Below, piece by piece: positions 1 through 64,000 of a stretch of DNA of 64,000 nt. A model generated the notes under the pieces. That model had not been told where the DNA came from. It worked only from the letters and a program-made list of their open reading frames with translations, and ran no database searches. The stretch is from Fistulifera solaris (taxonomy: Eukaryota; Bacillariophyta; Bacillariophyceae; Naviculales; Stauroneidaceae). Both the position numbers and the translations under genes were made by a program. The first letter of the stretch is position 1. Each line of letters starts with the position of its first letter. The stretch is taken from the NCBI GenBank assembly GCA_030295235.1, contig AP026149.1, positions 682,001-746,000 of the forward strand. The letters run 5' to 3'.

Positions 1-306
1 TCCATTTTCACAACAAAAAGGCAAACTCAGCATTGGTTATTGCAACTTCCTTTTCATTGTTATTATCATCACTCTTTTTACTGCCTCATTGTCTCATCTC
101 AGTCAATTAGACTATTCGCCTTGTCACTGTACCTGTTGCATGCTTCGCAAGTCATTTGGAAAAGAATTGTACGGCATTTGCTTCCAGCGAGCGTGTTCAT
201 TGTTTGGGTTGCGTTACGTTATCTTTCCTCGCTTTCAGTGGCAGCATTTCTACCATCATCGCAACGGCAGAACTTTCATTCAAAATCTTTATCATCACGT
301 AACAAG
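1..306. other. Upstream region of RecQ gene
   Basis: The 3' half reads open in the RecQ frame but holds no in-frame ATG before 307, so it is taken as 5' untranslated and promoter sequence. Nothing else is recognised. Confidence 0.5.
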
Positions 307-3201
307 ATGGACGACGAATTTGGGGATGCTTCCTTTTTAGACGACTTTGATGTCGAACAAGTGATTCACAAAAGCTATCCGAAGCCTGCTAAACACGATG
401 AAACTTCACCTGGCAACAAGCGGGAACCTACAAATGTCAATTCTTTCGAATCAAAAGACTATAGTAGCGAAAATACCCCTCAGAACACTAATAAACGTCT
501 CAAAGTCGAATCATCATCATCCTTCGATACTGCGCCTTCGAAATTAACAACAAACCAGAATCTTGCTTTTTCTTCCACATCATCCGGTCTACAAGCGACA
601 CTCCAACAATACTTTGGCTATTCGGAATTCCGTCCTGGGCAAGAACAAGTCATTGAGGCCATTGTATGTCAAAAACAAGATGTGGCCATCTTTTGGGCGA
701 CCGGTGCGGGAAAATCACTTTGTTATCAAATACCTCCGTTGCATTTGCAACAAGTCGCAATTGTAGTCAGTCCGCTCATTTCGTTAATGCAAGATCAAGT
801 GGCACAACTCAATGCGCGATCCGAGCAATCCTTGGCGGTCTTTTTGGGGTCGGCACAAACGGATGCTTCACTTGAAAAAAAGGCACTGCAAGGACACTTT
901 CCTTTGATTTATGTGACACCGGAAAAAATGAGTTCTTCGTTTCCGTCCCAGTTGGTGTCTTCCGGATTAGCGAGTCGCATTTGTCTGATTGCCGTAGATG
1001 AAGCGCATTGTGTTTCGGAATGGGGGCACGATTTTCGTCCCGATTATCGAATATTGGGTGAAACGCTGCGCACACGGCATCCTGCCTTGCGATCCATTCC
1101 AATTCTATCGTTGACGGCCACGGCGACGAGTCGTGTGATGACGGACATTGTCACGTCCTTACAACTCCGTACTCCGCTGATCACGCAACGATCGGTCGAT
1201 CGTTCCAATTTGCGCATTTCCATACAAAGTAAAACCAAAGATGTGGCAGGGACCTTTCGAGAATGGTGTCAGAAATGGAACAAGGCTACCGAGACAGTGC
1301 CCAGCACAATCATCTACGTCGCAACACGAAATCAAGTCGATCAGATTGCTGCACTGTTGCAACAAAACTTGAGTGCGTCGGTTCGGGTCGCCGCGTATCA
1401 TGCCGGACTGTCGGCGCAGCAACGGCAAACCGCGCACATGCAGTTCTTGACCGGTCAAGTGCCGATCATTGTGGCCACGGTGGCTTTTGGTATGGGCATT
1501 GACAAACCGGACATTCGAGAAATCATTCATTATGGTCCGCCCAAAACAGTCGAAGAGTATGCACAGCAAATTGGTCGTGCCGGTCGCGATGGTTTGTCCG
1601 CGCAGTGTACATTGATATATTCTCCGGCTGATTTCGACAAGTATTTGGGAGACTTTTATTTGGGACAATTGACCGACACGGCCAAACAAGTCACACGAAA
1701 AAGTATTCAAGCCTTCAAAGCCATGTGTCAGGATCATCGCTCGTGTCGGAGAAAGGTGTTGGTGGAGTATTTTCAACAGACACCCGAATTCGGAGATTGG
1801 TGTGGAACGTGCGACGTTTGTTTATCGCGTGACCAGTATGAAGGTGATCAAGAACGCGATTTCGGTGTCCCGGCGCGAATTCTCTTAACAGCTGTCCAAG
1901 CACTGAAGCGACAAGGTCTAGGCAACATTATGGCGGTGGCGAATGGGCAAGCGGTAGAAAAGTATCGATACGCGATTCAATTTCCGGGAATGCCTGCGAC
2001 TGTGCAGAACCAAATCAACGAATTGAAAGGAGATGAATCCAAATATACGGTCAAATATTTGAAAGAATTATTGCCAGGTTTGGTTCAATCTGGATACATT
2101 GCAGAATCAACCGAATCCAAACAATTATCAGGCTTTGCGAGACGGTGGACCGTATACGATATCACACCGCGTGGTCGCCAGGTGTTGCAAGATCGCGATT
2201 TACCTGTCCTTCTCCCGGTCCCTCAATCTGTTCGTGATCAAGAGAAACAAGAAGACGAACGGCGCCAGAAAGTATTGAAGGAACTTTGCAACAGGGGCTT
2301 AAAGAAAGAAACGCTCCCCGAAAGCGAGGTCAATGCTGGAGACGGAACTGTGATTCGGGCTTATTCCAAATGGTACAGTTTCATTGAAAGCGCTCGACGA
2401 CATTCAGAACAACGCGCGACGGATCTTGAAGAGCTATTAAAGCTAATCGAGGACTGGCGGTCGGAAACAGCCATCAAGCTTCGGATCGCTCCAGCATCGG
2501 TCCTAGCGGAACATTTGATGGTTTCGCTCGCCTATTCTGTTGCATCGTTACCACAGCATGTGACTTTGAATCGGGACATGGTCTTGGCGGCTGGTGTACG
2601 TACCGTTACTGTAGACGACTTGGTGGCATCGTGTTTACGGTGGCGGGAAAAGAGCAAGTTGGCGCAGCCGTCTGAAGGTGCTGATGCGAACACAAAGTCT
2701 ATGGTTCTGAGGACCATTCAATGTAAAACTTGGGAATTCGCAGTGTACAAACCACAAAAGAAGACAGGCAAAGCAACCTGGGAAAACTATTTTGATCGAT
2801 TCTATGCCGGAGAAAATCCTCTTGCGATTGCAATGGCTCCAGGAGATGGAAAGAAGCCAATTCAAGTACAAACAGTCGTTACTCATATTCTAGATGGTTG
2901 CTCGTTTGGTCGAGAAGTTGATCTGGAACGCCTTGCTGAATTCATGCCACCACCGAACGAAAAGCAGTGGGAAGAACTCCGCGCAGCCGAGCTTGCTACT
3001 GGTATGGATGTGTGCGGAGACCCCGAAACGAGTGGCCGAAACGGGGACAAATTTACCATGACGGAATTTTTGAAGCCTATTGTAGGTGAGAAAAGTGAAA
3101 ATATGGATAGGGTAGTGTTTGGTCATTGGTGCAATTACTTGAAGTGGTACATGACACTCCGTCGAGCGGGCTATGAGCCAACATTTGTAGACAGCATTTA
3201 G
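307..3201 (+). CDS. RecQ-family ATP-dependent DNA helicase
   Basis: Single-exon gene of 964 aa. The start is the first in-frame ATG (307); the frame is open further upstream but has no ATG. An acidic, disordered N-terminus of about 95 residues precedes the helicase core. Motif 0 (FRPGQEQVI) is followed by Walker A ATGAGKSLCYQ near residue 131, where most RecQ proteins have TGGGKS, then the DEAH box VDEAHCVSEWGHDFRP near residue 231, and the helicase C-lobe with QIGRAGRDG. Zinc-binding cysteines follow (CRRK...CGTCDVC, about residues 478-505), then a winged-helix RQC region and an HRDC-like helical stretch. A C-terminal part near residue 850 resembles the helix-turn-helix found after some RecQ proteins. 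Family role: 3'-5' unwinding of forked or recombining DNA in the nucleus. No frame break is seen. The RecQ paralogue (BLM, WRN or RECQL type) cannot be decided. Confidence 0.93.
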   Translation: MDDEFGDASFLDDFDVEQVIHKSYPKPAKHDETSPGNKREPTNVNSFESKDYSSENTPQNTNKRLKVESSSSFDTAPSKLTTNQNLAFSSTSSGLQATLQQYFGYSEFRPGQEQVIEAIVCQKQDVAIFWATGAGKSLCYQIPPLHLQQVAIVVSPLISLMQDQVAQLNARSEQSLAVFLGSAQTDASLEKKALQGHFPLIYVTPEKMSSSFPSQLVSSGLASRICLIAVDEAHCVSEWGHDFRPDYRILGETLRTRHPALRSIPILSLTATATSRVMTDIVTSLQLRTPLITQRSVDRSNLRISIQSKTKDVAGTFREWCQKWNKATETVPSTIIYVATRNQVDQIAALLQQNLSASVRVAAYHAGLSAQQRQTAHMQFLTGQVPIIVATVAFGMGIDKPDIREIIHYGPPKTVEEYAQQIGRAGRDGLSAQCTLIYSPADFDKYLGDFYLGQLTDTAKQVTRKSIQAFKAMCQDHRSCRRKVLVEYFQQTPEFGDWCGTCDVCLSRDQYEGDQERDFGVPARILLTAVQALKRQGLGNIMAVANGQAVEKYRYAIQFPGMPATVQNQINELKGDESKYTVKYLKELLPGLVQSGYIAESTESKQLSGFARRWTVYDITPRGRQVLQDRDLPVLLPVPQSVRDQEKQEDERRQKVLKELCNRGLKKETLPESEVNAGDGTVIRAYSKWYSFIESARRHSEQRATDLEELLKLIEDWRSETAIKLRIAPASVLAEHLMVSLAYSVASLPQHVTLNRDMVLAAGVRTVTVDDLVASCLRWREKSKLAQPSEGADANTKSMVLRTIQCKTWEFAVYKPQKKTGKATWENYFDRFYAGENPLAIAMAPGDGKKPIQVQTVVTHILDGCSFGREVDLERLAEFMPPPNEKQWEELRAAELATGMDVCGDPETSGRNGDKFTMTEFLKPIVGEKSENMDRVVFGHWCNYLKWYMTLRRAGYEPTFVDSI

Positions 3202-3779
3202 TCGCATGGTCAAATTGACCTAAATCTACAACAGATTGTGTTACATCAAGCAGTCTACCTTTCTGTAGGTTATGAGAAATATTGTCAAATGAGTGAGCCA
3301 AGCATGAACTTGGCGTGATTCGACCCGAAGTTCTGAGACACTGTTGCTTGTGGCACTTCGTTGCTTCTAAGTTTACGAAAGTTGTCCACTTCTCGCGCTT
3401 AAGCAAAACGGTCGTACCGAATTCTGTCGGGTGAATTCGATTACGGGAATCAGGGTCGCTATAACTTATAAAAGAAGCTAGCAAGCAACGCTATTTGACC
3501 TCAACGTAATCTCTCTAGAGTGGCTACTTGTAATTGCTCATGACTGAGGATTTTCAGTCGTATTCAATCTGACTGTACCAGTAACCTTATTGCATGATGA
3601 CGACGACTGACTCATTCATCGCGTCACAAATTTCCAAACGACAACAACCATGGTAAAATCAATCTGGAAATGAAGTTCCTGACAATGATTCATATTCATT
3701 TCATAATCAAGCTCGATTTTGTTCAGCAGGTCTGATTTGGCTTTGAATCCGGTTTTACATCGATACTGCCTTTGCAGCA
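3202..3779. other. Intergenic region with palindrome
   Basis: No coding signal. Holds a short palindrome at 3541-3560 (GACTGA arm at 3542-3547, TCAGTC arm at 3554-3559), a member of the dispersed family described in the findings. Confidence 0.5.
3541..3560. repeat. Dispersed intergenic palindrome, copy
   Basis: Core TGACTGAGGATTTTCAGTCG. GACTGA and TCAGTC arms. Member of the family of similar short palindromes seen at 9964, 29186, 32175, 33880 and 51336. Confidence 0.7.
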
Positions 3780-4563
3780 ATGGTGACTACTCCCTCTCAA
3801 AGACTCGACAGTCTCTTCTCTTTGGCCATCTTGTTACTATCGATTCGATCTGTGTGGAGCTGGAATAATGAATGCTCTTCTTCCATTTCTTCGCATCAAA
3901 GAAGGCGGCTGTTCACCTTCATGGGTGCATCTGTTCCCTTTCTGACACAGCCTCCTGCGGACGCCGTCGATGAACTCTTTCGAAAAAACCCATTGACCAA
4001 TCCTCTTTTAGAACAAATTCGTATTTGGGAACAAAACGAGGCCGATAATATCAAATACGACGGAGAACTGGAGCGTGGAGAAGCAGGTAAATTGAATCCC
4101 GTATATTCCAAGATGCTGGTACCGATCTTGGAGATTTCCGACGATTTGGGAAAGCATCGATCGTCTCTTGGCGAAAGATACCTCACGCGAGGCCCTGGAG
4201 GGCGTACAGAGTATCATTCGTCAAAAACGATACGAAAAGATTGAATTTAAAAAGATTTTTAATGCGTACGGTGACAACATCTACTACTCCGATCCTGATC
4301 GTGCAAATATGTATTTGGGAGGAGGTGCAACACCCAAAAACGAACAAACTCTGGCCTATCTGCAACGCAATGAAATTTTGACGAATGTGGAAGATCTGCA
4401 AGCAGAAATTGCATTTTTATTAAAGAACAGAGAAGAATCACCGGAAGATGCCGTCAATTTGGCTAAGAACGCGTGCCAAGCGATGCGTCTGTATCTTGAG
4501 GTAGTGCCTCCGTCAGAACTGAAAGAAGCGAGAGAGTTACTAAAGCATCAAGCATCTGGATGA
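3780..4563 (+). CDS. Thylakoid-lumen PsbQ/Psb31-like protein
   Basis: Reads as one gene of about 260 aa with one frame slip. The N-terminus has a hydrophobic signal peptide (about residues 10-28) with an aromatic Trp just after the likely cleavage (SVWS-WNN), as in diatom plastid targeting. A second leader follows with a twin-arginine-like RRRLFTF and an acid/Ala cleavage region ending PADA, so the mature protein should lie in the thylakoid lumen. The mature part is about 200 residues, mostly helical, with no metal motif. That size and pattern fit the four-helix bundle of PsbQ-like extrinsic PSII proteins (PsbQ' or Psb31), but this is inferred and no signature residue proves it. The frame changes by +1 near 4145-4150 in a TTTGGG stretch; dropping one T restores a smooth protein (ISDD then WESIDRLL). 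Confidence 0.62.
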
Positions 4564-4669
4564 GCCAAAAACATTGACATTAAATTCGCTATTCCGCTTA
4601 AAGAGTGTCTCATATTCAGATCATGTAGCGTTATTCACTTGCGTTTACTTTCTGTCACTGAATTATAGT

Positions 4670-5286
4670 TTAAGAAACGATTCGAATGATAGTACTTCGA
4701 ATAATATCCAATATTTCGTCAATTGCAGCTTCAGGGAATCGTGACAAACTCGGAATAAGAGCAACCGCTTCTTCTACCATGGTATCGGTAGCAACTAAAT
4801 TCATTAACGCGGCGACTTCGGCGGGATGCAGTTCCTGTTCGTCGCCGTCCTCCGTTTCTTTTCGAAACGCGGTAAGTGCACTGCGTGATGCATCCATGCA
4901 ACCAATGGTTAGAATTGAATGATGAAGAAAACAAAACAGTGTTTGCTGGTATAATTGCATGCAAGAACAATGAAAGAAGAAAAAGCAAACATGATCACGC
5001 AATCATTTGACGCTCAAACGTGAACTTACTCTTGTAAATTATCCAACTCATCGACAACTTCTTGATGTTCCTTTTCCGGATTCGTCATGGAAGTGAAACG
5101 ATTGACGTATCGTTGTACTTTGCGATAAACATCATTCAATTCTTCATCTCTTGAAACGGCATAGCCCGCGGATGCTTGAAGGATGACAGCGACTTGTGCA
5201 TTACTGAGGATATGAATGTCTTGAAATTCTTTGCCGAGCTGCAACTCGGCTACATTTTCAATCGGTGCCGTCGCGTCTTCCACCAT
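4670..5286 (-). CDS. RPB4: RNA polymerase II subunit RPB4
   Basis: Two exons, 5286-5030 and 4880-4670, joined across a 149-bp GTAAGT...CAG intron, giving 155 aa. Exon 1 carries the RPB4 N-terminal fold with VQRYVNRFTSMTNPE, matching the family pattern YxxRFSRFKN. Exon 2 carries the C-terminal HRDC-like helical domain: ELHPAEVAALMNL and ALIPSLSRFPEAAIDEILDII, matching LHKFExAxLxNL and ALIPSLEGRF...ILDDI. In the family RPB4 pairs with RPB7 as the stalk of Pol II and helps initiation, mRNA export and decay. It lies convergent with the PsbQ-like gene, with stop codons only about 106 bp apart. The length is normal for RPB4. RPC9 of Pol III shares the fold but fits the length and the ALIPSL segment less well. 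Confidence 0.9.
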
Positions 5287-6122
5287 TCTCGTTTGCTAAT
5301 TGATTCAACTTGTAAGTATTTAATTATTAGTTGTTAATAAAATAATGAGAGAAAAAGATGCGTTATCGTTGCGCTGCAATACTTTGTACTTAAGTGATAT
5401 TTTACACCGACCTATGTAACTGTAACGTTTTCCACAATTACTACGTATTAAGGTTGAGATTCTTTGGAATCACACTCACTATAGGCCTAAATGTTGACGA
5501 CCTATTTTCAAGACTGCGTTCAGTCATGAGTCATGAGTTATCATTCTTTCGAGCCTTAGGCAACAAGAAACTCTGCTCTACCTAAGTCGTTTTCTAGCTT
5601 GGCTAGCTACATTTCCTTACCGTGATTTATTTTCGGCAGCATTTGCCATGTGACCATCCAATATTTATGTTGTGATCACACTTTTCCGCCTATGAGGCGT
5701 CCACACACTCCACTCAAAGACTAGTCCAAGCCAAAAGGAAAAACAATCTTGCCCAGGACTCTAAAAATAGTCCTACTAGATACGACTTGTGAGTTTCATG
5801 CAGAGAAATCTAACCGACTGCACAAGTTTCAAAAAAAAATTGAAGGCTCGTGACTTGTGACGGTAAGTAACCTTTACCCCTAAACAATTTAGACCAGATA
5901 GAGTATTGCTCCAGAGTAGAAAATAAGGATAAGGAATACAATGTATTGAATTCGAGGCCCAACGCCGAACAGACCAGCAGCAGCAAACTCACAACTCCAC
6001 AAAAAGCAGCCTTCGCAACCCTACAACGCGGGGGGAAACTGATTATTTTGAGAAAACAAATGCCCAATTATTTCTGATAGACTCTCTTTCCTAGTAATGA
6101 ATGTGATTTACTAAGAAATCGC
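5287..6122. other. Intergenic region
   Basis: No convincing gene; the only longer open frame (5810-6067, minus) begins at TTG. A GACTG...CAGTC arm pair lies at 5512-5525, directly followed by two tandem TCATGAG units (5524-5537). Confidence 0.4.
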
Positions 6123-7391
6123 TTACGCATTCAAGGGCTTGCGAATGTAAGCATCAATGTCAACCGGTGCCCACACATTCGTCTTTTTGCCGTCTTGAAG
6201 CTCGATGCGGTACGCATTTCCTTCATCCCAGTGTCCCAGCACCTTGCCTTTCACAAACTTGCCCACGTTTGCTTCGACTGTAGAACCTACAGCGAAGCGC
6301 AAGGGGTGATCGACTTTGCAAGCTAGAAAGCCTTCGCGATACATGTCGTGATCGAGATTCTTGCCGATGAACACAAAGCGCGATTCACGCTTTTCATTCT
6401 TGCCCCAACAATATTCACTAAAGCCTCCGGTGAACATCATGCCGACACCTTGAAAGACGAACTTCTGATCCATACCCTTGACAGAAATGATGCCCTTGTA
6501 GCGGTACAAGTTAGCACCGTCTCCGCCGATCAGACGATCAATCCAGCTTTCGAGCAAGGTCATGTTGACGTCGCCTTCAACTTTGACTCCGACAGACGAA
6601 ACAGTCTTGTCATGTTCATGCTCTCCATCTTCGTTCAAAAACTCGGGGTCAAAGTCAAGAACGCGTTTGAGCTCGAATGCTTGTAGATTCAGGACATCCT
6701 TGGGAGAGATGACCGAATGCTTCGTTCGCTGAATCGGAGCTGTAGGATTGATGGTACGGAGCTTGGCTTCAATCTTTTCCAGCTCTGTATCTGTCGACAA
6801 GTCAATCTTGTTCAATAAGATTTTGTCAGCAAACGCCACTTGCTCGGCGGCTTCGTTCTCGGCTCCTTCCGGCTTTTTCTTCCGCGAGTCGTTCCATGAT
6901 ATACTTGCTGTCGACCACGGTGATCACTGAATCGAGGCGATACTTCTTACCAATGTCTTCATCGACAAAGAAAGTTTGGCAGACGGGGCAGGATCTGCCA
7001 GACCAGTCGTCTCGATGATAACACCATTGAATTGGGAGACGCGCTCGTAGAGAGACTTGAGGGCCTTGACGAGATCACCGCGCACGGTACAGCAGATACA
7101 GCCATTCATGACTTCAATGATTTCTTCGTCGACATTCTCGCTCAGAGTCTTCTCGTCCACGCCAACTTCACCGAATTCGTTCTCAATCACGGCAAACTTC
7201 ATTCCATGTGTTGTGTCATTCAAGATGGAATTCAGTAGGGTCGTTTTCCCGGAACCTAGGAACCCGGTGATGATTGTTACCGGGATAATGGGTGCTTTGC
7301 CTTTCTTCCATATTCCGTTGGTATGATTCACGTCTTTCTTTTGCTTCTTGTTAGGTTTGTTGTCGACCATGATGGTATTTTTGTGGGGCAT
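6123..7391 (-). CDS. CobW/COG0523 metallochaperone GTPase
   Basis: About 420 aa. The N-terminal lobe has Walker A GFLGSGKTTLLN, the putative metal motif CICC (GCICCTVRGDL), an ENEFGEVGVD loop, Walker B-like IIETTGLADPAP and the GTPase base motif NKIDL. The C-terminal lobe is a CobW_C domain (ISVKGMDQKFVFQGV...). A tail of about 60 residues (from VDHPLRFAVGSTVEANVG) adds an SH3-like module. Family members (ZNG1, YeiR and relatives) use GTP to hand zinc or other metals to client enzymes; the metal here cannot be read. Two frame slips flank the segment QTFFVDEDIGKKYRLDS: one base short in a C run (plus strand 6975-6978) and one base long in an A run (plus strand 6874-6878). They cancel, and the segment between is highly conserved, so sequence error is more likely than gene loss. 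Confidence 0.88.
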
Positions 7392-7933
7392 TTGTCATGG
7401 AAAATTTATTGGATGGTGAATGAGACTTTTGTAACTCGAAGAGCCTACATAAAGCCTCTGCTTCGATCAGGCTTCCAAAAAATAGCTCGACAAGGCTAAA
7501 ACGCATGGCCTAATGCTTGTTATTTCAAGTTCTTTAGTCGACAACTCCGTATCGTAATGATTAATCGGCAAATACTGTTGGTTCCAGTACTGTAACGTGT
7601 ATTTTAACATCCTTTGGTGTCGCTTTGTATTTGCTCCACCTGCTTTGCCGCCTACGGCTTATTTGCTGATGTTTACCAGACCAGCCGTAAAGAGCCTATT
7701 CGTGACAAATGAATAAACAGGCAGGATCCAAATCCACGATGAGTGCCCCTCTTCTTTTTTGAAAAAATTCAAAAGAACACTGGTGCCAATCGCGTTTCGA
7801 GTTAGCGCCCTGCTAGTGCTCCTTGGTCGGCAATATTGAGGTGGCTGAGAGTGCTTTGTCCTCATTTTTGCTGGGGATAATTTTTTCTTTTGGTCATTAT
7901 CTAGTTTTCAATGGCATAGCGCGTTTTTTCTTT
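7392..7933. other. Intergenic region
   Basis: Between the starts of the CobW gene and the end of the downstream minus-strand gene. AT-rich, with no gene, RNA or repeat recognised. Confidence 0.4.
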
Positions 7934-9587
7934 TCATCCCTTTCTAGCCGTCACCACGTACAAAGGATCTCCAGTAATCTTCTCGTTACGATCACGGGCA
8001 CTCAAATCAATGGCTTGTATAGACTTGAATCCACCCTGAGAAAAATGCAAGTAACAAGCCACTGTATAAGCATGGTCCACATCATCGGCACCGGTCCAGA
8101 TCGCCACAGCTTTCTGTAAAAACAATCGATTTGAAAAAAGAATGTGGACTGTACCACCCGATTTGATTACGCGACCGATTTCTTGACACACTTGAAGTGG
8201 CTGTGTAAGATAATCGATAGACAGTTGACACAAGACTGTATCGAACGTGGCGTCCGCGTATGGAAGGGTTGGCTTTTGATTCAAATCCTGTACCGTATAA
8301 TCTGACAAAGAGGGATTGGCTTTTAATTCTTGAGCATTCATCCCAAGGCCCACGACACGAACGGCCTTCGTGAATTGTAGGATCTAAATGACTCGTCCAA
8401 CTACTGCACAAATCCAATATATTTCCCTTGGCAACCGACGAAACATAGCTAGTCAATCGTTGTACAGCGGCTTCGTCAATATGTTCCACAAAGCGGGGAA
8501 TTTGGTAAAACTGCTCATCCGGTTTTGAATCCAATCGCTGAAAGTCACTACTGGAGGAGAAGGGGTTTTCGACATTAATCCAGTCTTGTGGAATTGCTGC
8601 GGCAATTTCTCCTTTTTCTGGAAACGAAATCCCTGTTTTCTTGTCCATATAAGTGGCTTCACTACGTTGTGGTAAGGAAAGTGACAGGGAGACGAAAAGC
8701 GCACCATTCAGAAATTGCTGTCGCGAGAGACCCAATCGCGCTTGTACCGGCTTTGTTGTTGTTCGATGCCACGCACAAGGACCCAGCTGATTCAAAATAT
8801 TAAGATGATGTGAGGTTGGATATCCTCCGTGTTCTGCAAAGGCGTAATCCGGAAATGTAGCCGCCGCCTGTTGAACGAGTTGATCGCGGACGACACGCGC
8901 CAAGATCGAAGCCAAGGCGACGGTGTAGACACATTGATCACCCTGCGTCCATGGCCGTGACGGAATAACCAACTGCGCTGGAGATCGCTTGCCATCGACA
9001 ATACTGTAAAGAGACTTTTCTTGGAAAGCTTCATGGGTAGCCAGTGTTTGAATTGATTCCGTAAAGGCACTCATACAAGCCGCATGCACACCTAATACAT
9101 CAATTTGTTGATTGTCGCGAATGGCGTACGTCCAAGCGTATGTTTGTGGATTGTCGCAAACATGTTGATACACTTGTTGTCGTAGTTCACTATTCACTAA
9201 TTTACTATCCGCAACACCCGGCAGTGTCACGGGCTGCAACAAACACACACTTGCCGTAACGATCGGTCCAGCAATACATCCGCCTCCGGAATCGTCGCTG
9301 CCGATAATATACGAATATGTCTTCCATAAATCCTGTTCGATTTGCAACAAATCCTTGAGTCGTCGTTGAGATAACGGACGAAGTTTCTGTCGATTCTGTC
9401 GTGATGAGTGATTCGCGAGTGCCGTTGCTACTTGTAAAATAGTGCTGGTTATAGCATACAGGAAAAAGAAAATTAGCAACTGTCTGGGGAATGTATTAGC
9501 GACGTAGCGGAGGCGAAGTGATGTATCTTTGTTCTTGACGAGCGAGTATGCTGTTACTGCTGCTTTTCGATCATGAGAGGCACGCAT
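7934..9587 (-). CDS. RNase HII fused to class I methyltransferase
   Basis: One long frame from ATG 9587 joins two domains. Residues about 1-70 hold a hydrophobic stretch (LLIFFFLYAITSTILQVATALA) that could be an organelle leader. RNase HII follows: GSDDSGGGCIAGP (usual form DEAGRGPLAGP, so the second acid is Asp), VADSK, VDGKRSPAQ, SILARVVRDQ and GPCAWHR; four catalytic-type carboxylates remain. It would cut the RNA of RNA/DNA hybrids. After a second hydrophobic segment (SRQQFLNGALFVSLSLSLPQ) comes a methyltransferase-like domain: NILDLCSSWTSHL, RVVGLGMNAQEL, YTVQDLN, LPYADATFDTVLCQLSIDYL and IKSGGTVHILFSNR, as in plastid SAM-dependent methyltransferases. The frame shifts by one base near 8375, between LDPTIH and KAVRVVGLGMN. 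The second hydrophobic segment resembles a lumen leader, so two genes joined by read-through or assembly error is an alternative. Confidence 0.78.
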
Positions 9588-10194
9588 CAAAGGCGAAATC
9601 GTGTCTCCGAACACAAAGAGGACGAGAAGTTACGTATTTCAGTCCAAGTAGAAAGTTCGATCTTAATGTATGGATCGAACGCAACAAATCCCAAGTATTG
9701 TCAAAAGAAAACTGCAACATGCGACGCGCTGCGGTCGGCACTTTGCCGGGACTGCAAAATGGGTCAATCCCACTTTCTACGCGATAACAAACGTTAACGG
9801 AGACTTTTACGGATGCCATTGATGAAAAATTGTTCCTGCTAAAGCATCAACATTTATAATAATTGATAACAAGAATGATAGGTCCAAGACGACTGATTTA
9901 GACCAGTTCATAAGTCGTTGTGACGACTCAGTGAAAGGAATGCGGTAGATCATACTCAGGACTCAGGACTGAAAAGCAGTCCTGTTAAAGTTAAGGCCTA
10001 CTTTTTACCACTATAGTAAAACCCCGTGTGAAATTCAAAACGTTCTTTGAAGCATGTGAAGCAGACGGAAATCTTGTCTGATGTGTCTGGGTAAGAATAA
10101 AAAACTTACCAGTCGAGACGGAACGCAAAGCCAAACCTCGTCGTTCATTTACGAGCAACATGCCCTTTGACATTCGCCGCCTTCTTCACTGTAA
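9588..10194. other. Divergent intergenic region with palindrome
   Basis: Shared upstream region of the RNase HII fusion (-) and PSTK (+). Contains an 8-bp-arm palindrome at 9964-9984 (CAGGACTG arm, 5-base loop, CAGTCCTG arm), preceded by a tandem ACTCAGG pair. No gene is supported. Confidence 0.45.
9964..9984. repeat. Dispersed intergenic palindrome, copy
   Basis: CAGGACTG arm at 9964-9971 and CAGTCCTG arm at 9977-9984, five-base loop. Confidence 0.7.
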
Positions 10195-11205
10195 ATGACA
10201 AAGCCATCAACTATTTTATCGGATGACACTCAAGAGAAAAGCACTGTCGAAATTTGTGACAAGATAGTCCTTTTGCTGTGCGGTTTGCCTGGTGCAGGAA
10301 AGAGCACTCTGGCGAGACAGTTCATTGATGAAAAGGATGCGTCTTTTTCTACCGCTCTGATAGAATACGATGATCTACAAGATTCGCTAATAATAAGGGG
10401 GAGAAGCTTCTGAAGGACAGCATACGCTTCAAGCCTGGAAATCCAGTCGAACTTTGGCGCTTCAAACACTTTCCGAACGACTCGAAGATTCGACTACAAA
10501 ACTCCTTTTCTGGACGATAATTTTTACTTACAAAGTATGCGCAAACAAATTTATCAAATATGTCAGAATCATGTCATTGCAAGCAGTAACAACAATCAGC
10601 AGCGAGTTATTCATTTCGGCTTGATTTGGATGGATACTACGGTCGATGTATGCCTCGAACGCAATCAACAACGACCACATCCACGAAGAGTACCAGATAC
10701 AGTCATTCATAATATACAACACAAATGGGAAGCACCGGGAGAAAAAGGGTTTGTTTGGGAAAAGTCAATTTTGAGACTAAATGGATTAGACTCTCGTTCG
10801 ATGCATCTACAACTCTTACAGCAATATCTAATGTCGAAGGAATTTGTTTTGGTGTTACCCCGTGAAGATCCGGCCTTGGAAGAAGCTCGTGTTGCTGCCG
10901 CGCGACAAGAAACGCAAGCATCCCGAGCCCATCAACTCGATCAATATCTAAGATGTTGTGTACGAACAGTCGCACGACATCAAAAGCAGTGTGTCGGACC
11001 GGCCAATCAATGTCGTAAGCGCTTACTGACGGAACTGAAACAAAAGCCGGATTGGACGCTTGTCGATCTAGAAGAGGTTTTTGTCGGTCAAATGAAACAA
11101 ATGACGGCCTCATTGTCTGTGGATTGGGACGCTCTTCAGTCAATTCTGAGTCGGGAACTTTGGACCAAGCATATTGAGTTATTTGGACACGATGTTTTGA
11201 AGTGA
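10195..11205 (+). CDS. PSTK: L-seryl-tRNA(Sec) kinase
   Basis: About 336 aa. The P-loop LCGLPGAGKSTLARQF lies at residues 29-44, followed by YDD, the PSTK signature LDDNFYLQSMRKQIYQ, then TTVDVCLERNQQR and VPDTVIHNIQHKWEAP, in the order seen in eukaryotic and archaeal PSTK. The enzyme phosphorylates Ser-tRNA(Sec) with ATP so that SepSecS can make selenocysteinyl-tRNA; it acts in the cytosol. Two frame slips bracket the segment HTLQAWKSSRTLALQTLSE: one near a G run (10397-10401) and one in a T run (10505-10508). The second restores the original frame, and the intervening frame gives plausible PSTK sequence, so homopolymer error is favoured over a pseudogene. The presence of PSTK implies a working selenocysteine system in this organism. 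Confidence 0.87.
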
Positions 11206-11574
11206 GTCTTCTATTATGTGAAGAGAGTGGGGAATATATTTGGTGGTGTTAGAATTAGTATTGTAATGTCGCAACTTGGTTGTCGTTAGGTTTGTTGCTC
11301 CTTCCATCGAATCTGAATGGAATGACCTATTACTCCCTATAAAAAATCTGCGATCATAAGTACTTAGTTACTTAGTATTTCGTCTCCGTTGAGCGCTTAA
11401 GTGAGAAACAAAAACTACGATCGTACCGTTCTATGTGACCACCTAACGAATGTTTCAACGGATATCTCGCGTTTCAGATGTCTCTGAACTTCTTCTGAAA
11501 ACGCTAAACACTTCTTCGTCACAAATTGAAATTTGAAATCTTCCCTTCGAGACTATCCAAAGCTTGCAAGAACC
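11206..11574. other. Intergenic region
   Basis: No gene recognised. A near-repeat of ACTTAGT units lies at about 11361-11377. Confidence 0.35.
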
Positions 11575-12266
11575 ATGATGCAAATAACCTTTTTCCGGGT
11601 TTGGTTCATGAGCGGACTATCCACAGTGCTTCTTCCACTAGTGGTGTTTTCCGCAGCCCGCCTTGCGAATACACAAACGCAAGAGGAAATGCAGCAAGAA
11701 GCCTTGAACGCCGAGTATTACGGACCATGCAAATGGTATCAATTCCGTTGCAAGCGCAACAATGGATGGTATTACCAAGGAGAACAACACAATGAAGCCA
11801 ATCGACGAGAAGAGAATGCGGCTCCTTGGTGGTGGTTGGGCAGGGAACGAAGACCGGAAGATCGGGCCAATCCGGCTCTCATCTTTACCTACTTGTGGAG
11901 TTTGCTGGTATTTGCGTTCATTTTACATTACGGGTACAACTCCATTCGAGACAAACAGGAGCATATTGCCATCACAGCACTCGCTGTTTTTGCCAACTTG
12001 AGCTTTATTATTATGGTACTGCTGCAAGGACTGGAAGGTGTCGTTGAAGTGGATGGGCCGCAATCGGAAGAAAATGGGTTTTGTGGACAAGTTGGAGTTC
12101 TCATGTTCCTCACTTATTTCTTTTGGATGATCTTTTCTCTTGTGTTCATGTGGACCATCCGTCAGAAAAAAGAGACGAAAACACAACTCTCATTGAGGTG
12201 GAGCCGTACGACTACCGTGCATCGAGCGACGATCCAGAAGACCAGCCACAGAAACCCATTGCTTAA
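11575..12266 (+). CDS. Unrecognised secreted/membrane protein, three TM helices
   Basis: Start chosen at the first ATG (11575); the frame upstream begins only with TTG. The protein opens with a signal peptide (TFFRVWFMSGLSTVLLPLVVFSAARLA), then a lumenal segment with Cys and aromatic residues (YYGPCKWYQFRCKRNNGWYY). Three transmembrane helices follow: ALIFTYLWSLLVFAFILHY, an AITALAVFANLSFIIMVLL helix and VGVLMFLTYFFWMIFSLVFMW. The cytoplasmic tail is better in the frame ending at 12266, which is acidic (TLIEVEPYDYRAS, DDPEDQPQKP). Reaching it needs one more A in the A6 run near 12166-12171; without that change the protein ends at 12303 with a basic tail. I do not recognise the family. It converges on VPS13. 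Confidence 0.6.
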
Positions 12267-12340
12267 TGAACGCACGGCGCAATCGGTGCGATGTCAGCTT
12301 TAATAATTTCATTTGTACATATTATTTTGACGTATGAATA

Positions 12341-15300
12341 CTATTTTGTATCCGCCTGGTCACTTCTATCTTTGTATTCCCCTTTGGCAGAGCTCAACGA
12401 ACGGAACGAAAACCGTTTCCTGCGATTCTCTTGAAGATTGGAGCTATTTTGATTAGTGTCCCCTTCCAATGCATCCTTCTGATCGAGACGTTGTTTCAGC
12501 CAAGCCACTTCTTCGCGCAATTTTGCCACTTCTTCTAGAGAGGAATCTAACGCTGATTTCTTTCGCAACTCATCCTTAAGTTCCCTTAGTTCTTGTCGTA
12601 ATGCCGTAAAATCTTGCAATCTGCTTTGGGTTAATTCTCTCTCCCGCATCATGGTTTGCTCGGCACTGAAACTGAGAAGCTGCTCCATCAATGATTCCAT
12701 ACGACCCATACGATCAGCTTGATTGATAGGCGTAGATGTAGGACCGAATTCTCGCCGTTGGGTACTCGGTGAAGCGGAGACACGTTCGGCTGATACTGCG
12801 TCAGATAAATCATCAGTAACCCTTTTTCTCTTTTCGATGACTACCATGAGACTCGACCGAACCGGAGCTAGTGATGGTAGGAATATCCTCATTCGCCGTC
12901 GCGAATGAGGCTCCAAGGACTGAATACTCGTACATGAACCTTCTGAAACGCTAGAAATGCGATTACTGCATCGGCCTGGGATAAACTTCGTGGGTATCAT
13001 GATAGAGTCGCTCAATTTCAACCGTTCGCTAGTGTCGCCTTCGTTTTGAATACTGGTACATGAAGCCAACTTGCCCAACATGGTTTCGTCCTGATCATTG
13101 ATTTGATCGAAAGTAGCTCGAGCTGAGGAAAAAAGATCCACATTTGATCCAAAGTCTCCACTCTTTTCTGATTCGGTACTATCAGAAAGGCTTTGCATAT
13201 CAACGTCTTCATCGTCTTTATTCTCGAGCGAGAGCGCCCAAGCTCTGGCTTGAATAAGCCATGTCGCGCCGCCTACTTCCGCAGATGCACGGAGACATGT
13301 TGCGTCGTCCATGCTCTGTCTTTCTCTGGCAACGGCTTCCTGTTGTTGTGAAGCAGGCAAATTGGAGTAGGTCTCGAATAAACTATCACTGACCCAAGGA
13401 AGATTTTCCAACACTTTAGGTAGTTCGTGTTCGCCAGTGTTTGATGTCAGAGAATCTGGACTGAAACGATAGATACCGAAGACAGTGTACCCCTCCTGAG
13501 ATCGATGACCGTGAAAGCCGATATCCGGATCACGCATGATTGAGTCGAAATTGCCGAGAACGCAGCACAAAGCATTGTGTAGTCTACCAAGTTGTCTGCG
13601 AAATTGGTATTCTGCAAGAATAGAAAAACATTCGACGACTTCCCCTTCGGTGTCCATTTTCGTATAATGGTCGAAGTCATTAGCGGTGTCCGCACGAAGT
13701 TCCTCGTTTTCCACCTCATTCTCGTCATCGCTTTCGCCGTCAATATTCTCGTCTTCCTGTCTGTCCGGGTATATTTGCGATTCTGCCTCTAACTCGTTCT
13801 TTGCTATATTGTCATCGTCCATCGAAAAGAGTGGTCTTGTCCTTCTCCTAATTTTACTCTGGAATCTCATCAGGTCCGGAGAAGAAAACACTTTCCGAGG
13901 GGGCCTTAGGCCGCCGTAATGAGCTTGGTTGGGCTTCTGCGATTTGACCTTGATTGTGAAGGCGACGCCACTATGACCATGGTCTACGACTTCAGATGAA
14001 ATGTTCGGTTTTTCGTCAAGGAGCAGTTCCCAGTATAAGAGTGGAGTTGATCGGTCAGATTGTCCTTTCTTCAGTTTCAACAAAAGGATTCGGGCATTCG
14101 TTATTATGGCATAAGTAGCATCATTATCAGAGTCAGGGAGGACTTCTACATGCACTACGAACTCACACGGAATCGGTATCGACCACCTTCGCTGTCTCAA
14201 GGGATATCTCTTGATCAAAGCATCGGCGTGCGAAACCGATGACTCATAATGCATTAAGATATTCATGAAACCAAAAGCGTAAGCTAGCCTGACTCTCATA
14301 GCGGGTTGAAAACGCTTCTCCAAGATATTGACACTCCGGGCTATGTCGTGAACCGAGGCAGAGATATGAACTATGGCATCGAGGATACCAACAATAGGAC
14401 GAGCCACAACACCCGTCACTCCAACAGCTAGCCCCGACAAAAGTCCCGGTACGCCGCGTTCGCGCAGTCCATCAATCGGCGCAAAAAAAAAGTAAAAAAT
14501 TGCGCCACCAAATCCTCCCAAAATATCCTGAATAGGCCTGAACAATGTCGAACCGACTTCGTTTACTCCCCGTTTCTTCCACTGACGTTGAATATTGGTA
14601 GCCTCGACAATAACACTTTCGCGATGCCAGTCGCTGAATTTGCTATCAAGTGACAAGTTCGCGGCAAACTGTGACGCAGCTGCGGACACTTTCGTGCAAA
14701 AAGCGAAGAATCCGCTAGTGCTATGTGAGAAGAAAGAGAGCGTTCCTTTGGCGACACCGACTCCAACACTAGAGGGGTCTGTTGGGGATTGAAGAAACGC
14801 GGACGAAGGTGCCAGAAACAAATCTTTGAATCCGGCAAAGACAGAAGAAAGCAACATAGTTGGGTTGCCTACGAAGTCTAGAGATCCGATGATTTTGTAA
14901 ATTTGCTTCATGGTCTCCTCATGATAAAACTTCCGAATATTGCTGAGCATTTGCGATGGGCTTTCGAAAAGATGGTAACTAATTTTCTCTTGCAATCGAA
15001 TGGGGGCGTCAGAAACATTTGGAAAAAGCGATGCTAGGAGTTTCGGTAAATTTTGGAGACTTTTGTCTACGCGAATAGGTGAGTCACAGCGGGAGCGTGG
15101 CAAAATAAACATTCCCCTTACCTTGCTCGAATTTGTCTTCGCTGGATGTTTTGTGACTCCACTTCAGTAGCATATCAGAGGAAGCATGTTGGGAGAACCG
15201 ATGAACTGCATCCTCTATGTGTTTGTAGAAAAATTCAGCGGGTCTTTGCGTCAGCTCCCACGTGTTGCGTCTTCCTTTCACGTACGACAAATTGAACTTA

Positions 15301-18300
15301 ATAGCACTCAACATGAACACCTGGACGTAAATTCTCTGCGATTCTTGTGACGTACTGAACCCATTTCTTAACAACCAAAGAAGAGGAGGCTCGTAGGTTT
15401 GATTACCGAAGCTGTCGCCTATATTCTCAACATTAGTCTCGAATGTGTTTGTAGCTTGCAATGCATTGCGCAATTTTAGAGAGTAGAATAAGATAAGCAA
15501 ATCGCAAACAAGCTGTTCTTCGATGGTCACATCGAATTCTGCTATTGACACGTCAATAAGTTCGAACGAAACGACTTCGACAGAGCGTAAATTGTCTTTC
15601 ACCGCGAAAATTTGCGCTACCGGGCGAAGAAAATCATTAGGTGTCGGTGCCAAAGCGATCGCTTCTCGTGCGTTGGCTGCCTGGTTATCGATCTGCGCCC
15701 AGGATGCAGACAAGCACAGGCGGCTTTTTGCGGCAGTAATCCAATATCTTCCGTCGATATCCATGATGGTGAATGATAGTAGTTCCATTGACCTTTCAGA
15801 GTCAATGAGGGCAGCTGATAGGCGTGGAACGTCAACTTTCACATAGAAACTGATCGGTGACGCCCCAGTGCACATGATCCTTTGTTTTGGCGTTAAGTAC
15901 TTTCCACCGCTTCCGTCTTCTGTCCAAGAGATGGCTAATTGAATACGCGGTCTGTAGATATCCCTGAATTTGGTCTCATCAGGTTGTTCGCTTTCTGGGG
16001 GTTGTGGAATTATACCCCCTCTTCCTTCGACAGGGGCGGCTTCTTCTGGGCTTAAAAGAGGAAACCAACGTTCATATACCGGCGAGCCATTTCCGCTTTC
16101 TTTGACGCAGGCTGCCACTAATTTAGCAAGCGGTAAGTAGACTACACCAATTTCTGCTTTCCCCTGCAATTGCTGTTGTCTTCTTTCTCCCACAACGCTT
16201 AGTCGGATCCACCCATTATTTTCTTGGGGGTCTACGCGAATTCGGACGTCGTTCGCAAAATTATTCGCTGACTTATTGGCCGTGTTTCTGGCAGAAGACT
16301 GGTCAGAGTCAGAATCGATGAAAGAATCAGACCAAACAGGGGCAACTCGTGCATCAACTGTGTTGGTAAAAGTAACCTGTTGTCCGAAGCGAACTTTGAC
16401 AAGCATGCCAGTGTATAACGCACTGGTTAAGTTTAATGCCTGGATCGGTCGAATCGTTAAAAAACCTCCTTCATTCAAAATTGTGGAATAAGACCTTTTG
16501 GTAGCATTCTCAAAGCTCTCCCTTGATTTCCGGAATCCCGCGGCTCGTTTTTCAAGAGAACACATGATCTGAGACGGTAAGCAGTTACGCGAACCCAGCT
16601 TTTCTGAGATAGGGTCGATAGCAGCTGCCGCAGTCTTTGCTGGCAAACACGTAGGTTTGAGAGACACACTGAAATTCGAACCATCGAAAGTATAAGTAAA
16701 ACCATCATCATTGAAAAGATGTTGTGCCATGGTCCAAGATCTTATTGAAGATATCTTTACTTTCGTTCCCTCCACATTGCCGCGACATAAAATATCTCGG
16801 TCTGTTCTAGTTTTGCTGTGTTGCGCTTTCAATTCTTGTCGTTGGTCTTTAATTTTATTTTCAACAATGTGTGTCAGAAGTGGCATTGTGAATGATCCAA
16901 CGCGAATGGAATGAAAGTCTGAACTCGATGAGTATTTCAGAATGATGCCTCGTTCTTTTGAAAGTTCTTTCAGGTGGTCTGGGGCCAGGTTGGTGTCTAC
17001 GCTCGATCGCAAGGGTTTCATTAAAGTTTTCATCACCTCTCCGCTACGCTGTGCAATGAGGCCATTTGCACCAATTAAATTCGGTTTTGGCAATGACAAA
17101 GGGTTTCCAAATTCGTTTCCAATGGTCGCGTTCTTTTCGTCTCTGCATTGTTTAGATTGCTCAAGTAGTCCCTCTTTTCGTTGTTGCAATTCGACCAGTC
17201 TTTTTTCGGACAGCAATGTATAATACTGGAGAAGGCCCGGGATTGAGTGAATCCATTGCGCGCGCAAACGAATCGACTGTGATCTTTGGCTCTCTAACTC
17301 CCTTCGCCCAGTTCTTCCAGCCAATGGAAACCATCCAACTAAAGGTTCTTGATTGCGGAGACAATGCAACTCTATTTGCGCCTTACCGAGTATGATGTGA
17401 CGGCCAAATCTTCGGTAATTTCTTACCACAATATTTAGAGTGTGGTCCCTTGGACTATCAACTGCCTCCTGTGGAACATCGAAAACGAACGTTTGCCCAT
17501 CCCATGTAGGTGATAACGATTTGCGAACATAATATGTACGTTTCGAGTCAGTTCTCTTCATAAGAGAGCGCCGAAAAGATCTGCTATGTTTCATTTTGAT
17601 CTCAACATAAGCGTTACAGTCACCGACAAAGGAGTCAGAACACAAACCGCTTGATTCAAGAATCTCCACCAAGACTTGATGCCTTCTCGTGACGGTGGAC
17701 AATTCGAATGTATTTGACATCAATTTATTTGCTTCCTCAGCGATGGCATTGATTGATGAACCCTGGTCATTGGTTCCTTCGCTGCAGGTACTTCTGGACA
17801 TTAGATTGTCGTTCAACGCGACAAGAGAGAGGGATCGCTTGGATTCTTCTTCTATTGCTTCCTCCAGCAACACCATGCAATCCTTCCGCAGCAACTGGGG
17901 GTCACCTTCTTGAAAATGGTCGCGAGTAATAAGCACTCGCGTTATTCCAATGACGTCAACTTCAAACTCTAGTGTCCTTGGAGACCTTAGGCGTTTGTCT
18001 TGCCAATGAAGTATATCACGCGAGCCTATTTCTTCGAGTTGCACGCTGATTGTTTGAGAGAAATAAGCATCCTCTTCGCTTTTTATTGCCTTGTTGTTAA
18101 CCATGTTTTTCTGTACGGAAATCTTGCTTTGTTCGTGGTCTTTATCATTAAACCGATATGATAATGCTGGTGCGACTCGAACACTTAAGCGCTTAGGTTT
18201 TAACGGCTCTTGCCACGCGTAGCTACAACTCTCCCCGGGTTTTAAGGAATACCATGAATGAAATGTACAGCTTTTCTGGCGAAAGTAAATTGTAGTTGTA

Positions 18301-21300
18301 AAAGTCTGGTTGCGAATAGAGAAAGGGGGGTTGTCTTCAGGACGGAGAACTACGAACATCATATGATGGGTGTTCTTCAGTTCTACACGAGCGTAGGTGA
18401 TAGGGGTAACAGGAATTGCCCCCGTACCTTCGTTTCGAGTGGAGTCGATGGCAAGCGAAAGCGATGTACTTGCATGGGTTATGGCACTGGCCTTCGCAGC
18501 TTTCATACGAACGCGCCTCACACTCTCTTCCATCGTCCGGAAAACCAATTCAAGGGGGCGACAAGTGGAGCGCAAGCTTTGGGATTCTCGAGCAGCCATC
18601 GTCCCACCTAGTCGCAACGATGCCCGCCGTCTGGCAGCGCGTCCTATATCTTGGCTTCGCAGCTCATTGAGCCTAAATCTTAGGATTTCCATTGTTTCTG
18701 CAAAAGTTTGCCGAGTCACTGGGATTCCATCAATTTTCAGCAGCTCGTCGCCTACATGAATATCGGTTTCGTAAAAAAGCAAATGATGGTTTCTTGACGC
18801 CCTTCACTATCAATTTTCTGTTGTTTCCCCATTCGGACTCAAACCATACACCAAGTTCGCCAGTAAATCCTTGGACATTAGGCGCGAGATTTACCTGATA
18901 TTCGGGCGATGCTCTCGTTGTGATATGACGGATCGTTTTAAGGTCGACATATCGCTTGATTGGTAAAACACTCTCTCCCTCTACGTCCACTGAAACACTT
19001 GCGGTCAATCTATAAGATACTCCGAAATCAAAACGAATAACTCTGTCTCCGCGTGTGTCGGGTAGCACAAAGGGTGCCAGATCAGAAGAGTCTAATGTCT
19101 TAATGTAGGTCGCCGACTGGCTGGCAGTAGTCACAAGGGGCATTTTACCCTTTAAATCGTTGTCCAATACGGCTTCTTTCCCCCATAAATTTTCATATAT
19201 GTTGTTTTTCTCGGAGGAGCTCTGTTTCAACCTCCACTTAGTTTCGCCTTGTGCACCCGCACTAAGAGAAGAAAGCGGATGGAAGATCGAATTGTCCTGC
19301 CAAAGCCTAACCGGGCACCCAAGCATGTTCACGAACACATAACGGGGGAGAATGCGAACAATCCTGGTATAACTTGACAATATACCCGGTGCTAAGTGTA
19401 CAACAACGGTGACATCTAGAAATCGTCCATCCTTGCAATGCATACTTTGTGTGTGTGTGAGTGAAGTTTGAGCCGGTAGATGTTCACAAGGGACGAAACT
19501 TACTTGGCGAATTGAGTTATACCAACCGACTCTAAAGTCAAACCTTTCGACCAGTCCGACTGATAACTTAACGAGCCCGTTCCGTCTTTAAGCTGGATAC
19601 ATAAACGCTGAGCCGCAATGCCAAGTCCTTCTGGAAAGTTAAACATGAACGCTAACTCCCACAGTTTAGTTAAAGATAGCTCGGCATCGAGTAGCCCGGC
19701 TATTTCGTTCTTCGGAAGACCGGTTTCTCCAGATATCGATGCCAGAGCTCCGGGAGTACCAGCAAATAGGGGCCTCTTTTCTTTGATATCGTCCGTAAGA
19801 GCAGCACTCTGGGTATTGCTTCCGCTTCTTCCGTACCCAATATTGGACATCAATTTGGATCCGTCGCGGTTTGGACTGTGGACGGTGCCGCTTACGAAAA
19901 GTTTACTGTTTTCCTGCTTATAACGAAGTGGAAGTTCGGTAGTGTTGACGACCCAAAAGGGCAGTACACCGAAATCCGTCGTTGGCCGCCTCCTCCGCGA
20001 ATGTTTTCTATCTGTAATCTAAGCTTTTGACCTAAACTGTCGACTACGGTAGCCCCATCGGCGACATCCTCAGGAGAATAGGAAGAAGAATCTACGCGAT
20101 ATGTCTTTCCATCAGCAGCTACCCCAGACAAAAATTGACAATGAAATGACTGAGAAGCTTCCCATGCTGAGGATTCAAAACACGAAAAACTTACCTCCTT
20201 GGCTATCGTTGGTGTTGCCGATACGGACTCGTTTCTGTTTCGACGACGTTCGTTCTTTTAAATGAGGATTTTGAGCTTTGAAGATCTTGTTTTGAGCTCG
20301 CTTGTCGGGGCTGTCTCCGATTGAGGTCAAGGTTTTGCCGATTTGTTTCGTGACAGCTTTGCCTGCTTTCCCGATCGACTTCAGTCCTACCAAATTCTCT
20401 GCAAATGAAGGTGTGAGTTAAGCGCAACATTTGATTACGTAGCATTTTGAGACCTCTCTGCCCACATGCGAAACTTCCGACAAACATACCTCGTAGTCTA
20501 GCATTATGATCTGCACCATGATGAACCAGCGCACCTTCTCCAACCGGGGTCCTGCAAAACCCCAAATTGATGTAGAGCATCAAAGGAGAATCAAGACCCA
20601 ATGAGTGCACAGAGACTTCTTCTCCGGGTTCAACATCTTTAAACCACAGAACTTTTTTTATGGACAGCGTGCATTAACTCAAATCTCCCAATCTTCGGCA
20701 GAAGATTAACGACGACAAAGGGCGGATGAATGGATAGACTATACAAGACAGGTCCATGCACCAAACCCTTGCGATGCTTGTCCACAGTCGCAGCTGTCCC
20801 AACTATTGGACTTCGCCCAACTTCAACAGCGTAACAGAATGGCGCAATACGATCACCACCTTGCACGAGGGGGGCAAGCGAGGTGGACGGCTGTTTTCGC
20901 GTCATCTGGGGATACTTCGTTTCCACGACATTTTTCAAATATAGCGGCCGATTCTTCCACTAATTTTGATAAATGCACAGCGCGCGAGCTGAAATGGACT
21001 TCAAAATGTTACCCTCACTTGATTCGGTTTCGACGAACGAGCCAGCACCGCTCGGAACGTTATCCGGTTTGATCCACAAAGAGCCCGTACTGCCGGTGCA
21101 AATACTATCTCGATTCAAAGCATCAAGTAAGACAAGAGTAGGAACGTTAAAAGCATCACCCGGCTGGACCAGCTGACTTTCATTCACGAGATTCTCGCCG
21201 GCAATTTCTTCAAAATGGGGTGAAGCATTAGGGTTCGGATGACAGATTACTCTGATAGAATGCGATGTTTTATTCACCACCTCAAAAAGCGATCGAATGA

Positions 21301-24300
21301 CCACTTGTCGCCCTCCTTTCTCGAAATCTATTTCAACGAGCACCTGCATTAAATTATGCAGTCTCCAATCGTCGCGGAGACGTCGTTGTAGGGCCACTTC
21401 TTTCGGTTCAATAGCAGCGAAACGTCTTCCAAACGAGTCGACACTAAGACCGCGGATCCAAGAACATCCAGGTAACTGGATGTCAACAAGATGCGGAACC
21501 ACTTCTTCGCTGGCTTCGTTAAAGCCAGGGTATTTAACTTCTTTTATGACCAGATTTTGAACGGACGACACAGACGCTTCAAAAGATAACTTAACGACAC
21601 TGCTGTGATCGAGATACGTCAAGATCGGTGAAGGCCCAATATCTTCGCGTAACGACTCGTATCTATAGAAACGAATTCGCTGTCCTGTCATGTTTTTCAA
21701 TGAAAAGGCGACCCTCTCGGGAACGTCACTATGATTGAATTTCCTATGGGTCACGGAAAGGCCTTCGACAACATCGCTAAGCATACTGCAAGCTTTCATT
21801 GTCTCTTGTCTCATACTAGCTGTTGTATCCGAAATCGGTGGCCGAGTTACTCCGAGAACATTTCGGAGTTGCTGTTTGTAGAGCTCCAAAACCTGACTAA
21901 CAATCACAAGAAAAGCACTCGAAATGTTAGCGTGCAAGGGGCTGTCAGAGGACAACGTTAGTCCGCCACCTCGCAATCTCGACTTTTTCCACAACAAACA
22001 AAACTTAAAAGCTTCAAGAAGAGGTTCCCAACTCCTTGTTGAGCCTAGCTTGAAGTAATCCGCCCAGAAAAGGCCATCAACGATGACCTGTAATTCATTC
22101 AGAGCGCTCCTATCCTTTGGTGATCGGTCGTGTGCGTCGAATTGAGAGATTGTTGCTTTCATCGACGATAACGACAACACAAAAATAGGAAGGTGAATCC
22201 CTAGTATTGGATCAAGCAGAAAGAATCGAATATCACTTATCCGAGCTACCAAAGAAAATGTCGACCCAATCGTTTCAGGTAGGTTTTCTGTGGTTGTCTC
22301 CTCACTAGCATTAAATAATCCCAAAACCGTGGAAGCCACTGACGGCAAGACTTCAAGCACACACGTCAACTCACAAACTCTGGGCCCTAAGTGTCGAGAT
22401 GGCTGATCTGCGGGCTGGCACACAAATGGATCTGTTATTATTGTCGGTGCGACAGCTAGTCGGGGATACACCACACTGCAAGCCATTGGGTCAGTCAATG
22501 GCATTTGTATTGAGTAGTCCGTGTGGTTCGATTCAATTTTGTGATTAACCAGCACGCCGAATGTTAAATCCTCGATCAACTTTTGTTCCGAATTGATACC
22601 TACTTGAAACTTTAATGAAAGTCCCCCCGAAACAACCTCTTGGCTTGAGAATTCCACTGTTGACGTACTATGAAACCACAACCCACCATCGCCTTGAGCT
22701 ATCAAATTGCCTGATGGGGTACATGGGATCGAAATAAGCGGCGATGTCATCCATAACCGAAAGTCTGTTCCTTTGCAGACATCTGACGGGCGCGACAAGT
22801 TTACAGACATTTCAGACGATCCCATCAATGACTTTTTCAAGTCCTCAACAACTCTAGCAGCCTCAAACGAAGGATTACCATGTTTGTCATTTGTTCCGAA
22901 TGCAGTTGCAAATTCCAATAGTCGGTGGACAGTCCCAAAATCTGAGAGAACTAGCCTAGAGGAATCCATGCCTACGTTAATCATGGACCAAGAAGGCGTA
23001 AGAAAAACGCTTGCTTGGAAAGGTTGTGCCAGCTTGGTAGACAGAGATCGATAGTCTTCCCTCAACCCGAACAGCATGTCTGCCCAGGGTTTGGGCTGCT
23101 TATCACCAGCAACCACAAGAAAGTCATGATAACTGCAGTTCTCGTCATTTAGCGTCAAGACTTTACTAGCGACACCACATCTTGCGACACCCGCCTCATC
23201 TATCGTCAATTGTAGAACAGCATCTTTGATGTACAAAGTAGAACCCGGAGAATCCCCAATAAGTCTGCCGTCATCATCATGACAGTCAAAAGACATTCGA
23301 AGAGAAAGCTCATCGTAAACGAGACAGAACTCACTTCTTAGTCTAGCAGGATTCATCAATATATTCTTCCATTCCTCAGTTCCGAGTTCAGGAAAATGAC
23401 GGGCTTTTACTGGTAGCTCAGAGAACGCCTTCACATCGAGCGGTGGATAAGGAAACATGTACGGGAGTTCCTGCATATTGCTGTACCAAATTGACAGAAG
23501 CAAATTAAATTGTGAATTGCGCGTTTCCAGCGAAACAAGTCCCGTTTCGTGGCCAGGGTTAGTCAGCAGTATACGAAGGTGCGGGGCCCGGTCAATGACA
23601 ACATCGACAGCAATAGGTATTACAGACATCTCACGCCACAATCGAGAGTTGCATTCATCAGCTTCTTCCTGACCTATGATATTTTTGGTTGTGCCACGCA
23701 CAAACACATTTTGTTGGGCGAAGCGCGCCCTCCTTTTCGTAAATGTGGTGAAAAGCGGGTTGACCAGTAGAGTCGCTTCTGACTTCCGAAAGAGTAGAAA
23801 AAATTCGGGCCCCGCGAACTTCGATTTTTGTTCTTGTGACTCCACACCCATCTTCATTCTTTCCGACGGGATTCAAGTGTAATTCAGAGAGTCCGTCGGG
23901 CATAGAAAAAGGATGAGTCGACATTAGACTGACAAATAGTGATTGTCTCGATTTCGATTGCTATCATGTCGGCACTAATACTTGATCTGGGTAGAAGGAA
24001 TGACGATTCTTCGAGATCCACGCGGAATGACAGCGACGACGACCCGGACGAAGCCGCAGAATCGACACAGCCCCCATTAGCTTGGAAAATAGGAAACGCG
24101 CCGTACATGGGAGAGAGCATAACCTGACGAAATTCTTCAAAATATTTTTGCAGTAAAACAATCTGCATGTAGGAAAGTGTCACAAGAGTATGGCTGCCCG
24201 ATGTTCGTAAGGAAAAAGGAAGAATACGCTTTCTTTCGGAAATACCATCTCCCGCTAAAGTAGAGACAATCACTGGGTGCACCTCACTGCCAGGCGATAG

Positions 24301-27300
24301 ATTTGAGATATTTAAGCCTTCCGATCGCAGACTGAAACCTTCATTGCTGCTTAAGTGAAGTCGAGATGAGATAATTCGCGAAAACGGTATCAAGTCATCA
24401 GTGGCAAGTAGCAGCGAAGCCGACATTACTGCCATACAAAAATGACTGTCTCGCCTCGTCGCAGAACCATCATCCATTACAAGGCCGCCATCGGACGACG
24501 TTAACCCTGTTACTAGATGGTATAAATCCTGAACCATTTTCTTGGTATATAAAAGCTCTAGTTCTCCTAGTCGGCAACAACTCAATGACTCTTGTGTTTC
24601 ACTTCCTTGGGTTTCATCCTTATCGGATTTCAGCACAGATAAGGGCGATCCACCTCTTCCAAAGGGGTTTTCCTTGTCAACTAGAAAATTCGTGAACACC
24701 AATCCAACACTGCCCCTAGAAGACAACGGCAACGACCGATTATTGTCGTCGTCATATTCGTTGAGCAAAGTAACACTTGGTGACAAGCGCACAAGATGTA
24801 CGCCTTCCCCATTCGAACAGAAAAAACTGGGAACAATAACTTGAACGTAGGAATCATAAAACAACTGAATCGTCGTGATTTTGAATCCATCTGCCAAATC
24901 CAACACATACTGCTGGGATGAGCGATCTCCTTCCTCGGGAACGAAGCTCAACATATCGAAATCATTTAGTGTCGAATCTGCGGCGTGACGGACCGCCGAT
25001 TCAGCACCAATTGCACTATCCGATGAAATGTCTAGGTCTTCACTGATTCTCGTTGTCTGTTCCAGAAAATGTTTTAATGCTGCATTTACAGCATGCCACG
25101 CCGTCTCAACCGGCATTCCAGTCCCTGTCAGGCACTCGACACAGATCTGCATAGCACTACTCAGGACTTCCTCGTGAGGAAAAGTTAGGTCGAACCAAGA
25201 AACCGATTCCAAAAATCGTTCAAGGTATCGTCGCCTAGCCACGTCGGGGTTCACTTTAGCAGTTCCTGATTTCCCACCACACAAGATAATCTGGAACCGT
25301 TGTACCGATACTTCAGCTGCCCCCTGAACAAACCGGCTTAAGACTTCCAATCGAGGGGGCTTTTTTCTAGCCTGTTTCGGTGGCAGCGGCCTCGGCAGAC
25401 TGGAAAGAAGAAGCATATGTCTTTCATCCGATAGGAGAAAACAGACGGGAGATATTTTCAGCAACACTTTAACTTTCGCTCGGTTGCCATCAAAGCAGCT
25501 ATACGCGTTAAGAGTGATTAAAGCCTCTGAATCGACTGGAGACTCCAACATTTTCCAAACTTTTCCTCCTTGCCGGGATACTATAAAATCAGCGCCACTC
25601 AAAGCGAATATCCATCTCTGACACCATGGAGAAGAGGAGGCGGCCAAATCTCCGTCCTCAATCATTTTTAAAGTCCGGGTATGAAATCTAGTTGATGGTA
25701 CACTACTATCAAGTTCCTCCAGCACTTGCCCTGCTTGTCGAATGTCATCTGTGCAGTCCTTTGGGATGGAGTTCCCGCTGTACAACTCAACCATATCCAA
25801 ACGGAAGGTGCCGTGTCCTAATATGACTTCAGTACCATAGATGCGAATGGAAGTGTGCACCCGACTCCAAGCAGAATGCGAGCTTTCCTTAAGTATATAC
25901 AACCGAACTTCTTCACGAGCAGAAGCTTTGAGTAGGGGAGGTGGAATAACATTTTGCCTTTTGCAAAGAATTCCGTCAATTGGTGGAGACTTTCAAATTG
26001 CGCGAAAACACGAATGGTGGCGGCATCCACCTGTAGTGTGGGAGCTACTCCGTTTCGGGGCAGCTCCACCGAAGAAAGCAATGCGTGCTGTTGCAAGTGA
26101 CTAGTTAATGATTCGGTGCCCATTACAAGCAACTCACTGTCCTGAGAACCGAATGCAACGATACGTGCAATGGAAAACACAATCTTGCCCGTGTCTCCAG
26201 ATACTACCGACAACTTAGCTTTGTGCAAGCGCGTGTGTAAGAGCACTTTCTCCGGACCTCCAAAAATGACATAATCCGAATCGTCAAAAGGATCGACCTC
26301 CTTACAAGAGGAATGAGAAACATGGTCCCAAAGCTCATCTTCAGTTAAAACGGACAATTCTGAAGTGATCTTCGACCCAACGGAACCATTTGAGGACCCA
26401 TGGCTTTGCGTACGAGGACCTTCTGCACCTGCGAGAAGTTCTTCTTCAATTACTGTCATTTCTATGCAGTCGACTTGCGCGTTGAATGACAGGAACAAAA
26501 GCAGGCTTTTTTCCACCGGCATAATGCTCGGTTCAAGTGTTCCACCGGTTGCAGATGTTTGTGCAGAGATGAAACTCATTTCTTCACCAGCTACACCTTT
26601 TTCTTCCAACAACGCCGAAAGCCTTCCGTTTTCTCGATATTCAAACAAGAAGTCATTAAAATCATTCCGTAAACGTATTCTTTCGCACTGCTCTTCGAGT
26701 CTTCCCAGTGGACCGGAGGTGTAGCGAACAGAAAGATGATCTTCGGCAGAAGATGTTGACATGTTAGATGCCATCGGCGGACGGTTGTACGATGAGATCT
26801 CACCGTCCTTCGCTCCAAGATCCAACAATGACGACGGCATCTTAGTTCCACCTCGTACATGTATCTTCCGGGCAATACGCCGATAGAGCAAAATCTGTTC
26901 GATACTCAATTCGTCCTCAATACGTAGCAATTCTTCTTCGTCACGGGCAAGTAAATGCTGCTTCAGCCGGGAATCGATGTATAACCGAACGTAATCCGAT
27001 CTTTTGTATTTTTGCCTGTCCCACAAGAAGCTCAAAAAGCGATCTTGAAACTGTTCACGCAATTGGCGTCGTTTTCGAACTTCTCTCAAAACGGCGGTAA
27101 TCACATAGATCCACCAGGATCGTACGACTAAATCGGTATCCTCCGCGACAATCGACTCATCTTCTTCCTCTTGTTGCTCTCTGCGTAATTTTGCACCTCG
27201 AATTGTTTCATTGGGCCGGCCATTTCGTCTACGGATTGTATTGATCATCAGTTTACCGAATAAGTGGTAGTGCCGAGTCGTGAACTTGAGCTGAAGCAAG

Positions 27301-28596
27301 CGGATTTTCAGATGACCCTCTAGTCGAGCATGATCCCCGGTAGCGCCGCTTGTTACATTCGCTTTGATCTCTTTCGGCTGTGCTAACGGAAGCGTGACAG
27401 TAACTTGCCGAGGCACAGTTTGTGGTTTGCTCCAAGTCGTCGAGCTGCGACGATACGACTGCGGCTTTGTGTCGGTAAGGAGGGACTGCTGTTGAGCAGA
27501 TAACTGATCTGTTGTGAGCGCGGCTGTCGAGGTCGACTGGGGTTCTATTATCTTTTCACGCTTTGCCCTTCTCTTTTTGGGACTGGAAGAATTCGATGAT
27601 TCTTCTTGTAACGAGTTTTCGGGGAGATGAAAAGGTGTGTCATCGTCATTTCTGGTAATTTCTCTTCTTTGCCGTTTCCCTGGTGGATAGGGATAAAACA
27701 AACCGAACGAGAAGTCCAGATCCAAAGGACACAATACATATTCTTGCGTCAAAACGACTCCTCGTGGATCACTCTCGTCACGCGGTGCTTCTTTTCGGAT
27801 GAAGAGTCCGCACCGAGAGACTTTGACGTGTTTGTTAACGTGTTCGCCTTGACCGGAGTCGTAATCCTGAGCTCGATCAAAAGGTTGTAATTTGCCAGAA
27901 TGTGCTACTGCTTCTTTTCCGTCTACTCTAAAAGAGTGGAGAAATACCCCGACCTCAACACCATCCTGAACAAGAACAATTTTTAAATTCATCAGTTGCA
28001 TTTGTAGGCCCGCGAAAAACCGCCAAAAAAAAATCATTGATAGCACTCGTAAGGCGTTTCGAAATCCAGGTCTTTTGCTGAAGCATCACCGGCTCTTCCG
28101 CTTGACTTTTCGCACTTTCTTCCTCATCTCGTTTCTTGACCGAGCGCAGCCACGGACCCAGTGGTCGTCCCTGCAATGCACGGCGTTCGGCTTCCAGTAA
28201 CCGCTTTTGTTTCTTGTCGCGACTAATACTATCCGTAGGATACTGACTTGAAAGATCGGGTTTGTCTTGTTGGTAGCCGAAATCATCTTGAGGTTTCACT
28301 TGAAGCACTAAAACAACATCTTGTAATTTGACGCGAACGTCGCTTTGTCCCCATACTAGCTGCTTCCAAGGTATTTGTAAATCCAGCAGTCCTATCGTTC
28401 CCGATACGAGCTGAAAGCTAATTGAAGAAGAAGGCAGCGTCAAGAATTGATCGACAGCACTGGCTTTTAAATGTACATCTTTCAAATTGAGATGCCCCGA
28501 CCAAATGCCTACTTGCAATTGATGCGCATCGAATTCAAGATACTGCGAGAGTAGTTCCGCTACTTTTTGACTCGGATTATAGAGATAAGACGCCAT
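12341..28596 (-). CDS. VPS13: VPS13-family bridge-like lipid transfer protein
   Basis: Giant gene of roughly 5,300 codons from ATG 28596. The Chorein_N domain (MASYLYNPSQKVAELLSQYL...) is followed by long VPS13 repeats, an SHR/VAB segment (CPFWVVNTTELPLRY near 19950), a PDZ-like module (VGDELLKIDGIPVTRQTFAE, about 18620-18780), a C2 domain (CNAYVEIKM, LSPTWDGQTFVFDV; about 17290-17690), a second C2-like region (about 16050-16480), and the VPS13 C-terminal region (NPTMLLSSVFAGFKDLF near 14860). A PH-like part and a coiled-coil tail follow. Introns: 20399-20489, 19445-19503, 15067-15121, and a doubtful 28-bp one at 20167-20194. About nine single-base frame slips interrupt it, mostly in mononucleotide runs (for example A9 at 28025-28033, plus strand); conserved sequence continues across each. 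Family role: bulk lipid flow at membrane contact sites. VPS13 proteins are usually about 3,000-4,500 aa, so this one is long. Confidence 0.9.
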
Positions 28597-29764
28597 GCTC
28601 TTGTTGTAACCTGTTTTTTGAGAACATGTAATATAATAATGATGAAAAGGAAAGATTTGATAGCAAGTTAATGGAAGGGAGTTGTGTCGCATGAATGATG
28701 ATGATGCGGAACGGAATGCAGGCGGAGGTTCGCAGGTCGCAGTTCGCACTCTTCGTCGACTTTCGCCCCTTGCATCGTTTTGAAACAACTTCGCGCGCGC
28801 CGACCCAGTAAGAGGGCAGACGCCTATGCAGAAGTGGTGCGACACAACTGCAGAAACAGAAAGGGATAGTCATTGACGTTATTCACACCTGATCAAAGAT
28901 GAGATTTATGAACATTTACACAAAAAAGAATTACATTTCTCAAGGCAAATCAGAATTCTCTAGTTTCTTTTTCTAAATTCGGGACTGGAGAGTCGTGGGG
29001 AAGGTCGACTATACGTTGGACTTTGGGGCTGTATACAGCAATTTCGCAAGACTAATCGGCCTAAACCATCGACAATGCAAATGCTGCTAAAGGTGAATTT
29101 ATGCAGTAGAGAACAATTAGATTTCCGAGTTAGGAGAATGAGCGGTGGTGGTATAATTGTCTGTCTCGGGTGAATACTGATTCATGACTGAAATTCAGTC
29201 GTGGCGAAAAAGGAGCCTACAGACTACACCTTGGGGATAAAGTGTTACGAAAGACAGCGATTTCGCAAGGTTCTTTGTTCCTTCGCTTAAATCACCTTCT
29301 CCGGCAAGCTCCGTTCTTCGAGGATGATTCTTCACTCTTCACAACCATCCACAAACCAAACTCACCTGAAAATTTACAATCACGTCTCCAATCATTGGAT
29401 GATTTTGGTTACCAATACGATTCGCAACAGTTTTCTTTGTAGGACGTTTGACGTCAGAACTTGCAACTTACGCTTGTACTTGTAGTAGTTGTGACCTGTG
29501 ACTCACATTCCGGAACGGAGAGGAACATCCGCGACGTTCGACGTTCGCAAATTCCGTTGCAAAATCACCACTCGCCTCCCAAGCAAAAAAAAAAAGGTGC
29601 ATCGCACATCGCACGTCGCACGGAATCTTTGACATCATCGTTCATTCGAGCTGGTAACACAGGGAAGCAGAATACACATTCTTGTTTCTCTCTCACAACT
29701 CTCACGAGCGGTTCACTTGTTGAGAAACAATTCTTTCCTCATATTCTGAAAGCATCCGGAAAAC
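28597..29764. other. Divergent intergenic region, VPS13/ABCG
   Basis: Upstream of both VPS13 (-) and the ABCG gene (+). Holds a palindrome at 29186-29200 (GACTGAA and TTCAGTC arms around one base) and a poly-A run of about 11 near 29585-29596 followed by CGCACATCGCACGTCGCAC direct repeats. A 66-codon frame at 29242-29442 has no ATG and is not called. Confidence 0.45.
29186..29200. repeat. Dispersed intergenic palindrome, copy
   Basis: GACTGAAATTCAGTC, 7-bp arms, flanked by CAT and GTGGCG. Confidence 0.7.
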
Positions 29765-31888
29765 ATGACGGAAGGGAAACAACTCCAGCACGCACAAAGC
29801 AGTGTCCTCGATGTGCATACCGATCCTTTCTCGCCTCGCGAGGGACGTACGCTCGTTTGGAAGAACATCAACATGACTCTGGTACGTTGTAGTGAAAGCC
29901 TTTTGATCGTCTGATTTTGACAAATAAAGTCTCATTGCACACACGCGCTGTATTCGCGATACACAGAAAGGTCAAAAAGACGAACCAGATCGTAAGCTAC
30001 TCGATGATGTTTGGGGTGAAGTGCCCGCGAAAGAAACCACCGCGATTATGGGTCCTTCCGGAGCCGGAAAGACCTCTCTTCTCAACATTCTAGCGGGGCG
30101 CAACAGTTCGCAAGGTCGTCTTCAAATTTCGGCCGACGTTCGATTGAACAATTACACCGTCGATCCAACGAACATAAACGTGCGCCAATTGATTGCTTTT
30201 GTGGCGCAAGATGATTCGCTTCAAGTCACTTCTACTCCACGGGAAGCCATTTACTTTTCGGCCAAGCTTCGTTTGCCACGTACCACGACCGAAAGTCAAT
30301 TACAGAAATTGACGGAAAAGATGATTGAAGAGCTGGGATTGACCAAATGCGCGGACACCTTGGTCGGCGGTGCTTTGATCAAGGGCATTTCGGGAGGAGA
30401 ACGAAAGCGAACCAGTGTCGGAGTAGAGTTGGTGACTCGACCCGCTCTGGTGTTCTTGGATGAACCGACGTCGGGATTGGACAGTTTCTCTGCTGTGCAA
30501 CTCTGTCAGGTGTTGAAGAAAGTGGCGAATGCGGGTTCCTCGGTACTTTTCACCATTCATCAGCCGTCTTCGGAGATCTTCAATTCCTTCGATCGCTTGA
30601 TTTTCATGAACAAAGGACGTGTATTCTACCAGGGAAGTGTGGCGGATGTTCCGGCGTACTTTGCGGAACGAGGCCGTCCGAGTCCACCGAACTTCAATCC
30701 TGCGGATTGGATCATGTCGGTGGCCCAATCCGTTCCTGTTGATCAGTTAGATGCCGATGGTTTCTTTCCCAAAGACGAACGCGAAATTGGCGAAGCATTC
30801 GAGGCAGAGGACGGAAAAGATGTTTTGGGAATGACCAATACACGACGAGGCATTCGCACCGACGATTCGAGACCCGATGATCGGTCGCCTGGTATCGCAA
30901 CTCAAATTAGTATGCTGTTCACAAGAGAGCTGGTGAATATCAAACGGGATGTGACGCCTCTGATTGCTCGATTTGGTTTGACGATATTTTTAGGCATTCT
31001 CGTCGGTATCATCTTCTTGGATGTCGGCCAAGAAAGTCGAGGTAAGGAGCATGCTGAAGTTTGACGTTCGTGTGTTATGTACGTGAGCACTTTACTTACT
31101 TCAAAAATCATTTGAATGGGCGACAGATAATTTTGGCAACGTACAGAGTCAGTTCGGTGCTGTGATTATGATCCTATTGATGAGTATGTTTGGTACCGCA
31201 CAGCCTGCACTTTTATCATTCCCTGAGGAGCGACCCGTGTTTCTGCGCGAATACAGCACCAATCATTATTCTGTCTTCTCGTATTTTGTTTCCAGATTAA
31301 CCATGGAAGCTGTCGTTACGGGTGGTCAAATAATGGTCAATCTTTTGATAACGTACTTCTTGATCGGCTTGCAAGGAAACTTCGGAATGTATTTCGTTAC
31401 GGTGTACGCACTGGCAATGGCCAGTACAGCGTTGGCAGTAGCACTGGGATGCTCGGTGGAAGATCCGAAATTGGCACAAGAAATGCTACCGATTCTCTTT
31501 GTACCGCAGATGCTGTTCGCCGGATTTTTCGTCCAGACGGAACTCATTCCAGAGGTAAGCCAGCAGATTGTGGCGGCTTGTGAACTGTTATTTTATTTTA
31601 AATCCTTACAATATATCATGATTCCTTCATCAGTTCTTGCGTTGGGCTCGTTATCTGTGCTCCCTGACGTACGCCATTCGCATCCTCTTGATCAATGAAT
31701 TCGAAGATTGCGCCAACGAGCAAGCAGCAAATGAAGATGAGCCAAACTACTGCCGCCAGGCGTTAGACAATGTTGATGCTGATGCCGACGAAACATGGTG
31801 GAACTGGTTAGTGCTTGTGGCGCTGTTTGTGGTTTTCCGAGTCATGGCTTTACGTGTTCTTCAATTGAAATCAACGAAATTCTATTAA
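29765..31888 (+). CDS. ABC transporter, ABCG (White/WBC) half-transporter
   Basis: Four exons (29765-29881, 29967-31041, 31127-31554, 31634-31888) with introns of 85, 85 and 79 bp, giving 624 aa with no frame break. The nucleotide-binding domain is N-terminal, the order typical of ABCG: Walker A GPSGAGKTSLL, Q-loop VAQDD, signature ISGGERKRTSVG, Walker B LVFLDEPTSGLDS and the switch His in IHQPSSEIF. The membrane domain follows in the C-terminal half, with RFGLTIFLGILVGIIFLDV, VIMILLMSMFGTAQ, ITYFLIGLQGNF and MLPILFVPQMLFAGFFV helices, and the ERPVFLREYSTNHYSVFSYF stretch typical of the family. A short Cys-containing loop (EDCANEQ...NYCRQ) precedes the last helix. Half-transporters dimerise to export lipids or other hydrophobic compounds; the substrate is not readable. 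Confidence 0.93.
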
Positions 31889-32331
31889 GACATTACCAAG
31901 CAAGGTCGGTCTTAACCATCGTGCTTCACTTCTTGATTGCTTTGCATTGTTAATGTAGCGAATGATAAAAGTAATTCTTTTCATCATCATCACGGTCTAG
32001 CTATAAGTGAAATGATATATTAATTGACTCGGGAAGCGACGATCCGCTTCCGCCTGTAATTGGAAACTCGTTGACAGTAATGAAGACCAAACTGATCAAT
32101 ACCTTTTTCATGTGCTGAAGAGAGTTCCCTCAACGGAGTTAATTTATAAACTAGCGTTAACGAACCTCTTTTGTCATGACTATTTTAGTCATGAGTCGTC
32201 AAAATTGCTCCGTTTCGAATGGCTTCAATTTTGTTCGCAGCGACGAAAGACACGCAACAAGAACCCTTCCTGTTAAAAACATTCAATGCATTCATAATTC
32301 ACAATTGTAGTCTTCTTACAGGAGAAAGCTT
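31889..32331. other. Intergenic region with palindrome
   Basis: Contains a palindrome at 32175-32193 (CATGACTA arm, TTT loop, TAGTCATG arm) followed by GAGTCGTC. No gene is seen. Confidence 0.45.
32175..32193. repeat. Dispersed intergenic palindrome, copy
   Basis: CATGACTATTTTAGTCATG, 8-bp arms with TTT loop, then GAGTCGTC. Confidence 0.7.
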
Positions 32332-33760
32332 ATGAAAAATATGACCGTAAATCCTAAGGATGAAGTTCTCAGCGACGACGCGTGGCAAGAATTGATGGGT
32401 TTTGATTTAATGATGAAAAAGGTTCGTCTTTTACCACGTTATCCGAACGTCTATTTTATCTCTCTTCCCTCATCATATACAAATCACTCAATTCATTTTA
32501 ATAGATCATTAAAGCGAGCTCCGAAAGTGAGGCTGTGAAACCAGCAGATGCTGTGCGAATTGATTTTGAGGCTCGCTACGCAGCTGACCGGACGGTCCTG
32601 GATGGTCCGCTTTGTCAAGAAGCAAAAGACTGGTTGATTGTGATCGGCGAAAAGGACGTTTTACCCGCTGTCGAAATGGGAGTACGATTCATGAGTGTCG
32701 GAGAAACAGCATTGGTGTGGAGTCATGCGAAATTTGCGCATGGGCCGGGACAACGCAAACACGGAGATTACGAATTGCCACCCAACTCGAACGTCTTGTA
32801 TCAAATCACCGTACGAGCCATTCTAAAACCATCCGCTACAACCGCTGATGAAATTGCGATTGCCCTATCGAAAAAGAATATCGGAAACGACATTTTTGCG
32901 AACGAATGGAATCCGTACGGCATTTCGCGGGCGAAACAACAATACAAACGGGCCGGAGAACTCATGGAGCATTTATTACAGACAGGCACTTGGGAGGACG
33001 ACGAAGACGATCGATTTCTACAGCAGAAAGCACGCGAAATCATGTTGGATTCATTCAACAACCTCGCTGCCTTGCATTTGCGCAACAAGGACTACAAGTT
33101 AGCCAAAGAAGCCTCTGTCAAAGTCCTCGAACGCGACCCGGAAAACTTTAAGGCTTTAATTCGTGCTGCCAAAGCAGCGTTGCTCGATCCGGCATCGGAA
33201 TTTGAGGAAGTGGAGGCCGCATTGGCGGCAGCTGCCTCACGGAGTGAACACGCGAGTGACCTTGATTTGCAAAAACTCAAAGAAGAATTTGTTCGACGAA
33301 AGAGAGCGTACAAAAAGAAATCGAAAGCCATGTTTTCGAATAAGAAGAAATTCGAATCGAGCATTCAAACGATTTCCGAGGAAGCGAAAGAAGAAGCAGA
33401 CGAGAGCAACAACGATGATGGAGAGGAAACGTTAGTCGACGGACGGTCTACGATCGATGGAGCACCATCATCATCGGTAGAGGAAGGAATGGTAGCTGCC
33501 GCACCGAGCCCACATCAACTAGTAGAAGTAACGATTGGATGGATTCGCGAAAATGGGATTGGAAAAACAAAGTACTACCGTATGCCTTTCAACTATTATT
33601 GACATGTGCCATGTACTGGTACTACACGGTTCTGAAGCAGCAGCAAGATGAGAAGATTGCTGCAGCGTTACAAGAGGTACAATTTACGCAACAATTATTG
33701 AATGACAATGAATTTGAGCTTTTGTTATCAGAACCAACCTTGACACAGAACGAATTGTAA
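32332..33760 (+). CDS. FKBP-like TPR protein with C-terminal TM anchor
   Basis: Two exons, 32332-32421 and 32505-33760, separated by an 83-bp intron; about 448 aa. The first part resembles an FKBP domain (VRIDFEARYAADRTVLDG, DVLPAVEMGVRFMSVGETALVW, ELPPNSNVLYQITV) though the proline-isomerase active-site aromatics look poorly kept. Tetratricopeptide repeats follow (FNNLAALHLRNKDYKLAKEA, VLERDPENFKALIRAAKAAL), then a basic and then acidic low-complexity stretch. The C-terminus is a tail anchor (PYAFQLLLTCAMYWYYTVL). Reaching it needs one extra base near 33537-33542 (a GG run); otherwise the frame stops at 33602. The order FKBP, TPR, tail anchor matches FKBP8-type proteins of mitochondria or ER, which act as Hsp90 co-chaperones. 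The molecular role here is inferred. Confidence 0.8.
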
Positions 33761-34311
33761 TTTATGATCATTTCTTAGAATGGACTATTGTGAATGCTGC
33801 TAAACGGATTAGTTATGTAAAGGAGCTGTAAAATTCAAGACCGCAAATGACGTTTCTAGCTCGTATAATCATTATTCGTGACTGGAATCCAGTCGTGACG
33901 ACATCCTGTCCACACTTTTGGCTATAGTCGATATAAAAAAGAACGATCTGGAAGCCCTTTCGGCGCAAACAATCGAAACGTGCCTTGCAAATGCTGATGA
34001 TCGGCACGATATCTGCATGTTTGGTTCTGGATACTTTGTATTCTGTCAAAAGAAGCTGCAAGACTAACGACCACGGACTTCGCGGAAAAATCGTGCATCT
34101 TCGATTTTCGATCGTCTGCGTCTTGCGTGCGTACGTACGGTCTAATTTCTCCGCTTTCTGCGCCAACCGCAAAAGAAAAGGCGACAGAATTTTTTGGTGT
34201 CGTCGTCTTTCCTTTCAAAAACAAAAAACCTACAATGATTGAGGAAACAATACGCTAAATTACGTTACAAAGATACTAAAGCAGTTAAAAGGAAGCAAGA
34301 AATTGATCAAC
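33761..34311. other. Intergenic region with palindrome
   Basis: Contains the best-formed palindrome of the dispersed family at 33880-33894 (GACTGGA and TCCAGTC arms around one base), flanked by CGT and GTGACGAC. No gene is supported. Confidence 0.45.
33880..33894. repeat. Dispersed intergenic palindrome, copy
   Basis: GACTGGAATCCAGTC, 7-bp arms, flanked by CGT and GTGACGAC. Confidence 0.75.
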
Positions 34312-34848
34312 ATGACGAGCCAGAAGAAACGGCCGCGCAATGAATTGACGAAGCTCATTCCCGACTATGTTGCTCCGATGGAACTGCAAACAATATCTTC
34401 GACTGCTCCGAAACCCCTCAAGTCTACATTGCCTCCTCCGACATGGATGACGTCTAAGCAAAAAGACTTTAAAACAGGAAAAATGACGACTCCAAAGTTG
34501 AATACAGCTGGCCCGGGCTGGTTTCATATGCGGCCGTCGGCATCGACTGCTGAGTTACAAGCCGATCTTCATTTGATTCGAAACCGTAATTACTTGGACC
34601 CCAAACACTTCTACAAGTCGTCCGATAAGTTTGGGACGTTTCTACAACGCGGTACTGTCATTGAAGGGGCATCTGAGTTCTATTCGTCGCGTTTGACAAA
34701 GAAGCAACGCAAGGAAACGTTGTTGCAAGAAGTGCTGGCCGATACCGAGACGGCGGGTTGGGCACAACAGAAATACAAAAAGATGCAACAGGAAAAGACC
34801 GCCATGGCGGAGAAACGACGATTCAAGAAACGAAAGGGACGTAAATAA
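34312..34848 (+). CDS. FCF2: rRNA-processing protein FCF2 (TdIF2-like)
   Basis: Single exon of 178 aa starting at the first ATG (34312); the frame upstream begins with TTG. The protein is almost entirely the Fcf2 domain: GPGWFHMRPSASTAELQADL, LIRNRNYLDPKHFYKSSD, FLQRGTVIEGASEFYSSRLT, KKQRKETLLQEVLADTE, and a very basic C-terminal helix (KRRFKKRKGRK) suited to nucleolar RNA binding. In yeast Fcf2 is an SSU-processome factor needed for early 18S pre-rRNA cleavage, and human DNTTIP2 carries the same domain at its C-terminus. This copy is short, close to the yeast form. No frame break. Confidence 0.92.
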   Translation: MTSQKKRPRNELTKLIPDYVAPMELQTISSTAPKPLKSTLPPPTWMTSKQKDFKTGKMTTPKLNTAGPGWFHMRPSASTAELQADLHLIRNRNYLDPKHFYKSSDKFGTFLQRGTVIEGASEFYSSRLTKKQRKETLLQEVLADTETAGWAQQKYKKMQQEKTAMAEKRRFKKRKGRK

Positions 34849-34969
34849 GCTACTATTGTACTTGAAGGGCTGCCGAATGAAGTACGTTATGTTTCACAAT
34901 CAATAAGGATAGAAAACAAATTGAAGGCTCATTTTCAAGCAGTCTTTCTCCCTACTTTTCCATCCATTG

Positions 34970-35827
34970 CTACATGAGCACAAAAGGTACCAACGCTACC
35001 AGGGGCAATCCATACGCCACAAGCAACATAGTATTATCGGCGGCAATGCCAAACAAACCCAAAAAGGCGGTGACCCAAGCGAGCATGAGAGTCAAGCGCG
35101 AAGCCGTTTTATGGGCAAAACGGATAGTTTTATTTTGTTTGTCCATTCCAAAGTCAGGATGAAGAAAAATCGATCCAGCGAGTCCTGTGAAGCATCAGTT
35201 TATCGATGAAAAAAGGTATCAGCGAAGATACATTGTATTACGGACGCGTCCTTAGGCACTTACCCAAACCAACACAGCTGATCACTACCCCTGTCCCGAC
35301 CATGGCATGCGGAGAGGATAAATGGAGGTATCCGTTATTTTCCTTGTTGCGGTAGATGCAGTAAATCCCTCCAAACGAGCAAAAAAGCGAAAGCCAGCCC
35401 AATATTCCGTGCGTCTAGTTCATCTAGGAAGTGAGGTAGAGAATACATCGCTCCTTAATGACAAACAATAAATCTTACCTTAGTATTCGCATATCCTCCC
35501 AATTTCTTGGTTACTGCTCCCAAACCGGCGAATCCCACCATACCACACGTCATAAGTAAGGGATGCCAACTGAAGAGACGCCATTCACCCGTGGGTTGCA
35601 AACCGGCTTGACGCCCCATAATTAGCGAATATGTAATCAATACAGTAACAAGTGTGTAATACTGTGCGGGAGAGGGTTTGGGGGGCTAAATTGAGGTTTA
35701 AAAGGATGCAACGAGAGCCCATTAAGAGGTGGACTGAGAGACGCATGCCTTCAATAAACAAAACCTTCATTTCATTGCTAACATCGTTACTTACGGAGTA
35801 TTTACCCCATGAACCTTGAGCTACCAT
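34970..35827 (-). CDS. Cytochrome b561-type transmembrane oxidoreductase
   Basis: Four exons (35827-35795, 35661-35479, 35414-35264, 35184-34970) with GT-AG introns of 133, 64 and 79 bp; 193 aa, all phases fit. The start is an ATG giving MVAQGSWGKYS. About five or six transmembrane helices carry the four conserved histidines expected to bind two b-haems: FSWHPLLM, THGILGW, LSSPHAMVG and FAHKTASR. Family members pass electrons across membranes, often from ascorbate to ferric iron or monodehydroascorbate. There is no DOMON domain, so it resembles the short CYB561D-type. It lies about 1 kb from an FTR1-like iron permease, which would suit ferric reduction, but no functional link is shown. The exon structure is inferred by eye from splice sites and continuity. 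Confidence 0.85.
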
Positions 35828-36233
35828 TACTTTGCTTATCTTACGAACTACTTGAAAACACTTCACAAACAGTTGATCCTATTTATTTGTCCATGTTGAT
35901 CGGAAAGGTATAAAAAAGATACGCTCCAACTCCAAGTCCCCGCACAAATTAAGGTTGAGGTGAAGGGAACATCATCACCACAAGAAAACTCCACAACAAC
36001 CAACAACAGCCTCACCTCTTACCAGGTACAACTACGACCGTACCGGTACTGCGTCAAAGTATAAAGTAAAACAGCACGCGACGATAATCACGATGATTTG
36101 GTGATGATTCACATTGATTTTTAGGATCGTCCTGCTCACAACACTTTCTTTATTACTCATTACCATTCTTTTATACTCTTCTTTCTCATTTGGAAGCACC
36201 ATACATACCCAATTGTTATTTCATTGCTTACAA
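35828..36233. other. Intergenic region
   Basis: Upstream of the b561 gene. Contains two GGTAC-type motifs (36021-36029 and 36038-36048). No gene is supported. Confidence 0.4.
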
Positions 36234-37215
36234 TCACTCGACATCTTTCACCACCTCGGCTCCTTTTTCAGCATCCTGTTCATCCCCGTCAATACTGCTA
36301 CTGCTGCTGTTGCTGATGGGTTTACCTTTTGTGGCGAGTTGCTGCAGTTCTAGATCGAGGCGTTTCATTTCCTGAAATTTTATTAAGTGCAAGGCGGCCG
36401 TCACACCAAGGAAACACCAAAAGGTCGTAATCTGCAGCAGGCTACGCGAAGAACTATAACCAAAGGGTTTCAAAATGACCATAGGCAGTTCCTTGTGACT
36501 CCAGAAATCGTTCTTGGCGGCCCAAACTTCTCGAGTTTCTCCCAGGATTTCTTCAAACTCGTGACAACCACCCACGAACAGACCCGTCGCTAGAAATGCG
36601 AGCACAATTGTAACAAAGATGCACACGTAATGCTTCTCTTTCATGCTTTGGTTGGCCCAGTACACCAAAAAAACCGACCGTGAGACCCACACTGATACCG
36701 ATTACGGCGCTCAACGGAATGGCTACCAAATTGTTGCCATCAAGAAAGAAGGGCAACAAAAAGACACCGCATTCCGCGACCTCACGCCAAACATTCCACG
36801 CGACATTGAATCGAATGGAAGTAATCGTCAAATCGAATGATTGGGAGATCTTGCCATCTTTCTTGTTCTTGTAGTAGCCCATCCACTTGGGGATCTTTAG
36901 GGAAAGTTGCAGGATACAAAGAGCAGCGATGACCTTGGAAATTCCTTCGATCCACTCGGCCACTTCCTCATCAAACTCCTTGGACAAGACGGCCAAAGGA
37001 ATGGCGACAATGACCACGACCATAACAGCGAAAAATGCAGCGATAGCGGCGGATACTGTCACTTCACGAAGCATCTGATCCTTGGATGCTGCATTGGCAT
37101 CTTGAGGAATGTCACTCTTTTGAATGACGGTGCGGAATTCGCCTATAATGATGGCGCCTTCCATGAATTCGCGAGCGAAGATGGTGCACATGGCATAGTC
37201 GAAGAGGTTCGGCAT
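36234..37215 (-). CDS. FTR1-like high-affinity iron permease
   Basis: About 327 aa after one frame slip in a T7 run (plus-strand A run 36667-36673); with six T the protein reads smoothly (LTVGFLVYWANQSMKEKHYV). Two RExxE motifs, the ferric-iron sites of FTR1, are kept: IFAREFMEGAIIIGEF near residue 15 and WREVAECGVFLLPFF near residue 145. About seven hydrophobic helices are seen, the last being LLQITTFWCFLGVTAALHL, and a cytoplasmic tail with Ser repeats. A lumenal or outer loop carries HEFEEILGE, an acidic/His segment. Family role: uptake of iron oxidised by a partner multicopper oxidase; no oxidase is present in the window. The alternative is an FTR1 relative with other metal specificity. 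Confidence 0.85.
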
Positions 37216-37519
37216 GATTGTCCCTGATATGAAAGATTGATGTTGATGTAAGGCTTTTGGTGTGGGAGGACGATACTATAAGACGTGGATGGCAACCAAA
37301 TTTGTGAGGTCGTTCGAAAATATTTTTCGAGGTCCCCATGACCCATGACCCATCACGTGAATTTTTGATTGGATTTCGGAGTTCTCATTTGGTTATAAAT
37401 GTAAATCTTCCACGCCACTCTATGCTCTATACCTGGTACACTTTGATATTGAATTTTGCTAGGATCGACTGTCAACCAAGTGTACTCTATCCGTCTATGC
37501 ACAACCTGTCATGAGCACC

Positions 37520-37575
37520 AGCACGCATCGAGCACGCGTTGTCGTACAGCATAGCACGCATCGAGCACGCGTTGT
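37520..37575. repeat. 23-bp direct repeat, two copies
   Basis: Identical 23-bp units at 37520-37542 and 37553-37575, 33-bp period. Each unit itself contains two AGCACGC elements separated by ATCG. Origin unknown. Confidence 0.9.
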
Positions 37576-37650
37576 GGCGCCGGTTGTGGTTGTGATGTTG
37601 GGATTTGCAGTTTGCAGGTACCGGTACTTGTAGAATAGGCAGGAAAGAGC

Positions 37651-37713
37651 GTTAAAATTCTGCCTCGTCGTAGACGCTACGTAGAATCTTGTACTGGGAG
37701 GCAGAATTTTAAC
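37651..37713. repeat. 15-bp perfect inverted repeat with 33-nt loop
   Basis: The arms are GTTAAAATTCTGCCT (37651-37665) and its exact complement at 37699-37713. The 33-nt interior holds a smaller GTAG/CTAC palindrome. It may be a hairpin, a terminator or the remnant of a short element; no gene lies within 200 bp. Confidence 0.85.
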
Positions 37714-37981
37714 ATCCTTCCGTCTCCCGATCCGTTGATGACGTGCCTTATGTCGCAACGCGGTGGCTGGATTCCGTTCGTATTTGACAGTGGCGTCGTT
37801 TACTACTAAGTACTAAGTACAAGGCACAAGTAAGTTCACGTGTCTCGCCTGTACCAGTACCGTCCATACTCCTTTGCCGTGCTTGTACTGTACCTGTCAA
37901 ACACGAGAGACGAGAGACAGAAACATTACCAGGTATTTGTACTGGTAAACATTTCTTTGTTACTTGTGTTTCCATGATTTC

Positions 37982-38986
37982 TCATTTATCATGATCAATC
38001 ACCAATACGTCTTCTTTATTCGACATTATTGGTAGATGTTCTTCATTTGCGTACTGAATCAAAATGCTTTCCAATGATTCATCCGACCGAAAACCAAGCT
38101 CATGAGCTCGCTCCGTTTCGATACGTTGAGCCGATAATTTGGAAGCGTATTCCCCATCTACCGAATTTGAAGCATAACGAACGAGCTGGACTACCTCTCT
38201 TCCTGCCACACGCTCTAGGGTGCTGATCATTTCTCGGACTGTTAACAGGAGCCCCGGCATTGTGAGGATGCGATCCGTTGGTAATACAGGCTCATACACT
38301 GCTGCATGGAGCAAGAATCCTACAGCCGCCCTCGAAGAAGCAATTGTAATCAAAGAGCTATCGCTGAAGGGAAATTCAGCTTCCTTCCCATGCCATGGAT
38401 CACGGAGCACATTCGACACGTAGGAAAAAGTAACGCTATCGGATGTATCTGGTCGAATCACGATGATAGGCAGTCGGATACTTGTTGCTGTCAGGACACC
38501 TTTCCGCGTCGAATCTTCCAAAAGCTCCTCAAAAGCCCTTTGGGTTGCGTCTGATGCACTTGAAGTGTTCGCCTGACTTGCTACTATTTCAAGAGGATGA
38601 CAACAATTTACGCTGGAGGCAAACACCAATCGTGGCTTGTAATCTCCGAGCTTTCGCATTGTATCGAGTAGAAGCAACGACCCTTCTAGTACTTCGGCAT
38701 AACCGACTTCTACATCTGCCTCGACTCGATCAGTCATAGCCGTCAAATTAAAGATGAAATGAGGCATGCTTTCGAACAGGGCGCTCATATGAGAAGAGTT
38801 GGTCATGTCAACTGACTGAGCGTTGATACTCATGTTGTTGCTTTCGGGGGGAATGCCCGGTTCCGTCACGTCAGCGAGGGTTAAATGTGCGACGCGATGA
38901 TTCCCAAAACCACCGTTTTGAATCAACGAGTCGACCAGTTTCTGGGCAATCCAACTGGATGCTCCAATTATCAACACGTGTGCCAT
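37982..38986 (-). CDS. SDR-like NAD-epimerase family protein, probably degenerate
   Basis: 334 aa from ATG 38986, the first ATG of an otherwise open frame. It has a Rossmann start (HVLIIGASSWIAQKLVDSL), LTLADVTEP, the loop FNLTAMTDRVEADVEVGYAE, RLVFASSVNCCHP, a helical TQRAFEELLEDSTRKG, and SIRLPIIVIRPDTSDS. The order matches extended SDR proteins of the D-erythronate dehydrogenase type. Expected catalytic residues appear replaced: the usual YxxxK aligns with DATQR (Tyr to Asp, Lys to Arg), and the GxxGxxG motif reads GASSWIA, with two of three glycines lost. It may bind a dinucleotide without reducing it, or use other residues. The frame is intact. Alignment was by eye. Confidence 0.75.
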   Translation of the reverse strand: MAHVLIIGASSWIAQKLVDSLIQNGGFGNHRVAHLTLADVTEPGIPPESNNMSINAQSVDMTNSSHMSALFESMPHFIFNLTAMTDRVEADVEVGYAEVLEGSLLLLDTMRKLGDYKPRLVFASSVNCCHPLEIVASQANTSSASDATQRAFEELLEDSTRKGVLTATSIRLPIIVIRPDTSDSVTFSYVSNVLRDPWHGKEAEFPFSDSSLITIASSRAAVGFLLHAAVYEPVLPTDRILTMPGLLLTVREMISTLERVAGREVVQLVRYASNSVDGEYASKLSAQRIETERAHELGFRSDESLESILIQYANEEHLPIMSNKEDVLVIDHDK

Positions 38987-39263
38987 TTTGAGGGAAAATG
39001 TTGTTGCTGGATCGAAGGCAACTGGTGATAACAATCGTGAGAAAATCTTCGACGAGCTTTGCACCGAGGAAGAGTTCGCATCATTTCTCGAAATTCGCTC
39101 CGATCCAGAATACACCGATTTAGTACATACGAAAAGCTGGTTCTGCTTCAAATGCGCTCATTGGTACTTAAGAGGATGCACCTATCGACGACAACACGCT
39201 TCTTAAACTCTATGCCGTATCAAAAGTTGCCTCTAAACCAGGTCTATAAAATTAGCCGATTCT

Positions 39264-40632
39264 TCATCCTACCAAAAGATAATCTGCCAAGGGTAGTACA
39301 CCGCCCGTGGACTCCTCCGATCGCAACTGCTCCGCAGGTGCGGATGACCAGTCCACATTCTCTTTGAGATAACGGAGCTGCAATGTCAAACGGTCTGGTT
39401 GATCCGCCGAGTCGGCTCCGGGTACCAAAGCTACTGAACCCGAAGGACGCGTATCGATCAAAGTGGGATTGAGCAATACCGAGACCGTAGTTTGTTCCGT
39501 TCCTGCCAACTGCGCGTACCGTCCCGGGATGCCATTTTGAAATTTGACGTGGTCGGCACCCACTAAGCCGACCAGTAAACCTCCTTTGTTCGCACGTGTC
39601 CACATATATGCTCGACTGGCCATGGATTGATCCCAGAGGATCCGGCCGCTAAAGAAGTTTCGAAAAGACATTTCTTGATCGAGTTTTTCTCCCGACATGG
39701 TATGTTTCAACAATCCCATAGATTGATGTAGTTCGAACGAAGGACGAATCACATAATCGACGTAGGTCGCATATTGTAGACCGCGGGCAAAACTGGCAAA
39801 CGCAGGTCTGATGGAGGGACAGTGTTTTTACGATTGATGAGATGACACGATAATTTAGCGGTTTTCATATCAGTACACAAGGGTCGATCGATACTTACCG
39901 ATCAATGATGTATTCTTTCAAACGATCTTTCGGCAACCCGGGTAGTCCATCCTTTTCCACGAGAGCCAAATCTTCGGAATTGACATTCAGAGCCACAGAG
40001 GAATGCCCCGTTGTTGCGCTAGGCGAAACACGGGGGCATATGTGTCAAACGACCAATTCCATCGCGTATTCCATTCGACGCCTTGTCGTAACTGTTCGAG
40101 AGATAAATTCCCCGCCACGAACTCATCCAGTATGGGCTGAAATTGAATCTGTACCTGTTCGAGTCCAATCGCTAAAGGTCCTTTTCTATTCTGGTGCAAG
40201 GATTCTACGAGAAGTGCTTGTAAATTGTGATCTCGGGCCGCATTGTGATGTTCGCCTAACCAAAGTGCCCCCGACGAAATCGAAGAGATACTCCGCAGAA
40301 ATTGATCGGGCTTTCAATAGTGCAGGCAAAGATAAGAGATTTTAGAGATGGGGGAACCTGTACAAATTATGGAGATCATTTGAGAAGAAACGACTCACTT
40401 GAACGACACCTAAAGTCGGCGACAAGGCGCTCGTAGCATCAGGACACACTTGGTATGCAGTAAAAGTATTTCTAGCTTTTGCTGACTTTGATACAGGAAA
40501 GAACCCGCTTCCGGCTCCGAGTACTACATTCTGTAAGAGTTGTCTTCGTTTATGAGAATTAATTTGCAAGGCGTGAAGACAGCAAGGAAGAATGATCGTC
40601 AAAAGGACAGTGTATCGCGTCGTGAACTTCAT
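39264..40632 (-). CDS. ChaN-like haem-binding domain protein, plastid-targeted
   Basis: Three exons (40632-40399, 40310-39899, 39807-39264) with introns of 88 and 91 bp. Start ATG 40632 is preferred over an upstream TTG frame because it begins a signal peptide (MKFTTRYTVLLTIILPCCLHA), followed by a twin-arginine-like RRQLLQNVVLGAGSG leader ending AKA. This suggests thylakoid-lumen delivery. The body has the ChaN (haem-binding uptake, Tiki superfamily) signature ALWLGEHHNAARDHNLQ and PLAIGLEQVQ, WNTRWNWSFDTYAP, SMASRAYMW and GLVGADHVKFQNG. Bacterial ChaN binds haem in iron uptake; the diatom role is not known. One frame slip near 39995-40000 separates RGIPL from VALNVNSED. The exon-intron model is inferred from continuity of the domain. 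Confidence 0.8.
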
Positions 40633-41410
40633 TCTCTCTCTCTCTTTCGCGGCTATTCGAATGAAGAATCTATTGAAACTGAATGGTATGAGAATCACAC
40701 CCTCTCGAAGTGGGCACTGGTGTTTCAATAATGTCATTCTTTGCTTCGACAGGTGTTGAAAGAGTTGAGAACACTTCATCAAACGAAACTCGAAAGGAGG
40801 AAGAGGAAGAACGGATCTCCTTCTCTTCGCCCCCCTCGCGCTGACGCTGACGCAGTGGTGAGAACTGCTACTTCGTCTAATCGGTATTCAACGGCTTCCA
40901 CAAAGTTCATTATTTACCCCTATTGTAAAATGTGACTATGCGTGTTAATGTACTAAAACGGCATTCACATAGAGATAGTTAACTGTTGTGACTTATGCCG
41001 AGTACGAACGCGCACGCGCGAAGAAGGGTCGTTTTCCGTACTTCAATGTAAGCATGAACGGACAACAGGCAAGAAATGTCCAACGAAAACGCCCTTTGAA
41101 GGAGATCCGGGAGGATTTATCCCCTTCGAAGAGGTCCGAGGGATCAGACCTTTTCAAATTACAAAGAGCTGCAATCGTTATTGCTGGCGAGACGACTCGG
41201 ATTATGAATGTTATCATTCACACAATCATCAAAGCAGAGCTCTTGATTGTTGATGAAACGGAGATAGTCACATTTTCAATGGCTTGACAACTCCTCGTCG
41301 GCGCAAAATGTAAAATAGGAAAAACTATTCAATCGAATAGCAGCAATCGCTTTCTCGATGACTATCAGTATCTTTATAAATTAACAATCACTATTCCTAA
41401 CACTTTTACA
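40633..41410. other. Intergenic region
   Basis: Between the start of the ChaN-like gene and the end of HSF1. Open frames at 40741-40935 and 40988-41287 lack a supported start, and I recognise no product. A CT microsatellite overlaps the ChaN-like start near 40632-40645. Confidence 0.4.
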
Positions 41411-42562
41411 TTAAGGCGGAGCAGACGGACTCCTTCCTTGTTGCTGTTGCTGCCTCAAGAGTAAGTACAACACGCGCGGATCGATGGGCCGTTGCGTTCG
41501 GGGATCGAGCGCCTGTTGCTGCCCTTGTTGTCCAGGGAGTTGTTGCAGCGCCCGCGTGAGCTGATCCTGTCGACGATAGGACAAATCTTGGAGAAATGCA
41601 GTGTTTGAGACGGAAGGTTGAGCCGACTGAATATACAACGACGAGGGCAAGGAGGATTGCAGCAACGAATTATTTCGCCCAACAGTGTGCGCCATTTGTT
41701 GTTGTCGAAGACGAATTCCTTGCAAACGATTCATTTCTTGTTGCGAGGGAAGATAAGAAAAGGGGGATGTACCCGAAAACCCAGTCGGAAGAGACGTCGG
41801 TGACGAAGAGATGTTCGACAATTGGCTGGCGAAATTGTCTAGGCGACTCGTCCTGCACTCGTCTATGCTCGCCTCGCGCCCGGTTAGGGCACCCACAACT
41901 GGTCCAGGTCCAGGGATAGCCAGTTTGCGCTGCTTCTTTTCACTATCAATTACAATGAACCTCAAAAGATCTTCCCGACCGCGCTGGAAGCAGTCATGAT
42001 GATAGGCGAAAGTGCCCTTCGGATAACGATCCTCATCAAGAATGCGTTTAAAACCAAAGCGGTTCAGTTTTCTAGTGAAACTTTGGAACTTTGTTCCTTG
42101 AAAGTGAGGCTCCAAAACAGTTTCGCTGAATGTTTGGGGAAAGATGCAGAATTCGGTGCCCTCCGGATTCCATCGAATGACGTGAGCGAATTCGGAAAAC
42201 GAAAGAATGCGCATGATCTTTTCTGGAAAGTTCATTGAGGTCTTTTCGGCACCGAAGGGACGTTCGGCGGATATTTCTTCATCCTTTTTGGCTGGATTGG
42301 ACGACGAGTCATTCCGAAGCGAAGGCGAGCGACGTTGGATTTTGTATTCAATTTTCCCATCATCATTTTCTTCTGGATTTAGTTTGCCTCGCTTTTGGGG
42401 TGCAGAGTCTGCTTGTATAATGAACGAGCGGCACGGTGAGTTTAGAAGTGAACCTCTTAGAACACATAGGGTGATTTGCCTTGCTGCCTGTCGTCGTGCC
42501 GTATGGCGGCACCTACCTTCTGCATCGTTCTCGAGGATCCTCTTCGGTGATCTTTGTTCCAT
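41411..42562 (-). CDS. Heat shock factor-type transcription factor (copy 1)
   Basis: Two exons, 42562-42517 and 42411-41411, with a 105-bp intron; 348 aa, no frame break. The HSF DNA-binding domain runs from FPEKIMRILSFSEFAHVIRW through GTEFCIFPQTFSETVLEPHF and GTKFQSFTRKLNRFGFKRI to DRYPKGTFAYHHDCFQRGRE, the diatom style of HSF recognition helix. The C-terminal half is Gln/Pro/Ser-rich (QQLPGQQGQQQ), typical of an activation region; no clear long leucine-repeat trimerisation domain is visible. It is nuclear and binds inverted nGAAn repeats in the family; HSF genes are greatly expanded in diatoms. Its tail-to-head neighbour at 43945-45179 is a paralogue with the same first intron. Confidence 0.9.
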   Translation of the reverse strand: MEQRSPKRILENDAEGRCRHTARRQAARQITLCVLRGSLLNSPCRSFIIQADSAPQKRGKLNPEENDDGKIEYKIQRRSPSLRNDSSSNPAKKDEEISAERPFGAEKTSMNFPEKIMRILSFSEFAHVIRWNPEGTEFCIFPQTFSETVLEPHFQGTKFQSFTRKLNRFGFKRILDEDRYPKGTFAYHHDCFQRGREDLLRFIVIDSEKKQRKLAIPGPGPVVGALTGREASIDECRTSRLDNFASQLSNISSSPTSLPTGFSGTSPFSYLPSQQEMNRLQGIRLRQQQMAHTVGRNNSLLQSSLPSSLYIQSAQPSVSNTAFLQDLSYRRQDQLTRALQQLPGQQGQQQALDPRTQRPIDPRVLYLLLRQQQQQGRSPSAPP

Positions 42563-43944
42563 GATCTGTCTTATAAATGGTAAAACTTTAATTGAGCTTT
42601 TCGGTTTGTTGATCAATGCGCAACGCGTAGTTTATTTCGAGAAACAAAAGTGTGAGAGAGAAGACCTTTTGAAGTAGCTTCTGGAAAAGTGGGCGTTTCC
42701 AGTCTGGGGTTAGATCTCCGCCTCCCGCATCGCCGCATTCAAGCTCCGTTTCGACAATTTATTGTTGGGAACACGACGAGCAGTAGATGTAAGTACGAAG
42801 AATTCATCCTTCCTTGCGTGTAAAAAAAGTAGCTACGAGCTTCAAAGCCGAAAGGAATAGTATAGTCTAGAGAATCGTACACACCACCAGTGGCGTCGAC
42901 TAAACCCCCACCGGATTAATCTGTCCGAGCCCTTTCAATAAGTATTATCTGTCCGTTAGGGAATGCCCAGTGTAACACTTCTCATTTGGATACTTTTCAC
43001 CAAGACTGGATGCTCCCAGTGATGTAGGGTATTCGACTTTACTTGTTACATAGCATTGAGAATTATTGGTGTGTCTGGGATACTACGCTTGGATAATGGA
43101 AGTGTGAATCAACTTTCGAAGCGTGTCCATTTTGTTCTTTACGAAGTGCAAAGTGCGTACGTTTGAGGATTACCGATAAATCAAAAGTAATGTGCAGCAT
43201 CGGCCTTTCACCTACCACCTATCACCTACCGGTCCCTCACATTCAAGGTCCTTGACCATGACCTCATTCCCATTTCAATAATCTCGAAATCCCCCAAAAC
43301 CAGAAACGTATGAGTCAAAAGCCCAGGACAGGATTGATGATTGATGAGTTGATGAGCGATGAAAAACAAGATTGAAAGCGCAAGGAAACTAGAATGATAC
43401 CGGAGTGGACTCCCAGCTCCGGTCCGTGCCTGGTTCAGAAACTGGATGTAAAGATATGCAACAAGCCGCTCAAGTCACCACTCACCGTCTGCTCTGGAGA
43501 CCGGAGAAAGTGTTCCGCTGTTTCGCTTTAGGCTCACTGTCCGGGAATCGACACAGTAAATTCACTGGTCATGGAGCTAAAGCACTAGTTTGGCACCTCA
43601 TTATCTGCATCCACGTTTAGGTCCTAGTCTGTAAAGGAACCTATCGAATTTATCTTTTGACTAACTACCGCGCCTCAAGTTTAAACCTTTGAAGTGCACA
43701 TCTTGAGCGGACCACACTCTTGTCGTCATCGTCACAACTCACAACCAGTGTCTCATTTCTTCTGCAAGTGGTCAGTAACGTAGCAGGTATCTCGGGTTTC
43801 TTATTCCCTCGGCACTTCGTCGCATATGTAGGATTTGTTAGTTGACTATAGACTAACAATTATACCTTTAGAACTCGGTTATTTAGCATATCGTTTCACA
43901 ACACAAGATTTAAACTTTTCTAAAAAAGTATCTGGCCAACTCTG
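42563..43944. other. Intergenic region between HSF copies
   Basis: About 1.4 kb. Candidate frames (such as 43405-43620, plus) have no recognisable protein. No RNA gene or terminal repeat is recognised. Confidence 0.4.
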
Positions 43945-45179
43945 TCACGGCTGCGGAGACGAGTGTCTCCTTTCAGGAGCCTGCCTTGCCAATAATAGTT
44001 GCAATAGCAAAGGATCTATTGACTGTTGCCCTTGAATTAGTTGGCGTTGCTGCCCAGGTATTTGTTGGCGTTGCTGCCCGGGTAATTGTTGCAAGATTGG
44101 CATTTGCATTTGTTGAGAATGTGAATTCAATGACGACAGGAAAGGATCGAAAGAGTTTTCCGCACCAGGAAAGCTCGTATGTCGAAGCGGAGGTAAGCGA
44201 GATTGACTTAAAAGGACCCGTTGTTGCATGGCTCTTTGGTTTTCCATAATAAACTGAATACGATTCAATTCCGACTGCGATGGTAGATGCGCAACAGTAG
44301 ATGCCACTGGTAATCCTGCTGCTGCAGGCGGTGATGCCAAGACGCCTGACAACTGGTTGCTAAACTCATCAAGACGGCTCGGTCTGCTCTCCGCTTTACT
44401 CTCATCTCGCACGGCAGGGTTTTCTTGAGTAGTAACATGACTCTGAACGACAGGGCCAGGGACATTGAGTTTTCGCTGCTTTTTGTCACTATCTATTTCC
44501 ATCTTTTTAACAAGATCTTCTTTTCCCCTTTGAAAGTACTCATGACGGTAGGCAAATGTACCTTTCGGATACCTATCCTCATCAAGGATTCTTTTGAACC
44601 CCCAACTGTAAGGTAGGTAAAAAGTTAGATAAATGAGTATTGGCAATGCTTCATTTTTAATCGCCACCGTCAGCAGCTACTTACCGGTTTAGTTTTCTCG
44701 TGAAAGATTGAAATTTAGTGCCCTGAAAATGGGGCTCCAGAACGGTCTCGGTGAAGGAGTCAAGGACGATCGAAAATTCAGTGCCCTCTGCATTCCATCG
44801 GATAACGTGGTCGAATTCCGGAAACGAGAGAATACGCATAATTTTTTCCGGAAAGGTCATTTGTGTCTTTTCCGAGCCGAAAGGACGCTTCGAAGAGATG
44901 TCGTCATCCATTTTAGGAGGAGCGGACGACGGATTGTTGATCAGCGACGGCGAGCGACGTTGGATTTTGTAATAGATTTTCCCATCATCTTTTCCTCAGA
45001 ATTTCCAAAGCCCCGTTTCTGCGGTATAAAGTCTACTTGTAAAAGGAAGGGAAGAATTGTTAGTTCCGTATTCAGCGTTTTTCGAGTGGAAGGAACGCTC
45101 TGCCAATTCGTCGTGCAGCTTGTAGACACCTACCTTCCGCATCAGCTTCATGTGCCCGTTTTAGTGAATTGTTCTCCAT
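43945..45179 (-). CDS. Heat shock factor-type transcription factor (copy 2)
   Basis: Three exons (45179-45134, 45035-44685, 44605-43945), introns 98 and 79 bp. Intron 1 lies at the same place, same phase as in copy 1; intron 2 splits KLNR from WGFKR inside the recognition helix and is absent in copy 1. The DNA-binding domain (FPEKIMRILSFPEFDHVIRW, GTEFSIVLDSFTETVLEPHF, GTKFQSFTRKLNR, DRYPKGTFAYRHEYFQRGKE) is close to copy 1. The C-terminal half is Gln-rich with tandem PGQQRQ units (LQQLPGQQRQQIPGQQRQ). One frame slip lies in an A4 run (plus-strand T run 44990-44993); five A restore the match to copy 1 (KDDGKIYYKIQRRSPSL). Confidence 0.88.
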
Positions 45180-46242
45180 TGATTATGATTATTTGTTGAT
45201 GTCAATACAAGTCAACAAGTAATGGGACTATTGTTATTCTTGATGGATTGCAATGGTTGTAAAAAATGAGAGATGTTTATCTGGATGGCGTGTTGTCAGA
45301 TTTTGGTTTTTGTTTTCATGTTGTGCGTTTCGCCATCTCGGTCTCAATTATTCGCACTTCCTTGTGAACGTCGTACCAGGGTACTTATGGATCGAGGCTC
45401 GTGGGCTTCTAATTTACTGTAGGCGGAGAAATTGAAGCATCTTTTCATTCTTAGATCGTCTTGGACTCCATACTATGTTTTCCAGTCTGTCCCACACAGT
45501 CTTAACTCCGTTCGTGAATGTCGAATTCAATTGTTGACCTTCGTTTACGAGAAATTCCAGTATTCGATTATCCCCCAAGACCGAACTCGCAAGTAAGAAA
45601 ATGGCGTCTTTCACATCCTCTCTGTCTATGGACTGAAAAGTGGAGATTGAGGGATGGTCAAGACATAGACGAATTTTGTTGGCCCGATTGCCACAAGGGC
45701 GGAGGCCCGAAAGAATGTTCACATTTTACATGGAGAGAGACAGTGCGAAGCGACCAGCGGCCAGACGGCCTTGGAACTTGGAAAAGGCATCATCGCGTCA
45801 CGTATCAAAATCGCATGAACTATGTGGCATCAATTTCATGGCCAGCGTCTAACGTTTACTCCATGTGATTAGTTTGAGCAGCGATGAAAGTAAATTATTT
45901 GACTTGCTTCACGGTCAATGGCAATACGGCAGCTATTTCTTGTTTCTTGCTTGAATTGGTTGAAAACGGCAGCACCAACAAGGCCGAATGCTGACTAGCC
46001 CGCAATAAAATTGTCAACATCGTCTAAATTAAGTTAATGAGTTTTCGAGAAACTTTTTGATGTTCATCATATTCTCCAAGCTGCGAGAACTTTGATTTGT
46101 TCGAGGGTTGATTGAATGTTATTATCTAATCGGAGGCGACACTAATCGGATAAACTCCGCGGAATTCAGTTCTGGACTAGGACGAACATAAGATCCCTCT
46201 TAGTTGAGAAACAAGGATTATGACCGACAACATTCTTGTATT
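45180..46242. other. Intergenic region
   Basis: About 1 kb. A minus-strand frame at 45414-45722 looks moderately protein-like but starts at GTG and matches nothing I recognise, so it is not called. No RNA gene is seen. Confidence 0.4.
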
Positions 46243-46881
46243 TTATTTGTCGCCAGTTGTCAAAAACGAATCCTCCAGATCCAAGCAAAATGCGTCTTCA
46301 TCGACAGTCACAAATGATTCTTTCATTTTTCCTAGTTCACTCGCGAAACTGGCATCCATTGACAAAGCAGACAGAGTGGTCGCCATCGAATCCCGAAATC
46401 CACCATCCACTGAAGCTCGCTTGAAGGGTTTTGACGGCGGAGCTTTCGCACAGGCAAGGGTGTCATCGGAAAAGCGGTCAAAACTAAAACTTTCCGAGAA
46501 CGATAGATTGTTGACTGAATCTTCCCCAGTACTCTTGTCTTTAGCAAATGCTTCGAAACTAGCTCTATCGAGTGATGTTCTTCGATTCGGAATTGCAGGC
46601 GGATCCGAGCTGCATATTGTTTCATTAATGGATGTTGTCAAACTAGGCGTGTGAAACCGTCCCGTTGGTGTTTCCGTTAAAAACTCGCTGCTGTGTGGCT
46701 CATCTATAGTAGCCAGTTGCTGCGTAATAAACGATCTTGACTTTGCTTTTTGATTAAATCTGGATGCTATTCGGTTGCCTACGGCTTTTGCAATGTTGCG
46801 TGGGCCCGCTATACCTGTTCGTAACATTCGCTTCGCATTGGAACCATTCTCGTCGGAGGAAGTATGAGATTCCGTTGTCAT
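46243..46881 (-). CDS. Unrecognised phosphosite-rich protein (pair member 1)
   Basis: 212 aa from ATG 46881 (the frame upstream begins with TTG). I do not recognise a family. It is predicted disordered, Ser/Thr/Asp-rich and rich in basophilic kinase sites: NRRTSLDRASF near the middle and PPSKPFKRASVDGGFRDSM further on. Both sit in the pattern C-small-x-x-PP-x-x-P-x-basic-Arg-x-Ser. The same pattern recurs in the neighbour at 47185-47739, so the two genes are tandem paralogues. A basic segment (RNIAKAVGNRIASRFNQKAKSRS) lies near the N-terminus. No signal peptide or transmembrane segment. A regulatory or scaffold role is possible but speculative. Confidence 0.55.
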   Translation of the reverse strand: MTTESHTSSDENGSNAKRMLRTGIAGPRNIAKAVGNRIASRFNQKAKSRSFITQQLATIDEPHSSEFLTETPTGRFHTPSLTTSINETICSSDPPAIPNRRTSLDRASFEAFAKDKSTGEDSVNNLSFSESFSFDRFSDDTLACAKAPPSKPFKRASVDGGFRDSMATTLSALSMDASFASELGKMKESFVTVDEDAFCLDLEDSFLTTGDK

Positions 46882-47184
46882 GGTGCTGATCAACCTAATG
46901 ATTACAAAGCGCCTGTTAAAGGATGAAGAATATACAATGAATGAAGGGAAAAGATCACGTTCTATTTCGGTGTCGGCAGCTGCATTTGCAGCGGCTGTTG
47001 GCTATTGCCTCTTGGCAAAAAAAGTACTTTGTATCGCAATTGAAGTACTTTGAAGTGGGGCAATAAAAACATGGGGGCAATTGGTGTTCGACATTGGCCT
47101 ATGGTGCCCGTTGTTGGCACTCTCCTTAAGGCCTCTGTTGTCTACTAGTATTAGAGAGGTGGATAATAGATGGATACTCATGAC
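46882..47184. other. Intergenic region between tandem paralogues
   Basis: Short spacer with TGACTCATGACTG near 47180-47192; no gene. Confidence 0.4.
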
Positions 47185-47739
47185 TCATGACTGAAAAGCC
47201 AAACGACTGGCATACTGAATCATCCTTTGCCTAAGGAGAAATTCAGTGTCATCGTCTTCTGATTGATACGATCCGTCGAAACTCGAGCCCGTCGTAATAC
47301 CAGATATTGTACTAGTCATCGAGTCTCGTAATTCATGAGCCATTGAAGCTCTCTTAATTGGTTGAGATGGTGGCGCTTTGCTGCAAGGAATTATCTCATC
47401 GATGAAGAATCGGTCAAATACAGCTGGATCCTGTTGCTCGACCTTAAAATTACTTTCCGTATTTTCTTCGTTATCATTATTGAGGGTACTTTCTTCGATG
47501 AAGGGATGGTCTATGGAAACGTGTCGCCTAGGAAGCGACGGAGGTTTAGCGCTACAAGCTGTCTCCTCTATATAAAACAACTCCACACTTGGGGTCACTA
47601 GTTCCGATAGCAAATCATGAGGATTTTCTCGTGCAAAGTGTTCTTTAATGATTGCCAACAGTCGCTTATTCCAGGACAAGCTTGTTGCCCCTTTTAAGAA
47701 TTTCGCGGAGGACGCCACTTTGCCTATGACTTTGGCCAT
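47185..47739 (-). CDS. Unrecognised phosphosite-rich protein (pair member 2)
   Basis: 184 aa from ATG 47739. It shares with the gene at 46243-46881 the blocks PPSLPRRHVSID and APPSQPIKRASMAHELRDSM, plus the following Ser/Thr-rich stretch (TSTISGITTGSSFD against ATTLSALSMDASFA). Each block has a PKA-like Arg-Arg/Lys-Arg-x-Ser site. The N-terminus differs (MAKVIGKVASSAKFLKGATS) and is basic and amphipathic. No known domain is seen and no frame break. Family function unknown; tandem copies with diverged ends suggest an old duplication. Confidence 0.55.
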   Translation of the reverse strand: MAKVIGKVASSAKFLKGATSLSWNKRLLAIIKEHFARENPHDLLSELVTPSVELFYIEETACSAKPPSLPRRHVSIDHPFIEESTLNNDNEENTESNFKVEQQDPAVFDRFFIDEIIPCSKAPPSQPIKRASMAHELRDSMTSTISGITTGSSFDGSYQSEDDDTEFLLRQRMIQYASRLAFQS

Positions 47740-48198
47740 TCTAATTGAATCCGATGATGTGTTGCAGCACCCACAACATGACGAAATTTTGTGGTTTTGA
47801 TGGGCGAAAGCTATGCACTTCCGGTTTCATGGTACTTGATTTGTTTGTTTGAGTAGCTATTTACTTTCTATTTTTTCAAAATTGTCGAGTAATAGCCAGT
47901 ATAACCAGTGACCACGCCCCCGGCCTAAAGACCACGCACGGAAGATGCTCAAGCTGTAAAGGAATCAGGAACACGGAGAAAAAAATAGATATGTCCTCGT
48001 TTCGTACTTGTACATGCACTTTTTAATCAAAAAGTATTTAGCTAGGTTTTTACGATTATGACAGGTGGCTTGCTGAGATTCGAGAGAGAAATGGAAAATC
48101 TGAGTTTTAAAGCAATGATATAGTAGTTTTCTGGCGTCGGGTTTGAACAAAAGCAAACAACAACAGCGGAGGAATAATAGAGGCTTCAAGACTTGTTC
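47740..48198. other. Intergenic region
   Basis: Between the start of the phosphosite-rich gene and the end of the ligase gene; nothing recognised. Confidence 0.35.
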
Positions 48199-50784
48199 CT
48201 AAATACCATCATCATCGTCAACGTCTCCGTTGCTCACCCCTGCAACAACATCCTGCTGATAATACATCTCAAGTATTTGGTCGCTAGTGGTAGCATCCTC
48301 GGGACGCTTGTCTTCGCGGATTCGTTCAAAACGCGGGAATCGTAACCCAATGCCACGACCCGCCTCTCCTGTCTTACCAACTGCGCCACGATGCGCAGAA
48401 GATTTGGATAAGTCTGCTGCTTTAACTTCCCACACTTGTACGGCATCGAACCAGACATCGCACTCCAATTGATCTGTCACATTGTACTGTGACGTTTTAG
48501 CAGGAATGACGTGCTGATTCAAACTATCTGCCAAACCCTTCAAGTCCTCTTCGGAAAATCCTGTTCCAATCTTGCAAACGCTTTGAAACTCTTCCGTATC
48601 GGCGTCATAGCAGGCTAACAAGTACGCCCCGTACACACCCGTGCGTTTACCGCGACCATGATAAGCCCCCAAAGGCACCAAGTCAACGCTATCTCCCAAA
48701 CCTTCCAGATAGTCCTTTTTGAGTTTCAACCAATTTAACGAACGCCTAGATGGTTCATAGACGTCATCCATTGTTTTCACCATCAGTCCTTCGCAACAGC
48801 CCTTCACCGCTAGGTCCAAGAACTCCTCAAGAATTGTCGTATCTCCATCTTCTTTGTGATCCAAGTATGTAGCGTACTGAAACTTTTCCGGAATGGGCAA
48901 GAAGTGTTCTTGCAACAACTGACGGCGCGTTTCCAACGACTCAGACAACAGCGATCGTCCGTTCAAGTACATGAGATCAAAAGCATGAACGATGATTTGT
49001 ACCTTTGCTGATTCGGCCGAAGCTTCTGTCTTTTGCGGGTCGATAAAATCTGAAAGGGCACCAATTTCCCGTCTTTAAAGGCGACCACTTCGGCATCCAT
49101 AACGTACGATGTGACATTGCTCTGTTGCGCGGCTTTGACAAACACCGGTACTTCGGGATACTTTTCCGATGTGTCCTGTCGAACAGCAAGAAGTTAAGAA
49201 AAGTGAATCAAGACTGCCCAATTAAAAAATGTCCAATGAATCACACAATCTTCACACACGTACCAACAGGTTACGGCTAAAGACCTTGGTCGTGCCGTCT
49301 TCCAACAAGTGAATTTGCGCTCGTTCTCCATCGTACTTGTATTCGCAGGTGAACTTCTGTCCATTCAAACGCTGCAATACTTCTTGAATCGATTTGGTGG
49401 GTTTTGCCAACATGGGTGCCACGGGAATGCCGGGCGTCAAAGTACAAGCTTGATACATGGCAGTGAGAGGAACCCGCAAGGCCGCATCCAACAAGGCATC
49501 GTAGGAAGGAACTTCCGAATACGCGCGTTTGATGATTTGCACCGCGCCTTCCAGTCGCTTCTCAATGGTCTGTTGTTTGTCAAGGTACTGTACGACTTCG
49601 GCGGGGTAATTTGTTTTCGTTTGATTTTCCGCGTTTTCGGATTCCCGATGATACGCGGTTAATGCTAACGCATGTGCCAACGAAATCAGGACTGTCGATT
49701 GTGCCAATCCAATGCGCAATTTCCCTTGCAATCCCCGCACAATGTACTTCATTTCCAATGGGTCTTGACACTTGACGAGCAACATCTTAATCTTATCCAC
49801 TTTCCATTTCTGTGACTGATTGCCCTTGGTTTGCGCAATTTCTCGAAACGTCTGCAAGACCAAGTTGGCCGTCAGTGGCGCTTTGGGTGTCTTGGCGGCA
49901 AAGAATCCTCCCAAGGTAGTTTGTTTGGACTTGCACTGCTGTGCAACAGTCCCCAGATCACCCGCTTGTTCGTACAATTGCTTGACGCGATTGCTTCCGA
50001 CGGCTTCCGCCACTGCCTTGATCAAGAGCGAGTCCCCAATGCCCAATTCGACATTCTCACACGCCGGCGCGACGGAATTAGATGTCAAGTAGAGTGCGGT
50101 ATACAAATCATGCGGTGCTAACAAGAGAATGGAGCGAAAGAGCTTGGTGAGCAATTGTTGAATTTGCAGACGAGCAGTAATGGCTTCAATCTCGGCCAGT
50201 GTTTGACAGAGCACCGCGTAAGGGAGCGTCTGTGACCAAGACGCCGACTCAATTAACTGTTTGTCAGAGGGAAACTGTCCTTTTGGGGCGGCGCGAAACA
50301 AATCGGTGGGAGGAAGAGGTACGAGGCTGGTCGATGGCTTGACAATTGCCGCAGTCTCTTTCGATGGCGTGGTAAGAGATGTAGATACTGCTACTGTAGC
50401 TGCTTCCTTTATTGCAACTTTTGTCTCTTTCGTTAGTCCCTTATCCTTGGACTTGCTATCGTTGTTGTCACTCTCTACCTTCTTGAGCTTCTTCTCATCA
50501 CTCTCGTTCGACAATCGTTGTTTGCTTTGCTTGCCGTTTATCTGTTTTGTTAAAGGCAATTCTGTATCATTCATTTGAATAGCTTCAGCGTCTTCTTTTT
50601 CGTCTTTGTCATCTTCATCATCATCGAGAATGGCACGACGTTTGCGATTTCCCTTGTTTTGTTTTTCCGTTGCCTTGGGATCGTCGAACGAACTGACATT
50701 TTTGTTGTTTTCCGTATTCTCTTTGACGACTTTGAGTCCGAAAAATGCATCTAAATTGTATTGACGATTCTGTTTGCTGCTCAT
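48199..50784 (-). CDS. LIG1: ATP-dependent DNA ligase I
   Basis: Two exons, 50784-49264 and 49175-48199, with an 88-bp intron; about 833 aa. The N-terminus has a PCNA-binding PIP box (QNRQYNLDAFFG, residues 5-16) and a disordered Lys/Asp/Glu-rich region. The helical DNA-binding domain follows, then the nucleotidyltransferase domain with the adenylation motif CEYKYDGERAQIH (the catalytic Lys), MDAEVVAFKDGKLVPFQIL, FDLMYLNGRSLL, EGLMVKTMDDVYEP and SLNWLKLKKDYL, and an OB-fold end (CKIGTGFSEEDLKGL, GLRFPRFERIREDK). Role: sealing Okazaki fragments and repair nicks in the nucleus. One frame slip in an A4 run (plus-strand T run 49031-49034); five A restore STRKKTEASAESAKVQ. No BRCT domain, which excludes ligase IV or III. 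Confidence 0.95.
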
Positions 50785-51599
50785 TTCAAGAGACTATTAC
50801 AGGAAGAGAAAGGTTTTATTACAATCAACGAGAGCAATGCGATCAGGCTTCTCTGGCAATTATTATTTGCGTTGTCGTTCTCGCTCGGCTTGTGTCGTTT
50901 GTTTGACGCGCGGCATGTTTCCTTCGTCGAGATCGCAAGGTGGAGGGAAGCCGCAAAAGAATCGTCTTGGCCGGCGTCTCTCAACGGATAATTTTTTTAC
51001 TGAAAAAAGAATGAATGAAGCATCGGCGCGCTTTCGCGCTTTCCCCATCGCACTACCGTATGACTATCACTAGGAGTGTAGGCGGCGGCAGTTAAGTCAT
51101 GAGTCGTCAGTCATGAGTCAAGATCTAAGATCCATGTTTGCCCAAGATGCTTTCGTTACACTATTTTTCTCCTAATAACGCATTCGAGTTGTGATGAAAA
51201 AAAAACTGTAACACCACCTAAACTTGCAGACGCTTGCGAAAATAGCCAAATAATACGCGGTAGGCTTACGTAGGCAGTTTAGCTTTGCTGTCAACTACGG
51301 AGTACTACGTAATATGCAAGATATACTCTCTAGCACATGACTAGATTTCAGTCACGACACGGGAAATCGCACTGCAAAATAAAATGAACTGACAAGCAAT
51401 ACCGTAGCAATATCAATAGCAGTCCTTCTTCCAATAATTGCTGCTGTTTTCGAATCGTCTGTTTCTTTCGAAACTATTTCTAATGAGAGAAATGTACCGT
51501 TAACCGGGATAACTAAACAAAAAGAGCTTTACGGGTAGTCTTGTTGAGTATTCTTGCCTCACAATTCGCCTCTACGACATCCAGAGCCTTTCCTTCACC
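50785..51599. other. Divergent intergenic region, ligase/FUT8-like
   Basis: Holds two GTCATGAGTC units at 51096-51117 and an imperfect palindrome at 51336-51358 (CATGACTAGATTTCAGTCACG), both of the dispersed type. No gene is supported. Confidence 0.45.
51336..51358. repeat. Dispersed intergenic palindrome, copy
   Basis: Imperfect arms around TGACTAGATTTCAGTCACG, followed by ACAC. Confidence 0.55.
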
Positions 51600-52877
51600 A
51601 TGCGTCGACGTCAACTGCCTTATTTTCTCCTTCAGTTCCTCTTTTTATCTTGTCTTCTTTTCTATTTGCTATCAGTTACGATACTATGGATGCTACAGGA
51701 TGATTCCGCAGCCATTATGCCGAACGAAACGTTTTTCTCGTCATCTTCTCGACACTCCCTAGCAGCACAGCCAGTCTATGTATTCTTATCTAGAGTCCCT
51801 CTTTACACTAATAACAACCTCACAAAGCCATTCTGTGTCGATTGGCATCATAATGTGGATGAATGGTGGTCGCATCATCCTACTTGGGAACTAGCACTGC
51901 AAAATACAACGCATCAATGTTTTCAACCCATACCGAATACACAACAAGCGCAACTTTATCAACAATTGTATCAGTTGCAGCAGCAACCACACCACAATCA
52001 TACAACAACTTGTCGCACGAAAATCATTTCCAATTCGGGTTGGGGCGTCGATTTGTCTTACGTGGTTGATGGCTTGCTCTATGCGTTACATCACGAAATA
52101 CCCGTCTTTCTGAAATGGCAGGGTCCTTGGCAATATGCACCAACCTCGTGCTCATCCCAAGATGCGCGTTGTCTGTTTCTACCCTTTTCCGCTCCGCCCT
52201 GTCGAGAGCAACCACCCGAACAACAAGCACGATACTGGCAAACTCCGTGGTCCGGTTATTCGAATCCACAAACACGATGGGTGTTGCAATATGTAACACG
52301 CGGCCAAACATGGTTGCGGCAACAGGCCATCCAGTGGGTAGACAGTGTATCGTTGCCGGACTCGTGCGATCTGGCAATTCATGTCCGACGGGCCGATGTC
52401 ATTTTGCACGGAGCATTCAGTCGACGATATCACAAACTAAGAGAATACGTGCAAGCCTATCTTGACGCGATGGGCAGCGATCAAACGACACCTCGTCATG
52501 TTCTCATATTGACAGACGACGCCAATGCCATTGGAGAAGCCCTGCAGTATACCCAACGCACCCATTTGCCGTGGCAGTGGTATTACTTTGATCGACCGCG
52601 GTTTCGAGGACCCGAGGGTGGTTGGGAAAATGCCATTCCATCGCAGGATCCGGCTATGGAAGTGGCCATTCTTTACGCATCGTTGCAGTTACTACAACGC
52701 TGTGCGGTATTAGTTCATTCGAAAAGCAATGTGGCCGATTATTTCTTTGCGATTATGCAGCTGGCGGCGGGCGATCATGTTCGACGTGTTAACTTGGATG
52801 CGAATCGGCCACACAATGAAGTTCACAATTCACTCAATGCCGAAACAGTACGATACTCGCGTGCGTTTGATGTGTGA
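51600..52877 (+). CDS. Alpha-1,6-fucosyltransferase-like protein (GT23)
   Basis: Single exon of 425 aa, ATG 51600. Type II topology: a short basic cytoplasmic end (MRRRQ), one N-terminal transmembrane helix (FLLQFLFLSCLLFYLLSVTI), then a lumenal domain with NNNLT, NTTHQ and other glycosylation-type sites. The catalytic region carries HVRRADVILHGAFSRRYHKLREYV, matching the H-x-R-R-x-D donor-binding motif of FUT8, NSGWGVDLSYVVDGL and VHSKSNVADYFFAIMQLA. FUT8 adds core alpha-1,6-fucose to N-glycans in the Golgi; this copy is shorter than animal FUT8 (about 575 aa) and lacks the SH3 domain. It ends 50 bp before the convergent SET-JmjC gene. The exact acceptor is uncertain. Confidence 0.75.
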   Translation: MRRRQLPYFLLQFLFLSCLLFYLLSVTILWMLQDDSAAIMPNETFFSSSSRHSLAAQPVYVFLSRVPLYTNNNLTKPFCVDWHHNVDEWWSHHPTWELALQNTTHQCFQPIPNTQQAQLYQQLYQLQQQPHHNHTTTCRTKIISNSGWGVDLSYVVDGLLYALHHEIPVFLKWQGPWQYAPTSCSSQDARCLFLPFSAPPCREQPPEQQARYWQTPWSGYSNPQTRWVLQYVTRGQTWLRQQAIQWVDSVSLPDSCDLAIHVRRADVILHGAFSRRYHKLREYVQAYLDAMGSDQTTPRHVLILTDDANAIGEALQYTQRTHLPWQWYYFDRPRFRGPEGGWENAIPSQDPAMEVAILYASLQLLQRCAVLVHSKSNVADYFFAIMQLAAGDHVRRVNLDANRPHNEVHNSLNAETVRYSRAFDV

Positions 52878-52927
52878 ACGTTAGTTCCGTTAGAAAGTGA
52901 CTACGACAACTTTGCAAATATGCTCGA

Positions 52928-55723
52928 TTAAAACCAATAATTAACACTGATCGAGGGCGTCAACGACCGGACGTAATGCCACATACGCGCGGGAATGTAC
53001 AATCCATCTCCTGGATGCAAAACCACCTCAGTATACGATGCCGTTTGGGCTAACGGATGTTGTTGCCAGTCTTCGTTTTCGCAATGCAAAGCGCTCATAT
53101 TGCCTTGTGCCGCCGTACCGCGCGTTGTCTTGGAGATGACGTACAGCTTTGCCTGTTCCTCGGCTGGATACAGTCGCACGTACTTCACCCCAACCACTTG
53201 TACCAACCAATTGTCGTAGCTGTCATAATGAAGTGGCGTACGGGTACCGGCACTGCCGAGCCACACATTCGTGTGCGTCGGTCCCTGTGTTCCACATAAA
53301 GGAGGACTCACATCGACAAATTCTTTCAAGGCGGGAATCTGTTCCAGCAAAGGGTGCTGCGCCAAATAAATAGTAGAAGCGCTGTATTGCTGGGCCTCTT
53401 GCAAACTCCAAACTGGATTTTCGACTTTCTCATCGGCAGCTCGAATCGCATGTATCAAATTTCGTAAGGAGAGAATTTCTTCCCGCATGCGTCCACAGTC
53501 TTCAGTTGCAAGCATCGAACCCCGTTCCACAGGAATTTGTCTGTGTCCATGAATTTGGCCAAAGACTCCTTCCAAGTCATGCCAAGCAGTGACGGCGGTC
53601 CAATCACAGGCGAACTTGCGCAATACCAAGGGACGCGAGACTAGGACATGATTCGTCGAAAATGTACGGTAAAAAGGTGGTTCATGGAGTTCGTCAGGTA
53701 GAGGATATTGAATTGGATGCGACAAACCGTGCTGTTCGATCCGTTGTTTCACAGTGGGGTCCGCATAGTTGGGAAGGAGAATATTACAAGGAAGCATAAC
53801 AGGTAATTCTGAAATTGAGTAAGCGTGATGCTCGACGTACGCCATAAATCCGGTCAAGTGAGGATCGTTCCTCACGGGCAAGCCTAGAACCATGCCCCGA
53901 TCTAAAAAGTCCAATGCATCGAGAAAACACCATCGATGAGCTAATCCCAAGGCTGCGACGACCACAGCACACCAATAAGCATTCCGATAAGCTTCATTAG
54001 GCCATGCATTTGTAGACTCCAACGACGAATACAAGATAGATACTAAATCACTTCCCAACAACTCCATGAGAGCGAAATCCTTCTGTTCGATTCCTTGCAC
54101 GCATTTTTGAAACAGTGTCACAAGCTCAATTGGTAGCAAGCCACTATGTTTTTGATCGTGGACCCAAATGTTAACAAAGCTCGATGCTTTGGCAAATAAC
54201 GGGAGCGGTGTAGCGCCATACACTACGTGATTACGGATAGAGTCGAGGCGTTCGAGACAAGCTTGTAGCTTTTGTTCTGAGTCTTCCTCATCAGTGTCAG
54301 CTGGCGTCTGTATATCATTATCGTCTTCCTCATCATCTCCGTCTTGTCCAAACAAGTCACCCTTGTCGTCGTTGTCCTCTCGGGCTGAAAATTTTGATTC
54401 TTCACCTTCTTGTTCTTTGGTACACTTCGAGCACGTACAGACAAATCCGTAATTGACCAGCGCTTGCTGACGTTCTTCACATGATTTGTTTGAATGTTCA
54501 ATATAAGATATGGTCAATTCTTCGCCTTCTTGAATATCTTTGATAGCCAGTGCAAATATTGTGAGCGGTCGCTGCCACGACGGATTGCTGTGGTAAACAA
54601 GGAGTACATTGGGATCGCACGAATGATTCATTTTGCAGGCCGTCGCGTACATTGCCGTCCCATCGAGAGGAGGGAAAATCTGATCCAAATCATCCCCTTC
54701 TGGCGCGGTCATGGAAGGTGCGTCGTCTGAAGGCGTTTCAGTGGCTACGTCTGTGACCATGCCGTCTTCTCTAATATATAATTCCGAAAGAAACTTGGCA
54801 ATCTCATCCACGGAATAATCCCAGTCTCTGTCAATCATAGCTAATTTGGCAGTAACCTCTTGCTCGTCATCTTCGTCCGCGCAATCGGTGTCACAATCAT
54901 CGCCGCCGATGAACCCGGCTTCTGCAAGGCATTGCACTATATTCGAATGATACATTTCTCGAAAATCTCGATCAAAGACCTCCCGACAAAGCGGATGACG
55001 CTGTCTGACACCAATGGCATTCTGTTCACACGCTCCTACGCGTTTGGCAATGTCTAACGCTGTAATCAGAGGAATCGTATGATTGTGTTCCGTCATCTGC
55101 AAGACTTGATTCAACAAATCGGCAGCGTCTTGACACAGATTTCGGATCGATTGATTCAAAGTGGCTGTTTCGGCAAAAGCCCCTGGTTGATGTTTCAATT
55201 CGAGAGTCGCGACTTCCCACCATGGTTTCATGCAGAAATCGTTCCACTTGGATTCTGTGCGTTCCCCTGATGATATCTGATGATGTTCTAAGATCCACCA
55301 CTGTGCAATCAACAAGAGAATCTCGTTGCTTTCGACGGCTAGTTGTTTAAATAACACCAAAGGATGTTCTTCATCATCGGCTATATTCCCTGTACACAAA
55401 AAGCGATGATGCATTCGCCAAGCAGCGTCTTCACAATCTTTGTTGCAATAGACGTAGCCACACTTTTGCCGACAAGATGCAATTATGGTTTTGCAAGCAG
55501 CTAACGACTTGGAAGGAAAGCGATGCTGCATAGCGTCGGCAGCATTACCCACAAAGCCATGACACGAATGACAGACCCACGCTTGCTGCGTATTCAATCC
55601 TAAACTCTGCTGAAAGAGCATCGGACGTTCACAAAAGATCAAATTATGACGAGACAAATCATATCGAGCTCGTAAATGTCGACCTTGTTGTTCGTTGCAA
55701 CAAATATCATACAGAGTGGTCAT
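52928..55723 (-). CDS. SMYD-type SET methyltransferase fused to JMJD5-type JmjC
   Basis: Uninterrupted 931-aa frame. The N-terminal half is a SMYD-like SET protein: a SET start (EQQGRHLRARYDLS), a MYND-type zinc finger (CGYVYCNKDCEDAAWRMHHRFLC), then the SET core NHSCDPNVLLVYHS, EGEELTISYIEHS and a post-SET VCTCSKCTKEQ. An acidic linker (DDEEDDNDIQT) leads to a TPR-like helical part. The C-terminal third is a JmjC oxygenase of JMJD5 type: RPLVLRKFACDWTAVTAWHD, GHRQIPVERGS, PLHYDSYDNWLVQVVG with the HxD iron pair, and LHPGDGLYIPARMWHYVRSL with the distal His, ending SINYWF-like VNYWF. This order is that of a lysine methyltransferase joined to a 2-oxoglutarate oxygenase. I know of no standard annotation for this fusion; domain calls are strong, the joint function is inference. 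Confidence 0.85.
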   Translation of the reverse strand: MTTLYDICCNEQQGRHLRARYDLSRHNLIFCERPMLFQQSLGLNTQQAWVCHSCHGFVGNAADAMQHRFPSKSLAACKTIIASCRQKCGYVYCNKDCEDAAWRMHHRFLCTGNIADDEEHPLVLFKQLAVESNEILLLIAQWWILEHHQISSGERTESKWNDFCMKPWWEVATLELKHQPGAFAETATLNQSIRNLCQDAADLLNQVLQMTEHNHTIPLITALDIAKRVGACEQNAIGVRQRHPLCREVFDRDFREMYHSNIVQCLAEAGFIGGDDCDTDCADEDDEQEVTAKLAMIDRDWDYSVDEIAKFLSELYIREDGMVTDVATETPSDDAPSMTAPEGDDLDQIFPPLDGTAMYATACKMNHSCDPNVLLVYHSNPSWQRPLTIFALAIKDIQEGEELTISYIEHSNKSCEERQQALVNYGFVCTCSKCTKEQEGEESKFSAREDNDDKGDLFGQDGDDEEDDNDIQTPADTDEEDSEQKLQACLERLDSIRNHVVYGATPLPLFAKASSFVNIWVHDQKHSGLLPIELVTLFQKCVQGIEQKDFALMELLGSDLVSILYSSLESTNAWPNEAYRNAYWCAVVVAALGLAHRWCFLDALDFLDRGMVLGLPVRNDPHLTGFMAYVEHHAYSISELPVMLPCNILLPNYADPTVKQRIEQHGLSHPIQYPLPDELHEPPFYRTFSTNHVLVSRPLVLRKFACDWTAVTAWHDLEGVFGQIHGHRQIPVERGSMLATEDCGRMREEILSLRNLIHAIRAADEKVENPVWSLQEAQQYSASTIYLAQHPLLEQIPALKEFVDVSPPLCGTQGPTHTNVWLGSAGTRTPLHYDSYDNWLVQVVGVKYVRLYPAEEQAKLYVISKTTRGTAAQGNMSALHCENEDWQQHPLAQTASYTEVVLHPGDGLYIPARMWHYVRSLTPSISVNYWF

Positions 55724-56562
55724 TCTCTTCGTTTTTCTTCTATATTATAAGAAAAGAGTGGAGTCGGAACAACTTTAAAGATAAAGGAAGCGCTCTAAAC
55801 AAAAGAACAACAGTAACAACTAAACAACAGAAACGAAAATGGTTGGCTTTCGGACCTCGGCTATTATTATACCTGGTACTACTACCAGGACTAAATCTGT
55901 TGAGGAGTCATAAAAAAATATTATTCCTAAGGTTGCCTACTATTTGTATTATGGTGAGTCCATTGGAACGAACCTAATACATCTCATTTCGAAAAAAAAA
56001 CCATCAGCGACGACAGCATCGGTCAACATCAATCATGGCATCTCTAGCTCACAGGGAACAGGGAGTGCTTATGGTCTATGCTTTAGGCTTTTGATTGGCT
56101 TCGAAAAGCCGCGAACGCAGAATGATTTGCTCCATCACATTGTCTTTAAAACATTTTCCGGGACTGACGTTTTTTTGATTCACAAAATGTCATTCCTGAT
56201 GACTGATGACTGATGATTCTTAATTCGTAACCTTATTCTGTTACTTGGTATCGTTTCATTATACTTCGATTCAAAAGCGCATCTCGCAACGCAATAATAA
56301 CTTATTCGCATCATGTTTATTACATTCTTTGTTTTGTTTGATCATAAATACTGCAAATATTGGACGCGGGGAATATGTTTTGCAGAACTGACTCCCACTT
56401 TCGTGAAAGCATAACTCTCAAGGATAAAAAAAGACACACAATATATTCAGGCCGTCCGTACAACCAATCATTTGAAAGACTAGTTGGCTAGTTGAGAAAG
56501 TACTTAGGAATACAACATACGTTTATGATGACATGGTGAAATTACTGGCACCTAACCGTCCT
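55724..56562. other. Intergenic region
   Basis: Holds an ACCTGGTACTACTACCAGG imperfect palindrome near 55869-55887 and a triple TGATGAC/TGATGAT unit at 56196-56217. No gene is supported. Confidence 0.4.
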
Positions 56563-58650
56563 TCACTGACATAAAAGATGAGATTCACGGGGTCGAATTG
56601 GATGGCAAAGTTCTAATCCTACGTCCGAATAGGAGGGAATGCTGGGACGGCGTTGGGGTTTGCGGGGCGACACATCCGTCACCGTTTCTATCAAAGTTTT
56701 GGCGGCCTCACGTGCGTTTTGTAATTTTCGAACCATGGTTGTCATCTCAAAATCGGTAACTGGAGGTTCCGCAAAACTGATGGTCTTTTCCACTTTGGGC
56801 TTTTTCTTCTTCTTTGTGCTTCTTCTTCTTATCCTTTTTCGACTTTTTGTCCTTTTTGGATGACGAACTGCTTTTTCTTTTCAGTGACTTTTTCTCCTTT
56901 TCTTCTTTCGACGATTCTTTCTTCTTTTCCTTATCTTCCTTATTCTTCTTCTCCGCCTTTTCTTCGTCTTTAATCTTCTTGTCCTTCTTACCCTTCCCCG
57001 CCTTTTCTTCTTCTTTAATCTTCTTGTCCTTCTTATCCTTCTCCGCCTTTTCTTCTTCTTTAATCTTCTTGTCCTTCTTATCCTTCTTCGACTTGTCTTT
57101 ATCTTTCTTGCTGTGCTTTCGCTCCACCTTCTTCGTATCACGCGACTCTTTCGAATCATTGGAACTACTACTGCTGCTGAGGCCAATAGGGACGCGTTTG
57201 ATGGAAGGGAGTCGGCGTAGCGTAGGTAAGTCGAAAAGCGGCAAATCATCATATTTAGGAAGAAGTAACTCGGGAAACGGTCTTCTTCGATGTCTTCGGT
57301 TTTTGATTCGCCAATCATTCCGTCATCGCCACAGTCCGGGGCATCACTTGTGGGAGGGAGAGACCATGTGAAATGCAAACCTTGCGGACGGTTGCAGATC
57401 CTCACAGGTTCCGGCTTTTCTTCCACCACGGTACGCGACAAGCTTTTGTGCAGTTGATCTTGCAGACGACCGAACCGAATCTTGGGTTTTGATACCTGGA
57501 GCGGTACCAATGGAGCCGATGACCGCGCTACTTCCTTTCGAACGGTTTCGGAAAAGGTAGTTGGGAATTCCATGTCCATGGGTACTTCGAGACTCTTGCA
57601 CTTGTACTCTTGCTTGCAAGCAGCAATTAGCTTGGCGTACTTTTCCGATTGCATGTAATCTTCTGGGAGGTCTACCGCAACATAAACACTTCGAACCACA
57701 GATCGTCGTCGACTCAGTTGTTCGAGTGGGAGGCCAGCGGAAGTCATGGACGATGGTGTATGTACCCGGACAACAGTATCTTCTTTATCTGCTGTCTTGT
57801 CTTTTCCACTTGAAACTTGAATCGTTGCCCGTCTGCGTTCAAGAGCATCGTTTTCAAGCCCTTCTTTGTATGCGTTCGCAGCCATTTTCATCTTCTGCTC
57901 CTTTGCTTGTTGCAGGAAATGCGCTCGATGCGACTTCTTTACTTTGTCACGCAATGATCCAAGTAGCCCTAGTGACTTTCCCGTTTTCTTTTGAAACATA
58001 TCGAACATTTCATCTACGTCTTCAACTTTTGCTTCGACATCGATTTCGCTCGCGACGGTTTTCTCCTCTCTAGATCGCTTTTTCTGTCCAAATCTGCCTC
58101 CGACTTTGGAGACAAGTTTCTTTGGATATTGCAGGCTCGTTGTGCATGTTTTCATCATTTCAAAGAGTCGCGCTTTGGTCTTGATATAATTGGTATTGTT
58201 TCTCTTGGAAGATGAGTCAGAGATCGACTTTTGTGGAGAGTTTCTTTGTGTAGACTCAAAAATGCTGACTCGATCTTGAATGGAACTTCTCATCAATTGA
58301 CGAGACGAGCGACGGATCGTGTTAGGCCTCCTGTGGACGTCGTCTTCTTCGGTATCACTATCGTCGCAGATTTCGATAAGTTCTTCATTTTCTTCGGCTG
58401 ACACGGACATTGAAATCGCGAGCCGCGATCGCTCTTGCGAAGACGATTCAAAGAAGGATGTTCGCTGTCTAACCAATGGAGAGAGACGAGGCGAAAGACT
58501 TTTTCGCTCCATCGAGGAGTCATCATTGTAATTGTACGTAAGGGTTTGCTCACTTGTTTTACCTAGCAGTACTGGTGCAGTTTCCTGCCCAGCCTTGTTT
58601 GTGTGTAATGGACGAGACACTGGACTGAAAGGGCTTTCCGATGAGCACAT
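56563..58650 (-). CDS. Unrecognised Lys-rich nuclear protein
   Basis: About 695 aa from ATG 58650, after two frame slips. The first 420 residues are charged and Ser-rich with Arg-Arg-Ser sites (TIRRSSRQLM, LSRRRSVVRSV), an acidic stretch (ELIEICDDSDTEEDD) and short helical parts. Then comes a hydrophobic-poor segment (PLFDLPTLRRLPSIKRVP) and a long Lys/Glu coil with three perfect-frame repeats of KKDKKIKEEEKAEKD type (see repeat entry). The C-terminus (VEKTISFAEPPVTDFEMTTM, KLQNAREAAKTLIETV, SPRKPQRRPSIPSY) is better in the frame ending at 56563. Slips lie near 57272-57274 and 56797-56805; without them the frame runs through poly-Arg, an unlikely reading. No catalytic motif is seen; nuclear localisation is inferred. 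Confidence 0.6.
56955..57089 (-). repeat. 45-bp tandem repeat, three copies, coding
   Basis: Units at 56955-56999, 57000-57044 and 57045-57089 each encode 15 residues (pattern EKDKKDKKIKEEEKA). In-frame length keeps the coil open when copy number changes. Confidence 0.9.
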
Positions 58651-60265
58651 TGTTGTTAGTAATGCTTCCGTGCTATTCTCTGCAAGGATTAGTTGCTGTG
58701 CTTACAATGGCTTGCCTGTAAGTTTGCTTTATTTGTTTTTCCACTTGTGGACTTGTGTGGCGACGAGGGTCAGGAAAACCTTTGCAAATGGAAAACGGAA
58801 GGCGCAAAAAGAGAACCAGGTGGAAGACGGATGTCACGTGACAAATTTCTTCTTTAACCCACGCAAAGGGCAATATGGAGAAACGAACACCAGAAGAACA
58901 CTACTTTGTTAAAATGACTTGCTACAACTGATAGGGCCTGCGAATCATTCTATGGAATCATATGGGGAACATATGACTCAATTTCACGTTCCGAGTTCCG
59001 ATGTTCCGATGTTTCGTATTCAATCTTACTTTTATGTGTGATGTGGGACGTTGAAGTCGCCTTCTTTCTGCTCTTGAAGTAAAATGAGGTCTATAAGTCT
59101 TTAAGCCTTCATTTTTTGCCCATAATTTGAAATCGTGGAAAGACTTTTGAATGAATGCAAACAGTTCGTTAGAAAATGAAATTTGAGTATCCTCTATGTA
59201 GTAATTTCTTGGTCTTTCGAATGTTGACCAATCAAAACTTTTCAATGATCCTTGCGTTACTCACGTTCGCAGTAGGGAAGATGAGATGATGCTGCTTCAT
59301 TCGTCACTACTTGGACCTTGGACCTGGACCTGGACCTGGTATTACGATGTTGATATTCGTAAAATCCAAATATCGATATTTGTCGAACTATAGAAATGAC
59401 CGCTTTAATCTCTCAGTAATGTTGTAATTTGTAATGGCGTACCTTGCATCGTATGTAGGATCGTACCAGGTACGTTTGTGCAGTGTGCCGTCGATTGTTG
59501 AAGGAGGAGAGAGGAGACGAATTTGAGTTTTGGCATCCATGCATTCAAGTTTGATTTTGGGGAGAGAAGGTCTTTGACAGTTCGCGAAATGGCCATTGGA
59601 TTACTTATAATAGATTTTTGAGGCTTAGCTTATGCTTACGACTCTCCATGTGATAGAGAAAAGCGATAAAGACGAGGTCATATCAAACGCTTTAAGAGTG
59701 ATGAAACCAAACCATTGTTCTTTATCCGTCGGAACACCACGCTTCAAAACCGTTCGCGCTACGAGGATCATTACTCGACATATCTTAGCCATCGAACTCC
59801 TACTCATCCTGATTTGGTGACACAGTAGATAATTTAAATATTTGTTACCTGCATTTAGTGTCCGCTTCCAGCTGATGTTTCATGCTCTCGCTGGAGTTGC
59901 GAGTGGCTTTTATCGAAGTAAACGACGAAGAGAGATACCAACTGGATTTGCACAAAAACATTTAGAACGAAAACGCCGAAGGATCGTTTGGGGCTTGCAA
60001 GTTAAAAGGTAGGACCTTTTGCATTCAAAGAAAGCTCTTCAATCGCTACAGTTGTGTTTACGACAACAACCATGGAGAGAGGAATAGCAATCCATAGGTG
60101 ATTCTGCCCTATTCTCTTCGTCTCGTCTGACAAAGCAGTTACTCGCCCCTAAAAGGTAAAATCAAAGCATAAATGCCCAAAGTTGGCATTGAGTAAACTT
60201 CAAAGTGTAAATCCTAGATTCACTGATATATGTACATCTTAAGAGCCAAAGGAAAAGCAATGTTC
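58651..60265. other. Intergenic region
   Basis: The longest gene-free stretch (1.6 kb). Frames at 58958-59245 and 59405-59596 (both minus) have no ATG start. Contains a short tandem of GGACCT units (about 59310-59340) and GTACCAGGTAC at 59464-59474. No RNA gene is recognised. Confidence 0.4.
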
Positions 60266-61012
60266 CTAGCTTCGCCTTTTCCGAGCATATGGTGAATGAT
60301 TCAAACAAAAGCAAATGAAAAAGCCCAGAGCGAAAACCGCCGTCAAAACAATTGATGAAATAAATACGGCAAAGATCGGTGTCGAGGAGTCGGATGACAC
60401 CGAAGGTAGATCGCCTCTGAATTCGTTATCTTCGGGCGCCGATTCCATAACCGGTTCCGATGGCGAGGCCGGCCCGATATCCCTTTCTGGCTTGGTAGGA
60501 GGCGCTGTAGACGGTGTTATAGAAGCAAACTCCATAGGGATGTCGTCGCTTTGTGGGTCCAAGGCAAATACATAAATAGCCATGCCAGCAATCGCCAGAC
60601 AAGAGAGGAACGCACATGTCATCGACATTCGAAGCATCCACTTCGTATAGCCAGGTGTTTCTATTAACTTTCCTTCGATCAAGGGTGCGTTGAAGATTTC
60701 CAACATTTTGGCTTCTCGGGCTTCATCTACAGGGACAGCGAGCGCTTCGGGAGTTGCAATCTCGATGTCGGCGGTTGTCGGACTTGATGGATTTTCCTCA
60801 TCGACTTGTACGTGACACGATGTCTCGTCAGTTTGTTGTAGATCTAAATCCTCCTTGGCTAGCGCGAAGTCGTCGAACTGGATTGTTGCGGCTTCATTGT
60901 TAGTCAGGCCAACGTGATGAGATAACTCAGGCGTTTGATCATTGTGGACTACGCTTTGTTGCTTTTCAGAGGGAGCTGCGAATTGTTTAGTAGCTTTCTC
61001 TCTTGCTGACAT
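60266..61012 (-). CDS. Unrecognised two-helix membrane protein (pair member 1)
   Basis: 248 aa, ATG 61012. A hydrophilic N-terminus of about 110 residues ends in VDEAREAKMLEIFNAPLIEG, followed by TM1 (MTCAFLSCLAIAGMAIYVFA), a Pro/Ser/Thr-rich lumenal or extracellular loop of about 60 residues, and TM2 (IFAVFISSIVLTAVFALGFFI), ending in a short basic tail (YARKRRS). The neighbour at 61569-62672 has the same plan and the same motif before TM1, so the two are tandem paralogues. No domain is recognised, no frame break. Function unknown. Confidence 0.6.
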   Translation of the reverse strand: MSAREKATKQFAAPSEKQQSVVHNDQTPELSHHVGLTNNEAATIQFDDFALAKEDLDLQQTDETSCHVQVDEENPSSPTTADIEIATPEALAVPVDEAREAKMLEIFNAPLIEGKLIETPGYTKWMLRMSMTCAFLSCLAIAGMAIYVFALDPQSDDIPMEFASITPSTAPPTKPERDIGPASPSEPVMESAPEDNEFRGDLPSVSSDSSTPIFAVFISSIVLTAVFALGFFICFCLNHSPYARKRRS

Positions 61013-61568
61013 AACGTCAAGTGAAACCTCTATTTAAAAGGGCATACGAAGATAATGTTGACTGACAAATTTATCGGAGTAAATTTATGCGAAAGATCGT
61101 GCGAAAAGGCAAATGCTTTCGTTGTTGACCATCGCATGGCGGCAAAGCTGGGCGGCAGCATGCAGGATGCAAGCTCATTGTTCCCAAACGTGCACCTACG
61201 AGACTGTAGAGATAAGAGCAGCACGCCTGTCCCCATTCGGAAGCATGAAATATCTGTTCCAAATGAATACTTTGTATGCAGTAGCGAATTGTCACTGTAA
61301 CTTCTGTATAGGACAGGGAGTAAAAGACACGACACACACAAAAAACCCTCCACCCTCAGCACCGAAGCGACAGGGAAACGGCAAGCTCTAGGGAGATAGA
61401 CCGATACCAATAGCCGTAGTCCGTAGGTGACCTTAGGAAGCTGAAAGACAAAAATGCCCCTCTTCTCTCATCAACGGAACCGTACCGACATGTATATTTC
61501 CGATCATCAGTGAAACCAGAACAATACTTAGCGCGTGCACTTTGAAGAACCGGAACACCAAACACCGA
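61013..61568. other. Intergenic region between tandem paralogues
   Basis: No gene supported; overlapping short frames on both strands only. Confidence 0.35.
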
Positions 61569-62672
61569 CTACTTGTCGACGGTGTGCGGTAATCCTTGTG
61601 CTCTCTTCCGGATTTGCCAGTGTGCGACAAATGCGCTTATCGCCACGACGGCACTGAGGGTAATCAAGGTGGAAATGAAACCCATGGCAAGAGTCGAAGG
61701 CTGCGATGTAGATGTGTCCAGAGTATCATCCTGCTTGGGAAGAGACGTTGGTGGAGCGGTAGGCTCCTTCTTTCCGGTAGCTATTGTCGGCGGTAACGTA
61801 GTTCTTCCATTAGGTACCATGACGGTCCCAACAGGTGCTGAATCCGCCATTTCGGACTGCGGAGGTAATACAGGAGGAACGGTTTCGTTACCCACGGCTA
61901 TGAAGGTGGAACTAATCGGGGCGGGCGCCATGTCACTTTCCGGGTCAACGTAGAGTGTCGGAAAAAACGTAGAAGACGTCAAAGTCGAGACCGCGGATGG
62001 AGACAATGTCGGAGCCGGAGTTGGAATCGGTTGCACCTCATTCGGTTTGACGACAAACACAAAGACCGCCATTCCAGCAATGCCCATGAGCGACAAGAAC
62101 GTACAAGTGAGCGAAATGGGCAAAAGATACCGTGCATATTTGGGAGCAGACACCGCTTCTCCTTGCACGACAGGTGCGTGTAGAATCTCTAACAATTTTG
62201 CTTCCTGTTGCTCATCGACAGGTTCCGCTTGTATATCGGGAGGCAACATGTACGTTTCTTTGCTTAGGACAGGATCCACATCGTCGCTATTCCCTGCTTC
62301 CACAGTGCAAGCACTACTCCTGTTCGAGTGAAGACTTACAGTCCCCAATTCTTCGACGGATGGAGGTCTTTCTTCGTCATGTTGTTGCTCCTCATTATCA
62401 TCTTCTTCATCGCTTTCTTCCAAATCCCAGGCATCCTCTTCTTGTTGCTCCGCAGTCATGACGCGACTCCCAATCATATGCACTGCACCCGGTTGAGAAG
62501 GCAATTCTTCTCCATCCGGAAAAACATCGACACGAGAAGGCTTAATATCCGAATGACTTTCGTGCTGTGATTGTTGTTGATGCTGTTGCTTCAAACAACA
62601 CGATGATGGTATGCCTGCATGAACCGTCAGTGTTCCTTGTTGATGATTGTTTGTTTCAGGTGCAGTTGTCAT
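61569..62672 (-). CDS. Unrecognised two-helix membrane protein (pair member 2)
   Basis: 367 aa if it starts at ATG 62672 (MTTAPE), or 420 aa from ATG 62831 with a very basic 53-residue extension; the shorter form is preferred because it resembles the start of the paralogue at 60266-61012. An acidic N-terminal region (EESDEEDDNEEQQ) leads to VDEQQEAKLLEILHAPVVQG, TM1 (LTCTFLSLMGIAGMAVFVFV), a Thr/Pro-rich mucin-like loop of about 140 residues (TPAPTLSPSA, ATGKKEPTAPPTS) and TM2 (STLITLSAVVAISAFVAHW). The loop has the NET sequon. The loop length differs most between the two copies. Function unknown. Confidence 0.6.
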   Translation of the reverse strand: MTTAPETNNHQQGTLTVHAGIPSSCCLKQQHQQQSQHESHSDIKPSRVDVFPDGEELPSQPGAVHMIGSRVMTAEQQEEDAWDLEESDEEDDNEEQQHDEERPPSVEELGTVSLHSNRSSACTVEAGNSDDVDPVLSKETYMLPPDIQAEPVDEQQEAKLLEILHAPVVQGEAVSAPKYARYLLPISLTCTFLSLMGIAGMAVFVFVVKPNEVQPIPTPAPTLSPSAVSTLTSSTFFPTLYVDPESDMAPAPISSTFIAVGNETVPPVLPPQSEMADSAPVGTVMVPNGRTTLPPTIATGKKEPTAPPTSLPKQDDTLDTSTSQPSTLAMGFISTLITLSAVVAISAFVAHWQIRKRAQGLPHTVDK

Positions 62673-63245
62673 GATTCTTTTAACGCTTTCTATTAAATTA
62701 AATAAAATAGCTTGAAAACGGAAAGAGAGAGTGTTGCTTTTGAGATGTTTTTTTTTGTCACGACGCAGTTTCAAACAACGCGGTTTCGCTCGTCGCTCTT
62801 TGCTGTTTAGCCTTTTTCTCCTTGGTTTCATTTGTTAGGTTACCTGGTACAGTCGGTACAGTATGCTTTTCACGACAAACGAAGCACGAATACTATAATG
62901 TTGATGAGTGGTTTGAAATGACAGCGGTTCGCATGGCACTGTCTTGTAGAAAGCACTAAATGACTCCTCCTTCCTTCAAAATCTACTATGGGTTAAGAAT
63001 GCTCTGGGCACAATGTTTGCTAAGTATAAAAATAGTCTTCCATAGTACAAACTCTATTCTTGTCGTAGTCAGTCACGTTGACGTTTGATGCGTTGAATAA
63101 GTGGCAGATCCAGATCATAATTTCACTCCCTTTTTCTGCTTCCGCGTACAAAACAGTCCATTGGTTTGCAAAAGCACGAATCAATCTCGACGGCTGAGCG
63201 TAGCTTCTCTTCATCAAATAATAAAAAAAGTAAACGAGAAAGAGA
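62673..63245. other. Divergent intergenic region
   Basis: Upstream of the two-helix membrane gene (-) and the PLAC8 gene (+). Contains a GTACC-type motif pair at 62843-62861. An alternative start of the minus-strand gene would extend to 62831. Confidence 0.4.
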
Positions 63246-64000
63246 ATGACGCTTAAAACAGTGGAAGTACTAGCACCCGGCAATCTTCCGGAAGGATATG
63301 TTTTTGATGCGACAGTCGATGGTGTTATCGTGAGTCTCCTTTCTCTTCTAAAAGTGAATAAAACGAATGAATATTCTCATGTTGTCTTTCCTTTCTCTTT
63401 CAACTAAGTTCGCTGTGACTGTTCCCGAGGGAGGCGTGGAAGAAGGACAGCCGATTCGTGTTGCCTATCCCGTTCCGTCCGCTCCCATCCTCGTTGCGGC
63501 GACACCGATTGTAGAAACGCCAAGCACATCCTCGTTTCTACAACCGGATGGAACACGCGTTACCGAAATCAAGAATACTGATGGGACGAGTACGGTCATT
63601 CGAGAGACGCCTCGTATCGAGGGCGGCTCAGAATATCAACCGTTGGCTCCAACGGGTCGCTTTCGCAACGGCATGTGCGATTGTTTCGAAGTATTTTGTT
63701 CTGGAAGATTTTGGGTGAGTTTTTGAGTGCGATTCTGACGTAGTGATTTTCCTCTCGTCGCTTCATACTGATGCATTTTCAAATCCTTTGTCACGCAGAT
63801 GGCTTGCTGTTGCATCGGCTGTTACATGGGACAGATTATGCAACGATTCAAATTGAATCCTTTCGGTGCACCGGGCAATTATCAAAACACGTGCTTGATC
63901 TGCACCGTTGCTTTCACCATCCTTATTATAGTGTCGTGGATTCTGACGGCTGCGTTTGGGACAAACTGTAAGTAGTTGATACGTGGTTAGATATTTGATG
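63246..64000 (+). CDS. PLAC8 family Cys-rich protein (5' part)
   Basis: Exons 63246-63329, 63409-63714, 63799-63967 and onward, with introns of 79 and 84 bp and a GTAAGT donor at 63968; the rest lies beyond the window. The N-terminus has a proline-rich stretch (PVPSAPILVAATPIVETP). Then the PLAC8 core begins: GRFRNGMCDCFEVFCSGRFW, followed by ACCCIGCYMGQIMQRFKLNPFG, and a hydrophobic helix (CTVAFTILIIVSWILTAAFG). Cysteine spacing CDCFxxxC and CCCIGCYMGQ is typical. PLAC8 proteins act at the plasma membrane in metal resistance (PCR in plants), cell size control and calcium entry; the role here is open. Confidence 0.8.

Follow-up and report, generated by a model that had tools for sequence, protein, structure and literature searches.

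A SMYD-type SET domain and a JMJD5-type JmjC domain joined in one open frame of the diatom Fistulifera solaris

Introduction

Among described proteins, the one closest in domain architecture to the diatom protein analysed here is the Phaeodactylum tricornutum gene model bd1647, which is listed under both the SMYD and the SET+JmjC categories and for which transcripts with both domains are stated to have been recovered by PCR on cDNA, with the data not shown (Maumus et al., 2011; PMC3145265). The SET+JmjC row of that listing reads "not found" for T. pseudonana and E. siliculosus, and a Neurospora protein with the opposite domain order is mentioned in the same paper (PMC3145265). The SET-then-JmjC architecture is not new, as it has already been reported in this one diatom. 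Both domains also lie on one chain in the fungal JmjC-SET proteins, which differ in carrying the two in the reverse order and are reported only from filamentous fungi in PMC2474616. Their SET domain is described as possibly related to SET3/4 and as having Arg substitutions at catalytically relevant sequences (PMC2474616).

The human enzymes to which the two halves can be compared stand alone. SMYD5, whose special features are a 30-residue insertion in the MYND finger and a C-terminal poly-Glu tract (PMC13362160), trimethylates RPL40 at K22 and showed no activity towards the histone substrates that this study tried (PMC11369092), whereas H3K36me3 activity has been reported elsewhere (PMC9184575), so that its activity on histones is disputed. 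Human JMJD5 catalyses the C-3 hydroxylation of arginine in an RPS6 (Arg137) peptide and in an RCCD1 peptide, and did not demethylate the histone H3 peptides tested (PMC5862942). In the following, the open frame of F. solaris is compared with these proteins.

One open frame across the SET-JmjC junction

The window, that is, the whole stretch of 64,000 nucleotides that was analysed (G+C 45.5%), contains on its reverse strand a frame that begins with an ATG at 55723 and closes with a TAA ending at 52928. Its translation covers 931 codons with no internal stop, while the remaining two coding-strand frames across 55723-52928 hold 42 and 47 stops. In the 931-residue protein, Pfam places a SET domain at residues 362-407 (E 4.8e-10) and a Cupin_8 domain at residues 687-931 (E 8.6e-41), and among solved structures the nearest in sequence are SMYD3 for residues 355-439 (E 8.7e-9) and human JMJD5 for residues 655-931 (E 5.5e-32). 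The initial annotation, made from the letters of this DNA and the translations of its open frames, had described a single 931-residue frame joining a SMYD-type SET domain to a JMJD5-type JmjC domain, and the frame, the Pfam matches and the solved structures bear this out. Of the motifs that it had pointed to, NHSCDPN at 366-372, EELTISY at 401-407, C429/C431/C434, and H832, D834 and H916 are likewise in place. The layout is given in Table 1.

Table 1. Features of the fusion gene, with positions in the window and the basis of each assignment.
Feature	Position	Strand	Basis
Whole open frame, 931 aa and stop	52928..55723	-	Uninterrupted ORF
S-sequence of the split SET domain, residues 1-50; GxG motif is G14-R15-H16	55574..55723	-	Alignment to SMYD3 and a provisional SMYD5 sequence
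MYND-like zinc finger, residues 51-110; 29 residues between first and second Cys pairs	55394..55573	-	Comparison with SMYD3 and a provisional SMYD5 sequence; no Pfam zf-MYND match
SET-I region, residues 111-354	54662..55393	-	Residues 126-354 without significant match to SMYD3 or SMYD5
SET core (N366, H367, Y407) and post-SET (C429, C431, C434), residues 355-436	54416..54661	-	Pfam, structure matches, alignment
Acidic linker, residues 437-480; composition like the acidic C-terminal tail of SMYD5	54284..54415	-	D/E count; coding bias +0.456 over residues 441-480
Predicted-helical region, residues 481-654, perhaps a JMJD5 N-terminal domain	53762..54283	-	Low-confidence model, alignments
JMJD5-type JmjC/Cupin_8 domain, residues 655-931; Fe ligands H832, D834, H916; 2OG-site Y786, T829, N838, K847	52931..53761	-	Pfam, structure matches, alignment

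For the region between the two halves, codon usage was trained on residues 1-440 and 691-931 and then applied to residues 441-690. There the reading frame has a coding bias of +0.176 bits per codon, compared with -0.336 and -0.514 in the remaining same-strand frames and -0.415, -0.382 and -0.229 in the three opposite-strand frames, and two control stretches outside the gene are negative in every frame of the coding strand. The gene is an intron-free open frame predicted to encode one chain across the SET-JmjC junction. A scan limited to donors of the form GTRAG finds only two inside the frame, at codons 617 and 805, the second of which falls within the JmjC domain and the first of which sits where the coding bias is mildly positive (+0.088); an intron spliced in frame would in any case leave the fusion intact.

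These results bear on an alternative in which two adjacent genes have been joined by an assembly or sequencing error, or in which transcription starts anew between the two halves. The acidic character of the linker would fit such a break, as would residues 481-520, whose in-frame bias is barely positive (+0.009), but the frame is open from end to end and all six sub-stretches of the linker, some of which overlap, are positive in the reading frame and negative in the other two same-strand frames. Together with the same architecture in P. tricornutum and its stated cDNA PCR support (PMC3145265), this makes two genes or a second start highly improbable.

The methyltransferase half

In the alignment, the SET core has the SMYD features N366, H367 and C369 as well as the predicted catalytic tyrosine Y407, which is equivalent to SMYD3 Y239, a residue whose replacement by Phe abolishes the activity of SMYD3 (PMC4307310). 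The post-SET residues C429, C431 and C434 align with SMYD3 C261, C263 and C266. The GxG motif, highly conserved among SET domains and contacting the cofactor at its middle residue (PMC6054832), is broken in this protein, where His replaces the second glycine. The half is therefore labelled SMYD-type and its activity is only predicted.

The MYND zinc finger named in the initial annotation has become less secure, since Pfam zf-MYND gives no match up to E 1 with the whole protein and none up to E 10 with residues 1-120, although all eight ligand positions can be filled from the sequence, with irregular spacing (C51, C54, C84, C88, C93, C97, H105 or H106, and C110), and the N-terminus matches SMYD5. 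The ligand pattern, which was composed after viewing the sequence, occurs in none of 200000 shuffles.

Comparisons with human SMYD5 used a provisional reference sequence, which agrees with PMC13362160 in length, at H316 and Y351, and by counting at Y372, and disagrees with the C317 printed there. Residues 1-125 align to this sequence with a score of 106 (z 13.2), which none of 1000 shuffles reaches, versus a score of 49 (z 3.6) for SMYD3, reached by 7 of 1000 shuffles and by 9 of 2000 in another run; as a control, the alignment of the same residues to JMJD5 scores below the shuffle mean. When phmmer was run without filters and with the search space set to 177635, the provisional SMYD5 was matched at E 1.2e-13 with two domains and SMYD3 at E 3.9e-9 with one passing domain, part of the SMYD5 score being due to composition because its second domain extends into the acidic tract. 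The insertion in the MYND finger comprises 29 residues between C54 and C84, compared with 9 in SMYD3 and 37 in the provisional SMYD5, and 23 of the 47 residues at 437-483, after the post-SET, are Asp or Glu, in an internal tract of mixed composition rather than a terminal poly-Glu one. Judged by these alignments to a provisional SMYD5 sequence, the N-terminal part resembles SMYD5 better than SMYD3, which is a new point of this analysis.

Several results stand against the SMYD5 assignment. The SET core alone does not discriminate between the two relatives and scores higher against SMYD3 (140) than against SMYD5 (119), residues 126-354 match neither the provisional SMYD5 nor SMYD3 (scores reached by 649 and 93 of 1000 shuffles, respectively), and masking Cys and His in the N-terminus shrinks the advantage of SMYD5 (1 of 2000 shuffles, versus 13 of 2000 for SMYD3). 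The protein shares with human SMYD5 a split SET domain with a putative MYND finger, a long MYND insertion, an acidic tract past the post-SET and the catalytic Tyr. Human SMYD5 differs from it as a stand-alone protein of 418 aa that lacks an oxygenase domain, ends in its acidic tract, keeps the GxG motif intact (GKG in the provisional sequence) and has a longer MYND insertion.

The oxygenase half

The iron ligands of the JmjC domain are kept, with JMJD5 H321, D323 and H400 corresponding to H832, D834 and H916 in the alignment, where D323 and H400 are residues that we take to be iron ligands. JMJD5 Tyr272, Asn327 and Lys336, presumably residues of the 2OG site, correspond to Y786, N838 and K847. 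Ser318, the third polar residue at the 2OG carboxylate of JMJD5 (PMC5862942), is conservatively replaced by T829. Further JMJD5 residues named beside H321 in that study (PMC5862942), W310, L329, V402 and E238, have conserved equivalents, among them W821 for W310 and E733 for E238. JMJD5 Tyr243 aligns with Leu738, so that the substrate-residue set Glu238/Tyr243/Trp310 is incomplete, and this tyrosine is essential in human JMJD5, where the Y243A variant is inactive (PMC5862942). The half is therefore called JMJD5-type and arginine hydroxylation is regarded as putative. Human JMJD5/KDM8 is alike in its JmjC domain with HxD...H, in the residues matched at Lys336 and Asn327 and in ending at or beside the C-terminus; it differs in standing alone, in having Tyr243 and Ser318 where Leu and Thr are found here, and in an N-terminal domain that is unconfirmed in this protein.

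The substitutions GRH for GxG and Leu738 for Tyr243 are points against two working enzymes, as each could weaken the activity of its half. One half might then be catalytically dead and assist the other as a scaffold or through binding, an explanation favoured by the position of GRH in the cofactor-binding S-sequence and by two changes in the JMJD5 pocket, where Leu stands in place of Tyr243 and Thr in place of Ser318. It is nevertheless somewhat unlikely, since the SET half retains Y407, the NHSC motif and all three aligned cysteines of the post-SET and since, among the iron and 2OG residues checked in the JmjC domain, only Ser318 differs, and that conservatively.

The region between the halves

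Single-sequence structure prediction of the full protein gave a mean pLDDT of 38, and residues 478-660 were modelled as helical with a mean pLDDT of 61, which is of low confidence. A fold search with this weak model returned no PDB match at E <= 0.001 and 366 at E up to 10, the best being SMYD2 at E 0.48, and since the search was not significant, the helical model cannot choose between a SMYD C-terminal domain and a JMJD5 N-terminal domain. Residues 475-690 align in order with JMJD5 1-192 at a level reached by 10 of 2000 shuffles, a signal that stems in part from residues 655-690 adjoining the JmjC domain. Residues 475-654 by themselves do no better than chance against JMJD5 1-160, where 404 of 2000 shuffles reach the score, or against the C-terminal domain of SMYD3, where 360 of 2000 do; the lack of such a TPR-like domain is a mark of the SMYD5 class. 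The Pfam model ARM_KDM8_N has no match in this protein and matches a provisional human JMJD5 sequence at 6.9e-12.

Relatives of the fusion

By its description, P. tricornutum bd1647 is alike in its SET-JmjC order and its SMYD listing, and the F. solaris protein likewise has a SET domain of SMYD type followed by JmjC; it differs in that neither SMYD5 nor JMJD5 is named for bd1647 in the available text (PMC3145265). Among the matches listed from the open-licence literature, no later work was recognised as dealing with this diatom protein, and none describes it as a SMYD5-JMJD5 fusion, a result that argues only weakly for absence. A relationship to the fungal JmjC-SET proteins was considered and set aside because of their reversed order and the placement of their SET domain near SET3/4 (PMC2474616).

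When viral contigs were scanned with the complete protein, with either half separately or with a two-row JmjC alignment, no relatives were found, and a two-row SET-core alignment matched 19 loci of the viral collection (L002-L020), which encode segments resembling the SET core near NHSC and the catalytic Tyr. Against genome contigs, an alignment of the JmjC part found a single relative, which lies in a record of Komarekiella atlantica and has 26% identity in the best segment. In the viral and prokaryotic collections no related locus carrying the fusion was found, and as these collections are viral or prokaryotic, the search says nothing on other diatoms.

Proposed function

The gene may encode a bifunctional protein modifier in which a SMYD5-like lysine methyltransferase is followed by an acidic linker and a JMJD5-like Fe(II)/2-oxoglutarate oxygenase, which may carry a helical N-terminal domain of its own. 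Both halves would be active, and the oxygenase would hydroxylate an arginine, like human JMJD5, rather than demethylate. To judge from the relatives, the substrates may lie in the translation machinery (compare RPL40 K22 for SMYD5 and the RPS6 Arg137 peptide for JMJD5), and the fusion would place two modifications of ribosomal proteins side by side. Proteins whose genes are naturally fused often belong to one pathway. What can be read from the sequence is the joined frame, the coding bias through the linker, the SET catalytic Tyr, the JmjC iron ligands and most of the co-substrate residues; a SMYD5-like and JMJD5-like double modifier of the translation machinery, taken as a whole, is proposed tentatively, with a probability somewhat short of even.

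A different role for the same two domains was raised as a possibility for the P. tricornutum protein, namely a histone writer and eraser on one chain, whose SET domain methylates a histone lysine and whose JmjC domain demethylates either that residue or a different one (Maumus et al., 2011; PMC3145265). The reported H3K36me3 activity of SMYD5 would agree with it (PMC9184575); this activity and the hydroxylation of the RCCD1 peptide by JMJD5 (PMC5862942) both speak against the ribosomal reading. However, the JmjC half is JMJD5-type, human JMJD5 was without demethylation of the H3 peptides tested (PMC5862942), and the histone substrates tried in PMC11369092 were not methylated by SMYD5, which leaves the writer and eraser improbable. 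The initial annotation, which had suggested that methylation is coupled to hydroxylation or demethylation of one target, holds as regards the fusion and its SMYD-type and JMJD5-type assignment, and its demethylation branch is, given the JMJD5-type JmjC half, weakly supported (PMC5862942). Because both relatives have ribosomal-protein substrates, a ribosome-directed double modifier seems more probable than a writer and eraser of histone marks.

A stronger form of the ribosomal reading, in which a whole SMYD5, acidic tail included, and a complete JMJD5 have merged into a single modifier of ribosomes, with RPL40 as its methylation target and a ribosomal-protein arginine as its site of hydroxylation, is unlikely. 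If it were true, two enzymes first described as histone modifiers would share a role in translation. If the two halves are correctly assigned to SMYD5 and JMJD5, the fusion would bear on two disputes, those over histones or the translation machinery as the targets of SMYD5 and of JMJD5. With the architecture already described, what is new here is the SMYD5-like N-terminus and a JMJD5-type half in which the iron ligands are kept but Tyr243 is Leu.

Neighbouring genes

The initial annotation had also taken frame slips in neighbouring genes that it did not specify, set against the clean fusion frame, as an argument against an artefact. The open frame itself is clean, but this argument is weakened because both of the junctions examined resemble GT-AG introns. 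One is a frame break in an ATP-dependent DNA ligase gene at about 49263-49176 on the minus strand, and the other lies at about 15121-15067, likewise on the minus strand, in an ORF that extends a neighbouring one, which has a VPS13_VAB match.

Convergent to the fusion gene, an open frame at 51513-52877 on the plus strand ends 50 bases from its stop and has a weak match, below the cutoff, to a FUT8-type fucosyltransferase. At 56937-57106 there is a tandem repeat with a 45-base unit in 3.8 copies, where overlapping frames on the minus strand encode repeats rich in Lys/Glu/Asp or in Arg.
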